In this document: in pieces, positions 1-64,000 of the stretch | Layout: each line of letters starts with the position of its first letter | Numbering within the stretch: the first letter of the stretch is position 1 | Source: Mesorhabditis belari | Lineage: Eukaryota > Nematoda > Chromadorea > Rhabditida > Rhabditidae | Reading direction: 5' to 3' | DNA length: 64,000 nt | NCBI GenBank assembly: GCA_958450365.1 | Contig: CAUEEP010000891.1 | Coordinates: forward strand, 124,001 to 188,000 | Position numbers and translations under genes: made by a program | The notes under the pieces: generated by a model | Database searches by the model: none | What the model saw: the letters and a program-made list of their open reading frames with translations, nothing else | Told to the model about the DNA's origin: nothing

Positions 1-227
1 AGAACGCAAAAAAATTCCCGGTTCTTTACGAAGCGGACTCAAAATCGTGGATGACCGGTGAATAGTTTGAGAATTACCTCAAGAAATGGAGTACAAACTT
101 AGTGAATTTTAATAGGAAGATCATTCTTTTCATTGACAACTGCCCAGCTCATTCAAAACTTACTTTATCAAAGAACCGACTGCGATCTGTCGTTAACCTT
201 GACTCGACGGTTGTCCACCATCATTGA
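1..227 (+). pseudogene. Tigger/pogo-like DDE transposase fragment
   Basis: The frame beginning at base 3 reads like the DDE superfamily core of Tigger/pogo/jerky transposases: a WMT motif, then after about 30 residues IILFIDNCPAH, the usual context of the second catalytic Asp. A TAG at 63-65 and a TGA at 225-227 interrupt it, so it is a remnant. The 5' part lies outside the window. The family name rests on motif recognition only; another DDE_1-type element is possible. Confidence 0.55.
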
Positions 228-830
228 TCGCCTCCAAAATTCATTGTTTTTTGCGAGAATTGTAGAAGTTGTCGATTGCAGCAAGTTGGACTCAAGTTGG
301 ACAGCAGCAAGTTGCCAAGTCGACAAGCCTTTTTGCTGCTGAAGCCTAAAGAAGCATTTTCTTTTTGGCCAAGTCGATTCGTCGGCGAGTTGGTTTCACT
401 CGATTCATCGTACCTAAAAAACAAAATATAGCAATTGAAAAAAGAAAGCAGGTGAAAATAGGACTGGAATATGCAACACAAAAATAGGTCTTTAGATGAT
501 AAAAAGATACCAAAATTACTACGTTTTTGCGTTGTTATAAGCAAAAAGAAGTTAAAGTAAAATTTAAATTGCTCAAGATTACGGTAAGAAAGAATGTAGG
601 ACATCATTTAGAAAACAAATTTGTTCGATTCAAGAAAAACCCACCAAGAAATTTTGTAAAAGAATTCCAATTTCTAAAAGTGAAATTTTTATAGTTTTCA
701 ATCAGGGACTAGCATCTTGTAAGAACAGCTCAAAAAATTAATAAAAAAAGGTCTTTAGGAATTTTGACGCATAAACCGAACCCGGTTTTTTGATCAAATT
801 TCGAGAATTTAACCAAAAGTTAATGGCAAT
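228..830. other. AT-rich stretch without recognised gene
   Basis: No exon with credible splice sites and no known motif was seen on either strand between the DDE fragment and the hairpin before the first mariner. The open frame on the minus strand has no coding character. Confidence 0.4.
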
Positions 831-862
831 TTCTTGCCAATAAGTTTCTTATTGGCAAGAAA
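831..862. repeat. perfect hairpin beside mariner A1
   Basis: TTCTTGCCAATAAG is followed by a 3-base loop and its exact reverse complement. The hairpin ends only a few bases before the TA target site of the mariner at 868. Confidence 0.8.
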
Positions 863-867
863 TAGTA

Positions 868-2132
868 TTGGGTTAGTGAATTGAAAACTGCCGGACTTTG
901 AACTAAAATCTTATTCACCATAAAACCATAAATTCATTCCAAATAATTTCCATTATTATTGACGACTTCTGCCCATTTTACAGGCAATTTGCGGATTCCT
1001 CTTTCGTGCTAGGATTTTGGTTTTGAATCGAAAAACTCTTGAAGCCAATTTTTGACTGCTTCTTCCGAATCGAAGTGTTCTCTTGCAAGCTCATTACTCA
1101 TGATCCGGAATAAATAGTAATCAAAAGGGGCGAGGTTCGGACTGTATGGGAAATGCGCCAAAAGTCCCCAAATAAGGCTGTTTATTTTAGAGAGAGTCAG
1201 TTTGGCAACATGAGGGCGCGCGTTGTCGTGGACGAGAACGATCTTTGACTTGGAGGGGCTATTCTTCTTCAGGGATTCATTCACCTTTCCCAACTGTCCA
1301 GTGTATTTGATTGCATTAAGGGACGTCTTGCTATCCAGCAACTCCCAGTACACCACTCCCTCCATATCCCAGAAAACGCAAAGCATAAACTTCCTCTGGT
1401 GCAAATCAGGCTTGGGGTCACTTTTGGGTTTCTCGCCTGGTCCCACCCATTGCCGCTTGCTCCAAAAGTTCACAGATAAAACCCATTTCTCATCTCCTAT
1501 CACAATTCAAGGAAGAAAGGATTTCCTTTCGTATCGTGAGAGATGAGCGGCACTGATGGAGGCGCGCTGCCACTTCTGGGGGTCAGTGAGGTCATGGGGC
1601 ACCCAAGCCCCAAGTTTCGATTTAAATCCAAGGTTATGAAGGTGCCTTAGCACTGTAGCATGATCAACCCCTAACTCTTCTCCCAATTCATGCGATGATA
1701 CCCGATGGTCGTTGGTAATGAGTTCGAGTAATTTGGAATCATCCAGTTGGGGTGCCGCTCCACGACCCTCTGCATCTTTCAAAGATTTGTCCCCAGATCG
1801 AAACTTGGCAAACCATACTCGACGCGTTCTTTCGGAAGGTGAGTTTACCCCATATATCTTTTTAATATTAGCAGCTGCCAAGCCTGCACTGTGCTCTTGT
1901 AGGAACTCATGAAGCATGACATGACGAATATGTCCCGGTGGCAGATTGTCGAGTGCAATAGAAATGAAGAAAAATACCAAAAAAAATAAAGCATAATTTG
2001 GAAGCATAATTTTTTCGCAATAATTAGAGGAAATATTGAAGTAACCAAACCCCCTTTCAGCTGGTTCAATGCTGTTGTTTTTTATCTGCGAGTCCCGCGA
2101 AATAGCCGGTAGTTTTCAATTCACCAACCCAA
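868..2132 (-). mobile_element. mariner element, family A, copy 1
   Basis: A 1265-bp element with terminal inverted repeats TTGGGTTAGTGAATTGAAAA on the left and the matching TTTTCAATTCACCAACCCAA on the right, flanked by TA duplications (866-867 and 2133-2134). The transposase runs on the minus strand. The same family occurs at 22109 (truncated) and as internally deleted forms at 11528 and 60888. The length is normal for a full mariner. Confidence 0.95.
1009..2007 (-). pseudogene. mariner A1 transposase, one nonsense codon
   Basis: Mariner (DD34D) transposase read on the minus strand. The N-terminal half has the paired HTH region (for example ELGVDHATVLRHLHNLGFKS and the WVPHDL linker). The C-terminal half has GDEKW (first catalytic Asp), HDNARPH (second) and SPNLAPFDYYLF (third Asp kept in the FDYYLF position). 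Both halves are in the same frame and are split by one TGA at 1507-1509, where the copy at 22 kb has CGA (Arg). The rest of the frame is open, so inactivation looks recent. Confidence 0.92.
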
Positions 2133-2399
2133 TAAGAAAAGCATTAGTAAAGTTTGAAGAGAATTCATGGCATAGTATTTGAGAAAATTTGATTTGTATA
2201 GACGGTCAGGACTTACGCAACGACTTAATAGATAATCTAGTGATTAGTGACCTTGCACACAAGACAATTACAATTTGTGCGGGTTCCTAATCATCAAATT
2301 TCTTTTCCAAAAGAAACTAATCTTCCAAATCTTCCAAAATTCCAGGTCAGAAATCAATACTATATGACTCTGAATCAAACGGGCGACCCAAATCAGGCA

Positions 2400-2790
2400 A
2401 TGGTGATGGTGATAGCTTTGCTCGGATTTGTGGTTTGTTGATTGGATATTGGAAGTTAAAACACTCTAAATTCTATTCACAATCTTGTCCTTTTTAGTTG
2501 ACAAATCCCGGAAACCCATATTATCCAAATGTGCTTCTCGAAATGGCCAGTGTCTACAATGTTCGTTGTTTTCTTTATTTGCGCAAAAACTTTGTCTGTG
2601 CCAAATGACTAGAAACTTTGAGAAATTCCAGAAATCTCTGAGCACGATGTCCTCGAAGTATCAAACATCTGTCATAGAAGCGTACACGTATCTGAACTAC
2701 TCGAAAGCATATGTCCGCTTGGATCCGGCGTCAGCCTATCGAATTCTTTCCAATCCCAACTTCACCTCCAACGATTTTCTGCGAACCTAA
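2400..2790 (+). CDS. small predicted secreted protein, 87 aa
   Basis: Three exons, 2400-2432, 2498-2560 and 2623-2790, join in frame (phase 0 throughout) to give 87 residues ending at TAA. The N-terminus MVMVIALLGFVLT looks like a signal peptide; the mature part is NPGNPYYP, then a polar helical-looking segment ending in NDFLRT. I do not recognise the family. A TTCCAG acceptor at 2344 could be a trans-splice or cis-splice site, so an upstream exon is possible; ATG at 2406 is an alternative start. AATAAA follows at 2807-2812. The last exon, with its 3' flank, was copied in inverted orientation to 10.81-11.15 kb. Function unknown. Confidence 0.6.
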
Positions 2791-2841
2791 AATACCCTAG
2801 CTCTCAAATAAACATGATTTGAATGATTATTGTATATTATA

Positions 2842-4099
2842 TTAGGTTGGTAAAAAAGAAATGAGCGTCGTGTTTGTTGATTTGTATTTTATTCACAGTA
2901 AAAGATTTTTTTAAATAGTTTATTCTATTGGAAAGAGCGTGTTCTTGCGCATCATTTGATATATAATTTGTCTATGTTTACTTTGTTTTTTTACAAGAAA
3001 GAGTGCTTAGAAAATCTCGGACCAAACAATTTCGCTTGCGGGCCTGCTTGTGGTATGAATTTAAGCAAGGCAAATCGGCTGCTGAAGCTCATCGCGCTCT
3101 ATCTCAAGTGTTTGACGAAGATGCTCTATCCGAAAGTCAGTATAAACGATGGTTCCAGCGCTTCCGAGACGGCGACGAAAGCTTGGAAGACCAAAAACAC
3201 GGGAGTCGACCTCAAATCATCGACAACGACGCATTGAAGGAAACCATTGAGTCGGATCCACGCCAAACCACTCGCGACCTGGCAGAACAGTTCGGCTGCA
3301 CTCATGTCACCATTGAGAACCATCTGCATAACATGGGCAAGACGAATAGATGCGGAAAATGGGTACCGCATAAGCTATCCGACGCAAACAAGGCGGCACG
3401 CATCGCAATCGCCGAAATTCTCACTCACCGCGCCAAGAACAGTGGGTTTTTCGACTCCATTGTTACGTCGGATGAGAAGTGGATCCAATACGACAACACA
3501 GCAAGAAAGCAAGGCAGTGGTTGGACCCCGTTGAAGCTTCAAAACCGACTCCAAAACCGGACATCCACGGAAAAAAGGTGATGCTTTGTGTTTGGTGGAA
3601 CAGTAAAGGCCTGGTGTACTTTGAGGTTCTGGATTCGGGTCAAACAGTTACGGCGAACCTCTACCAAGGCCAATTGGACCGCGTGGGCCAGGCGCTGCGA
3701 CGTCAAGGTGTGGATACGACATCGACAAAATTCCTCCACGACAACGCTCGGCCGCATGTCGCAAAAATCACCCAGCAGAAAATTGAAGAAATGGGCTGGG
3801 AAGTCCTGCCTCATCCGCCATACAGCCCAGACTTGGTGCCTTCCGATTACCATCTGTTCCGATCAATGCACCACTCCTTGGCCGAGAAAAAGTTCAAGAA
3901 CCGCGACGAGGTCCAAATTTGGGTGTCCAACTTCTTCGAGTCGCAGCCGGTCGAGTTCTTCAAGAAGGGCATCCATTCTCTGCGTGAACGTTTCATTGAT
4001 GCAGATGGCGAATACCTTTTGGATTAATGTATTGTTATCTTGTTTTTATAATAAAATAAACTTTTAACGAAAACGCGCATTTCTTTTTTACCAACCTAA
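2842..4099 (+). mobile_element. mariner element, family B, copy 1
   Basis: A 1258-bp element with ends TTAGGTTGGTAAAAAAGAAA and its inverse, flanked by TA at 2840-2841 and 4100-4101. The paralogous block at 10811-11150 has the empty site (one TA, no element), which fixes the boundaries and the target duplication. A near-identical second copy is at 25175-26431. Confidence 0.97.
3003..4027 (+). pseudogene. mariner B1 transposase, frameshifted
   Basis: Plus-strand DD34D transposase: N-terminal HTH region beginning LRKSRTKQF, then [18 protein letters not shown] and SPDLVPSDYHLF. Compared with the 25-kb copy it has two extra bases (AA) near 3507, which shift the frame just after the first catalytic Asp, and it lacks nine bases near the C-terminus. 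The downstream half stays open in another frame to TAA at 4025-4027. Confidence 0.93.
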
Positions 4100-4167
4100 T
4101 ATTATTGCTCAAAAAAGATAAGCACCTCCGAAAAACTTTGCTTTCAAAATAGCTCCGCTCATAATTA

Positions 4168-5416
4168 TTAGGTTGGTGCAAAAGAAATTTCGGTCGATAT
4201 AAAATGTTCTTATTTTTTTAATCTGAAGAGCTTATTTGATGTTCTTTTGTGCATTTGTGCTCTTGGATATTTACTTTATTTTCGCATTTTTTCAAAGTCA
4301 GAGCTTTCACTTTTTAATTGATTTTTGCTTTAGATCATGGTGGATCAAAAGTTGTTCTACGTGACTTCTCTATGACTTCAAAATGGGCAAAAACGCTGCT
4401 GATTCACATCGTGATCTCTGTTCCGCCTTTGGAGAACAGGTTATCACCGAAAGATCATGCCAGCTCTGGTTTGCCCAATTCCGAGATGGTAATGAATCCT
4501 TTGAAGACGAATCGCATGGACATCGTGCCACAGCCATCGACAACAATGAATTGGAACAATTAATTGAAGCTGATCCAATGCAAACAACACGAGAACTTGC
4601 CAAACATCTCCAATTCAACAATTGTACGCCATTTGGAAATAATTGGAAAGACAAATCGTAATGGACAATGGGTTCCACATCAATTGAGTGTTGAGAATCT
4701 GGGAGCACGCGTTCCGATCAGCCATATCTTGCTCCAGAAGTCGAAAAGAAGCCATTTTTTTTGAGAATATCTTGACGATGGATGAGAAGTGGATTCACTT
4801 TGATAATACTTCTCGAAAAAGACAATGGCTGAGCAAAGGTCAAGCGCCAATTCCAACTCCAAAGCCGGATTATCATGGGCGCAAAGTGATGTTGTCTTGC
4901 TGGTGGAATATCAATGGACTTGTTCATTTGGAATTATTAGAGCCCGGAAAAACAGTCGATTCATCTTATTTTATTCAACAACTCAAGAAGGTTGACGAAA
5001 TTTTGCGTGAAAAAGGCCTAAATCCCTCAACTATCAACTTTCTCCGTGATAATGCTCCAGCTCACACGGCAAAAACCTCTTGTAAGGAACTAGAGAAGCT
5101 AGGATGGAAGGTCTTACCACATGCGCCGTATAGTCCAGACTTAGCACCCTCCGATTTTCACCTTTTCAGATCGATGCAACATTCCCTTGAGAATTGCCAG
5201 TTTAAGAATGCAAAAGAACTCGAAAATTGGGTGACCAACTACTTTGCATCACAGAATCAAGCGTTCTTTGAGAAGGGGATCCGCAATCTGTAGCAACGTT
5301 GGAGGGATGTCATAGATAATAGTGGTGCTTATTGTTTTAAATAAATTGTTATCAAAAAAAATTTTGGATGACTTTAATGTTTGTAAAAAAACGAAATTTC
5401 ATTTGCACCAACCTAG
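4168..5416 (+). mobile_element. mariner element, family C
   Basis: A 1249-bp element with ends TTAGGTTGGTGCAAAAGAAA and the matching inverse (last base changed to G), flanked by TA at 4166-4167 and 5417-5418. It is inserted right beside mariner B1, at the edge of the block duplicated at 10.8 kb. Only one copy of this family is in the window. Confidence 0.93.
4383..5344 (+). pseudogene. mariner C transposase, multiply broken
   Basis: Plus-strand mariner transposase in three frames: an N-terminal HTH part (residues such as SCQLWFAQFRDGNESFED), a middle part with IVRHLEIIGKTNRNGQWVPH, and the catalytic part with MDEKW, RDNAPAH and [12 protein letters not shown]. Two frameshifts (about 4610-4620 and 4750) and a TAG at 5291-5293 break it. 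All three catalytic Asp codons remain. The terminal stop is at 5342-5344. Confidence 0.9.
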
Positions 5417-5969
5417 TATTAGGAATTAGAGTAGGAATTAGCGTTTTCAGCTACAGTTCCATGAGGAACAAATGCACTTATTTTTAGCTTTTTTTGGTGA
5501 CCCAACTATTCAGCTAGTTTTTTTCAGGATTCTTTGAATAGATTTCACTGTCGTTGATGCCATTGAATGACATTGAAGGCATACAGTGACCACCAAATCA
5601 ACTCTGATTTCATGAATGTTAAAAGCGTCACAAATTAATTTTCCACAAAAAAATCGTTTAAATTTCAAAAGTTTCACATAAAAATACTTTATCAATCGAT
5701 TTTATCTCATCTTATTTAGGTTTCCCTTTGATGATTCGAACGAATCTCCATATTGTGAAGCACTTTATCGAAGATTGCATTTTGATCTATTCCTGACGAG
5801 TCGATAGCTTCGATTATCTGGAAAATTGAGATTGAATCAAACTAGCCAGCTTCTGAGTTACAACTGCAAGTAAACTAACATGCAGATTTACTCATTTATT
5901 CAGCCGATACCTATCTAAAAGAGTCCTGGATTGATTTAACGGTCACAAACATGATCCCGATTAGAGTGC
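5417..5969. other. AT-rich intergenic, no gene seen
   Basis: No splice-supported exon or RNA motif was recognised between mariner C and the first foldback element. Confidence 0.4.
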
Positions 5970-6212
5970 TTTCCTCTCAACCACTGCCCATTCTAAACGG
6001 TACTTATTTCAGAAAATTGCTGTAATCATAAAGCCAGTTTTCATCCAAACAGCTTCAATTTTGGTCTCAATCGATTAGAAATTGAAAGGTTCAGTCAATG
6101 ACACTAAAATTGAGCTGATTGGATGAAAACTTGCTGTATGATTACGGTAATTTTCGGAAATAGGTGCCTTTTAGAATGTGCATTGCTTGAGAGGAACACA
6201 CTCTAGTTCTGA
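5970..6212. repeat. foldback (long inverted repeat) element, copy 1
   Basis: About 240 bp whose two halves are imperfect reverse complements. The left half contains CGTAATCAT-like and AGCCAGTTTTCATCC blocks that return inverted on the right. The same family occurs inside introns of the RS-protein gene at 36203-36400 and 40223-40425. It has no coding capacity and fits a non-autonomous MITE. Confidence 0.85.
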
Positions 6213-6548
6213 TTATGGCTACAGTTTTTATTGAAAGTTTTGAAGTTTCAAGGAGTTCCAATGCTTACTTAGTTTGCTGTTATTTTTTGAAATGTCAAGA
6301 TCATTTTAGGACTTATTTAGGGTCTAAAGATTTTCTGATTTGATTAAGTCTCCTTGTTGCGTTTGCCCAATAGCACTTTGCAGCTGGAGTGGAAATGTAA
6401 AGTTGAAATCAGTAGCCTTGATAAAGTCTCAAAACGATAAAATTAAACAAAGTAACGTAAAAGCTCTAATAGAAGCACCCCTATAGGACCGTCGCGTCGT
6501 CTAACTTTACTCTCAAACAAACGCTCATATCTCGACATCAGTACCTTT

Positions 6549-6794
6549 GTTTCTGCAAAGTTTAGGTATCAAATTAAAGTAGAGAAGGTCGGTGATTTTT
6601 TGAGATATAACACATATTTTCAGCATTAACCAGCGCTTAGGCCAAAATGATTGAAGAATGATGAAAAATCGGCTTTTTTTGTCACTTTTCAATCATTTTG
6701 GCCTAAGCGCTGGTTAATGCTGAAAATATGTGTTATATCTCAAAAAATCATCCATTCTTTCTACTTTAATTTGATACCTAAACGTGCAGAAACC
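6549..6794. repeat. long hairpin, arms about 115 bp
   Basis: A second, unrelated palindromic element. The block GCATTAACCAGCGCTTAGGC on the left returns inverted after a short centre near 6658-6670, and identity runs outward through TTTAGGTATCAAATTAAAG. The right arm ends about 140 bp beyond the stop codon of the minus-strand gene 6932-8443. Confidence 0.88.
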
Positions 6795-6931
6795 TTTTAC
6801 GGTATTTTCACCTTTTTTCCACATTTTTCCAACAAATGATTCGTGGCTTTCTCAAAAATTCTCCCTCTGAACTGAAGCACAAGGGCTTGTGCATTTGGCG
6901 TTCGAAAGTCAGCTCCTTCGTTGGAAGTTTT

Positions 6932-8443
6932 CTAGGGTTGATTTGGATTTTGGACAAGAAAATCAGTTACATTTTGAGGATTTTCATTCTGTTTTTCATA
7001 GAAGGTCTCCCAAACAGCTTGGGTCATCGTTTGAAAGAGCACAAGTGAGAGATGATTGCAGTAAATTTCGGAGGATTTTGTTCGTTCATATTGGGCACTC
7101 CAAAGCCCATCAAGATTTCTCAAATCGTTTTCCTCTACAAACTAAATGGATTCACGAGTGTACAGTAGAATTAGTGGATAACTGAGGGAACGCTCAGAAA
7201 TCACTTTACTAAAAAGCGATCTAAGCCTGTAGATTTTCGGTCATGTTCCCTAATTTGTCTTGGTTTTTTTAAAGTTGAATTTTGATTCTTTTATTCGTTC
7301 TTTTAATCGATTTGCTTGTTTCTTTCTTGAGAATGGAGGAAAAAAACTGATTTTACAAGGTTGATTTTAAAGAAATCAAGAGGTGCTTTCCATTTTGCAC
7401 CTACTGACATTCAGGCAGACATGCTACCAGATCTAGCTACTGCCCGAAGGTCAGCTAACCTACAGTCGATCAGCGGGCTGAAGGCAAGCATGATCTGGAC
7501 CGATCCCGAGCCGGTCCACCCACCTAACTAGGGATCATTGTTTATTTACCACCGAGTTTCGAAGTGAGATCTAGCCTATTTTGTAGCAAATTTCGCTGAT
7601 TCTGAATATCTAGGTAGCTTGTGTGTAATGGGTTCAAATTTTCGATTTAAATCCGTTTGAAGACAGGTCATCGTGGCCAAGTAGTCAGTGCGCTTGGCTC
7701 TCAACTTTTTGAGAGCCTAGCGAGCGAGTGGTCCAAGCCCGGACTTGGGGAAAACTTGCTCTTTACAAAAGCGATCTCCAAAACTATTATTATTATTGTA
7801 ACTTTGTTTTGGATATTTATATTAAACAAATCTATTATCTACATATATTTTTCAAATTAATCCACGTTTTTGTGGCAATCGTTGAGATTCCCGGTCGGAA
7901 CCCGTAATCGGCATTTTTGCTACAAAATAGGCTAGGTTCCACTTCGAAACTCGGTAGTAAATAAACAACGATCCCTAGTAAGGGTACCGGTCCGGTTTGG
8001 TCAAGGTCCGCTGGACTGATCATTTTACAACAGGACCAGTCCACACTAGAGACCATGCTTGGCTTGTAGGCAATGCTAAAATCATTCACCAACTCACCTC
8101 TTTTCCACACTTTGCCTCAAGAATCTCTTTGGTGTTTTCGTAAGTTGATTCTCTCAGTTTCATTTCCCAATCGGATGATTTGTTGATGACAGTTTTATCT
8201 GAGAATTCTATATTTTCTTAAGTTCATCAAAAATAGCTACTTGAGTATTTCCACTTGGCCATTTCCTCTTCGTATCCCTGGATCATGCTCTCGCAGAAAA
8301 TTTGCTGGAGATTGTCACAACTTGTGATTGCATTTCTGAAAGAAACGAACATCCAAAAATAGAGTCTACTATGATTTCATAATTTTTGAAACTAAAAAAA
8401 CCAACGTCAGTGGAATGAAGAGAATCAAGACGTGAAAGAACAT
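6932..8443 (-). CDS. predicted secreted protein, 147 aa, four cysteines
   Basis: Minus-strand gene assembled from splice signals. Exons 8406-8443, 8241-8335, 8098-8198 and 6932-7141 keep one open frame through three joins (phases 2, 1, 0) and end at TAG. Residues 1-12 (MFFHVLILFIPL) look like a signal peptide. The mature protein is acidic and helical in character, with Cys in SCDNLQQIFC, AKCGKE and YCNHLS. The first donor is GTTGGT, a little weak. The 0.96-kb third intron carries an inverted-repeat element (7470-8076) with a tRNA-like segment; the exons themselves are undamaged. I do not recognise the family. Cysteine spacing recalls small nematode secreted domains such as DUF19, but this is only a suggestion. 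Confidence 0.72.
7470..8076. mobile_element. inverted-repeat element in intron of 6932-8443 gene
   Basis: Arms about 7470-7610 and 7890-8076 are reverse complements over about 140-185 bp with mismatches. The best block is GTTTATTTACNACCGAGTTTCGAAGTG followed by TAGCCTATTTTGTAGC. The middle holds a tRNA-like sequence. No transposase is encoded, so this is probably a non-autonomous DNA element. Confidence 0.72.
7667..7752 (+). repeat. tRNA-like (SINE-head-like) sequence
   Basis: The segment has an A-box-like TGGCCAAGTAGTC and a B-box-like GGTCCAAGCCC about 55 bases apart, with a strong hairpin GGCTCTCAA/TTGAGAGCC between. This resembles a Leu/Ser-type tRNA, but acceptor and T-stem pairing is poor. 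I read it as a tRNA-derived repeat or pseudogene, not a working tRNA. Confidence 0.35.
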
Positions 8444-8881
8444 CGTTATCTGAAAATAAAAGTCACCCCGAAATTGGTTAATTATTGAAAGTTAATGGTT
8501 TGCGAAATCGGTACATCAAAAACTCAATAACCAGCCAAAAAAGCAAGGGTGAATTCAAAGCTAATCCAGAAGGAAATAGAATTCCATTTGTGATGGCCAA
8601 TCTGTTTTCGATGCACAAATCTGAATGAAAGGACCCTGGCTGAGCAAACAGAAAACGAGACCATTTGGGAGACCTTTTGTTGGTGTTGATTCTGTTTTTT
8701 TAGTAAAAAACAGCTTCCACTATAGAAAATGAAGACTAGATCTTATCAAAAAACATTTTGATATGCAACAAGGATAAGAAATAAAGTTTCTTGGAACAAC
8801 TTCTTGTTCATGGTTCACACTGCATAGTCTAACAATTCAACTCGACAAGTTCAACACCAATCAAGATACTTTTCAATCATA
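8444..8881. other. upstream region of the 6932-8443 gene
   Basis: No coding exon recognised. It should contain the promoter and 5' UTR of the minus-strand secreted-protein gene. A TTTCAG acceptor lies directly upstream of its ATG and could be a trans-splice site. Confidence 0.4.
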
Positions 8882-9398
8882 CAGGGTTGTCCAGGATTGC
8901 GGGGACTAGGGGTATCTTTGATATTGCATATTTTTGCTTACAATTTGTATATTGTTTTTGTCTTTCTTTTGGTTTATTTTATTTATACTCACTATTTTTC
9001 TCAAAAAAATGTCTCTTTTTAGAAGGGACAAGAAGTGAGTGTACCGAGATGCGATCATTGATCTACACAAGTGTGGCGTTCTGGCGATGGATACCTCTAA
9101 GCGATTAATGATACGCAAACAACTTGTTTACAACGCAACCAAATGCTTTCAAGAGTTAGGAACAAATTCTGATCGTTCCTGACGTGGTGGTAAAGTGACC
9201 GTTAAGGCAACATCAAGAAGGTTCGAGATCAGCTACGCTTAAAAGCCACTCGTTCGCAGGCCAGAATGACAAAGAATATGGGAATTTCGCGAAATTATAT
9301 GGGCCGTATTTTCAAAAATCGTCTTGGAATGGAACCTTATAAGTTTAAGGTCTTTAAATCCTCAAGTTCTTTAGTCCCCATAATCCTGTACAACCCTG
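8882..9398 (+). mobile_element. Tc-type element, internally deleted
   Basis: Ends CAGGGTTGTCCAGGATTG and the inverse of CAGGGTTGTACAGGATTA are flanked by TA. The interior keeps only the N-terminal HTH part of a transposase on the plus strand (VIDLHKCG, then RKQLVYNATKCFQELG, then LGMEPYKF) with stops. The DDE half is missing. Related remnants lie at 10.2-10.7, 15.8-17.4 and 30.4-31.3 kb. Confidence 0.82.
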
Positions 9399-10160
9399 TA
9401 GTCGTCTAAATTTTCAATCACCCATTTTGTCAAACATTCACATTCTGTCCACAGTTTTCAATCGCTCACAAATTCAAAAGTCAGATGTCTTGAAGAGTCA
9501 CTTTCAAATAATCCCTTTCATAAAAGATAATTGGGAGTTTTTTGTGAAGGAAAGATACACTTTTCCAAATAAATGTATCCACAGTTTAACTTTTGAATTC
9601 AAAGAACCAACAAACGTCAATGAAATTTGGGAGTGATGCAGAACTGTGAAAAGTCAATTAAATGTTATAAAAGTACATCTTTCCCCCAGAAATTCCCCCA
9701 ATTACTGTTATTGAGGAGATCGTCTGAAAGTGACTCCGCTTCTTTCTAGCCTCAAGTAGACTTTTCGAAAGTTTGTTTACGTTTTTCGTCTACGAAAGTT
9801 TTCGAAAGAAAATTTCAGCAATTTCAGCGTGATGAACCTGTTGAGATAGGTGAGCAGATACTGGAAATTCACGTTGAAATTCAAGTTGAAGGAATTGAAG
9901 GAATTGTTGATGTTTTATTGAAGAAACAGTTCTTTTGATAACCGGGTTCACCAATTTGGCAAGATATGCAAGATCTTGGTTTTTCCAATTAGTGAACTTG
10001 ATCCCTGGCTGCGTTCGGTAAGAGATCGGCTTTTGGGTAAATGGAAAAACTTTCACTCTCACTGCAACTGTCAGTTTGAGTCACAAGGTGCTCTTCTCTT
10101 CTTAAAGTTAAACCATTTTTAATAATTCCTAGACATTTGTTCCGCTAGGGACATTAATTT
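9399..10160. other. no recognised gene
   Basis: Two short open frames occur here (about 9427-9636 + and 9790-10062 -). They show neither splice context nor family motifs, and I do not support them as genes. Confidence 0.35.
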
Positions 10161-10740
10161 TATTTGAACACAAGCACTTTTATGTCGAACTTTACTTTTT
10201 TGCTATTTTATTTTCAATCTCCTTTATTCGCTGCAATAGTTTTTCTTTAGGTTATTTACTCCCAGTCCATATCGGAAAGTAATCATCGATCTTCACAAGA
10301 ATCATAAGAATTAATTCCGTTTTCTTTGGGAGCGATAAATTTTTAAGTGCACATCAAGTGGGCTTAAATCAGGTGAATTTTGAGGCCATTCACCATGAGC
10401 GATAAAGTCGGGAAATTCAGCAGAGCACTATTGTTGAACCAGCTTGGCCTTATGCGGAGGCGGAGTCTTATTGAAAGCACCAGGGATTGTTTCCAAAATG
10501 AGAAAGGCTCCAAGGTTTTACCACGTCTTTTAAAATTGTCTCTAACTAGAGATTTCCATTTATTTTCACTCCTGAATCGACGAAAGCAAGCGGAGTTTTT
10601 CCATTCGATGTTATTCCGCCGCAAACCATTACAAAAGCTGGATGTGCATTTTTTTTAACGATTATTCCCTTTAAGTTAGCTTCTTAAATGGGTTTAACCA
10701 AAATTCGATCGTTTTGATTATTTAAAACAGCTTCAATTGT
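10160..10740 (-). pseudogene. rearranged Tc-type transposase remnant
   Basis: The block 10364-10624 (-) matches 16011-16271 (-) almost base for base and encodes a piece of a DDE transposase (NGLKIHLI, SLVLSI). Close by at 10270-10310, in plus orientation, is the N-terminal segment SPYRKVIIDLHK of the same family. In the 15.8-17.4 kb copy both parts are on one strand, so this copy has been internally inverted and deleted. Confidence 0.7.
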
Positions 10741-10810
10741 GAAAATTGTTCCGACAAACATATCCAGAAACCGTCTAACACATACTTTCGATATTAGAAT
10801 AGTTGGGATG

Positions 10811-11150
10811 GTAGCAAACAGTAGTTATGAGCGAAACTATTTTGAAAGCAAAATTTTTCCGAGGTGCTTATCTTTTTTGAGCAATAATATAATATACAAT
10901 AATCATTCAAATCATGTTTATTTGAGAGCTAGGGTATTTTAGGTTCGCAGAAAATTGGAGGTGAAGTTGGGATTGGAAAGAATTCGATAGGCCGACGCCG
11001 GATCCAAGCGGACATATGCTTTCGAGTAGTTCAGATACGTGTACGCTTCTATGACAGATGTTTGATACTTCGGGGACATCGTGCTCAGAGATTTCTGGAA
11101 TTTCTCAGAGTTTCTAGTCATTCGGCACAGATAAAGTTTTTGCGCAAATA
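10811..11150 (-). repeat. inverted copy of last exon, mariner-free
   Basis: Reverse complement of the 2.56-2.84 and 4.10-4.17 kb sequence, holding the last intron and last exon of the small secreted gene. The frame for the exon is nearly intact (SNFLRT end, one residue lost). No first exons accompany it, so it is probably a non-functional fragment. It preserves the empty TA site for mariner B1. Confidence 0.85.
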
Positions 11151-11527
11151 AAGAAATGTTTGAGCCGACAAGGACTGTCAATCTTTCCTTGCTCTTTTTT
11201 CTGCTTGTGTATTGTTCCTCTTTAAACGCTAATATTTTGTTATCTTGTTTTGTTTTGCTCCTACCAGTCAATTTAAGTTAGAAAATGAATATTTGGTGGT
11301 TAAAAATGGTTTTGGCTCTAGTTTTTGGCCTTAAAAAGCGCCCCAATAATCGATAGCTTGGGTTCAATATAGTTGAGAAATTTTTTTGAAAATGGTAAGG
11401 GTTATTTCCACCACATGGTTATTTCCGGACCTTTCAAAATTTCAAAACCTTGCCTTTCAAAATTTCAAAACCTTCCCCCCCCTGGGTACGGGCCTGCCCT
11501 GTAGTATCCTCAAAAATATCTGATTTA

Positions 11528-11859
11528 TTGGGTTGGTGCATTGAAAACTGCGAGACTTTGAAATAAAATTTATTCAACATAAAACCATAAATTCATTCCA
11601 AATAATTTCCATTATTATTGGCTACTTCTGCCCATTTTACAGACAATTTGCGGATTCCTCTTTCGTGGTAGGATTTTGCTTTTGAATCGAAAAACTTTCA
11701 AAGCCAATTTTTGACTGCCGCTTCCGAATCTAAGTGTTTTCCCGCAAGCTCATTACTCATGATCCGGAACAAATAGTAATCAGAAGGGGCGAGGTGCTGT
11801 TGTTTTCTTTAGCTGCGAGTCCCGCAAAATAACCGGCAGTTTTCAATGCACCAACCTAA
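11528..11859 (-). mobile_element. mariner A internal-deletion derivative
   Basis: Both mariner A termini remain (TTGGGTTGGTGCATTGAAAA and inverse), but about 930 bp of the transposase is gone, leaving 332 bp. It sits at the same place in the left arm as the longer mariner A2 in the right arm, so the insertion predates the arm duplication and the deletion came later. Confidence 0.9.
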
Positions 11860-12096
11860 TGCATCTTTACCAGAATGTTTTTTTGAATCATAATACTTTT
11901 TAATTATTGGTTGTTAATAAAGATTTCGATTAAATAACTCATCGTCAGGTTGGAAAGTAAATGAAAAGATAATAAACACTTTTATATGTTCTCTGCATTC
12001 AGAAAGATAGAGATAGGTTTATCGTTTAGCAGAATGATAACAACTTTAGAAAATTAAATTGAAAGCATCAAAACGGCAATAGAGAAACAAATGTTC

Positions 12097-15062
12097 TTAC
12101 TCAGTTTTCCCTCGAAACAATATTCTCGAGAGGAAGATCTGCTTTCCCTCGTGATCGACGAGACAAAACTTTGAGGGTCGCGGCGATTCTTTCGGTTCTT
12201 TCTCAGGATCAATCAACAGGAATTTGTGCTTTTCGACGGGCAAATCCCGTAAATATCTTCGTAATTGCCTGACAGGTAACTCATGGATTTTCCCAATTAA
12301 CAAGTCTATGTTCTGAGCGAATCGGACACTAAACGCGGGAATCGTCTCGAAATTCTCGTAATTGACCGGATGATCCAATAGCACTAAATGGCCCTTTTCC
12401 TCCTGAAAGTTCGGCACGAAAAGCGTCGGGAAATAATTATTTTTCTCAAATGAAAAATTCTCCGCATACTTCAAGATACACTGATAATTGATGTGATTCG
12501 ACGAAAAATGTTCCATGGCTGTGCCCAAATCGTTCCAAACAACGAAAAAGTTGGATGAGTATTGTAGCTCTTCTTTTGTCGTGCACTCAAAGTAGTCAAT
12601 AAAAAGTTTTGGTGGAAAACTTCCACTAATGTTTACTCTCTCGGTAAAAGTGTCTTTAAACGCTTCTAGCATCATATACGGATCGATTGGGTAATTGCCG
12701 GTGAAATGCAGTTGATCGGCGTGGCTCGTGAATGTAAACACTCCATCCATTGCATGGACATCGCTCTGGCAGTCTTTCGCGATGAACGTCTTCCCGCGGT
12801 GCCAATGTCCCTTCAGATACCGGGCTTTACTCAGATCCTTCGTGACCATCAACACGATCTCTTGAATGTTGTCGTGCCCCTCGACGAGCAGCCACTCCTC
12901 TTTGAGCACCGTTGATAAGTAGCACTCAAAGTAGAAGCGCGCCAAATAAAACGAGGTCTTTCCAGCCGAGAATTCCCTAATCTTTGAGACCATATTCGTG
13001 GACTCTATCCAGAACAACGAGAACCTGGTGTCTTTTATGAGTTCTTGAAAGTAGCGGCTCATTTCCTCGGCTTCCCACGCAAAATCGGCAAGCAAAAGCG
13101 CTTCGAAGAGCTCTACTGGATCGGTTGATTGCGCTAAGTCCATAAATCGGGTGGTTAATGCGAGATGTTCGTGAAAGAAATAGACCTTTTGCTGGGCCTC
13201 GGTGATCATTCTTGGAAGGATTTGATAGAATTTGATTTGATTCTCGCTGCTCATCTCATTGAATATTGTGGTCAATCTTCCCACATCTTCAATCCGATTG
13301 AAGCGTCTCAAATTCGAATTAGTGTTCGGGGCCTTGTGGACGAACTCTTGGCGAGTCGATTCATTGCTTTCTGGTGCTTCTTCTGTCATCGGATCGATCT
13401 AGAAATTATTGTAATTGTGATGCTTTTTTTGAAATACCGTGAATGGTAGATTTTCACTTTTTAAATCAAGCATCAAGAAACTGCTCGACTTCTCCTCATC
13501 CAAACTTCTCCCAGACCCGAATGGCGGTAGTAGAACTCTTTGCTTTTCATCGATTATTGGCAAAAATTCGTATCCTTTCACAAGTGCGTTTTCCTGAAAT
13601 CGATTTTGATGTACAATACATAAATAATACTTCAAAATGACTCCAACCTCTAGGATGAGTTTCACAGCCTTGAGTACATCTTGAGGCTTAGGACGAGATC
13701 CACGATCAAAGCTCGAACAACTGTAAAAGCAGAAGCTTGATGTAGCAAAAATTCTTAAACCTAACAATAAGCTTTTGCAACTCTTCAATGCATGTCGGTG
13801 GTTCCAACTTCTGCAGAACCCGGAATAAGATGTCAATAAAGAATTGTGTCGTATTGAAATTATCCTTCGAATCGTATTTCGCATAGACACGACTAGAAAC
13901 GTAAGATGTTTATTAGGCAAAATCGCGAGTGACCTTCGTTCGAGGGTTTCCCAAAGCACCAATCCCACCGCATAGACATCATTTGCATGGGAGATCTGAA
14001 AACTATGTGCCTTGTTTATATAAAGACCGGCTTTAAAGTCATCAATCTCATTTGAACACTTAGATAAAAGTTCACAAACTTAATCGCCACGTCTATGCTA
14101 AGGAAATATAACAAAAAAATCAATGATACTGCTCGCTTTGTACCAAGAAAAACGCAAACTTGAAAGGAATATTATTGAGCCACTGCTTCTGCTAATTAAA
14201 AGTTCAGACCTTTCGATCAACATGCATATTTTCCGTGATCAAATCCGGGCTGATATATCGATAGGTGCCGTGAAATGTGCCCGAGCATGTGACCTCACAA
14301 TCTCTTGTACTCCCGAAATCGCCGACCTTCAAATCGAAGCTTTCCTTGACAAAAATGCTAAAAAGAATCTTGGAAGATTAGAAGAAACGCTACGAAGATT
14401 CGAACTTTTCAAGCTTTATATCGCCGTGAACTATTGAGCGTCGATCGAGGTACTCGAGCACTTCGAACAGCTGCTCAGCCCAGCAAAGCACCGTTTTGAT
14501 CGAATAGGAAATCGATGAACCGAGCACCACTAAAACAAAAAAAAATAACTAATTACTAAAGTAAAATCCTAAAAAGCTTGTATTATTTTATTTTACTTTT
14601 GCATAACTTTTTCTTTGAGGAAGGTCCGATTTCCGACTTTTTTTTTGAGAAAAGTCCGATTTTAAGCTCTGTTTAATCCTGCAAACCTTTAAGAAAATAC
14701 TTTTGATTTAATAGTTTTATTAATTTTTTGGCTATCAAACAAATACAAAACCAAATCCGACCTCTCTTCAGACCTCTCCTCTCGCAGTACTCCAATTCGA
14801 TCCCAAACCCCGGAATTCCCATCACAATATCCCGAGTCCCGATGTAGGCAACAATATTCTTATGGCTGATTCTCATCATTATTTCTTTTTCCCTTTCAAT
14901 ATTCTTCCTCGAGATCTCATATTCGACTTTACGACCGTTTTTCTGCGAACAATTCATTGTACTGGTAGATGAACCTTTAACTAACCGATTGTTCGCTTCG
15001 ACCAAATGAATAATGCCCGATGAGCCTCCATCAATTATCGTCCAAACCTCCTCCTCATACAT
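12097..15062 (-). CDS. protein-kinase-like protein with novel C-terminal region, 752 aa
   Basis: Nine exons join in one open frame: 14982-15062, 14762-14942, 14406-14529, 14210-14357, 13934-13995, 13761-13892, 13648-13720, 13438-13593 and 12097-13398. Residues 1 to about 275 are a protein kinase fold: Gly-rich loop DGGSSGIIHL, helix C region, catalytic loop HGDIKLEN (Asp124), DFG at 142-144, GTYRYISPDLI, DVYAVGLVLWE and RPKPQDVL. At the beta-3 position the sequence reads VEYEI, so the invariant Lys seems replaced by Glu36. The last 430 residues, in one large exon, match nothing I know. Style is TKL/MAP3K-like. TGA precedes the ATG in frame. The right-arm twin is broken. Confidence 0.82.
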
Positions 15063-15457
15063 TCAAAAGAGAATTTTGCAGTTGCAAGAGAATTGCAAAG
15101 AGAATTGCAAAGAAAATATTTTCTAGAAAAATCCATTTATACGGCCTAACGATGGATTTCTATTGCGTCCATGAAAACACGGAACAAGCGAGGAATGGAG
15201 CTGATAACATGAATCGATTTAGCTTGTTCTTTTTTAGTTCTTTTTGAGCTTTTTCTTTGATGTGTTCTACTAATCTGGAATTACCATATTCACTATTTCC
15301 TTGCATTTTCAGCTTCATCGGCTCTTCCATTGAACGCTCTCGGACTCCATAGACAGTTTTCCTGACAATAATAGTTTTAGACTTTTAGGGATTGTATTTT
15401 CAAGTCATGGGTTCAAAAACGATAGATAAACACAGATAAACAAACGCGTATTTACAG

Positions 15458-15569
15458 TCGGAAAAAGGCAATAAAATCGTGGCAACGTGGAAATGGTCAG
15501 ATGGAAGTGAGGTGAATTATACAAATTGGGGAGAAAGCGAGCCAAACCTCCATAGCAAGTTTGTAAACT
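15458..15569 (+). pseudogene. C-type lectin domain exon, left arm
   Basis: A 112-bp exon-like block bounded by TTTACAG and GTAAGT reads WKWSDGSEVNYTNWGESEPN, the WND/EPN core of C-type lectin-like domains. No flanking exons of a lectin gene were found, so it is probably an orphan exon. It points away from the kinase gene. A mirror copy is at 17920-18031. Confidence 0.72.
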
Positions 15570-15769
15570 GTAAGTCTTATTCTTTACAATAAAAAAGAGC
15601 CAGTCACTCCCAACAAAAGAGCTTTTAGCGTTCACTGTTGCTAAAAAAAGGGCACAATCCTAAATCTGGTGCGATAAAAAAAAGCGTGGGATTTGAAAGC
15701 GCCAAAAAGATTAACATGGGTACGATCTATCTTTAAATCTTTTGAAATTTGAATTTGAATTTGAAAAAT

Positions 15770-17411
15770 TGAGATTTTGAACACTGTTTATTGAGGTAGT
15801 AACAAATACAAAAAACAACAGTAAAGTTCAAACAAGGCTCCTTTAACTTTCACACAGAGTTTCGAACGTTTCATGAAAGCGTCGCACGTTGATCGCAGGT
15901 ATTCGTCATCCAAATCGCTTCAAGCTTCTTGTAGAGGAGCTTTTAGAGAATCCGAACTTTGTGCGGAGCCTTCGTCTCTAAAACAGACCAGACCGAAAAA
16001 TCAAGTGCGCTTAAATCGGGTGAATTTGGAGGTCATTCACCATGAGCGATAAAGTCGGGAAATTCAGCAGAGCACTATTGTTGAACCAGCTTGGCCTTAT
16101 GCGGAGGCGGAGTCTTATTGAAAGCACCAGGGATTGTCTCCAAAATGAGAAAGGCTCCAAGGTTTTACCACGTCTTTTAAAATTGTCTCTAAGTAGAGGT
16201 TTCCATTCATTTTCACTCCTGAATCGATGAAAACAAGCGGAGTTTTTCCATTCGATGTTATTCCGCCGCAAACCATTACAAAAGCTGGATGTGCATTTCT
16301 TTAATGATTATTCCCTTTAAGTTAACTTCTTAAATGGATTTAACCAAAATTCGATCGTTTTGATTATTCAGAAGAGCTTAATTTTGCGACAAAAAGAAAT
16401 TGTGAATAGTTTTTCTATTAGGTTGATGCAAAAGTCTTTTCCATTTTTTTCGTACTTCTGTTAAAAAGTAACAAATTCACCAATTAATCTATAGTTTGCT
16501 CTATAAAAAAAGTGTTTTTTTGTTCAATTTGCATCTTTTTAAATGAATTTCGGTTCACTTTCAAGCAAATTCGAGAGTGAAAAACGCCTTTTTCGTAAAA
16601 ATCTATAAAAAACTCTACGGAAAAATTGGCTGAATGAATTTCTCTGAAATTTTGGCGAAATATCAAACTTTTTTTTCTCTATCTTTTATCTATTGACACG
16701 AAGATAGGTTTTCTTTAGCTAAGGTGTCTAAACCGCATCATCGAGTTAGCCCTTTTTGACTACCCGACTTCATACTCTCAAGAAAATCCAGGCATAAAAT
16801 ATTTTTAAACCCGTTTTAATGTTATTTTGCAGAAAAATAATTGGTTTTTCTAATGAAATCAACCGTAGTTTAATTGGTGCATTTGTTGGCTTGAAACGGC
16901 AGACGAAAAGGAACAAAAAGACTTATGCATCAACCTAATATTTGAATACTATTTGAGAGTAACGGCCATCACTGAAGCGTTTAATCAAGCTTGCACTTAA
17001 TCACTTTTCCATCATCGGCTCGGTAAGACTGACCCACATTCAACTGCTGTTCACGTGGAACCCTTCCCCACTCTACTCTTTTGCCTTTTATAAGGGTACA
17101 TCTTGAGCTTCTTTTTGACAATTCTTCCAACCGAATCCTTACTAATTCCAAGCTGTTGGGCAAGTTTTCTAATCGACCGCCTTGGGTTACGCTTGATCCT
17201 TTTTCGAATGATATTGACAAAACGAGGAGAAGTTGCACTTCGTTTGCGTCTTCTTCCAACTCAATCCCTATAACTTCCAAGCGTTTTAAATCGACGAACG
17301 GCCGCTTGGACTGTTCTTCGAGAAATCCCGAGCTGTTTCACAATGGTCTTCGTCGACAAGTCTTTCTTGTGAAGATCGATGATTACTTTACGATATGGGC
17401 TGGGAGCAACC
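15770..17411 (-). pseudogene. Tc-type transposase, decayed, filling the spacer
   Basis: Minus strand. An N-terminal part from ATG near 17411 (MVAPSPYRKVIIDLHKKDLS, then a second HTH with GISKDSVGRIVKKKLKMYPY) has a stop and frameshifts. The C-terminal half appears at 16271-15830, with SPDLSALDFSVWS as the remnant of its last catalytic region. The two halves are separated by a MITE (16418-16938). The family matches the elements at 8882 and 30430. Confidence 0.75.
16418..16938. mobile_element. mariner-type MITE nested in spacer transposon
   Basis: Ends TTAGGTTGATGCAAAAGTCT and its inverse, TA duplication on both sides (16416-16417 and 16939-16940), 521 bp, no open transposase. It splits the decayed transposase and so is younger. 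Confidence 0.9.
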
Positions 17412-17919
17412 ATAGCAAATAACCTAAATAAAAACTATTGCAGTGAATACAGGACATTGAAAATAAAATAAAATAGCAATAAAAGTAAAGTTCACTACTA
17501 GTCTATAGTTTTCAAAAAGATAAAAAACCAGGCGCAGAGGTAATTTTGAATTTCGCGACCATTTAAGAAGAATTTCAGCTCAATTTTCTATTGTTCTAGG
17601 ATTGGAATTTGTGACTTTTTACCCCTAGAGACAGCTTAGTCGAAAAAATTATGGTAGGAAGTGGTCTCACTAGAGTACGCACCATGTCGATTTGTCTGTC
17701 TGTTTGTCGGAAATTCCGTTGGCCCCTTTATATTTGTTCAATCTTTCTGAAATTTTGTTAATAAATAGATCGTACCCATGTTAATCTTTTTGCCTTTTTC
17801 AAATCGCCCGCTTTTTTTATCAGATTTAGGATTGTGCTCTTTTTGTAGCAACAGTGAACGCTAAAAGCTCTTTTGTTGGGAGTGACTGGCTCTTTTTTAT
17901 TGTAAAGAATAAGACTCAC

Positions 17920-18031
17920 AGTTTACAAACTTTCTATGGAGGTTTGGCTCGCTTTCTCCCCAATTTGTATAATTCACCTCACTTCCATCTGACCATTTCC
18001 ACGTTGCCACGATTTTATTGCCTTTTTCCGA
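17920..18031 (-). pseudogene. C-type lectin domain exon, right arm
   Basis: Mirror copy of the exon at 15458-15569, 112 bp, on the minus strand, again between TTTACAG and a GTGAGT donor, with the same WKWSDGSEVNYTNW core. No further lectin exons recognised. Confidence 0.7.
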
Positions 18032-18700
18032 CTGTAAATACGCATTTGTTTATCTGTGCTTATTGAAGAACTTCTACCGCATTTCATCAAGCGAAAAACA
18101 CCACATAGCTGCATACTAATAAAAAAAGAGTTTTGCTCGATTCAGGTCCGGCAGGTCAGGTGCATGCTAAATGGTAGGCAATGCAGTATTTCCTTTTTTT
18201 TAAGTTTATAGAGAAATTAGTATTTAAAGGAAATTTAAGAAAATTAATCACTGTCATTGAAAGTATTTCTGAGCTCGATTGCTTTAAAAAGTCTTATGTT
18301 TATAAGTTTTTTTCCCATTTTAATAAAATAGAGTTAACATTTTACACACTTTTTGAATCTGTGACTTTAAAATCAATCCCTAAAAAACTAAAACTATTAT
18401 TGTCAGGAAAACTGACGATCACTATGGAGTTCGAGAGCGTTGAAATGGAAGAACCGATGAAGCTGAAAATGCAAGGAAATAGTAAATATTGTAATTCCAG
18501 ATTAGTAGAACATATCAAAGAAAAAGCTCAAAAAGAACTAGCAAAGAACAAGCTAAATCGATTCGTGTTATCAGCTCCATTCCTCGCTTGTTCCGTGTTT
18601 TCATGGACGCAATAGAAATCCATCGTTAGGCCGTATAAATGGATTTTTCTAGAAAATATTTTCTTTGCAATTCTCTTGCAACTGCAAAATTCTCTTTTGA

Positions 18701-21700
18701 ATGTATGAGGAGGAGGTTTGGACGATAATTGATGGAGGCTCATCGGGCATTATTCATTTGGTCGAAGCGAACAATCGGTTAGTTAAAGGTTCATCTACCA
18801 GTACAATGAATTGTTCGCAGAAAAACGGTCGTAAAGTCGAATGCGAATGAGATCTCGAGGAAGAATATTGAAAGGGAAAAAGAAATAATGATGAGAATCA
18901 GCCATGATAATATTGTTGCCTACATCGGGACTCGGGATATTGTGATGGGAATTCCGGGGTTTGGGATCGAATTGGAGTACTGCGAGAGGAGAAGTCTGAA
19001 GAGAGGTCGGATTTGGTTTTGTATTTGTTTGATAGCCAAAAAATTAACAAAACTATTAAATCAAAAGTATTTTCTTAAAGGTTTGCAGGATTAAACAGAG
19101 CTTAAAATCGGACTTTTCTCGAATTACCAAGAAAAAGTTATGCAAAAGTAAAATAAAATAGGATTTTACTTTAGTAATTAGTTATTTTTTTTTGTTTTAG
19201 TGGTGCTCGGTTCATCGATTTCCTATTCGATCAAAACGGTGCTTTGCTGGGCTGAGCAGCTGTTCGAAGTGCTCGAGTACCTCGATCAACGCTCAATAGT
19301 TCACGGCGATATAAAGCTTGAAAAGTTCGAATCTTCGTAGCGTTTCTTCTAATCTTCCAATATTCTTTTTAGCATTTTTGTCAAGGAAAACTTCGATTTG
19401 AAGGTCGGCGATTTCGGGAGTACAAGAGATTGTGAGGTCACATGCTCGGGCACATTTCACGGCACCCATCGATATATCAGCCCGGATTTGATCACGGAAA
19501 ATATGTGTACTGATCGAAAGGTCTGAACTCTTAATTTTACATCACAAAGAATTTATAAATACTGTTGTAAGCAGTAGATCAATAATGTTCCGTTCAAGTT
19601 GGCGTTTTTCTTGGTACAAAGCGTGCAGTATCATTGATTTTTTTGTTATATTTCCTTAGCATAGGCGTGGCGATTAAGTTTGTGAACTTTTATCTAAGTG
19701 TTCAAATGAGATTGATGACTTTAAAGCCGGTCTTTATATAAAAAAGGACCTAGTTTTCAGATCTCCCGTGCAAATGATGTCTATGCGGTGGGATTGGTGC
19801 TTTGGGAAACCCTCGAACGAAGGTCACTCGCGATTTTGCCTAATAAACATCTTACGTTTCTAGTCGTGTCTATGCGAAATACGATTCGAAGGATAATTTC
19901 AATACGACACAATTCTTTATTGACATCTTATTCCGGGTTCTGCAGAAGTTGGAACCACCGACATGCATTGAAGAGTTGCAAAAGATTATTGTTAGGTTTA
20001 AGAATTTTTGCTACATCAAGCTTCTGCTTTTACAGTTGTTCGAGCTTTGATCGTGGATCTCGTCCTAAGCCTCAAGATGTACTCAAGGCTGTGAAACACA
20101 TCCTAGAGGTTGGAGTCATTTTGAAGTATTATTTATGTATTGTACATCAAAATCGATTTCAGGAAAACGCACTTGTGAAAGGATACGAATTTTTGCCAAT
20201 AATCGATGAAAAGCAAAGAGTTCTACTACCGCCATTCGGGTCTGGGAGAAGTTTGGATGACGAGAAGTCGAGCAGTTTCTTGGTGCCCGATGGAGAAGAT
20301 CTACGATCCATGGTATTTCAAGAAAGCACCACAATTACAATAATTTCTAGATCGATCCGATGACAGAAGAAGTGCCAGAAAGCAACGACTCGCCTCGTCA
20401 AGAGTTCCACATCCACAGGGCCCTGAACACTAATTCGAATTTGAGACGCTTCAATCGGATTGAAGATGTTGGAAGATTGACCACGATATTCAATGAGATG
20501 AGCAGCGAGAATCAAATCAAATTCTATCAAATCCTTCCAAGAATGATCACCGAGGCCCAGCAAAAGGTCTATTTCTTTCACGAACATCTCGCATTAACCA
20601 CCCGATTTATGGACTTAGCGCAATCAACCGATCCAGTAGAGCTCTTCGAAGCGCTTTTGCTTGCCGATTTTGCGTGGGAAGCCGAGGAAATGAGCAGCTA
20701 CTTTCAAGAACTCACAAAAGACACCAGGTTCTCGCTGTTCTGGATAGAGTCCACGAATATGGCCTCAAAGATTAGGGTATTCGCGGCTGGAAAGACCTCA
20801 TTTTATTTGACGCGCTTCTACTTTGAGTGCTACTTCTCAACGGTGCTCAAAGAGGAGTGGCTGCTCGTCGAAGGGCACGACAACATTCAAGAGATCGTAT
20901 TGATGGTCACGAAGGATCTGAGTAAAGCCCAGTATCTGAAGGGACACTGGCACCGCGGGAAGACGTTCATCGCGAAAGACTGCCAGAGTGATGTCCACGT
21001 AAGTTATGGAGTGATTACATTCACGAGCCACGCCGATCAACTGCATTTCACCGGCAATTACCCAATCGATCCGTATATGATGCTAGAAGCGTTTACCAGG
21101 GAACGAGAAAAGTTACTGAATCAGGCAGTGATTATTAGAAATAAAATGCGGAGACTGAATGAGATTCGTTCCATACCAAAATTCCTGGATATTGGATCAA
21201 AGCTGCCGATTCCGAGCTATATTTTTCAACTACGAAATCCTCCCCGAATACCATGTCGTCATAAAGGAATTTGCTCAAAAAAGCAATGGCCAAAAGACAC
21301 TTTTACCGAGAGAGTAAACATTAGTGGAAGTTTTCCACCAAAACTTTTTATTGACTACTTTGAGTGCACGACAAAAGAAGAGCTACAATACTTATCCAAC
21401 TTTTTCGTTGTTTGGAACGATTTGGGCACAGCGCTGGAGCAGTTTTCGTCGTATCTCAACAAATCTCAGCGTATCTTGATGTATGCGGAGAATTTTTCAT
21501 TTGAGAAAAATAATTATTTCCCGACGCTTTTCGTGCCGAACTTTCAGGAGGAAAAGGGCCATTTAGTGCTTTTGGATCATCCGGTCAATTACGAGAATTT
21601 CGAGACGATTCCCGCGTTTAGTGTCCGATTCGCTCAGAACATAGACTTGTTAATTGGGAAAATCCATGAGTTACCTGTCAGGCAATTACGAAGATATTTA

Positions 21701-21853
21701 CGGGATTTGCCCGTCGAAAAGCACAAATTCCTGTTGATTGATCCTGAGAAAGAACCGAAAGAATCGCCGCGACCCTCAAAGTTTTGTCTCGTCGATCACG
21801 AGGGAAAGCAGATCTTCCTCTCGAGAATATTGTTTCGAGGGAAAACAGAGTAA
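18701..21853 (+). pseudogene. second kinase-like gene, frameshifted
   Basis: Same nine-exon layout as the 12097-15062 gene. All later exons are open (HGDIKLEN, DFGS, GTHRYISPDLI, DVYAVGLVLWE, RPKPQDVL), and the last exon ends at TAA 21851-21853. In exon 2 four extra bases near 18842 give TGC-GAA-TGA, stopping translation at 18848-18850. The last exon holds about 67 additional in-frame residues (basic, including RNKMRRLNEIR and CSKKQWPK) after LEAF that the left copy lacks. The long open C-terminal exon suggests recent loss, or a product starting downstream. Confidence 0.78.
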
Positions 21854-22108
21854 GAACATTTGTTTCTCTATTGCCGTTTTGATGCTTTCAATTTTCTTTG
21901 CTGTTTCAATTTAATTTTCTAAAGTTGTTATCATTCTGCTAAAGGATAAACCTATCTCTATCTTTCTGAATGCAGAGAACATATAAAAGTGTTTATTATC
22001 TTTTCATTTACTTTCCAACCTGACGATGAGTTATTTAATCGAAATCTTTATTAACAACCAATAATTAAAAAGTATTATGATTCAAAAAAACATTCTGGTA
22101 AAGATGTA

Positions 22109-23196
22109 TTAGGTTGGTGCATTGAAAACTGCCGGTTATTTTGCGGGACTCGCAGCTAAAGAAAACAACAGCATAGAACCAGCTGAAAGGGGGGTTTATT
22201 TATTCAACATTTCCCCTAATTATTGCAAACAATTATGCTTTCAGCTTTTTATTTTTTGGGTGTTTTTCTTCACTTCTATTGCACTCGACAATCTGCCACC
22301 GGGACGTATTCGTCATGTCATGCTTCATGAGTTCCTACAAGAGCACCGTGCAGGTTTGGCAGTTGCTAATATTAAAAAGATATATGGGGAGGACTCACCT
22401 TTTGAAAGAACGTGTCGATTATGGTTTGCCAAGTTTCGATCTGGGGACAAATCTTTGAAAGATGCAGAGGGCCGTGGCGCGGCACCCCAACTGGATGATT
22501 CCAAATTACTCGAACTCATTACCAACGACCATCGGGTATCATCGCATGAATTGGGAGAAGAGTTAGGGGTTGATCATGCTACAGTGCTAAGGCACCTTCA
22601 TACCCTTGGATTTAAATCGAAACTTGGGGCTTGGGTACCCCATGACCTCAATAACCCCCACAAGTGGCAGCGCGCCTCCATCAGTGCCGCTCATCTCTCA
22701 CGATACGAAAGGAAATCCTTTCTTCCTCGAATCGTGACAGGAGATGAGAAATGGGTTTTATTTGTGAACTTTTGGAGGAAGCGGCAATGGGTGGGGCCAG
22801 GCGAGAAACCCGAAAGTGACCCTAAGCCCGATTTGCACCAGAAGAAGTTTATACTCTGCGTTTTCTGGGATATGGAGGGAGTGATGTACTGGGAGTTGCT
22901 GGATAGCAAGACGACCGTTAATGCAATCAAATACAGTGAACAGTTGGGAAAGGTGAATGAATCCCTGAAGAAGAATAGGCCCTCCAAGTCAAAGATCGTT
23001 CTCATCCACGACAACACGCGCCCTCATGTTGCCAAACTGATTGTTCTAAAATAAACAGCCTTGGTTGGGAACTTTTGGCGCATCCACCATACAGTCCGGG
23101 CCTCGCCCCTTCTGATTACTATTTATTCCGTACCATGTTAATGAGTTTGCGGGAGAGCACTTCGATTCGGAAGAAGCAGACAAAAATTGGTTGCAA
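22109..23196 (+). mobile_element. mariner element, family A, copy 2, 3'-truncated
   Basis: The left end TTAGGTTGGTGCATTGAAAA is intact. Transposase is open from about 22122 to 23054 and includes GDEKW and HDNTRPH. A one-base deletion then shifts the frame just after LIVL, and SPGLAPSDYYLF follows in another frame. The right terminus is missing: sequence jumps near 23196 into the C-run also seen, inverted, near 11480. At the codon where copy 1 is nonsense this copy has CGA. Confidence 0.9.
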
Positions 23197-23345
23197 GGCG
23201 CTTGCCCCCCCCGCCGAAATTTTGAAAGCTCCGGAAATCACCATGTAGGGGACCCTTACCATTTTTAACCACTAAATATTCATTTTCTAACTTAAATTGA
23301 CTGGTAGAAGCAAAACAAGATAACAAGCAAAACAAAACAAGATAA

Positions 23346-24736
23346 CAAAAAAGCCGCCCAGGGAGATATTTTCGAGAAGAAATAAACCAAATTGTTGAAA
23401 GCAATCTAGAGGATAAATTTTGTTAATGTTAATTTTTGTTTTTTCTTTGAAAAATTTTTAAACCATGAGTTTTATTGGTTCGGGTGATTTTGGGGACCTG
23501 TAGTATCCTCAAAAATGTCTCATTTATTATCAAAAAGTGACAAGTTTTTAATCGAAAATTTTGGATTAATGAAAATTTTACTTTTATGTTTATATTGGTT
23601 AACAAGTTTGTACAAGAATTTTGACTTAAACGGTTTTGAATCTAGCAAGTTGTTGCAAATTTCTAAAGGGAAATTAGGCGAAAATCTACTTTTTACCACA
23701 TCCTTTCTCATTTCTCAAAAACTCTGCATCAGATCGGGATGAAATTTTGGCGTATAATCAACAAAACTTCAATTGTTATTAGAAAAAAAATTGAAAAAGT
23801 TATGCTTTAGTTTTTTTTCAAAACTTCGTATAAAGACGCCGCCATTTTGATATTCCCCAACCCACTACATTTATGAGCTATCCAATATGAGCTATCCAAT
23901 TCATTATGTATTATAATATTGTGTACGATGCCTACATCTTATATTTAGAAAATACTCAAAATAAATCCAAACGATTTCATAAACGCTCTACTCAAGCATG
24001 ACTAAAGCAATCATCAAAGATCCCGCATTCGACCAGTCACAAACTAGAGACTGTCACAGATCAGTGTAAGCTATTTTTGAAGGTGTTTCCTGTAATTCTG
24101 TAAAAAAAAGGTCTAATTCTGTATTCATATCAATTATTTTGCACGTCATTCCGTTTTCTGTGACCAAAAAGCCATTTTTTGTTTCAATATTTACCCAGTG
24201 AAGGGTTTAACAAGCGTTTTTCATGAACAAGCACACTTTCTGTTTGATTTTCAACTTCTCAAACTCTTCGACACAAATTTTCTGGAAAAAGCTGACCTTT
24301 CATTTGTAGAAAGATAGCTTTCTTGGTCTTCAAAGTCCTATAGCAAAGAGTTTAAAGAATTTTCGGGGAATCATTTTAACTTACCGATCTTTAAACCGTG
24401 TTTTAGCAAAAAAAAATCACAGATACATCTGTGGAGACGATTTTGTGTTGTTTTAGAACAATAAAGTCATCATTTTTATTTCTAACGTTAATTAGTAGCC
24501 TATACAAAGTTCTTTGATCAAAAATTAGTATTTCTTCTGATCATAATATTGGAAATCTTTGTTAAACTATTGTATTCGATGTTTTTTCAACGGAAAATTC
24601 TTTTCCAGACGTTACTAAAAGTTTTTCTTTCTGATAAACAGACAGTTCTTCGGTCAATACAGTAATAAAGCTTATTAAATTCCTTTTAAGCATGGAGCAT
24701 TTTTCGAAAAACTAATTCTTCAATAATGTCATTTAG
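23346..24736. other. AT-rich intergenic, no gene seen
   Basis: No supported exon on either strand. It contains the upstream region of the carboxylesterase gene; a CATTTAG acceptor abuts its ATG, a likely trans-splice site. Confidence 0.4.
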
Positions 24737-27700
24737 ATGATAGGTCTTTGGATTCAAATCCTACTCCTCATTCCCTTGTTAACCGCTCAAAATGTCACCA
24801 TTCAAACACCAATGGGCTCGGTTACGGTAAATTAGGCATAAAATTTCATTTTATGTTGTCTTTTAGGGATTTCGAGTAGATTACGGCAACAATACATCCA
24901 ATTTGTACTATGGAAAGGGGGTTGTCTTCCTCGGGATCCCATATGCTCAACCACCCATCGGCAATCTAAGATTTCAGGTGAACCATGAGTTTTGATGGGG
25001 AAATAGTAGGAGAGAGGATAAAGATATAAAGTATGTATTCTTGACGTGTACATGTAGTATATGCGTGGTAGTCAGTGTTCATGAACCCATCAATTTCAGC
25101 TCCCACAATCGCTGAATCGCTATCGGACTTCTCCTCTAGATGCGACACAATATCCGTGAGTCAATTTGAAACTATTAGGTTGGTAAAAAAGAAATGAGCG
25201 TCGTGTTTGTTGATTTGTATTTTATTCACAGTAAAAGATTTTTTAAAATAGTTTATTCTATTGGAAAGAGCGTGTTCTTGCGCATCATTTGATATATAAT
25301 TTGTCTATGTTTACTTTGTTTTTTTACAAGAAAGAGTGCTTAGAAAATCTCGGACCAAACAATTTCGCTTGCGGGCCTGCTTGTGGTATGAATTTAAGCA
25401 AGGCAAATCGGCTGCTGAAGCTCATCGCGCTCTATCTCAAGCGTTTGACGAAGATGCTCTATCCGAAAGTCAGTATAAACGATGGTTCCAGCGCTTCCGA
25501 CGAAAGCTTGGAAGACCAAAAACACGGGAGTCGACCTCAAATCATCGACAACGACGCATTGAAAGAAACCATTGAGTCGGATCCACGCCAAACCACTCGC
25601 GACCTGGCAGAACAGTTCGGCTGCACTCATGTCACCATTGAGAACCATCTGCATAACATGGGCAAGACGAATAGATGCGGAAAATGGGTACCGCATAAGC
25701 TATCCGACGCAAACAAGGCGACACGCATCGCAATCGCCGAAATTCTCACTCACCGCGCCAAGAACAGTGGGTTTTTCGACTCCATTGTTACGTCGGATGA
25801 GAAGTGGATCCAATACGACAACACAGCAAGAAAGCGGCAGTGGTTGGACCCCGTTGAAGCTTCAAAACCGACTCCAAAACCGGACATCCACGGAAAAAAG
25901 GTGATGCTTTGTGTTTGGTGGAACAGTAAAGGCCTGGTGTACTTTGAGGTTCTGGATTCGGGTCAAACAGTTACGGCGAACCTCTACCAAGGCCAAGTGG
26001 ACCGCGTGGACCAGGCGCTGCGACGTCAAGGTGTGGATACGGCGTCGACAAAATTCCTCCACGACAACGCTCGACCGCATGTCGCAAAAATCACCCAGCA
26101 GAAAATTGAAGAAATGAGCTGGGAAGTCCTGCCTTATCCGCCATACAGCCCAGACTTGGCGCCTTCCGACTACCATCTGTTCCGATCAATGCACCACTCC
26201 TTGGCCGAGAAAAAGTTCAAGAACCGCGACGAGGTCCAAATTTGGGTGTCCAACTTCTTCGAGTCGCAGCCGGTCGAGTTCTTCAAGAAGGGCATCCATT
26301 CTCTGCGTGAACGTTGACGACAAGTCATTGATGCAGATGGCGAATACCTTTTGGATTAATGTATTGTTATCTTGTTTTTATAATAAAATAAACTTTTAAC
26401 GAAAACGCGCATTTCTTTTTTACCAACCTAATAAATCCAGTAAAAGTAATGCTAGTAAACAATTTATTATGTGTTATTCAAAATTTTGAGATGATCTTAT
26501 TGTTAGTTTTTTATAATCCTGTTTAGAGCCGCATGTCCCCAAGCAAGAACCGAAGGAATCCCAGGAGCTCTTGACGCTCCATGCACGAAACAAAGCGAAG
26601 ATTGTCTCTATCTCAACGTGTACACACCTGATGTAAGTTCATAGCAATGCTAAAAGGTTTTTGTCGGACTCTTGTAGTTTTATTTAATGAGTCGTTTCTT
26701 GACAAGAAAATCCAGTGATTGATATAGTTACGCGTAACTATATCAATCACTGGATTTTCTACGTAATTACGTACAAAACTTGACTCCTCATTGCCCAAAA
26801 TTACTTCTCGAGTTTTATATTAATTAATAGTGCGGGGAAAAAACCAAACTGGAATTAAATCTGACGTAGTTTAACGTAGTTTATGCAAACACGTCATTAG
26901 TCCGGAGTTAATCCAATAGTACGTATTGCAAGTATTCCCCATAAATTCCCTATCGGATTGATGTCAGGAGATCGAGCGGGTCAGTCCAAAATTGCAATGT
27001 TGTTGTTGTTCAGCCAGTCTCGGGTGTCTCCGGCTCGATGAATTGACGCGTTATAGTATTGAAACAAATCGGGAACGGTTGGATTTAGGAGCAAAAACGG
27101 CAACAAGCAATTGTTCAAGATATCTATCTAGTCATCCGATTCGAAACCATCTTCAGAGCGACCGTTCCATCAGCACAAAAGGTGCCCCAAACCATCACAG
27201 AAACACCGCCAAAGTTTCGGGTTCCAAACACCATCGGATCACGTCGAAGATCCCTCCAATAGTAGTCAACACCATTGGGACCATCCCAATTCCATTTCTT
27301 CTCATCGGAAAAGACCACCTAAACGCAAAAAAAATAATAAAACATAAGCGGCTTTCCAACCATAGACCAATTCTGATTCATATGGACCTTGGCGAATTTC
27401 TTGTGCAAAGGTGTTACGGCCAGTTGCTTGTTCAACAATTGTCGATCGATATGTGGATTTTCCGTGACGGCTCACCAAATTGTCGACTTTGAAGAGTCGA
27501 TTTTCAGTTCCATTTTCACTTAAGCGATCGTTTTTCCGTGGATGTTGTTCACAATATGGCGTCGAGCTCGTTGTGTAAGCTTTGGTTTTGGTCCTGGCTT
27601 CTTCTTTAGTGCAGATACGGCCTTCGACTTGATATAATTTCACGATCGGCCCAAATCTTTTGCGATTTTCCTTATTAAGTTTGCTTCTCTGTCAATCTTC

Positions 27701-30700
27701 GGACGCGCATCAATCTGGCCTTTCTCATAATCCGTGAGCGGCTTTCCGTGTGCCATCTACCTGGAAATTAACAAAAAATTATAAATTTAATAATAAAATA
27801 TGCACAACAAAACGAAAAATTTCAAATAACAACAGCAAAGGCGGGTGCGTTTAAGAATTTGACAAGGTTGATTTACCAAAAAGTTTTTATTTTGAACATT
27901 TTTACTTTTTACAGTATGCTTATTTTTAGCGTTTTCTAGATTTTCAAACACGCTCTTTCCAATAGAAAAAGAATAATAGTTGCTGCGTTGTTAAAAATGC
28001 AAAAATCTTTAGTTTTGAGGGTGCTCTTAAGAATTTGAAACACACTGTAGTTAAGCTCATCATTACTCAGCAACCAAACAGAATTAATCAAAATACTAAT
28101 TCTTTCAGACAACAACTCCCAACAAGTACCCAGTAATGATCTGGATTCATGGTGGATCGTTAGCAGCTGGTTGTGCAAAGGAATATCCGTACAAAGTAAG
28201 AGGTTGTTGATGATAAATCAGGTTCACCCTTACTATTAGGTTGGCAACTGAGTAATTTCGATTTTTGATGTTGTACTTTTCCTGGCGAGCTATCCAAATT
28301 CAATCAATTCTTTTATGTTGATTTAGTAGTTGATGATAAACTCTACACACAGCTATGCATAGAAATGTTTGATCGAATTTGAATAGCTCGCCAGGTAAAG
28401 CACAAGATCAAAAATCGAAATTATTAAGTTCTCAACCTAATATTAGGGAGCAATTCGTAACTTGGTGTCTCGTGGAGTTGTGGTTGTCGTCATTCAATAT
28501 CGTTTGGCTGCTCTTGGCTTCTTCACCACAAATACCACAGATTTTCCGGCAAATAGAGGACTATTGGATCAAGTACGTAAAGAATTCGCTTGTAAATAAA
28601 ACTAAAATATTATAGATCGAAGCATTCAAATGGGTACAAAATAATATTGCTTCTTTTGGTGGGAATCCGAATCTTGTCACTTTGTTTGGACAATCAGCTG
28701 GAGGGATCTCTATCTCGGCACACACATACTCGCCGTTGAGTAGAGGTGAGATTTGCTGGTAACGAGAAATTTGTTTGGCTCGTAAACCTGGGTTACGAGT
28801 CAAATAAAAATACCGTATGGACAGTTAAGCTAAAGTAACAAACTGATCATTGGAGTCTGAGAATGATTACATAAGGTGCTATAATTATCTTTAGCTGATC
28901 CCAAAACAAAACTGGATAGGCGCATTAAACGTTAGAAAAACTGACAAACAACTTATCGATTGAACTGGCAAATGTTTGTTAATATTATACTGATATTATC
29001 TGATAGGTGATACGGTACATTCCAATATAATACTGACCAATCAAATTTATACAGTAGCGGAAATTAACTTAAAAACTTTTTGTTTTTGAACAAGAAACCC
29101 TTTGTTTTCAATTCAGTTAAACTGTAAACCGGTTTCAAAATATATTTTAACATTTGCAAGATAATCCTCATAGCAAACTAAACTTAATGTCTTTGCTTTG
29201 TGTTTTTAATTAACATTTATTCAAAAACCCAACGGCATTAACTCAAAGAGAATCATTGCTTTTCTTTATTCTTAATGTCTTTTTTAATCTACTGTTACCT
29301 AAAGTTTTTACTAAACAAATAACTTTTGTTTTTAGTCGTGGGAAAGAAGAAGCAAATTATTCCTGCAATCAATGATCAATCATGAGGACACGATCGTTGC
29401 GATGCAACAAGCAGGAGACATCAAAAGTCGGATTTCGATAATTTTGAAGGTGCACAAATCAATCGTTTCTCGAATTTTGAAGCTTCATGCTACGCAAGGC
29501 TCTACCATTGCGAAGAAAAACAAAGGTCAACCCAGAAAAAACACTCTTCGAGACGATAATCGGATGACTCTTCTTTCAAAGCAGGACCCAGTGCAAAACC
29601 GCTGTTCACATCCATCAAGAATTACCGGCAACCTTTTGAAATTCTATCAGTTCTTGTACTGTGCAGCGTTGTTTGAATCATTCTGGACTATTTGGAAGAC
29701 GCCCGGCAAAGAAACCATTGATTTCTGCAAAGAACCGCAGACCCCAGGTCAAGTTTGCCATGGAAGATCAGCTTTTGACGCCCACGAAGTGGCTTGATTG
29801 CCTTTTTTCCGATGAAAGCAAGTTTATGATGCTTGGATCAGATGGAATCAAGTTTATTCGAAGGTCAATCAACCAAAGATTTGTAACCAAAGATGACCAA
29901 CCAAGCACTTGCTCGACTGTAAAAGATGGCGGTGGAAGCATAATGGTTTGCGGAGGGTTTTTCTTCATTTTATGTTATAAGTTACCTTGTTTGAAAAGTT
30001 GTTAAGCTAATGTTCGTTACTGTAGCATCCAACAAATAGGCTTTAGTTGGATCAAAAACAAAGAAAAAAGAACAGTCATTGTTCTTTAAAGCAAAAGAAC
30101 AATGACTTTTAATCAGGATTTCATTGTCGGCAATCAAAAACATAAACACATTTGTTCAGGCCTCTTCCATCAAGCTATCGTTGAATCTGGTACAATTTTC
30201 ATGTCTCTTTATGGCTCGGCAAGCAATAGAAATTCCAGTGCAATTACAGCCCAAAACGTTTGTTAGAATTAATAAATTAGTACCTTTCAACAAAATTTAG
30301 CTTTGCCAAATCCCTCAAAATCAGTTTAATCGAGGGAATTTCGGACAATTGAAAACATGCATGAACAACATATCGGTATCAGCTTTTGTGGCTGCGGATA
30401 AGGTATGTAATTATTGTACCTTGTATGTACAGGGTGGGCCATAATTACGTCCTCGAGGGTGTCGCTTGCAAAGTAGATACTTCCTCGTATTTTGCTAACT
30501 AGGAAAAAGCATTTTTGTTGTTTTTCTCTTCAATTCGTTTTGTTTTAAACTTGTTACAATATAAAAATGGTGTTTTTTAAAATGACCAAACGCTCGCTCC
30601 TTCGCCGTTCGAACATCGATCTTCATCGAAAGGGATTTAAGACACGGAAGATAAAGGATCGTCTGGGAGTTAACCCAAGCCTCGTCAACAAAACCATTCA

Positions 30701-33700
30701 ACTTTTTAAAGAGTTGGGGTAGGAAGATGATCGAAAGGGCCGGGGAAGAAAGCGATCGATGACAATTGAAGTCAACATCAAGAAAGTGAGAGAAAGAATC
30801 CGTAACCCTGCGCACCCCCTTCGTCAAATATCACGTGAGATGGGAACCAAGTTGCAGCGAATGGAGGTATTTTTGAGGTCCAATATGTTCTTTTTCTTGT
30901 TAATATTTCAATAAATGCTATTCTGTTCAAAATTTACTTTTCTGGTTTTTTTTGGGTTTACTGGAATTTTTTTACCCTACCGTAAATACTGTAATAGTAC
31001 CCCACCCCCATAATGACGGTGCAGAGTGTTGCGTAGTCTAGCTTTGAACGAGTGTTTCTCGACACTGGTTTATGCTACAATGCGCGCTTAGGTATCAAAA
31101 AATAGCCCTGAATTTCAGCTATTGTTTGATACCAAAGACGCATTTTTGTGGAAGTACGGGCGCTTTGAAAAAAATGAAATACTAAAAAACTTTTCCGACT
31201 ACGCGACTGTACGAGGGGGGTGGGGGTACTATTACAGTATTTACGGTAATTACTACGAGGACGTAGTTATGGCTCACTCTGTATGGTGATAATGAGTTGG
31301 ATGTACACATGTATGCGTATTACCCATATAGCCTATTGCTCCCTCAATATCGAATCTTTCAGGCTGATTATGGAAACTGGTTGATCATTCGAGACAACAA
31401 TTTCTTACCAGGAACCCCTCAATCATTGAATGCTCAAAGAGCAAGGATCCCAGTGATGTACGGAAGTCCAAAAGATGAAGCGGCTCTTCCATGTAAGAGA
31501 AAAGTCAATCTTCAGCAGACTCTTTTAAGAATTGAAATAATTTAGATTTAAAGTTTGCTTAGCCTGCAAAGTATTATAAGCTGTAGCTAGTTCTTCGTAT
31601 TGTAGCTATTTTTGTACTAATATTCTCAACTAAGAAACACTAGTAATTTGAATAGTTACTGATTGTGAATTGATTGTGAATTGCTTAAATTTTGTTCTGG
31701 AAACAGAAAAGGTGAGTCAAATTGTGCCGCCCAATTGACAAACTTACCCAGAAACCCTCAAAACTAGTCAAAATATGTTTCAGAGAAAGTAGTACATAAA
31801 AATAGAAATTCAATGTGAGAAATTATCACTATCAAAATGTTATATGTAGATTAGTTTTAAAAAATCGGTATCAATTCTATGATTATAATTTAGAAAAGTT
31901 GTGTGTGTGTGTGTTTGTTACCAAGATTCCGGCTTAACCATCGAGTTTTATGGTGGGGTAAGTGTGTAAAACTATATAATCGACCCACCGGAACACGAGG
32001 GAAATGTCAGAATTTTGATTTGACAATGTTTTGGCATCAGATTCGCGATTTTGTGAAATTGAAAAACCTGATCGACATTTTGAAAAGAATCATTTTGAGG
32101 GAAAAGGGGAAAAGCCCGAAATTTAACTTCTTAAATGCGAATTTCGCTATGATAAAAGGTTCTGTTTTGAGCTGCATAAGCTGTACAAAATGGCTGATCA
32201 TTTCCATAATTTTAAGCCAACATCCATTTACCTAATTCTCAGTGTACTTCATGATGGAGTCCGGAGTCCGTTTCGAAGACTTCAATCAATCTTTCCTTCA
32301 ACGAACCTTCATGAAAGAGAACGTGTTTTCTCCTTATCAACGTAATTTGAATGCTGCTTGGAATACAATTAGTCAAGTAAAATCATACAGTTTTTGCGGT
32401 TTTCAAAAACTTTTAGAGCTATCTAACGAACAGTCAAGCGAATAGCAACAACGCATCGTATTGGTGGTTGAAAACTTCTGATGTTAGTAAAAAAAATTAG
32501 TTTATACTAGCAATTTTCATCATTTAGATCTTCTCAGCTTCGAATTTCACTCAATGGATTTGGAAAGATGTGCAATTGCAACTAGCAAATCGGAACCCGA
32601 TGGTCTACTTGTACGAACAGACATATGGATCAAAGATCATGCAAAGAAAAGTCGGAGATGAAGTCACGAGAAAGCTCAATGGATATAGACGTAGGTTTTA
32701 AGGTAAATGACTGGTTCAATGAAGGGAAACTGATAGAAAAACAGAGTACGAATAGTATAGTTACAAATAGTTACAAATAGTCCAGTTAGCTTACATATTA
32801 CTGCGGTTAACAAATCTATTTATATGATCGGGTAAATCAAGCTATTACATTACTTACAAATTCCAAAGCATGGGGGATCCCCCGCCGCCTTCAAGCAAAA
32901 CGAAAGGGCAAGAAAACCAAAAAAGGAAAAACCGGGAGGGGGAAAAGGGCAAGGCGGTCCAGCAAAGACGAATAAAAAAAGAAGAAAAAAAAGATTTAAT
33001 AAGCAGCCCCCGGAGCAAGGGATTTAAAAGGAAAAATTTTAAGAGCAAGTTTGGTGTTAGAAGATCCAATATCTATTTGTTTGATGTACATACTGGAGGA
33101 GTGCTACGTTTGTACCTTTTGATGCTTAAATAATGCCAAGGCAGGTTATGTGTATCAATAAAACTGAATGTATCCAAGCGAAGATCTCTAACTTCTAAAA
33201 ACTCTTTTCGTTGAGTAAAGTTCATCACTACATCATTAACTTGAAAATTTCTCATTTCGGGGAGGGCAAAAATCCTGAAAAACCCTCTTTTTTGCCCTGC
33301 CCGATATCATTTCAATCTTACTAACAGCTGGGAATTCCAAGAATTACAAAATTTCCTCTGCGAATCCGTTTCGGAGGAGGTAATAGCCTCTTTACCGAAC
33401 CTGGACCTGATTGCAAGATTCCGTTTAACTATAATTTTTTTCAGCTGTCCCACACTCTGCTGAAAACCCCTTCATCTGGATGTTCGAACCAATCTGGAAT
33501 GCTGAAACACAAGCGAATCGAGTAATAAACCACTCCATTAATTATGCTGTTTGGTCTCATTTACAGGTTGTCCCATTCGATCACACGTTAGCAAATGCTT
33601 ATGGTACTTGGTGGACGAATTTTGCGAAATTCGGGTGGAGTACGACTATAAATCTTTTAAACCCAAGAATTTTCAGTAGACCAACCGTCGACAACTCTTG

Positions 33701-33898
33701 GAGGCCAGTGTATGGCCAAACTATGCAACATTTCCGAATTGATCAACCACAACAAGGTGGAATGACAATGGTACAAGGGTACAGGGATCAAGATGGTGAT
33801 GTATTCCAGAGGGTGAGTCAATTGAACGTGTTGAATACACCTATTACTATATAATTTAGCAACTCGTCTCAATCTTTGGTGATGGACCAAATCGATGA
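24737..33898 (+). CDS. type-B carboxylesterase, 572 aa, 17 exons
   Basis: Exons 24737-24826, 24867-24977, 25100-25155, 26527-26632, 28109-28195, 28447-28572, 28616-28745, 30160-30257, 30301-30402, 31363-31492, 32243-32376, 32417-32482, 32528-32690, 33445-33521, 33567-33634, 33677-33812 and 33860-33898 join without any frame break. A signal peptide ([17 protein letters not shown]) indicates export. Hallmarks: [30 protein letters not shown] (oxyanion hole), FGQSAGG (Ser219), KDEAAL (Glu341) and VPHSAE (His470); the spacing fits the cholinesterase/carboxylesterase fold, so an active ester hydrolase is likely. Substrate unknown. Introns 3, 4, 5, 7 and 9 carry transposons. AATAAA at 33927. Confidence 0.95.
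25175..26431 (+). mobile_element. mariner element, family B, copy 2
   Basis: Complete 1257-bp element in intron 3 of the esterase, same strand as the gene, with TA duplications at 25173-25174 and 26432-26433. Termini match copy 1 at 2842. Confidence 0.96.
25336..26359 (+). pseudogene. mariner B2 transposase, two lesions
   Basis: Same protein as at 3003-4027. An 8-bp deletion near 25500 (after RWFQRFR) shifts the frame in the DNA-binding half, and a TGA at 26315-26317 truncates the C-terminus where a Trp codon would be expected. The catalytic stretch from SDEKW to [12 protein letters not shown] is open. The lesions differ from those in copy B1. Confidence 0.92.
26705..26760. repeat. 56-bp perfect palindrome
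   Basis: Every base from 26705 to 26760 pairs around the centre GTTACGCGTAAC, with no loop. It lies in intron 4 of the esterase about 70 bp after exon 4. Confidence 0.95.
26930..27756 (-). pseudogene. Tc3-like transposase remnant
   Basis: Minus strand in intron 4 of the esterase. It starts [17 protein letters not shown], then has [28 protein letters not shown] and [11 protein letters not shown] as in C. elegans Tc3, and later [17 protein letters not shown]. The residue expected to be catalytic Glu (PIENLW in the family) is Gly here. At least one stop and several frameshifts are present. Termini were not identified. Confidence 0.85.
28236..28440. mobile_element. mariner-type MITE in esterase intron 5
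   Basis: 205 bp with ends TTAGGTTGGCAACTGAGTAA and an inverse copy ending CTCAACCTAA, TA on both sides (28234-28235, 28441-28442). The interior is largely self-complementary (AGCTCGCCAGG pairs with CCTGGCGAGCT). Its right end stops six bases before exon 6, so it supplies most of the sequence before that 3' splice site. Confidence 0.93.
29050..30110 (+). pseudogene. Tc1-like transposase remnant
   Basis: In intron 7 of the esterase. The plus strand encodes an HTH part ([20 protein letters not shown], then [10 protein letters not shown]) and after a frameshift a DDE part ([13 protein letters not shown], then [11 protein letters not shown]), typical of Tc1-type transposases. The second and third catalytic regions are absent. 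Element ends are approximate. Confidence 0.75.
30430..31281 (+). mobile_element. Tc-type element with nested MITE
   Basis: Ends CAGGGTGGGCCATAATTACG and the inverse of CAGAGTGAGCCATAACTACG, flanked by TA. The N-terminal transposase on the plus strand ([20 protein letters not shown], a stop, then [10 protein letters not shown] and [13 protein letters not shown]) stops where another element is inserted. It lies in intron 9 of the esterase. Confidence 0.88.
30978..31248. mobile_element. MITE inside the 30.4-kb Tc-type element
   Basis: 271 bp with inverted ends of about 31 bp, nearly perfect, beginning TACCGTAAATACTGTAATAG and containing a GGGG(T/G)GGGG block. It has no coding capacity. Its position inside the Tc-type element shows later insertion. 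Confidence 0.9.
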
Positions 33899-33926
33899 GT
33901 CTTTGAAAGAAAATGATGGAAATTTT

Positions 33927-33932
33927 AATAAA
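33927..33932 (+). terminator. poly(A) signal of carboxylesterase gene
   Basis: AATAAA 29 bases after the esterase stop codon. Confidence 0.7.
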
Positions 33933-35521
33933 GTTTCCCAAATAATTGATGGTTCTTAAAGTTTTCAGAACAGTTTATTATAGCCACAATTTCAAGTCTA
34001 AATTTACATCAACTTACAAAAAGACAATCAAGACAAAATCAGCATTGTCGTGATCTTGGATCTAAAAGTGTCTTTCAATAATCTAATCCCAGAAATCCTT
34101 ACCGTATGTTGGTGTTTTGTGTCGGTTCAATCACAAGAATCCATTCTTGTTGTTTGAAGTATGTTGTTTAGAAAGGAATTGATCTAAACTTGTTGAAACA
34201 AGGCAATTTACGAAACTGGACGAAATTGGACAATTATAATAGTAAGCCAGACAGTTGTTGACAATTTACTTGTAAAAGAAGATTTCGTTGAACAACTAAG
34301 CAGTGGATAGAACATAATCTTGGCGAAAAACACTTTCGATGCTTTAAAATTAGCTGTCACTCGAAATTTTTCTCGGGGACGCTTATAGTAGAGCATAGAG
34401 ATAATTTGTACAAATATGCTCAATATATACACATGTGTCAAAATTTATGGATTTGATAATAATATAGTGGATTTCTGCTAGTCCTTAACAAAAGCGTTTG
34501 TATCGAAAGAAATTTCTACTATAAGAAAGGAAAATCCGGTAAAAATGGGTCATTTTGTCTCAAAATTTCAGAGCTCGATCCACCAACTAAAGTTGAGTGG
34601 TCAAACTTGAGTGAATTCGGTTACTTGTTCTTGTCTTTGTCATTGACTCATTTATCAAGATAATGCGGCAGATTTGATGTAAAGCTTTACATCAAACCTG
34701 TCACATCTGCCACAGTTAGATTCCTATTGACGTGCGGTTTTAAGGGACTGGCGCAAAAGCGGCGCGGCGCGCTTTCTAAAGCGTGGATGCGCTACCGTAC
34801 CCCATGCAAAATTCCCTTTCGCCATTCTTTTCATTTTTCTTCCTTCCATGAAATCGGACACTTTATCCAGCTTTTATATCGAGTCCTCTCTTCTCTTCCC
34901 CTTCGTAAAATCTATTATGTTTTTGTGGCGCGTTTTTGAAGTACTCTCTCTCCCCACGTGCGTTCCCTCCTTTTTATATTGTTTGCCCATAGTTTGTTGT
35001 TTAAAATTCTAATACGGTTTTGTTTCGTTTTCTTTTTGGCTCCTTCCACTCCATTTTTTTGAATTCGTTCACATATTGCCGTATAAACTCAACTTAACCA
35101 ATTCCTTTTAACTAAAACGCAAATCTAAATAATCTGCCATGGCGCAGTCTTCTTGTTACTTCGTCTTCGGTTTTGTGTTGAATCATTTTAGAAAAGGTGT
35201 TAGGTAAGGGAGTTAGTTACTAACTTCACGATTCAATAATATCAGGACAATTATAGCTCCTAATACAGTTTCTATTTCAATAAAACACTCAATTGTTTTC
35301 ACCAATTACAGCTGGTCAATTATTTTCGTGTCGTTAGTGCTCCAAATTCTAGTTTGAAGCCAGTGCTCTTTATTTTGCGCCCCCACTATCTTGACTACAA
35401 AAGTTACCCGCCACATACTTTCGTAAGCTCCATTTTTCTTATTCGAAATCCGTTTTTGACTTGAAATTTTATAATTTCTTTGCTATTTATCTACCTAACT
35501 CAACTTATTTCTTTAGTAATT
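33933..35521. other. intergenic: esterase to RS-protein gene
   Basis: No exon recognised. A 24-bp perfect palindrome centred on AAGCTT lies at 34673-34696 within a larger imperfect hairpin. A GC-rich patch with GCGCGGCGCGC follows near 34760 and a pyrimidine-rich stretch near 34820-35040; this half probably contains the promoter of the RS-protein gene. Confidence 0.45.
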
Positions 35522-38500
35522 ATGGACGCATCGCCAGAGAATGATGGCGATGATATGAACATCAGTGACGGTAAGTTATGGCTGATAAACATGGCTATCA
35601 GCTTTGATTGCTAGAAAAGCGGCTAGAAAGCTAGAACTGCTAGAAAGCTGTCATTATTATAGCTTTGGGGGGAGGGCACTTTTTTCACCATTTTTCCTGG
35701 GGTAATTGATGACGCTGATCACGAAAAAGTAATTTTAAAGCAAGTTAGTAATGAAAAAATGTCCGTTTTTAAAACTCAAAGTGCTATAGTATTGGGGGGG
35801 GCAATTTTTTTTGTCGCCAAATAAGCTGATTTTTTTGCCCTCAAGGGGTTTTTGAATATGTTGAATCGATTGGTGATGGCTTCACACATTTCGTAGCTTT
35901 TAACGAAATTTGAGGGTCCTATATTTACCTACGCTTTGGCTCCGCGCCTTTAAGGCACGTGGCCCCTAGGCTTTGTTCCAGCTAGAAGTCACATGCTTCC
36001 GGTACGAAACTCACCTTAGCCGTAAGAGAATCAAGCGATAACCTAGGAGCCACGTGCTTTTTTCACTACTAACTTGCTTTAAAATTAGTTTTTCGTGATC
36101 AGCGTTATCAATTACCCCAGGAAAAATGGTTTTGGCGAAAAAAAAAGTGGCCCCTCCAAAGCCCATAGTGACTAGTTTTGTTGTTATTTACTGTCTTGCG
36201 ACGAATCCGTATTTTCAAGGCCTATTTTAGATAAATGCCGTAATCAAGCCGCCAGTTTTCATCCGGTCAGTCCATTTTTATATCATTCGACGAGGAATCA
36301 CAAGGCTCAGGCAATGATACAAAAATTGGGCTGATCGAATGAAGACTGGCGGTTTTATTGCGGTAGATTGCTGAATTAGGTACCTTTTAGAAAACGGATT
36401 AGCCGGGAGGGCGTTGCAATTAGAAACACTATAGCTCTTTTGTCTGAATACTTAAGTGTACTAGGTAAATAAGCAAACTGAAATGTTTACTGGTATGGCG
36501 AAAGTGCCATATTAGTAAAGCTATCACTATCTTTAAATCGATTCTACCAATTGTTTCTAGATGAGATGCAAACAGTCGATGTTCCCAAGAAAAAGCCGGT
36601 GAAGACGGGAGAATATCATTGGAAGAAGCTCACCTTCTCGGCATGTGATGGCAATTATCGCTGGTTTCATTACGATCAAGCTGAAGTGAGTTCTTTTATG
36701 ATTTGTTGCAAATGAAAAGTTATGCAATAATCAAAGATTCTAGCCGTGGAACAAAATATTTCAGGCAATCTTGATTTTCATGGCGTTTTTAATAAAAAGC
36801 TAATTCAGTAAGAAATTCGAGGCTTTATAGCTTCAAATTATTTTCAAAACTCGAAAAAATAGATAAAAATTCACTGAAATCTTTGGATAGAATCATGTTG
36901 GTTAAAGCTAATAGAACTTTGGTTCATAAGAGCATCAAAGCTGAGTTGACTTCAATGATCGCGAGGTTTCTCCATCATTTCATATCATATAAATAGTTGG
37001 CCCGCTGTTATTAGCTTAAGATTATGGCTTTTCATTCTAACCAAACAGAAATTAGAGAGCTGCACTGGTGGAGAAATTGACATGGATTAGCCATTTTTTC
37101 ATATGCATTGGCCCAATAAAAATTAGACGATAATTTTCCAATGATCAACTTTTCAGAACTTTTTCGCTCAAGAGCAAACCCAAGGTAAATGGTACGTTCG
37201 CAACATGGAAACCGGAGATTTTCAAGAATTCGATTGGGAGAAAAACGCGGCGCCCGAAGAACCAGAAAAGGTTGAAGTCATATCAAATCTCTCTCATTCT
37301 TAATTTTAGGACAAAGCTCTTGCCACCCAAAGACTCCTTGAGAAAGACGAGCCGGTGCTTTATGTAAAGTGTAAGTTTGCTTGTAAAAGATTCAGCTCTA
37401 TCAATTCCAACGCAGGTATCACTACAATCTAGTACCCAGCAAGTACTCTTTTCGCCGAGATTTGTATAGAAGTGTAATAGAAAAGCTCTTAGTCGTTTAC
37501 TCATCAAAAGAATTTGCAGTGAGCATGGAATTTTTTCCGGAGAGAGATTCATATCAGCGACCTGTTTACAAATTCAACAGCGATGGACAACCGCTAGTGC
37601 CGAGGAATGAGGAACTTGAGGCGGCAAGTTGAAATTTGCAATTAGCGTCGGATAAAGTTGGTCAAAGCCAAGTCTAGCCAAAGGCTTTCAATTGGGCCTG
37701 AAATTTCATTGCTTTTGGCATTTGGCTAAATCTAGCCGAAAACCCCGGCCGGGCCTGAAGTTTACGGAAAATTGAGCAAAAATAATTGACTTGGCTTAGC
37801 CTGGAAATTGGCTTTTTGTTTACAAACCTTAGATGAATTTTTGTTTAGGTGTTTCCGTGCGATGAGCAAAAAGTTCCTCTATTCCCGTTCAATCTCGCTT
37901 CTCAACAACAAGATTTTTTGTATAACGAAGATGGATTGCAAGTGGTGCCGCTCAACGATGAGGGAAAAGTTGTGGTGCCAATGGATTATTATCGTGAGAA
38001 ATTTTATGATCAAAGTTTGAGAGTCAATACCATAGTTGATTTATGTGTTACTGTAGTCGATATACTATAAGATTACTGTGATGTTATTTGTGTGAGCACA
38101 CAATTGCGCACCTTTTGACACACAGATCCAGTCATTCGATTCAATGCAGCCATTTAAATCAGGCCAAAAGAAAGCCTTAAAACGACACAGAATGTGACAC
38201 CAGTATCCATCCATCAGAGTAAATGCGCTATTTCATTTTTAACTCTAAAACAATATTTTTAGAACAGCCAATTTTTCCCCTGGACGCCTCGGGAAACATT
38301 ATCTGGCCGCTTGATGACGAGGGAATGCCCTATCCGCCATTGAATTCACAAGGAGTTCCATCGATTCGCTATGATGAAAACGGTAATAAATTAAGGAACG
38401 TCAAAGAAAGATTTTTGGAGAGTGGAGTGAACCCTCAACCTTTTTGCTTTCCGGACAGATGCTCTAACCATTGAGCTATCCGGTATCTTCTTGCCAGAGA

Positions 38501-40987
38501 AGAAAGAGGAGATACGAGGGGGAAGAGAAAACATTATTCAACTATTGACAATTCAGCGATTACAACGGTTTTAAGCTATTTCCTAAAATTATCTGAGAGT
38601 AGAACTTAATGGTCTTACTTTAAAACGCTTGTAATAGTCTTATTCAGGTCTACCAATTGTTCCACACGATCCATCTGGCGAGCAAATGATCTTTTTCGAT
38701 AAAGAAGGGATTCCGATGAAATTTGCCGAGTTTCGAGAAAAGTTCACAAAGGAGGAAACGATGAAGTTTGTTCATACATTAATTTGTAGTGGATTAAACC
38801 ATTAGCCAAAGGATTATAAGAAGTTAAAGTTATCTCAAAAACAAGTTAAGTAAGGAATTCAAAAGTTATTAGGCTTTATTGCTTATTGCAGATGGGGCGG
38901 TGGGCATTTGCCTCCACAACTCGCTCTCCCTCCGCCACCGATTCCCGATCCCGTTGTGAATCCATACGATTTCACCGATCCGGCCACTGTCATGACTGAA
39001 GCGCCACCAAACATTGATGCAAATATTCCCGTTTTACAATTACCGGTAAGTCTTGATTTTGTCTTTGATTACTATTAATTTTAGGAAATCCCGCCAGAAT
39101 ATGCTCAAGCCATGGCCATTCATGCACGAGGATTATCCGGGAAATTCAAGATGGAGTACGAATTGGAATGGAAATATTTTGGTGACGAGTTGACACGGAG
39201 ACAAGCAGAAGCCGTGAGTGAAAGAACATTGAGAACTGACAATGAGCTACAAGTGACAAGTTACATTTTCAGATTCGTATCTACAACGAAGAAGTCGAAA
39301 AGTACACAAAAGCACAGAAGGAAGACCAAGAGCGCAAGAAAAGACTTGGCAATTTTCTGAAGGTAGCACTATTTGTTTGCTGTTGATAAAGAAATTTAGA
39401 AGAACAGTGGCAAGGCTCCACTTCCGGTTGGCAACAAAGAAGTAAAGAAAAGGGCCGAACAACTACAGACTGAGATTCAAGCAAAACGGGATCGACTTCG
39501 AGGAGAAGAGGAGGAAAAGAGTAAGGTTTATTAAGAATATTGTTTTCATTAAGATTTTTTAGAAAATGCGGCTCTTAAAGAAGTTGAGAAGTATGTTGAA
39601 CCGTTGACTGGAAAAGAGGAAGAAGACTATCGGTCGAGAAAGAGGTAAATATATAATTTTGAGATGAACATTTAGAGTAGACCTATTTATTTTCTGATAG
39701 GTGTCCAATGGAGAAACAAGATTTTACCACTTGAACGGCTACGTTTTCAAGTTTTTAGTTTTTAGATCAAAAGATAGAGCTTGAAAAATTTTATCTAGCA
39801 AGAAATCCTGAAAAAAAAGCCGTTGAAGTTCAAATCTCTTTTTTTTGTTGCACATCTATTCACAAATATAGAAAATGAACAGGTCTAATATGGATAACTA
39901 GATACTCACCCGATCGAAGTCCTCGCGATCGCTACGGATATCACAATAAGCGGGAATATGGAAATGATCGGTACCGCAGAAGGGATGACGAGGCGGACAT
40001 GTGGAAATTCAATCCAAAGCATCGCAATGAGTAAGTGACACGACTTGAGAATAAGTTCTAAAAACATTCTTAAACTTCAGTAACAGAAGAGGTGAAACGT
40101 CGCAAGAATACCGCCGAAAAAGCAGGAGTCGAAGTCGGAGTCGCAGCGTGGAACGGAAAAGGAAATACAGGTTAATTAATCATATTGTTACTTTCTCAAC
40201 TAGCGTGTGTTCTCGTACTTCTCGAGAAATCCGTTGTCTAAAAGACACCTATTTTAGATGAATGTCGTAATCAAGCAGCCAGTTTTCATCTGATCAGTCC
40301 AATTTTGGTGTCATTTGATAAGGAATCACAAGACTCAATCAATTATACAAAAATTGGGCTGATCGAATGTGAACTGTAAATTGATTACGGTATTTTTTTC
40401 TGAAATCGGTGCTTTTTAGAAAGCTCGAAAGGAGCTTACTATATTTTTAACTCAAGTTTTAGTAGTGGTAGCGAAGAAGAAGAACGGCACAAGAAGAAGC
40501 ACAAAAAGCGTGCCGTCTCATCGGAATCGGGAAGATCTGACTCTGGAGATGAACGCAAGCACAAGAAAAAGAAGAGCAAGAAGCAGAAGAAAGAGAAAAA
40601 GAAGAAGCATCATCAGGTAAGGATTTTGAATAGAAAAGCAAGAAAATTCATCGACTGACTTCCCACCAATTAATTTAGCAATTATCGTAATACTTAGCTC
40701 AAAAACAGCTATGATTGTGTACAAATTACACGAAAATTACGTATTCAGTAGGTAAATTACCGTAAACCTTCCAAAAATGTGCCTGAAACATCACTAATCA
40801 CTTTCAGAAGGGATCAACATCGGACACTGGCTCAACTTTTGATGGATTTTCGCCAAAACGCCGTCGAGGCTCGGCTACTCTAGAAAATGCCTCTCCTCGA
40901 CCCGCAATTGGTCCATCGATGCCTACACAGCAGTCATCTAGCAAACAAGAGAAGGGAGCTATTAGTCCTTTGTATACTTCCGATTAA
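35522..40987 (+). CDS. RS/lysine-rich nuclear protein, 661 aa, 17 exons
   Basis: Seventeen exons (first 35522-35570, last 40808-40987) join in frame. Residues 17-60 hold a conserved-looking block with GEYHWKKLTFSACDGNYRWF. Residues about 115-285 have a degenerate repeat of the form P-(I/L)-x-P-x-(D/N)-x-x-G (QPIFPLDASGN, YPPLNSQGVP, LPIVPHDPSGE). About 360-475 is a charged coiled-coil-like region; 478-605 has RYSPDRSPRDRYG, SRSRSRSVERKRK and long lysine runs (KHKKKKSKKQKKEKKKK); the tail is Ser-rich with KRRR. RS and Lys-rich domains suggest a nuclear RNA-processing role; the family is not recognised. The exon 5 donor at 37624 is GC (GCAAGT). Introns carry foldback elements and a tRNA-like sequence. 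Confidence 0.9.
35661..36163. repeat. long inverted repeat in intron 1 of RS gene
   Basis: Arms about 35661-35760 and 36059-36163 are reverse complements with few mismatches (for example GGTAATTGATGACGCTGATC against GATCAGCGTTATCAATTACC). The loop of about 300 bp is non-coding and itself contains inverted pieces such as AAGGCACGTGGC and GAGCCACGTGCTT. Confidence 0.88.
36203..36400. repeat. foldback element, copy 2
   Basis: Same family as 5970-6212: left AAATGCCGTAATCAAGCCGCC and AGTTTTCATCCGGTCAGTCC return inverted on the right. In intron 1 of the RS gene. Confidence 0.85.
38411..38487 (-). repeat. tRNA-like pseudogene in intron 7 of RS gene
   Basis: On the minus strand an intact D-arm/A-box TAGCTCAATGGTTAGAGC is followed by a B-box-like GGGTTCACTCC at proper distance. 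The anticodon arm is weak (loop CCGGAAA, C at position 33), and acceptor and T stems pair poorly, so a functional tRNA is unlikely. Confidence 0.5.
40223..40425. repeat. foldback element, copy 3
   Basis: Third member of the 5970 and 36203 family, in intron 15 of the RS gene, with ATGTCGTAATCAAGCAGCC and AAAATTGGGCTGATCGAATG in the expected places. Confidence 0.85.
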
Positions 40988-41095
40988 ATAGCTTATTTTT
41001 CATCATTATACCTGATTTTTCAAGTTGTTCTTATGGGTATTGGTTCTTTGTTTTATTGTTGGATCTCGAAATTTATTTCAGATTGTTTCTAAGCA

Positions 41096-41101
41096 AATAA
41101 A
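41096..41101 (+). terminator. poly(A) signal of RS-protein gene
   Basis: AATAAA about 110 bases after the stop codon at 40985-40987. Confidence 0.65.
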
Positions 41102-41666
41102 AAATGTTGTTAAAATGTAAAGTTGGCAAAAACAAATTGACATACCTACCTACCAACTGAAATTTGAAAGAATAGGTAGGTATTAAGGCAAGTTCTAAAA
41201 CCTTTCATTAAGAAACCCACATACAAGAAACTTTCATCAAACTTTTTTATCATCCTATTTTTCATCAAACATGATTATCGCTGGAAGTCAGCAATTGCTT
41301 CAACATCAACAAGCGGTTGGAAGATTTTTCTAGAGTTATCTTGTTCAAACTCTTTTTATCTAACCATTCTGTTCCAGTTTTTGCGCTTCGTGCACAAAGC
41401 TCGAAAGAGATAAAGAAAATTTTTCTGGTGGAAATCGTTTTACGCAAGCTTTATATACTTGCCAATGTAAATCAATCTTAATTCAGTTGAAAAAAGCCGT
41501 GAGTTTTAAGTGTACCGTCTGATACTTTTTTTTCGTTAAAGGGATATCAATATCGGCTTAAAGTGTTTTGTCGCATCGATTAATGGAAAACAATTTATTG
41601 CCTTAATTTAAGTAAATGCGTGGGTTCAAGTGATTTTTTAGTGAGGTATTTAATGATTTTGTTTAG

Positions 41667-42372
41667 TTTCGCATTTACAATGAAGAAGTCGAAAAGTACA
41701 CAAAGGCACAGAACGAAGATCAGGAACTTAAAAAGAGACTTGGTAATATTCTCAAGGTAGGTGGTTTTCAAATTGTAATATTAAGAGTTGCATTTAGAAA
41801 GCTAGTGGGCAAGTCCCACTTCCGGTGGACAACAAAGAAGTGAAGAAGGTAACTGAACAACTAGAGACTGAAATTCGAGCAAAACGGGATCGACTTCGGG
41901 GAGAAGAGGAGGAAAAGAGTAAGATTTATTAAGAATATTGTTTTCATTAAGATTTTTTAGAAAATGCTGCTCTTAAAGAAGTTGAGAAGTATAGTTGAAC
42001 CGTTGTCTGGAAAAGAGGAAGAAGACTATCGGTCGAGAAGGAGGTAAATATACAAGTATTATATGTACATTTTGGGAATTAGGTACTCACCAGATCGAAG
42101 TCCGCGCGATCGCTACAGATATCATTGCAAGAAACGAGAATATGAAAATGATCGTTGCCGCAAGGGTGATGACGACACCGACATATGGAGATTTAACCCA
42201 AAGCATCGCAATGAGTAAGTGTTTGCCAATAAATTTATCGATCTTACTCAAGCTCAAGCGTTTTAATTCTTTTAAATTTAGTGGCAGAAAAGGTGAAACC
42301 TCGCGAGAATACCGTCACAAGGAGCAAAGCAGGAGTCGCAGTTGCAGTGAGGAACGAAAGAAATATTTGTGA
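41667..42372 (+). pseudogene. partial tandem copy of RS-gene exons 11-15
   Basis: Five exon-like blocks with conserved splice sites repeat exons 11 to 15 of the 35522-40987 gene (YNEEVEKYTKAQ, KRDRLRGEEEEK, YSPDRSPRDRY, NPKHRN, SRSRS-like tail). One extra base near 41996 changes GAGAAGTATGTTGAA to a frame with TGA. Exons 1-10 and 16-17 are absent. Several amino-acid changes show it is not a sequencing duplicate. An alternative start after the lesion is conceivable but unsupported. Confidence 0.88.
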
Positions 42373-42649
42373 ATCAGTCGTCTTTGGAAACTTTTAAACA
42401 CGTTTACTGTTTTTTCTTTAAGGTTTTGTTAATTTTTTGATGTTTCGTTATAATAAAAGGAATGTTACAACTCTATTCCGCATGCCAATAATGGCTACGC
42501 CTTTTAAGTTTTACTTTTAAACCAGAACCTTGCTACTGTATCAACATAACGAACTTCTTATTTGGCTAGACTGAGGTTCGCTGATTAAGGCCGTCATCCC
42601 CAGCAGCAATCAAACTTTTAATCGGAAACGCATATCGCCAAAACGTAGA

Positions 42650-42655
42650 TTTATT
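42650..42655 (-). terminator. poly(A) signal of LSM4 gene
   Basis: AATAAA on the minus strand, about 125 bases past the LSM4 stop. Confidence 0.65.
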
Positions 42656-42780
42656 CCATCAATATTAAACAAAATAATAAATAACGATAGGCAGGAACAA
42701 AATTTACACGCAAATTGTCATCTGCTTGATTATAAATAGTCGGGGACAAGATGAACGCATCGGTAAATAGTGCAGTCGAT

Positions 42781-43622
42781 TTAATGTCCGCCACCACGCC
42801 CTCCTCCCCTTGGTGGTCCTCCACCACCACCACGTGGGGCTCCTAAAACAAAAACGTAAATACTACTAATACTAGGCATGTACTTGCAAGCCTAGACTAA
42901 CCAGGAAACAATGTAACAGCAAGAACAAATAAGAAGCTTCTTTTTTACAAGTTCAAATCTTAAAACAAACCTCTTCCGGGTCCTCCGCCTCGACCGCCTC
43001 CCCGAGACATTTGCTTTCTTTGTTTTTGGGCGTCTTTTTGCTGTCGTCGAACTTCGGCAACTTCTTGCTTTACCAAGTCGACCACCTAAAATAAAACAAT
43101 TAATTGCGGTAAATTGAATTTTAGACCCAGTTAAGCTACCAGACCAAAACCATTTAGAATTTAAGTAGTAAATAACGGCACCTGATCCGGAATTCGTAAA
43201 TACTTTACGGTTGATCCACGAATATACACCTCAGCCATCTTGAAGAAGCGGTCGCCGTCCTGAATAAACAAAGTTAAGTTGTAGACAAATATCAAATAAA
43301 AATTATACCAAAACATGAAAAAACGATACCTTTGACGTGAAAATGACATCTCGTAGGTGAATGTTCATCCAAGAGTCGCATGATTGAAGATGTCCGTTGT
43401 AAGTCTCACCTAAAATAAAAAAAAACATCAAAACATAACACACTAATCAGCTTTTTTGAATCTCAAACCCCGCAATTACTGAAAACCTTACCATTTTTCA
43501 GCTCGACTAGCATCGGGTGATTTTGGGCAGTCCGTAGAAGGGAAAGAGGTAACTAAAGTCAAAGATTATAAGATTTGTTCGAAAACCTTAGTAAGCAAAA
43601 AGTCAGTAAAACGTACCACCAT
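42781..43622 (-). CDS. lsm-4: U6 snRNA-associated Sm-like protein LSm4, 133 aa
   Basis: Six exons: 43617-43622, 43492-43552, 43330-43409, 43182-43259, 42971-43085 and 42781-42842, all in frame to TAA. Exon 1 codes only Met-Val. The protein carries the Sm fold: [20 protein letters not shown] and [19 protein letters not shown] (Sm1), then [17 protein letters not shown] (Sm2), followed by a charged helix and a Gly/Arg-rich tail ([18 protein letters not shown]), as in LSm4 of other animals. LSm4 belongs to the LSm2-8 ring on U6 snRNA and the LSm1-7 mRNA-decay ring. It is divergently placed to the UTP20 gene with about 620 bp between start codons. Confidence 0.97.
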
Positions 43623-44246
43623 CTTGCATCCACTGATTTAATTCCGTTCTTTTTGATTCTATCTAAAAAGTGAACGATTAATGGGCAAACGAGCAAAAAA
43701 CCCGAAATGAAACGAAAAACCACTAAAGCAAAAAGTTTGGTTCAAAACGGGTTATAAAAAGAATTAGTCACATTAGAAGCTATTCAGCTAAGCGGCTGGA
43801 GTAGCTTTAAAGTCGACTAAGGAGGTATAAATTGAAACTGTGCAAAATTTTCATTTTCAACCCTTCCAGTAAGACCCGCGAGAGAGTTCGAAATTCTTTT
43901 CCCGTAACAGCAATGACAGAATTTAAAACTCTTGTCAATTGTATCGAAATGTTGCGGTGAGGAGAGGAAATTCACATTTTTTGTTCGCTGTTGAATTTTT
44001 TGAAACCATTATGGGTTTAGAGAAAACACATAGAATTTTAGTATTTTATAAGCTTTTGACGCTTTTGAACGTGTTAGCTGGTAGGTTGACTCGTGTATTT
44101 TCTCATGTATTTCTCGTGTATTTCTGGCCCGATCTCTACACTAAAGTTTTATTTGCTCCCAAATTTGTTTTCTTTTTACCTTCTCTAAATAAACCATTTT
44201 AATATGGGAAAACATTTAGCCGACTTCAACTACATGTGTTGAAGAA
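43623..44246. promoter_or_regulatory. shared 5' region of LSM4 and UTP20
   Basis: The interval separates two divergent housekeeping genes and presumably holds both promoters. A CATTTAG acceptor at 44213-44219 with a 27-base leader precedes the UTP20 ATG, a likely trans-splice site. The leader contains a tiny ATG-TGT-TGA upstream reading frame. No core promoter motif was identified. Confidence 0.45.
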
Positions 44247-47200
44247 ATGGGCCGAGAAGGAAATCGATTTAAGGTACATTATTCTTTTGGTTCTTCACTT
44301 AAACCGGGGATTTTGGCTGAAAATCATTTTTGGCAGCCTTTGGTCGGATACAATTGCAAAGGCGTAAAAACTTGAAATAGGCCATGTTAGTAGTTTGTTT
44401 TCTTTTAGTTTGAGAGCTTCACAAAGAAGATCGCAAAAGTTGGCGGGGATCGAGCGCTCTTCAGGAAAGAATTAGGCGGCCGAAAACACAATGAAGAGAC
44501 GTTTTTCGTGGAAGCTCTTGAGAAATGGACAGAAACCGATCGAGGATCGCATTTTTGTAAGTTTAGTCGAAGGACATATTGGTTCTTTTGATTTGCTATA
44601 TTTTAGACACTTTCCTCAAGGATATCCCAACACGAGAAATTGGTACATACGCACAAGTTATTCATCACCATGTAAGAAAATATAATCTAGTAAACACATC
44701 GATATCTTGTTTTAGAAACAAATTCTCGAGGCTCTTCTGCATCATATCTCATTTCCAGTAAGTTGTAAAAGAATACAGTTTAAAATCTACGCATAAAATT
44801 ACCCTAGAAAAATCTCATTTGGGGTCGGTTGGCTGGGGGAAACTGTACACTAGCCGATTTAATTGTTGTTAATTTAAAAGTACAAGTGTTTATGAAAGTT
44901 AAGAGTGTAATATTTTTAGGGATGTACGTGTCAAATACCGCTTCTCGAGCTGACCATAGCGCTTGCTAAAGATCTACGAGATGAGTTTTACGAGTATATG
45001 TGGAGATTTTTTGAACAAATCATCTCAATTATGGAACAAGCAGGTATTTTCTATTTCTCTAAAAGGTTTATTTGGTTTTTAGATAACAACGTCGAGCTTC
45101 TTGAAATTACACATTTAACGATGGCATTATTGTTTAAACAGCATTGGAGATCCATTGTGAAGGAAAGCCGCAAAACATTTGAGTAAGAATCTTTGTCTTT
45201 TATCTTTGATGAAGAATTATGATTTTAGTCGCTTCTCGCTCCTTTTTGCCAGCAACAAGCAATATCTTCGGAGATTTGCCGCCGAAGCGTTTGCATTTTT
45301 GATACGAAAGATTTCGATGATCCAAAAATTCACAACTTTCATGATTGAGAAGGCACATCGGATTCAGGTGAAATCCACAAAAGGATTCTTTCAACAAGTT
45401 TTAGGATGGCTACTTCTCAGAGGGGATTTCAATGTTGATCTACAATGCAATACGTGGAGTTAATGGACAATTTCATAGTGCAACAAATGAGGTTTAACTT
45501 AATCACTTACTTTAACTATGAGACTTTTAGTTGCTTGGAGATATGTTAGCAGCTTTGTTTACGATTGAAGATTCGTCTATTCGAAATACGGGATTGAAAA
45601 TTTTCGAACGTGCCATCGTTTATTGTCTTGCTTACGCCAAAAATGACCATTTCAAAGACGTTTCCTCTGTTTTGATGGTAATTGTAAAAATTTAAGTTTA
45701 ATCACGTTTTGTATTATAGAAGACATTCGAACTGAGAAATGATCACACCACCTTTTGTGAGAGTCTTCGCCTCATAGTTGCCTCTACAGAAACTGTGAAG
45801 AAGCTGGTTTTGTTTAGGTAAGTTCGTAATGCAAAGTTTGATACTGGTCCTTTTTACTTTTATCAAATATAATCGTTTAGTCATCGTGATCTGCTACTCG
45901 ATCTCTTGCAAAAAGTCATTCACAAACCCTGGTTCAAGTTAGATCAAGAATTTTTCGACTTATTGGCAACGGTACATAAAAAGATCCAACTCTTATTTTA
46001 CTTTGCATTTTAGATCATCAATCGTCTCTATGATAACGACAAATGGAAATTAAAAGTTAAGGCACTTTTCGACGATCTTTCGACACTTGACAATTTTAAG
46101 TAAGAACTTGTGAAAATTATGCTGTTTAGTCAGAAAATACAATTTAGTGATTCGTCGATGATTTCGTTTCTGGATGCTCTTTCTCACTTAAGTTATTTTG
46201 ATTCGTGCATTATGCCATCAGTCGGAACCATATCTGGACAAATAATTGAAGCAAGTTCTTGTGCAATTTTATATATTAACAATTTTCTTCAGTCTTCAAA
46301 TCAGCAATTATTGCCGGGACTGTTGAAATTTTATGCGAAACTCTGCGTTGATCGGAGGCCAATCGACGATGCACTGAGAAGATGTAAGAATCAAATAATA
46401 CAACGATGGTCAAGACTTATTTTCAGGCACGCATTCGACTTTCTTCGATGCTTCGTTACATGAAAAGATGCACACGTTCGTCGAGAAGAAGATCTCCAAT
46501 CTACCAAATCAGATCGCGAAGTTGGGTGAAGATAGTGTTGTCATGGAAGAAGTTGCCCAATTGTTTATTGTTTGGACGTCGCTAACGAGTGCGAAAGATC
46601 AATTCTCATGTTTGTTTCATTTTGCAATATTTTGAAACAAGCACCGTTTAGGTCAGGAGAGTGTCTTGAAATTTCTCCGTTCGCTTATCACCGATAAAGT
46701 TCCCTCAGATCCTGAATTTTTCTTGTCTCGTGCGCAATTGGTCTTGATTACAGCTTCAGCACTCTATCAGGTAATTGTCATTCTTGAACATCAAGACTTC
46801 ATGCAATCAAGATTTAGTAATACAGGAATAGGTTTTGATATTGCCATTGTGAAATGTTTGAAAGTTAACATTTTTTTTCAGGTAGACTCGTCGTTGTTGA
46901 AGACTATCGATGAGACGGATGTTCTTGCATTTGTTAAGTAATGCTTAAAATATCTTTGTTCGAGCTAAAAAAAATTCAGGAACTTTTTAACCACCGAATC
47001 AGCTATTCGATTCTACCATTTATTTGTGACGGCTCGTGGAATTAGTGAAAGCTTGGAGAGTTTGGATGAGGTGAAGTATTCTATTTTCTGTTTTTAATAT
47101 CATTTTAGGCAGTTCAACTACTATCGACGTCTTTCACTTCGCCGTGCCATTCAATTCGACGTTGTGCCCTTCAGATTTGTGCATCATTCAATGTGCCTTT

Positions 47201-50200
47201 GGAGGATATTCCCCTAGATGATAATGGAGTTCCATTGTTCAAGGTGAGTTAATTAAGGATAACTAAATACCATGTAAATTATATTATGATAGTTAAATGC
47301 AAAATGGAAATGATCACAAGCACCAAAACTCTAAATTAAGTCTAAAGTTCGAAAATTTAGAAACCCGCTAACAATATGTTTGCAATCCTTGCCTCGGCTG
47401 AAAGCGAATCTCCAACCACTGCCAATATTCGAGATCGATTGAGACAATTTCGGTTTTGCTTTTTTTGTTACCATAACACTTTTATTGTTTAGCTCACTCT
47501 TATATGGAGGGCACTTGTATACAATTCCGAAGGGTCGTCGCAATGTTTTTGAGACAATCATCCTGAAAGTCTCATTAGCTCAGTTTTACCATCAGTTTAC
47601 ACCAATTTGGTCTGGAATTCATGAGGTAGTTTTATCAAACTTTATTTCATTTCAATCTCTTTTAGATTCTAATATCTCATGCAAAGGGTTTGCCAATCGA
47701 TGTTTTCTGGGCTGTGATCGAAGCGATGTTAAACGATTCTCTTTCAAGTATTTTTAACTCATATTTGGTAATATTTGGTTTAAGGTTTACGAAATAACAA
47801 ACCGTTATTTACAAAAACGTCACTCGAATCTTTGATACCAAACGTTGATGCCGAGATGAGAACGGACTTTTCTGCTGTCATTGATCAATTGTGTAAATTT
47901 CTTCAGAAGGTAAAATTATTTTGTTATTTTTGTTCACTTTTATCTTTTTAGGTACCAGAAATTGCTGAGCGTCGAACCAAGACCCTGTCACCAATCTTTT
48001 TGGAATTTTTCAAGTACACTTCCTGGTTAAATTTGTTTATTGAATACATTTTAGCAAAGATTACATGCTCTCGGAAAAGCCACGACTCGCAACTCAAAAA
48101 GAAATTATGAGTTTGACTACAACGATAGAAAATACGGAGCAAGATGATGTTCAAATGGATGTAGCCGATGAAGAAGTCGACAACGCTGAACAAACGGTTT
48201 CTAAATAATTACAGCTTTTAGTCCTTCTTTTTTAGAATCGATCACTGCAGGAAAAACAAGTGGATGAGGATGAATTGCATACACTTACAAAAAAGATGGT
48301 ATAGCTAAAGTTGTAAACTTTCGAAAGAATTTTTTAGGCTAGAAAAATTCTTATCGGGTTTCTTGAATTATTTTCATCGTTTCGTAGCCCAAAGATGATC
48401 TTTCGTCAACCAGAAGTCTACGGGGTTTATAATGAAGTAAGGAAGTTTTGCTTATGGTATAGAGGGATTGATGTTAAAATTTAGCTATTGTTGTCATGGG
48501 ATGCTGATCTTCAAAAAGCAGCTCTCAAATGTCTCTTTGCTTACAAGTACAAATGGCTTGTTCCTTACAAGTATGGCTATTTAATTTGAATTTGCAGCGA
48601 AATTTATTTTATAGGGATAATTTGAATGCTCTTCTCGATAAGAAAACTTTCCGTACCGAACTTGTCAACTTCAACATCGGCTCTGAGAACAGTGTGATCG
48701 ATAAGGATCATCTCAATGATTTGACGCCTTTACTTCTACGGTTTAGTTTGGCGTATTTTTCTTAAAACGCAAGAAAATTTAGATTATTGTATGGTCGCTT
48801 AACCACTCCCACCTCAAAGATGGATCACTATCATCGTTTGGTGATTGTCCGATTTCTCGCTGGGTGCACTGTCGACCAACTCGATCATTTTATCTACCTG
48901 CTTTTTCATCCGTTTTTGAAAATTTTTGGTATAAATTTTTTATTAGAGAAATTTTATAGAAGATTGTAGATATCAACGAAGCTGATTTTTCAAAGATTGA
49001 CGAACAAATTACTGCTGAAACGGTGAAGGAACAATTCAACTACAAGGACATTTACACGTGAGTGAAAGCTAAAAGATTCGGCCATGACAGCCAAGACTGA
49101 TGACAGCTCTGCCTTATCGAATCGAGCCGTTTAAAAAAAATTAACCGTTGAAATATCACAGTTGCCTGGAGAATGAGATCACATGAAGATTGAGTTGATA
49201 ATATTAAAAAACGATACTAGTTATATTCCCACAAGAGTTTGATTCATGCATCAAGTCGGTTATATTCCCACAAATTAGTTCATTTTGTGGGGATATAACC
49301 GATTTGATGCCCAGGTCTTTCTTGTGGGGATATAACCGATAAGTACCTAAAAAACTGCATACAAGAAAACTACTAGCCACAAGGTCAAGTTAGAATATCG
49401 TTCTCTACTTTTTTTCATGCACAATTCTAACTTCTTTTGATTCTCATACATCTCGAATAGGGATAACGATGATGGATTTCCTCGGCAATAAGTTTCCCCG
49501 AGTGTGAGAATGTCAATTTCAACATTCAGTGACCCTTTGAGCGATTGAATGTGCTTTATCCAACCAGAAATCCAATAAAGGCCACAATCACATCGTAGTG
49601 GATTATCCTAAAACTGGTTGTCGAACAGATTATTTTCAACTAGTCTATTGCTCTGTAAGCAAAAAATTTTTTGTCACTGACCCGGAGATAGATCGACTTC
49701 AGCACCGTTCCATGTTGATTAATGATAGGCAATTGGGAGAATTTGAAAGGATCAATAGTGGTGATTCGATTATTGGGTAGAGATAGAGCGAGAAAATGAA
49801 TCCCAGATAGAGTGTTAAAGAGGGACGATGGGAAAGATTCCAAAGCCGAGTCGTAAATTTGCAAATGAAAATGTAGACCTCGTAAGCCTTCTAGAGCTCC
49901 CACCGCAATCTAAATTCTAAATTGTTGCTTGTCAAGCTTTTACAACTTACATGTTTAAGACGATTTCCAGTTACAGACAACTCTCTCAACATTCTCAAAT
50001 CGGCTTTTCTCAATTGAGTGTCCAAAACCTCTTCTTTGATTTCGATTCGTAGTATCCGAAGAGGCGGCAAGTAGCCCAACATCAATGATACGTTATAGTT
50101 TCTCACAGCATTTGGTAGATTAAGTAACTGTAATTTTTGCTCAAAAATTACGGAATTATTTCTTACCACTAATTCCTTCAAGTGGGCTAAATGCGCGTAT

Positions 50201-53200
50201 GCATCCGGGTCTGGAAGCTTCGTTAAAGATGGCAATGATGAAGCGTATAGAACTTCGAGCTAAAATTTCGTCTTGAATTCAAAATTTGCTTTCTCATACC
50301 TGGTGCAAGTTCTTGAACTGTTCCTTTGTTAGTTGGGTGATTTTGTTTCCAGAAATATTTAGCTCTTTTAGCCCAGTTAGGTCGACGAACAGATTTGAAT
50401 CAAGAGCATGGACATTGTTGTAGGAGATGTCAAGTGTGTCCAATTTAGCAAATGGTGCTAGATCCTTTTTTTGAATGTCGTAGATCTTGTTGCTGAATTT
50501 TTATTGGAGTAGGCCAACAATTTTTAAACAAACTGGCTGATGTTGAGATGTCGAAGTGATCGGTGACTGACTTTAGGAACCGAGAACAAGCCAGTGTCTG
50601 CTAGATTGAGCAGACTAATCGAGTGGCTCAGCTCCTAAAATAACGGCTTGTTTTATTTTCGGATTAATTTACCGCAAAAGCTTGAGGATGCCAAGTCGTG
50701 ATTGGGTTGTGACTGAGATCCAAAAACCTCAAACTCGGCAAATGCTCGAAAGCCGCTATCTCAATTGATTCGATCACATTGTCAGAGAGAATCAACGTTG
50801 AAAGATTTTTGAGACCAATCTGTAAATGAGCATTTGTAAGGCAAATTGCTTCATACGTACGAATTGTGAGGCATCAATAGATCCAATTTTGTTCCTTTTC
50901 AAATTTAAATAGCTGAGACTATTAGCGATTGTTTCCAAGGCATTGATGGGCACTTTTTGTATCTCGTTTTCTGATAAATCTAGCTCATAAACGTTGTCCC
51001 TTCCGAAGACGCCGTGCTGCAACCCTTCGAGCACATTGCTGCTCAAATCGATTCGTTTAAAGCGTTTCTATGAATTTCAGTTTTTCTTTTAGCGGATTTT
51101 GTTGAACCTGGTTTGAAAAGGTTCCTTTCCAGATGTACCGGATGTGGTTTTTTGCTAGATCCAAGTATTCAAGTTTCTGACATGTCGAAAAAGCATGTCC
51201 AGGAATCTACAAACAGTATAAGTTAAACAACTAATCGTTAGTACCTCGAGTATTCCGTTGTGTCTCAACGAGAGATTTTTCAATTCATCGAAATCTTGCA
51301 TCACCTCTTTTGGCAAAGTCTGTAACTCATTGAAAGCAAGATCCAGACTTTGTAGACTCCGTTTGACACACGTCAGATCAATGCTGCAATTAGGATTAAA
51401 ATGTTTATTTTGATGATCTTACCTGTTCAGCTCGTTTCTCGCAATGTTCAAGTGATGAATCGTGTTAATGTGACTCAATTGATCGCATGTCAACCTTTTC
51501 AGTTTGTTGTGACTCAAGTCGAGGTACTCAATTCTGAAAATCATCTTTTGTCTTGAAGTCCCAAATCTACTCACTTTGGAACTTTGCTGAAAATGTCGCG
51601 TTCCATGTTGTCGATATAATTATGCGATAACGATAACCGTTCCAATTGGGGAAGGTTAACAAAAGTGTATGAGGAAATGACGACGATTTGATTGCCAGTA
51701 AGATCGATTTGTTTCAGATTTCGCATATCCACAAAAGACTGGAATTTAAGTTGTGAAAATACTAAAAATTGTTGACTCACGAAAGACTCAAGTGCCTGCA
51801 ACCGATTCCCAGAAAGTAAGATCTGTTGTAGATTCTCCAATTGAGCAAAGGCTCGGCTTTGCAAAATGATGATTGCATTGTTTTCCAAGTTGATCAATTT
51901 CAACTCACGATTGCTACTAAATTCACCAGATCTTTGGAATTTACGAGCTTTCAAACCTAGGATGAAAAGTTTTTTCGCCGACAATGGAGAGATCATTTCG
52001 CGACATTGAAAATCTCTCGATTTTAATAAGTTGACCAAGAAAGTAATCGGGGAGAGTTGTAAGGTGATTTCCATCCAGAACCAAATTTCGTAGTTTCTGC
52101 ATCTTTGCTAAAGCATTTACCGGAAACGTCGTCAATTTGTTATTCTGAAGTTGAACTTTGCCATCATCTTTCATTATCATCTTTCATTTTACCTGCAAAA
52201 ATAGAGTTTCCAACGCCGGAAGTTTGTCAAAGGCTTGTTCACCAATGAGCTTTATCTGGTTTAAACTCAAATCCAAATAAGCCAATGAGGACATGTATAA
52301 AAATACCGCCGGGTCATTGATCACTTTGATTTGATTTCCTAAAATGTTTGAATTACTGGCTTTTCTTTTCGGCCTACCCGCTAAGTTCAGAAACATCAGA
52401 CTAGTGCCGGTACCATCGAAAGTTCCAAAAGCTAATTTCTCAAGCGTTTCGATTTTGTTTTTGCTCAAGTCAAGTTGTTGTAGTCTTTCCATTCCAGTCA
52501 AAACATCAGTCGGAACCTCTCGCAAATGATTGTAGGCCAGACGAAGTTCCAGAAGAGTTCTTTTGCTTCCCAAAATGGCAAAGTTTTCGATTCTAAATTT
52601 TCTTTCTACACCTTTTAAAATTTCACAAAATGAACTTATTCAATTTGTTTCCACACAGATTCAAATGAGTCAACTCTCGAAGTTCACCCATGGCTTTTGG
52701 TAGTGTATGCAAAATGTTCTCTTCCAAGTTCAGCTTGTTTATAGTCTTTGCCAGATTAACAAAAACTCCGTCGGGAATGTAGGCTAATCGATTGTAGCTC
52801 AAATCGAGCTCCTTGATTTGGCCGATACCGTCAAATACCATTGGGGCAATTGTGTGAATCTAATTTTTTTTTTCTTTGGGACTTCCATTAGGTAGCTCAC
52901 CTGGTTGTAGCTCAAATCCAGCTCTGTGAATTTTTGAAAGCTCTTAAAGCTCCCATTTGATAACCGCTTGATTTTGTTGTTCCGTAGCACCAGTTTAAGT
53001 TCATTTTTAAAGATCACTTCCAAATCGGTTTCAAGCTTGGTAATATTGTTCCCTTCAAGATTTAGAGCCTTCAAATTCGTGACATCTTTCAAAGCCAAAT
53101 ATGGTATCTGTAAAGTTCACGAATACCAGCCGAAAAAATACGCCTAACGGCGGGTTTTTAGTATTTTTTTTCTCAGAGTCGCGCTCGGTTTTTTGATTTT

Positions 53201-56200
53201 TAAAATTCAAAAACTTAATTATTTAAATAAAACCAATATTATTTTTAATCTAGAGACTCTGGTCTATCTTTTGAGCCAAAAACTTTCCCTTTCTCTCATC
53301 TCTGCACTGAGTTACAGGGGCCTAAAAAAAGTATGTCACAATTTACATTTTTAAGAAAAATAGCTGAAGGGATCAAAAAGCAAATGGGCCATATTAATAA
53401 AGATAATAAAAAGTTGACCGTTTGATGTCAAACTTTCAGCTTGATCCGAGCTGCCGTTGGTGAGATATGACCCGGAGAGACGGACACACAGACATACACA
53501 CAGAGTCGCACCATCTCTCTCTTATAAAAGAGGAGTGATAGTTTGTTTTCAAAGTACAAAATGAAATACCTTTTTTTCTTACCTGAGATATCAAATTGTT
53601 CCTCAAATCAAGATAGCCGAGCGTCGGTGGGAGTGAAAGCTTCTCAATGGTAGCTATCCGATTATTTGACAAAGTAAGCACAATCAATCGTAAACGATTG
53701 AATGCTAAGTTGGGAATATCGGTTATCTAAATATTTTAACTTATGGACTTGCCATACTGCCAACTAACCAAATTGTTGTCAAGATGCAAAAATTGTAAAT
53801 TGTTCATTTGAGTCTCATCAAAAGTATTCGCGCGAATCGTCGCTATCCGATTGTTCTCCAAATGCAAAAATTGTAATTGGTGCAAGTAAGTTAGAGCCCA
53901 AGAAGGAATAACAGATATGTTGTTTTGTGTTAAAATCAGTTTGAATAGCTTCATCTGAAAATTTATTTCAGTTGCTTGAAACTTAGTTAGTTGATACCTC
54001 AAGTCCACGAAAAGCATTGACGTTGACCGTTTGAATCTGATTGTTCGTAAAGTCAAGTGTTTGAATATTTTGACTTCTGAAGCTGTCCTGTTGAAGAAAT
54101 TTGAGACCACCATCAGTCAACGATAGGGCGAGGATGTTTACGGGTTGTTGATTCTGAGAAAAGTTTGTTAAATGAATTTGTTAATTGTTTTTTAGCTTTA
54201 GTTCTGAGAGTCACAAGTACTATTTGTTTTGAAGAGCTGTGAATTACCTCATTTTTCAACTCCTCATCCACCTGTGGCAATGGGGGCACAGTGGCGGCGG
54301 CCACTTGCTTGCACATCACGTGTATTGTTGAGTCTTTTCCCACTGGAATGCATTCGCATTCTTTCCAGGGCGCATTGTAAATCCCATCAAACCTAAATAG
54401 TTGCTTGAGATCTTTGTTTTACTCTCTTTTACCGGCAATGAGTCTCATCAATCGTGAACACTTCATTGAAAACGGCCAAAAACGTTAGCAATAACAAATG
54501 CCACCATCGAGAAGTCATTTTAGAAAAAAAAATCTAATCCATTTGCGGTCGATGATGAAACTAAATGAAATGTAAAATGTTTAGGAAATTGGCATGAAAA
54601 TTAAAGAAAAAAATTAGCCAGATATTCAAAAAAGTTTAGCATTTTGTCGTTGTGTTTATTTGTTGTTGAAAGCCGCATGAATGAAAATGCGATTGACTGG
54701 ACCGACGCGTTTGTCAAATATTTATGAGAAGTTGTTAAGTTAGGGAGAAGAACGCTCATATGCTTTGAGTTTTGGAATTTCCAAGGAATTAGGTCATTAC
54801 GCATCCCTCTTTGTGAGTCATTGAAGGAACAGACAACCGCTGGCTCTAATTAAGATGTACTAATTATGGCGTAAGAGCGGCACCTTTTATGATTTGAAGG
54901 ACACAAGTTGGTATAGAAAAGAAATTGATTTAAAGTTTTTAGAATAATAGTTTATTCTTGGAATTTGGTGGGCACCCTGTGAAGTGGGCGACACTAGATG
55001 TAATCTAATACCCTCGGAAATTGTAGCCTAGCCCATTCTTAATGGGCCACACCTGCGATTTAGGGAAAACTGACTATATAATCTTTCTAAAGTTAGTCTA
55101 GGTGATAGCTAAATATTAATGAAAACAATGAATCTAATAAAATGAATGAATGATGGGTTATTTTAGGCTAATGAAAAAGCTAATGTACATTTCTAAACAA
55201 TCCAAATCTTGTCGATTCGTCCCAATGAACAGCTGACCTCTGCAGAGATCGGCCGTTAAAATGCCTGAGTAGTGGGGAGGAGATGCAATGGGCAAGTGGT
55301 TTATGGGGAAAGGGGGGAAATGAAGAGGGACGAGTGAATGGAGATGGGTCTCGTTGTCACCTACTCCCTCTCCGTCATCCATTTCCCCCACTCTTCCATC
55401 TATTCAGTCGGCTTTCTGGCAAATTTGATCGCACCACTAGTGTTACTTTTCAATAGCCTATCGGCGAGAGATATTGTGCGGAAATGGGATAAACTTTTTC
55501 CAAGCAGTAAAGCGAAAAAATATTTTTCGGTAAAGAATGAATGTTAGTTGAGTGAAGATGTACCTTTGACAAATTAGAACAGAATTATGGGCACTACATT
55601 AGGCCAACCTTGCTTGTGGCTTTTCCAGCAACATATCGGTGTTAAATGCAAATTTAAGCTATAACAGTACATCTATGGTAGATTCAGAATCAATTCAACA
55701 TTTGTCTAGTACAAGTTTTTCAAATGGAATTTTAGGACGCTGGAGACAATCGAGAATGTTCTCAAAGGAATTGCTCAAAGGCTTTCGGATAAACAACGGC
55801 TCTTGATCTATCGACTACTAATCTCGATTATGGTCATTTTACAGGTTTTATCGACAACAATTTTAAAAAATTGCTTACTTAAGCGTGTCGCCGAATCGAC
55901 GCAAGAAGAGCAGGAGATCAAAATGGTGAAGTCTCTGAGGAGATCAATCATGGAAAGAATTCGACAAGTACGACAAGCATTTTTTTGCTGGAAATAAAAT
56001 ATTTTAGTTTGTATTGGCTTTTGCTGATTGTGAATGGTCCGCTGAGCAAGTGAAGGCGCTATGGAGATGGGTGATTTTGCCCCACGTAGAGGTATTTTAT
56101 TAAGCTACCTAGGCATTTTAGCCAATTGCTTACTTTAGGTTGTTCATCGCGATGAAAGATCTTTAACAGTGGCACTTTCATCCGTTGTTGGAGTTATTGC

Positions 56201-59200
56201 TGCTATTGCACAGATGCCAAAGTAACAATTAAAATAATTATAAAGGTTGTTTAAATTTTAGATTGTTCCACTTGCTCTGTGCTCGGCTTGAAGTTGAAAA
56301 TCTTATGACTTGTCCATTGAAGATCATGATCGATTCACTGATGTGGGAAAAGACTGTGGCAAGTTACAATATTGGTTTGCTTAAGAAATGATTTCAGCCT
56401 CGATATATGAACATGATCCGATTGGGGATTGTGTCGATGCTCGAGTACGCGGACGAAACTCCGAAGTTGATTGCGGATATCGAATATTTGCCTGTTCAAC
56501 GAAGAGACGGTATTTTAAATTTTATATTCAAATTATAACTGCTCTAGATGTTAATTACGGGACTTCCCTTCTTGTGACTCAAATGGACATCTTATTGGAG
56601 TATATCATCAGCACTTTGGAAAGACCATCAAACCCAGCTATTATCGGAGAGAATTTGAAGATTTTGAATGGGTGAGCAATAAATTTAATGTGTGATTTAT
56701 TTTTATCTTAGAATTTCTCCGTTTATCAATTCAAAGGAAGTCGCCAAACGCTTCGCATTTTGTCTATTGCACCTCCTCGAGAGAAGAGTAAAGGGAACAA
56801 AAGTGCGTACATACTTGATCTATGATTGTATTTTCTCTTTTTCAGCCGGAATCAATTGCAAACTTACTCTCGACACTCAGCTCTATTGTGGAGAATCTCG
56901 ACGATCCGGTGGAAGTTTATTGGTTAGTTAAATCTGGTTAACACTAAATTTGCCTTTTCAGCAAATTGCCAAAATTCTTTGCTGTGTTCGATAATCGAAC
57001 AACTCGCGAAGTCCTAGGAAATGTTTGTGATAAATTGGGCAAAAATCCAAAATGTACGCCGATTGATGTCGAGGTAGTCCTGTGCCAATTTTGATTTTTA
57101 GAAAGTTTTTTTTCAGATTTTGAATTGCTTAACCGATCTTGAAAGCTGGAATGCGAAACGACTTGATGAACCGGATTTCGACCGACGTGCAAATGGTTAC
57201 AGTCGAATTGCGAAGGTAAAATTTTTAATCGAAAGTGTGAGTGTGGTGAATTTTATGGCAATTGTGTAATTCATAAATTTAGATTTTCCAAAAAGCGAAC
57301 GATCCACCGAACCTTCATTTACTTGCAGCTTTGGCTCAATCAAATGCGCACACGATATCTACGGTGGGACTTTATATATGAGCATAGTATTAAACAAAAT
57401 ACTTTATGTTACGTAGCTATGCTATTTAAATGTTGTCTAGGTGTGTTTAAACTCTAGAATATTTAGATTGATGACATTGCTCTTCGAGCTCAAGCCTCAT
57501 TGAATCTCCGGGATCTCAACGATTTCATCGCCAAACCGATCTTCAACGAGAAAGAAGTTTCTGCCATTATTTTTGAAAAAATAAAACGATTTTAAAGGTT
57601 TATTACATGATTGATCATCATCTCCTGCCATTGATTATCCGAGGATTTAGACAAGAACAACAAGTTTGATGCGAGAGAAATTAGCTTCTATTCAATTTTA
57701 GAATGTTCGAGATGAGTTTATTCGTGATTTGAACGGACTTGTTTCTACGTTCCCCCAACACGGTCATTTATCACAAATGTCGAAGGTTTGAGATAAAGTT
57801 CTGAAGGAGTAACGAACTTGTTGTTTAGGCTAAAAATGTGGAAGATCCTGATCGAGATTTCTTCGAAAATGCTGTTCACATTCAGGTTTGAATAATTTAT
57901 TTTATTGCTTATAAAAACAAATTTAGATTGGAAGACGTCGAGCTGGCTTTAAGATTCTATCAGAACAGATCGATTCAGGAGAGGTAAACCTCAGCTCTAA
58001 AATTCCTGTATCGAGATCACTTTAAGGTTGTAATGAGGCCACAAATTCTCGTCGCGTATTTCATCCCGTTGTTGAGACATTACATGCTGAATGTCACCGA
58101 AAAAATGAGCTCCGTTTCTGATGCAGCACTTGAACTTCTGGGTCAGGAAAATGATTTACAATTTTAGTATTCAGAAGTTTTTAGTTTCGATTCTGAAGAA
58201 AACATCATGGAATGCTTATATAAAAATCATGGATCAATACATCAATCAAATGGCTCAAGATCTGGAGAGTGAAAAAGCCTACGTTAGGTTCGTTTTTGAT
58301 TTGTATAAATTGTTATATAATTTAGTAATTAATATATTTAATACTCGTTCTAAATAGTTTTTAACAAGGAAAATTTAGAATTGTTTGTGCCATTCTTGAT
58401 GCTTTTCACTTTGATGCAACGATTGCGAAACAACATGAGAAACGAGGCCGCAAGCAAAAGGAGGTGCCGATGGAAGTTGATGTTCAAATTGTGCAGGAAC
58501 CGAATGAAGGTATTTTTTGAGCATTGCAAAATTGTGGTCAATGATTTAAAAAATTTAATGTTATGTTTAGGAGACGATGAAGAAGTAAATTTGGAAAGCC
58601 AACCTATCGACCAGAATGCGGAGGAAGAAGTTGGTTTATTTTCCAGCCTATCTACTAAATTGTACGTCAGGTTTCACCCGAAGTTGTCTACGAAAAGGTT
58701 GTGAAGAATTTACTTCCAAAATTGAAAGCTGCAATCAATGGAAAGGTATTGTGCGCTGGTTTGGCGATCCGAAACTTTTGAATTTAGTTGAATCCGAAAG
58801 CGAAAGATGTGCATAAACTAGCGATGGATGCAGGACAGAAACATTACCAAGTAATTTTTTGCAAGAAGCGTTACAGGAAAGACTGTCTGATCCGCAAAAA
58901 TACAAATGCGGCTAAAGTTGCAGAGTAATACGTTGAATTCTAGGAAGATGATGACATTCGGCGGGCTCCAATCACCTTGGCTGCAGCTAAAGTACTTCTT
59001 CATATGCCCCCAATTGTTATTGATCACAATTTGCATGGGTAAGTCAAACATTGTTAGCAAATATTTAGTTATTTAGAGTTATTATGAAACTTGTTGAACT
59101 ACTAGTGGCTAGATCGGATCGCGTACGAGAAACGGCTAGAAAGGTTTGGGTTTTGTTCAAACACATTGTATACGTGGTTTAGGTTATGACTCAAGTAGTT

Positions 59201-62200
59201 CTGGAGTTAGGCCCACGTTATTTTCCATTTATTATCAGAGAAATGGAACATGTGATGCAGAGAGGATATCAAGTAAGAAACTGCTCGCTATCAGCATATT
59301 TTAAGCTTCATTCAGGTTCATGTACTCATTTTCACGACTCATCTCTTAATCGGTGTCATGCGGGATCAGCTAAAGCCTGGCAATTTGGACTCTTGCCTTG
59401 ATGTGATTATGAAGGTGAAATTAGAAATCCCAATTGGAAAAATTATATTTTCTTTAGCTATGCTGTGAAGATCTCTTCTACGGAGCCGCTGAAGAGAAAG
59501 AAGTGGAAGCGATTCGAGCCAAAGTTCCAGAGGCGAAAGCAAAGAGAACGATGGACACAGTTGAGAATGTTGGAAGGTTTGTTGTTAAACATGGTTATTA
59601 CTAAGGCAAGTTACCTTTTTATCACAAAGCTTTTTAGATTCATAGGCATTCAATCGCTACGTTCGGTGTTGGCCCCGTTATATGAAGTTATCGAAACAAA
59701 ACCAACAGCCAAAGTTATCAAATCGATTGGCGAAGTTTTGAGACATATGGCAATTGGAATAAAAGATAATGCCGGTAGCTATTAATGCATAATTTTTGTA
59801 CTTTTTTCTAGGCATCTCTGTGGATACATCGTTAGTATTTTCGCATCAACTTCTAACGGAAAACGTCGCTAAAATGGTTGTAGTGCAGGTTGCTCCCAAG
59901 GCTTAAATCTTTTAATTTTGATTTAGAAAAATAATGTTACAAACGAAAAAAAGTCGAAAGGCATTATCAAACCGGAAAGTTGTCTGATTATACCAAAGGT
60001 GAAACGATCCTCAAGTCATTGGTAATCTTTGTTTTAGGAGCCGCGACGAATCGGAGAAATATCAAAGCACTCGTTGAAGAGCCGTTCTCATGTATTCGTT
60101 GAATATGCGCTTCAAATATTGGCGTTTGTGTTGCAAAACAAAAAGTGAGATTGATCATTTTCACAATTTATTACCGGATTTATAGACTTGACGCTGGTAA
60201 TTTGGCGGATATTGAAAAACTCGATCCATTTGTGTCTATCATGGCGGAATGTTTAGCACTCAAATACGATAAGGTATAATTCTCACAAATACCAAGTACC
60301 AAAGAATTTTTCAGGTTAACTCGTTAGCTTTACGATGTGTGTATCGAATGTTGCCCTATCCATTGCCGACATTGCACGCAAATACAAAATCTCTTTGTGA
60401 ACGACTTTTTGTTATCTTGGCCGACTACTCTGCGATGGGAAATGCTGGAAATAGACAAACCGTTTTAGAGCTTAATCAATTATTGTTTAAGGTAAGGGTT
60501 TTGTTAATTTTGACAACCGTATTAAATGAATTCGCTTGCTGTTAACAGGAAAAAAGAATCACAAGTCCATAAAAAACTTTTTCATTTAGACATTTGACGG
60601 CTTGATCAAGATTTCATCGGCTACTTTACTGGATGCAAAACATGTGGAGTTGCTTTTGAACTATGTAGCGACGGATGTCTTGGATAGTGCAAAGCAAGCA
60701 ACTGCTTTTGCTCTTCTGAAGACAATCATTGCAAAGGGAATTCAGCATCCAATGGTATAATTTTAATTGCGAATTTTAATACCAAATTTTAGTTAATTGA
60801 TATTATTAAACTGCTACGAGAGCAAGCTGTGCTCAGCGAGTTTCCTCACGTTCAGGCACAATGTCGTTTGGTAAGTTGCTAAAAATATTGGGTTGGTGAA
60901 TTGAAGACTGCCGGACTTTGAACTAAAATTTATTCAACATAAAAACATAAATTCATAAAACAACGATGCACTTAGTAGTTTCGCTTAAAATGCGAGTTTT
61001 GTGAAAATTCGTAAATTTGGCATTTCTTGGAAACAGTTTTTGAATCGTTCTGAAAATTTGGATATAAGCTTAATTTTTGATTCTCTACAACTTTTCCATT
61101 GACACCAAAATGGGTTTCTTTTGAAGAAAGTGCTCAAACTGTGACATATGACAATAGCCCGCAGTTTTCAATTCACCAACCCAATAAATGGCTGGAGTTG
61201 TGGAAGTTCAAAAGGATCCTTTAGGTGATTGCTGCGTTTGTCGGACAACATCCACAATCTCGTGCGCCGAAAGCGGAAATTCAATGGTGGCTTGAGCAAC
61301 TCGAGTATGAACATGAAGGAGGACGCTTGAGTGCTTCCGAGATGCTCAACTTGTTCTTTGGAAATTTCTTGCCAGTAGAAAACATTCATTGTCCTAAAGG
61401 TTTAATCTCTTTAGGACATTCTCGACGAAATCTCGCTTTTGGCCTTGGTGAAAATCGGTTCTCGACTCGTTAATGATTCGTTACCCAAGTGTCGTCGATT
61501 TTGTGCACTTTCAATCAAAACATTGCTCTCGAATGTTAGTGAAGCATCGAGGAATGAGGCCTTCACTTCATGTATCGATTGGCTCAACAGTGAACAGGTA
61601 AAAGTGCTTTACAGGAATACCGAATAGACTTAAATCTTTATTATTTCATCGACCTACTTTAGGAAGGGAATTATGCTGTAGCGGCTGGCATCATTGTGCA
61701 ACTTGTCAACGTCGAAGGGGAAAGATTCCGAGCAAGAGGCGCTGAGGTTAGTTGCTGTGGTTCTTTTAATGAATCCAAGCTATTCAGGCAATCACACACT
61801 TGTCGAAAATGTTGAGCAAAGAAGATGCACTTGAAACGTTTGCTGAAAATACGGTGAGTCTTTTTTGTTTTCTCTTCAAATTTCTCGTGGTTTAGATTCT
61901 CAGTATCATTGAAGCGTTGAGGACGATTCTCCAGCACTCGAATCTTGACAGCAATGTTTTACTGTCAACAGTCAACGAGCTTTTGGGTAATTCTTTTACG
62001 AGTTTATATTCGAACTTTAAATGTTTTAGGAATTCTCAGTCCTTTTTGTCGATGTGTTCAAGAAATGGAAGACGTTCGCAGAGCCGCTTCTGAACTTATT
62101 GGACAGGTAAAATTTAAGAGCTTGAATGGCTCTTTTCAATCGAAATTTCAGTCACTCGCCATGATCGATGCGAAAGCGCTCACCGACCCATCACCATTTG

Positions 62201-63107
62201 ATGTTTGTGATTGGATGATCTTCCAAATGAGGGCCACAAAATTGACTGATCCAACTGCTCAACAAGTATTTAAAGTTTTCCTTTCGCTATATTTGATGAA
62301 AATTTTAGGCAATCAAAAATCTCCTTTCTTTGAGCAGTGCCATCTCGGATTCGGAAAAATGGCAGAATATTGTGGAGAGAACGGCAAAAGTTTGTCACTT
62401 TGAGATACGCAAACTTCCGGAACAAGCTATTCGGGTAAATTTTATAGAGTTTTCTATTCAAAAGTACTGTTCAGAGATTGTTCCTATTCAAATTCTGCGC
62501 CGCTCTGGCAATGAAATTCAAAGAGGACACGGAAAAGTTGAACTACATCGTTGAATGTTTTATGCCTTCCGTCACACGAGAAATGCTCAAGAAAAGCACA
62601 AAAAGTGCGTGTTAATTGGGAAACAAAGATAAAACTAAAGCTTTAGATACCGATGTGCTATTTGATATGGCAACACAAGTCGGCGATTTGATCAAAGGAT
62701 TGGTCGGAGAAGCGGAATGGGCAAACCTCTTGAGCAAGAATACACGAGAAATCACCGAGAAAGCGGAGGATAGAAAAATTTCAAAGAAAGAGGTAGACAA
62801 AGTGTTTTAGTATAATTTTTGGGGCAAACTGGATAGTCCTCTTTCTTCTTCTATTCATGTTCTACTATCATTTTAGAAAAATGTTGCCAACGTCGAACAA
62901 GCGATTACGGATCGACAAAAGAAGTACAAGAAAAAGGTGGGCTTTTTAGAGCTTTGGTGATTCTCAATGAAAAGTCAATTTTTAGCAACATTTTTTATTT
63001 AGGCTGAAGCGAAGAAACGTAAAATTGATATGTGGAAACCGTATCGCGTTGGAAAGAGGAAAAGACTGGAGGACTTGAGAGCTCAGCTCAGTGATGAGGA
63101 TGAATAG
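44247..63107 (+). CDS. utp-20: UTP20 homologue (small-subunit processome HEAT protein)
   Basis: Large gene with short introns. The first 31 exons (44247-49057) encode 3,194 bp; after a 6.7-kb intron the frame resumes in phase at 55736 and reaches TAG at 63105-63107, roughly 2,500 residues in all (estimate). Recognised UTP20/DRIM blocks: N-terminal GNRFKFESFTKKI and TFFVEALEKW, then RRFAAEAFAFLIRK, KWLVPYKDNL, FAVFDNRTTREVLGNVCD, DPDRDFFENAVHIQIGRRR, KKTSWNAYIKIM, VCAILDAFHFD, VHVLIFTTHLL, and a basic C-terminus with WKPYRVGKRKRLEDLR. UTP20 is needed for 18S rRNA processing in the nucleolus. Intron 31 contains a whole antisense LRR gene, and a MITE sits at 60888. A GC donor is likely at 46251. 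Confidence 0.94.
49217..49341. repeat. four-fold motif beyond the LRR gene end
   Basis: The 16-base core GGTTATAT(C/T)CCCACAA occurs four times in 125 bp, two copies in each orientation, and the central pair forms a near-perfect hairpin with CATCAAGTC/GATTTGATG arms. It lies a few bases past the stop codon of the minus-strand LRR gene. Confidence 0.85.
49347..54518 (-). CDS. secreted LRR protein, chaoptin-like, 1250 aa, 23 exons
   Basis: Twenty-three minus-strand exons (54433-54518 first, 49347-49607 last) join in one frame. Residues 1-22 form a signal peptide (TSRWWHLLLLTFLAVF). Then comes a Cys-containing N-cap (APWKECECIPVGK, VMCKQ). Residues about 80-1160 are leucine-rich repeats of LxxLxLxxNxI type, with room for about 40 units. 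The LRR C-cap is DNPLRCDCGLYW with later YCRGNP and ELCMKK cysteines. A final hydrophobic stretch LTLWLVVFLYAVF at the extreme C-terminus fits a GPI-anchor signal or short membrane tail. Introns are mostly 36-75 bp. The gene lies wholly inside UTP20 intron 31, antisense. Role: probably cell-surface adhesion or matrix; ligand unknown. Confidence 0.93.
54519..55735. other. rest of UTP20 intron 31
   Basis: No exon recognised on either strand. It should include the promoter of the nested LRR gene. TTTTAG at 55730-55735 is the UTP20 acceptor. Confidence 0.45.
60888..61184. mobile_element. mariner A-type MITE in UTP20 intron
   Basis: 297 bp with ends TTGGGTTGGTGAATTGAAGA and inverse, TA on both sides (60886-60887 and 61185-61186). 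The outer 60-70 bp match family A mariner; the interior is unrelated and non-coding. It lies between a GTAAGT donor and the TTTAG acceptor at about 61224, so the UTP20 exons are unaffected. Confidence 0.92.
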
Positions 63108-63262
63108 AAAATTTAGAATCACCTGCTTTCATTTTTGTTATTTCTAGGTCTTATAGTTCTTGTTTTGGTTTTTTTGAGAATTTTTATTCAGTTTGTCGGG
63201 TATCACGTTGTTATTTTTCTTGTTGATTTTTTTGTTTTACTTTGTTGTTTTTGTTGTCAAGG

Positions 63263-63268
63263 AATAAA
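63263..63268 (+). terminator. poly(A) signal of UTP20 gene
   Basis: AATAAA about 155 bases after the stop codon. Confidence 0.65.
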
Positions 63269-63439
63269 TTTTACTCATAATCAGAACCTAATGAGAAACG
63301 GCAGTATTTCCCTCAACTTGTGCCAAGAATTCAGTTTAGGCTTTCAGTTTACTTCACGGCAACGCGGATTCTTTAGAAATTTATTCAGAATTCTAAATAT
63401 GTGCATATTTGATATATGTCGTAGCCGATGAAGAATTTC

Positions 63440-63468
63440 AGCCGAAGGAGTCTCAGACTTCTTCGGCT
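63440..63468. repeat. short hairpin between UTP20 and next gene
   Basis: AGCCGAAGGAGTCT, one central base, then AGACTTCTTCGGCT: a 14-bp stem with one G-T type mismatch. It lies about 170 bases after the poly(A) signal. Confidence 0.7.
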
Positions 63469-63770
63469 AGCCGATTAAGCCTCAAAAATGAAAGCTTGAG
63501 TTATGTATTGACTCAAGTCAATACCACAAACTCAAGCTCTCTAAAAGGCGCTTAAAAGCTAAAAACGCATTCTAAAGAGTGCGCATTTTATCATATTGTA
63601 ACCAAAGGCCATAAAAGGGCCCTTTTCGTCATTTTCTATCTGATTAGTCATTTATTTGAAATAGAATTGTTTGTTTTTGTAAGTCAATTTGACCCCTTTG
63701 TTGGATCATCGATAAGACTTGTTTATCACTAATCTGTTTATAATCGAACACAGAATTTTGTTTTTTAGGA

Positions 63771-64000
63771 ATGGAGAAAGAATTCGACCTGCAGTTTTCT
63801 CACTTTCAATCAAATCAAAAGCGAAGTTTGATTCTTTCAAGCGAGAAATACGCGGGAATCGTCACCGTTCTCCAACAGTTGCGGAATGAAGACTTCAAAC
63901 CATCGGAAAAAACACGAAAACTTGTAGTGCGATTCTCTCTTCGATACGAATTGAATCAAGAGGCGCTTTACAATCATGGGATCAAAGGCGATTTGGACAA
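63771..64000 (+). CDS. 5' part of unrecognised gene, runs off window
   Basis: A TTTTTTAG acceptor is followed after two bases by ATG and an uninterrupted frame of 76 codons to the window end. It begins MEKEFDLQFSHFQSN and continues with ILSSEKYAGIVTVLQQL, EKTRKLVVRFSLRYEL and NHGIKGDLD. The ILSxEKYxxIVxxL pattern recalls the N-terminus of integrase-containing proteins of the KRBA2/Ginger kind, but this is weak. The acceptor next to the ATG suggests trans-splicing. It lies about 660 bp after UTP20 on the same strand; operon membership cannot be judged. Confidence 0.6.
   Translation, partial: MEKEFDLQFSHFQSNQKRSLILSSEKYAGIVTVLQQLRNEDFKPSEKTRKLVVRFSLRYELNQEALYNHGIKGDLD

Follow-up and report, generated by a model that had tools for sequence, protein, structure and literature searches.

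Palindromes, in which blocks of genes are repeated as reverse complements on one chromosome, have been described in parthenogenetic animals, and it was proposed that in asexual animals they slow down mutational decay (PMC7953838). That survey itself concludes that palindromes have no major role, and its table attributes two palindromes with six genes to Mesorhabditis belari (PMC7953838). In the parthenogen Folsomia candida, palindromes likewise consist of inverted gene blocks, and a wide range of Ks values was read by the authors as counter to concerted evolution (PMC5490193). Palindromes of mammalian sex chromosomes undergo arm-to-arm gene conversion and have arms described as more than 99% identical (PMC8981503), while among the youngest same-chromosome duplicates of C. 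elegans a significant majority are described as adjacent and inverted (cited in PMC4546093).

Here we analysed a 64-kb stretch of the genome of the asexual nematode M. belari (hereafter the window), in which an earlier note had described a large inverted repeat. The inverted repeat is confirmed, as both long matches in opposite orientation (12657-15419/21095-18350, 11795-12657/22173-21293 and 15426-15730/18063-17765) and an alignment of the two arms bear out an inverted duplication. Homology is continuous between arm A (11795-15737, plus strand, 3,943 bp) and the reverse complement of arm B (17758-22173, minus strand, 4,416 bp), i.e., over 3.9 and 4.4 kb, and ends on both sides of a 2,020-bp spacer with transposon matches (15738-17757). 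The analysis also reproduced the outline proposed in the earlier note (11235-23345, with arms of about 4.5 and 5.6 kb around a 2-kb transposon spacer), as well as its two kinase-like genes, two lectin exons and several indels between arms. A 1-kb probe from arm A matched the two arms alone, indicating that the homology is not merely due to dispersed repeats. The sole further inverted self-match in the window (at least 300 bp, E <= 1e-20) is a mariner pair at 1038-2134/23197-22107.

The locus is a palindrome, or inverted segmental duplication, in that its reverse-complement homologous blocks lie close together on the same contig, as do the gene blocks described on single chromosomes of other parthenogenetic animals; the palindrome passages of that survey are without arm mosaics, which are a feature of the locus here (PMC7953838). 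Its arms each hold a single kinase gene, unlike the many genes reported for the arms of Folsomia candida (PMC5490193). It shares with the described mammalian palindromes mirror-image arms and what may be signs of exchange, but its arms are short, only 96.65% identical over aligned columns and include one damaged gene copy (PMC8981503). The copies are adjacent and inverted as in the cited C. elegans duplicates, from which the locus differs, as far as these are described, by its bimodal divergence and the transposon-filled spacer between the copies (PMC4546093). Mirror-image duplicates are a known kind; what is unusual here is that near-identity is interrupted by a small number of short patches that differ strongly.

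Both arms contain a kinase gene that points outward and an orphan partial C-type-lectin exon, one of each per arm. The arm B gene is intact (18701-21853, plus strand), and its nine joined exons translate exactly to the 817-residue protein P0001. The arm A gene (12097-15062, minus strand; public model P0002, 680 residues) is damaged, so that the full multi-exon gene which the earlier note saw in both arms is present in arm B only. Compared with arm B, its exon 2 is short by 4 bp (between 14920 and 14921) and its exon 9, in frame, by 198 bp (between 12656 and 12657); a single open frame (14673-15062) spans exon 1, intron 1 and exon 2. Both products are kinases with an unannotated C-terminal region and exceed the cut-off of the Pkinase profile (PF00069; 117.6 bits for P0001 and 88.1 bits for P0002, cut-off 31.7). 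The 198-bp coding block (21096-21293 of arm B, plus strand) has a corresponding segment in distant paralogues, and was therefore probably lost by arm A. The possibility that the block is an intron gained in arm B was set aside, as excising the nearest GT...AG interval would, on our reading, change the frame and the paralogues code for the corresponding segment. Among the matches listed, no other sequence exceeds 39% identity to the exon-9 protein, and we found no literature on this kinase family, judging by the beginnings of abstracts in a search that mostly did not extend to subscription papers. The lectin exon of arm A (15458-15571, plus strand, 38 residues) is mirrored in arm B (17918-18031, minus strand) with one residue changed; the arm A exon scores 18.3 bits against Lectin_C (PF00059), below the cut-off of 22.6, and covers profile positions 52-82 of 107. 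The arm alignment further reveals a block of about 280 bp confined to arm B (18065-18344).

Divergence between the arms is strongly mosaic. The alignment contains 130 substitutions in 3,879 columns (3.35% divergence) and 16 indels, and a model with two states fits it better than a single rate (lnL -514.0 vs -569.3), the low state accounting for 43 differences in 3,403 columns and the high state, made up of ten short islands, for 87 in 476. The same separation is seen in non-coding columns (17/1,354 vs 45/276), while the four-fold sites that differ (6/239 vs 2/13) are too few to decide. Substitutions per 100 columns have a variance-to-mean ratio of 4.13, compared to a permutation mean of 0.95, and such a ratio was reached in none of 5,000 permutations; this also holds after merging differences within 3 bp (ratio 2.55, 0/5,000) and for non-coding columns alone (ratio 4.06, 0/5,000). 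The longest identical run is less striking than the clustering, being reached by 4 of 5,000 permutations and by 65 of 5,000 after merging. The islands are 12-88 columns long and, while making up 12% of columns, contain 10 of the 16 indels; seven islands include an indel and three do not. Within the coding sequence, codons 1-280 have zero synonymous differences, and the remaining 40-codon windows range from 0 to a dS of 0.18. The densest patch (12469-12520) consists mostly of amino-acid changes, codons 681-720 carry eight non-synonymous differences and no synonymous ones, and exons 8-9 hold three indels that each keep the frame. At the 28 differing positions of exon 9, paralogue residues agree with arm B at 14 and with arm A at 6. 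A distant paralogue was considered as donor of the densest patch and rejected; a 71-bp probe from it matched the two arms alone, and thus no other donor is visible.

We lean, by a small measure, towards a history in which a local inverted duplication was followed by gene conversion between the arms that left old islands behind. A segment of about 4 kb with one kinase gene, a 66-bp mariner end and a broken lectin exon would have been duplicated locally in inverted orientation, the inner ends of the duplicate flanking a spacer that a transposon and the MITE nested in it now occupy. Conversion would then have erased differences over most of the length, sparing short old islands, and arm A would have lost 4 bp from exon 2 and the block of 66 codons, such that the pair may be heading for a state in which one gene works and the other decays. 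Arm-to-arm conversion had been raised in the earlier note, and a divergence as strongly patchy as this is the trace it would be expected to produce, yet two sequences alone are no proof, and arm identity lies below the 99% mark of homogenised palindromes. The mosaic fits conversion and may also reflect clustered mutation around indels or polishing artefacts. A second, less probable account is a recent inverted duplication, diverged by about 1.3% throughout, in which several complex local events such as template switching or indel repair created the islands with no gene conversion. The low state, 3,403 of the 3,879 columns at 1.3%, agrees with such an age, the islands are short and mostly indel-bearing, arm A appears derived at 14 of the 20 residues that paralogues polarise, and the changes of the densest patch, heavy in amino-acid replacements, are not what old neutral islands predict. 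Many complex events would however be needed to place ten dense clusters in 4 kb, three of them without an indel; all three indels of exons 8-9 keep the frame, and clustering stays strong once neighbouring differences are merged. Indel-rich islands are expected if the islands are old, and also if mutation clusters around indels. From these two sequences alone, conversion is inseparable from recent duplication with clustered mutation.

An origin driven by transposons, through reversed-ends transposition or template switching between mariner copies, is unlikely in our judgement, and would be compatible with later conversion. Near-identity terminates inside a mariner, and the only close pieces found of the spacer element (10353-10741, 95%; 10187-10301, 83%) are located some 1 kb beyond the outer end of arm A, one in inverted orientation, but insertion into a pre-existing palindrome accounts for the same facts, and a non-systematic look met no target duplication or intact end tying the element to the breakpoints. 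Still less probable is an assembly artefact, whether a head-to-head joining of the two alleles of a single locus or a mosaic from short-read polishing, which could blend near-identical arms. Low-state divergence equals the heterozygosity reported for M. belari, about 1.3%, and in parts of the JU2817 assembly alleles are reportedly held apart by indels (PMC10456839); among the matches scored, neither the gene nor 26400-31000 had an allelic contig. Against this, the copies are inverted within one contig that continues for about 136 kb to the left of arm A and 753 kb to the right of arm B, and the flanks of the arms within the window, which should be homologous if these were alleles, have nothing in common but transposon copies and short matches. 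From a fold-back chimeric read one would expect near-identical arms rather than 3.35% divergence with 198-bp and 280-bp indels, and a misassembly of two alleles thus appears disfavoured. Finally, opposite arms could pair as a long hairpin RNA if transcribed through, and it is very improbable that the locus silences its own gene family in this way: the kinase genes point outward from the centre, hence transcription of the genes in the usual way does not run through both arms, and the remaining members of the family among the matches listed, at no more than 39% protein identity, are too distant for silencing in trans. The hairpin suggested in the earlier note accordingly found no support, and nothing indicates a function of the palindrome itself.

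Taking conversion further, the arms of this palindrome, in a nematode that is asexual and retains heterozygosity, may still be exchanging tracts hundreds of bases long, with decay overwritten in one copy of the gene and short old islands persisting at about 18% divergence; we regard this only tentatively, as somewhat short of an even chance. If true, the duplication would date back much further than one would judge from its average identity. Taken alone, the locus is one more inverted duplicate of an ordinary kind with a moderately interesting mosaic. Since the palindrome is small, one of its gene copies is intact and the other damaged, and ten strains of the species have been sequenced, it could make both arm-to-arm conversion and its direction measurable.

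The spacer holds a low-copy element remnant (15841-17493, approximate limits), which we take to be Tc1/mariner-like and on the minus strand from transposase motifs. Its segment 15841-16309 matches C649 and C350 at 64-65%. Nested within it is a MITE of about 526 bp (16415-16940) with terminal inverted repeats at 16416-16491/16940-16866, of which at least 39 other copies occur at 97-100% identity (best 40 of 2,234 candidates).

The near-identity claimed for the arms stands within 11795/22173, and ends there inside a mariner. The mariner at 11526-11860, internally deleted, lies across the outer limit of arm A and contributes only its last 66 bp (11795-11860) to the arm; the one at 22107-23197 lies across that of arm B and contributes only 22107-22173. 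Inside the arms, all seven differences of this 66-bp end from the majority of 20 copies are common to A and B; outside, the A and B pieces have six and seven differences from the 20-copy majority, one in common, and neither is much closer to its partner than to other copies. The outer pieces consequently look like independent mariner sequence, and a single recent duplication of the full 4.5- and 5.6-kb arms was rejected for these parts. Further out, evidence for common descent appears mixed. A dispersed short repeat left of arm A (11249-11373), found partly also at 23258-23337, has at least 40 other matches at 84-92% (best 40 of 304 candidates). For its B copy, identity reaches 98% with other copies (58 bp) and is 91% with the A copy (80 bp). 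The match between A and B is nevertheless the top-scoring one, since it extends beyond the part matched by other copies, and another piece, of 58 bp, is common to both outer sides (11386-11443/23268-23216, 83%).

Self-comparison and global alignment bear out the large inverted repeat proposed in the earlier note, with two arms in opposite orientation. When arm A (11795-15737, forward strand) is aligned globally with the reverse complement of arm B (17758-22173), the two differ by 130 substitutions in 3,879 aligned columns (3.35%; 74 transitions, 56 transversions) and by 16 indels, the largest of which (198 and 280 bp) are both absent from arm A. Divergence is distributed as a mosaic. The variance/mean of substitutions per 100 columns is 4.13, and remains 2.55 after merging differences within 3 bp and 4.06 in non-coding columns alone, values reached by none of 5,000 permutations in each case. 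The longest identical runs (336 columns overall, 338 in the merged set and 220 in non-coding columns) are reached by 4, 65 and 28 of 5,000 permutations, respectively. A two-state model (lnL -514.0 vs -569.3 for one rate) separates a low state, with 43 of 3,403 columns different, from a high state, with 87 of 476 columns different in ten islands of 12-88 columns.

Each arm contains a kinase gene directed outward. The full multi-exon gene described in the earlier note is present in arm B, where nine joined exons give exactly the 817 residues of the public protein model P0001, but not in arm A, whose copy is 4 bp short in exon 2 and 198 bp (66 codons) short in exon 9; the two remaining coding indels between the arms, of 3 and 6 bp, are in frame. 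The 198-bp difference is probably a loss in arm A, because distant paralogues contain the corresponding segment. Likewise, arm A is probably the decaying side, since at the 28 differing exon 9 residues the paralogues side with B at 14 and with A at 6. If intron 1 (43 bp) stays unspliced, arm A has a single open frame that covers exon 1, the intron and exon 2 (14673-15062), the 4-bp deletion turning the intron into 13 extra codons net, in frame. As the deletion thus keeps the frame open, a retained-intron product is possible and the damaged gene may remain readable. The C-terminal part of P0002, the public M. belari model of this copy, corresponds to arm A's open frame, while its start differs from the exon 1-intron 1-exon 2 frame. 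The lectin exons reported previously do occur once per arm, but each is a partial C-type-lectin fragment with a domain score below the cut-off, and a simple motif search found no others in the 64-kb window.

P0001 is a protein kinase by Pfam profile search (Pkinase, 117.6 bits), and its C-terminal ~500 residues have no Pfam match. The best relatives that a protein search gave outside Mesorhabditis belari are weak, first a MAP3K13-like protein (26% identity, E 5e-11) and next NEK3, and searches of the public protein collection with the C-terminal region, of limited sensitivity, found no protein from outside M. belari (2 and 3 proteins, all M. belari). Within this genome the family is large: among the 86 of 271 candidates scored, the C-terminal exon (20351-21853) has at least 87 matches, at least 84 of them outside the two arms, with identities of 23-39% and many of them lying on contigs C701, C672, C59 and C675. 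Kinase pieces lie close by at 15 of 17 family loci (L007-L023) at E <= 1, 14 of these at E <= 0.01.

Gene conversion between the arms would account for the long near-identical tracts, which span introns and exons, and the islands left between them. For the 747 codons aligned without gaps, dS and dN come to 0.039 and 0.029. Synonymous and non-synonymous differences number 1.5 and 21.5 in exons 1-8 and 16 and 29 in exon 9, and codons 1-280 have no synonymous difference. Against conversion, however, seven of the ten islands hold an indel, codons 681-720 carry 8 non-synonymous and no synonymous differences, the four-fold-site contrast is small (6/239 in the low state vs 2/13 in the high state), and low-state divergence equals allelic divergence. 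In M. belari, an auto-pseudogamous, asexual nematode, heterozygosity is given as ~1.3% across ten studied strains (PMC10456839).

That the arms are two alleles of one locus, misassembled, or that short-read polishing created the mosaic, seems to us quite improbable. In parts of the assembly of strain JU2817, indels did block the merging of both alleles (PMC10456839). Here, however, the copies are inverted within a single contig, and their flanks inside the window have only transposon copies and short matches in common. Moreover, a 1-kb arm A probe matched only the two arms in the whole 207.6-Mb assembly, and neither this probe nor the listed matches of the exon 9 protein revealed a further close gene copy. 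A survey of parthenogenetic animals attributes to M. belari 2 palindromes, which affect 6 genes (PMC7953838), the youngest same-chromosome duplicates of Caenorhabditis elegans are adjacent and inverted in a significant majority, as stated in PMC4546093, and Folsomia candida has palindromes with a wide Ks range, read by the authors as evidence against concerted evolution (PMC5490193). The locus therefore belongs to an already known class of inverted duplicates, and the mosaic is its sole notable feature.

At either end, the outer limits drawn in the earlier note (11235-23345) take in a mariner element and a short repeat, both of them common. Probing with the mariner gave at least 39 further long matches (88-93% identity) and at least 3 short ones (best 40 of 1,252 candidates), and the short repeat has at least 40 others at 84-92% (best 40 of 304). 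Measured against the majority sequence of 20 copies, the A and B mariner pieces have all seven differences in common in the 66 bp nearest the gene; in the 90 columns farther out there are 6 in A and 7 in B, of which one is common and also found in 4 of the 20 copies. Judged by these counts, the near-identical part of the arms terminates within the mariner. An older, larger duplication, its outer part left unhomogenised, is possible given the mixed short-repeat evidence. The A-B short-repeat match scores highest because it is longer, running past the limit of most other copies' matches, and a second piece is common to both ends (11386-11443/23268-23216, 83%). Yet arm B's repeat reaches 98% identity with other copies (over 58 bp), against 91% with A (over 80 bp), and over 87 columns A has 5 differences, B 18 (inflated by columns outside its repeat) and one is common. 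Alternatively, common repeats may have been inserted twice, in mirror order.

The spacer (15738-17757) holds a MITE (16415-16940) with at least 39 other copies at 97-100% identity (best 40 of 2,234 candidates), which suggests recent spread. On both sides it is flanked by a low-copy remnant that we take, from transposase motifs, to be Tc1/mariner-like; the supporting element matches are weak (64-65%). Only two close pieces of this remnant were found, one at 10353-10741 that is 95% identical and in the same orientation, the other at 10187-10301, inverted and 83% identical, so that 10187-10741 is a rearranged piece with one end inverted beside the other in direct orientation. The right flank (26400-31000) has repeat matches and one 91% copy on the same contig, C670, of which the window covers 124001-188000 (best 40 of 585 candidates): 29047-30153 recurs ~37 kb downstream at C670:190444-191530. 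At 26929-28049 lies a ~1.1-kb repeat with many genome-wide copies at 85-88%, in many of which ~205 bp of one end is repeated in inverted orientation. Finally, 2840-4101 and 25173-26433 form a mariner-type pair, 97.5% identical and in direct orientation.
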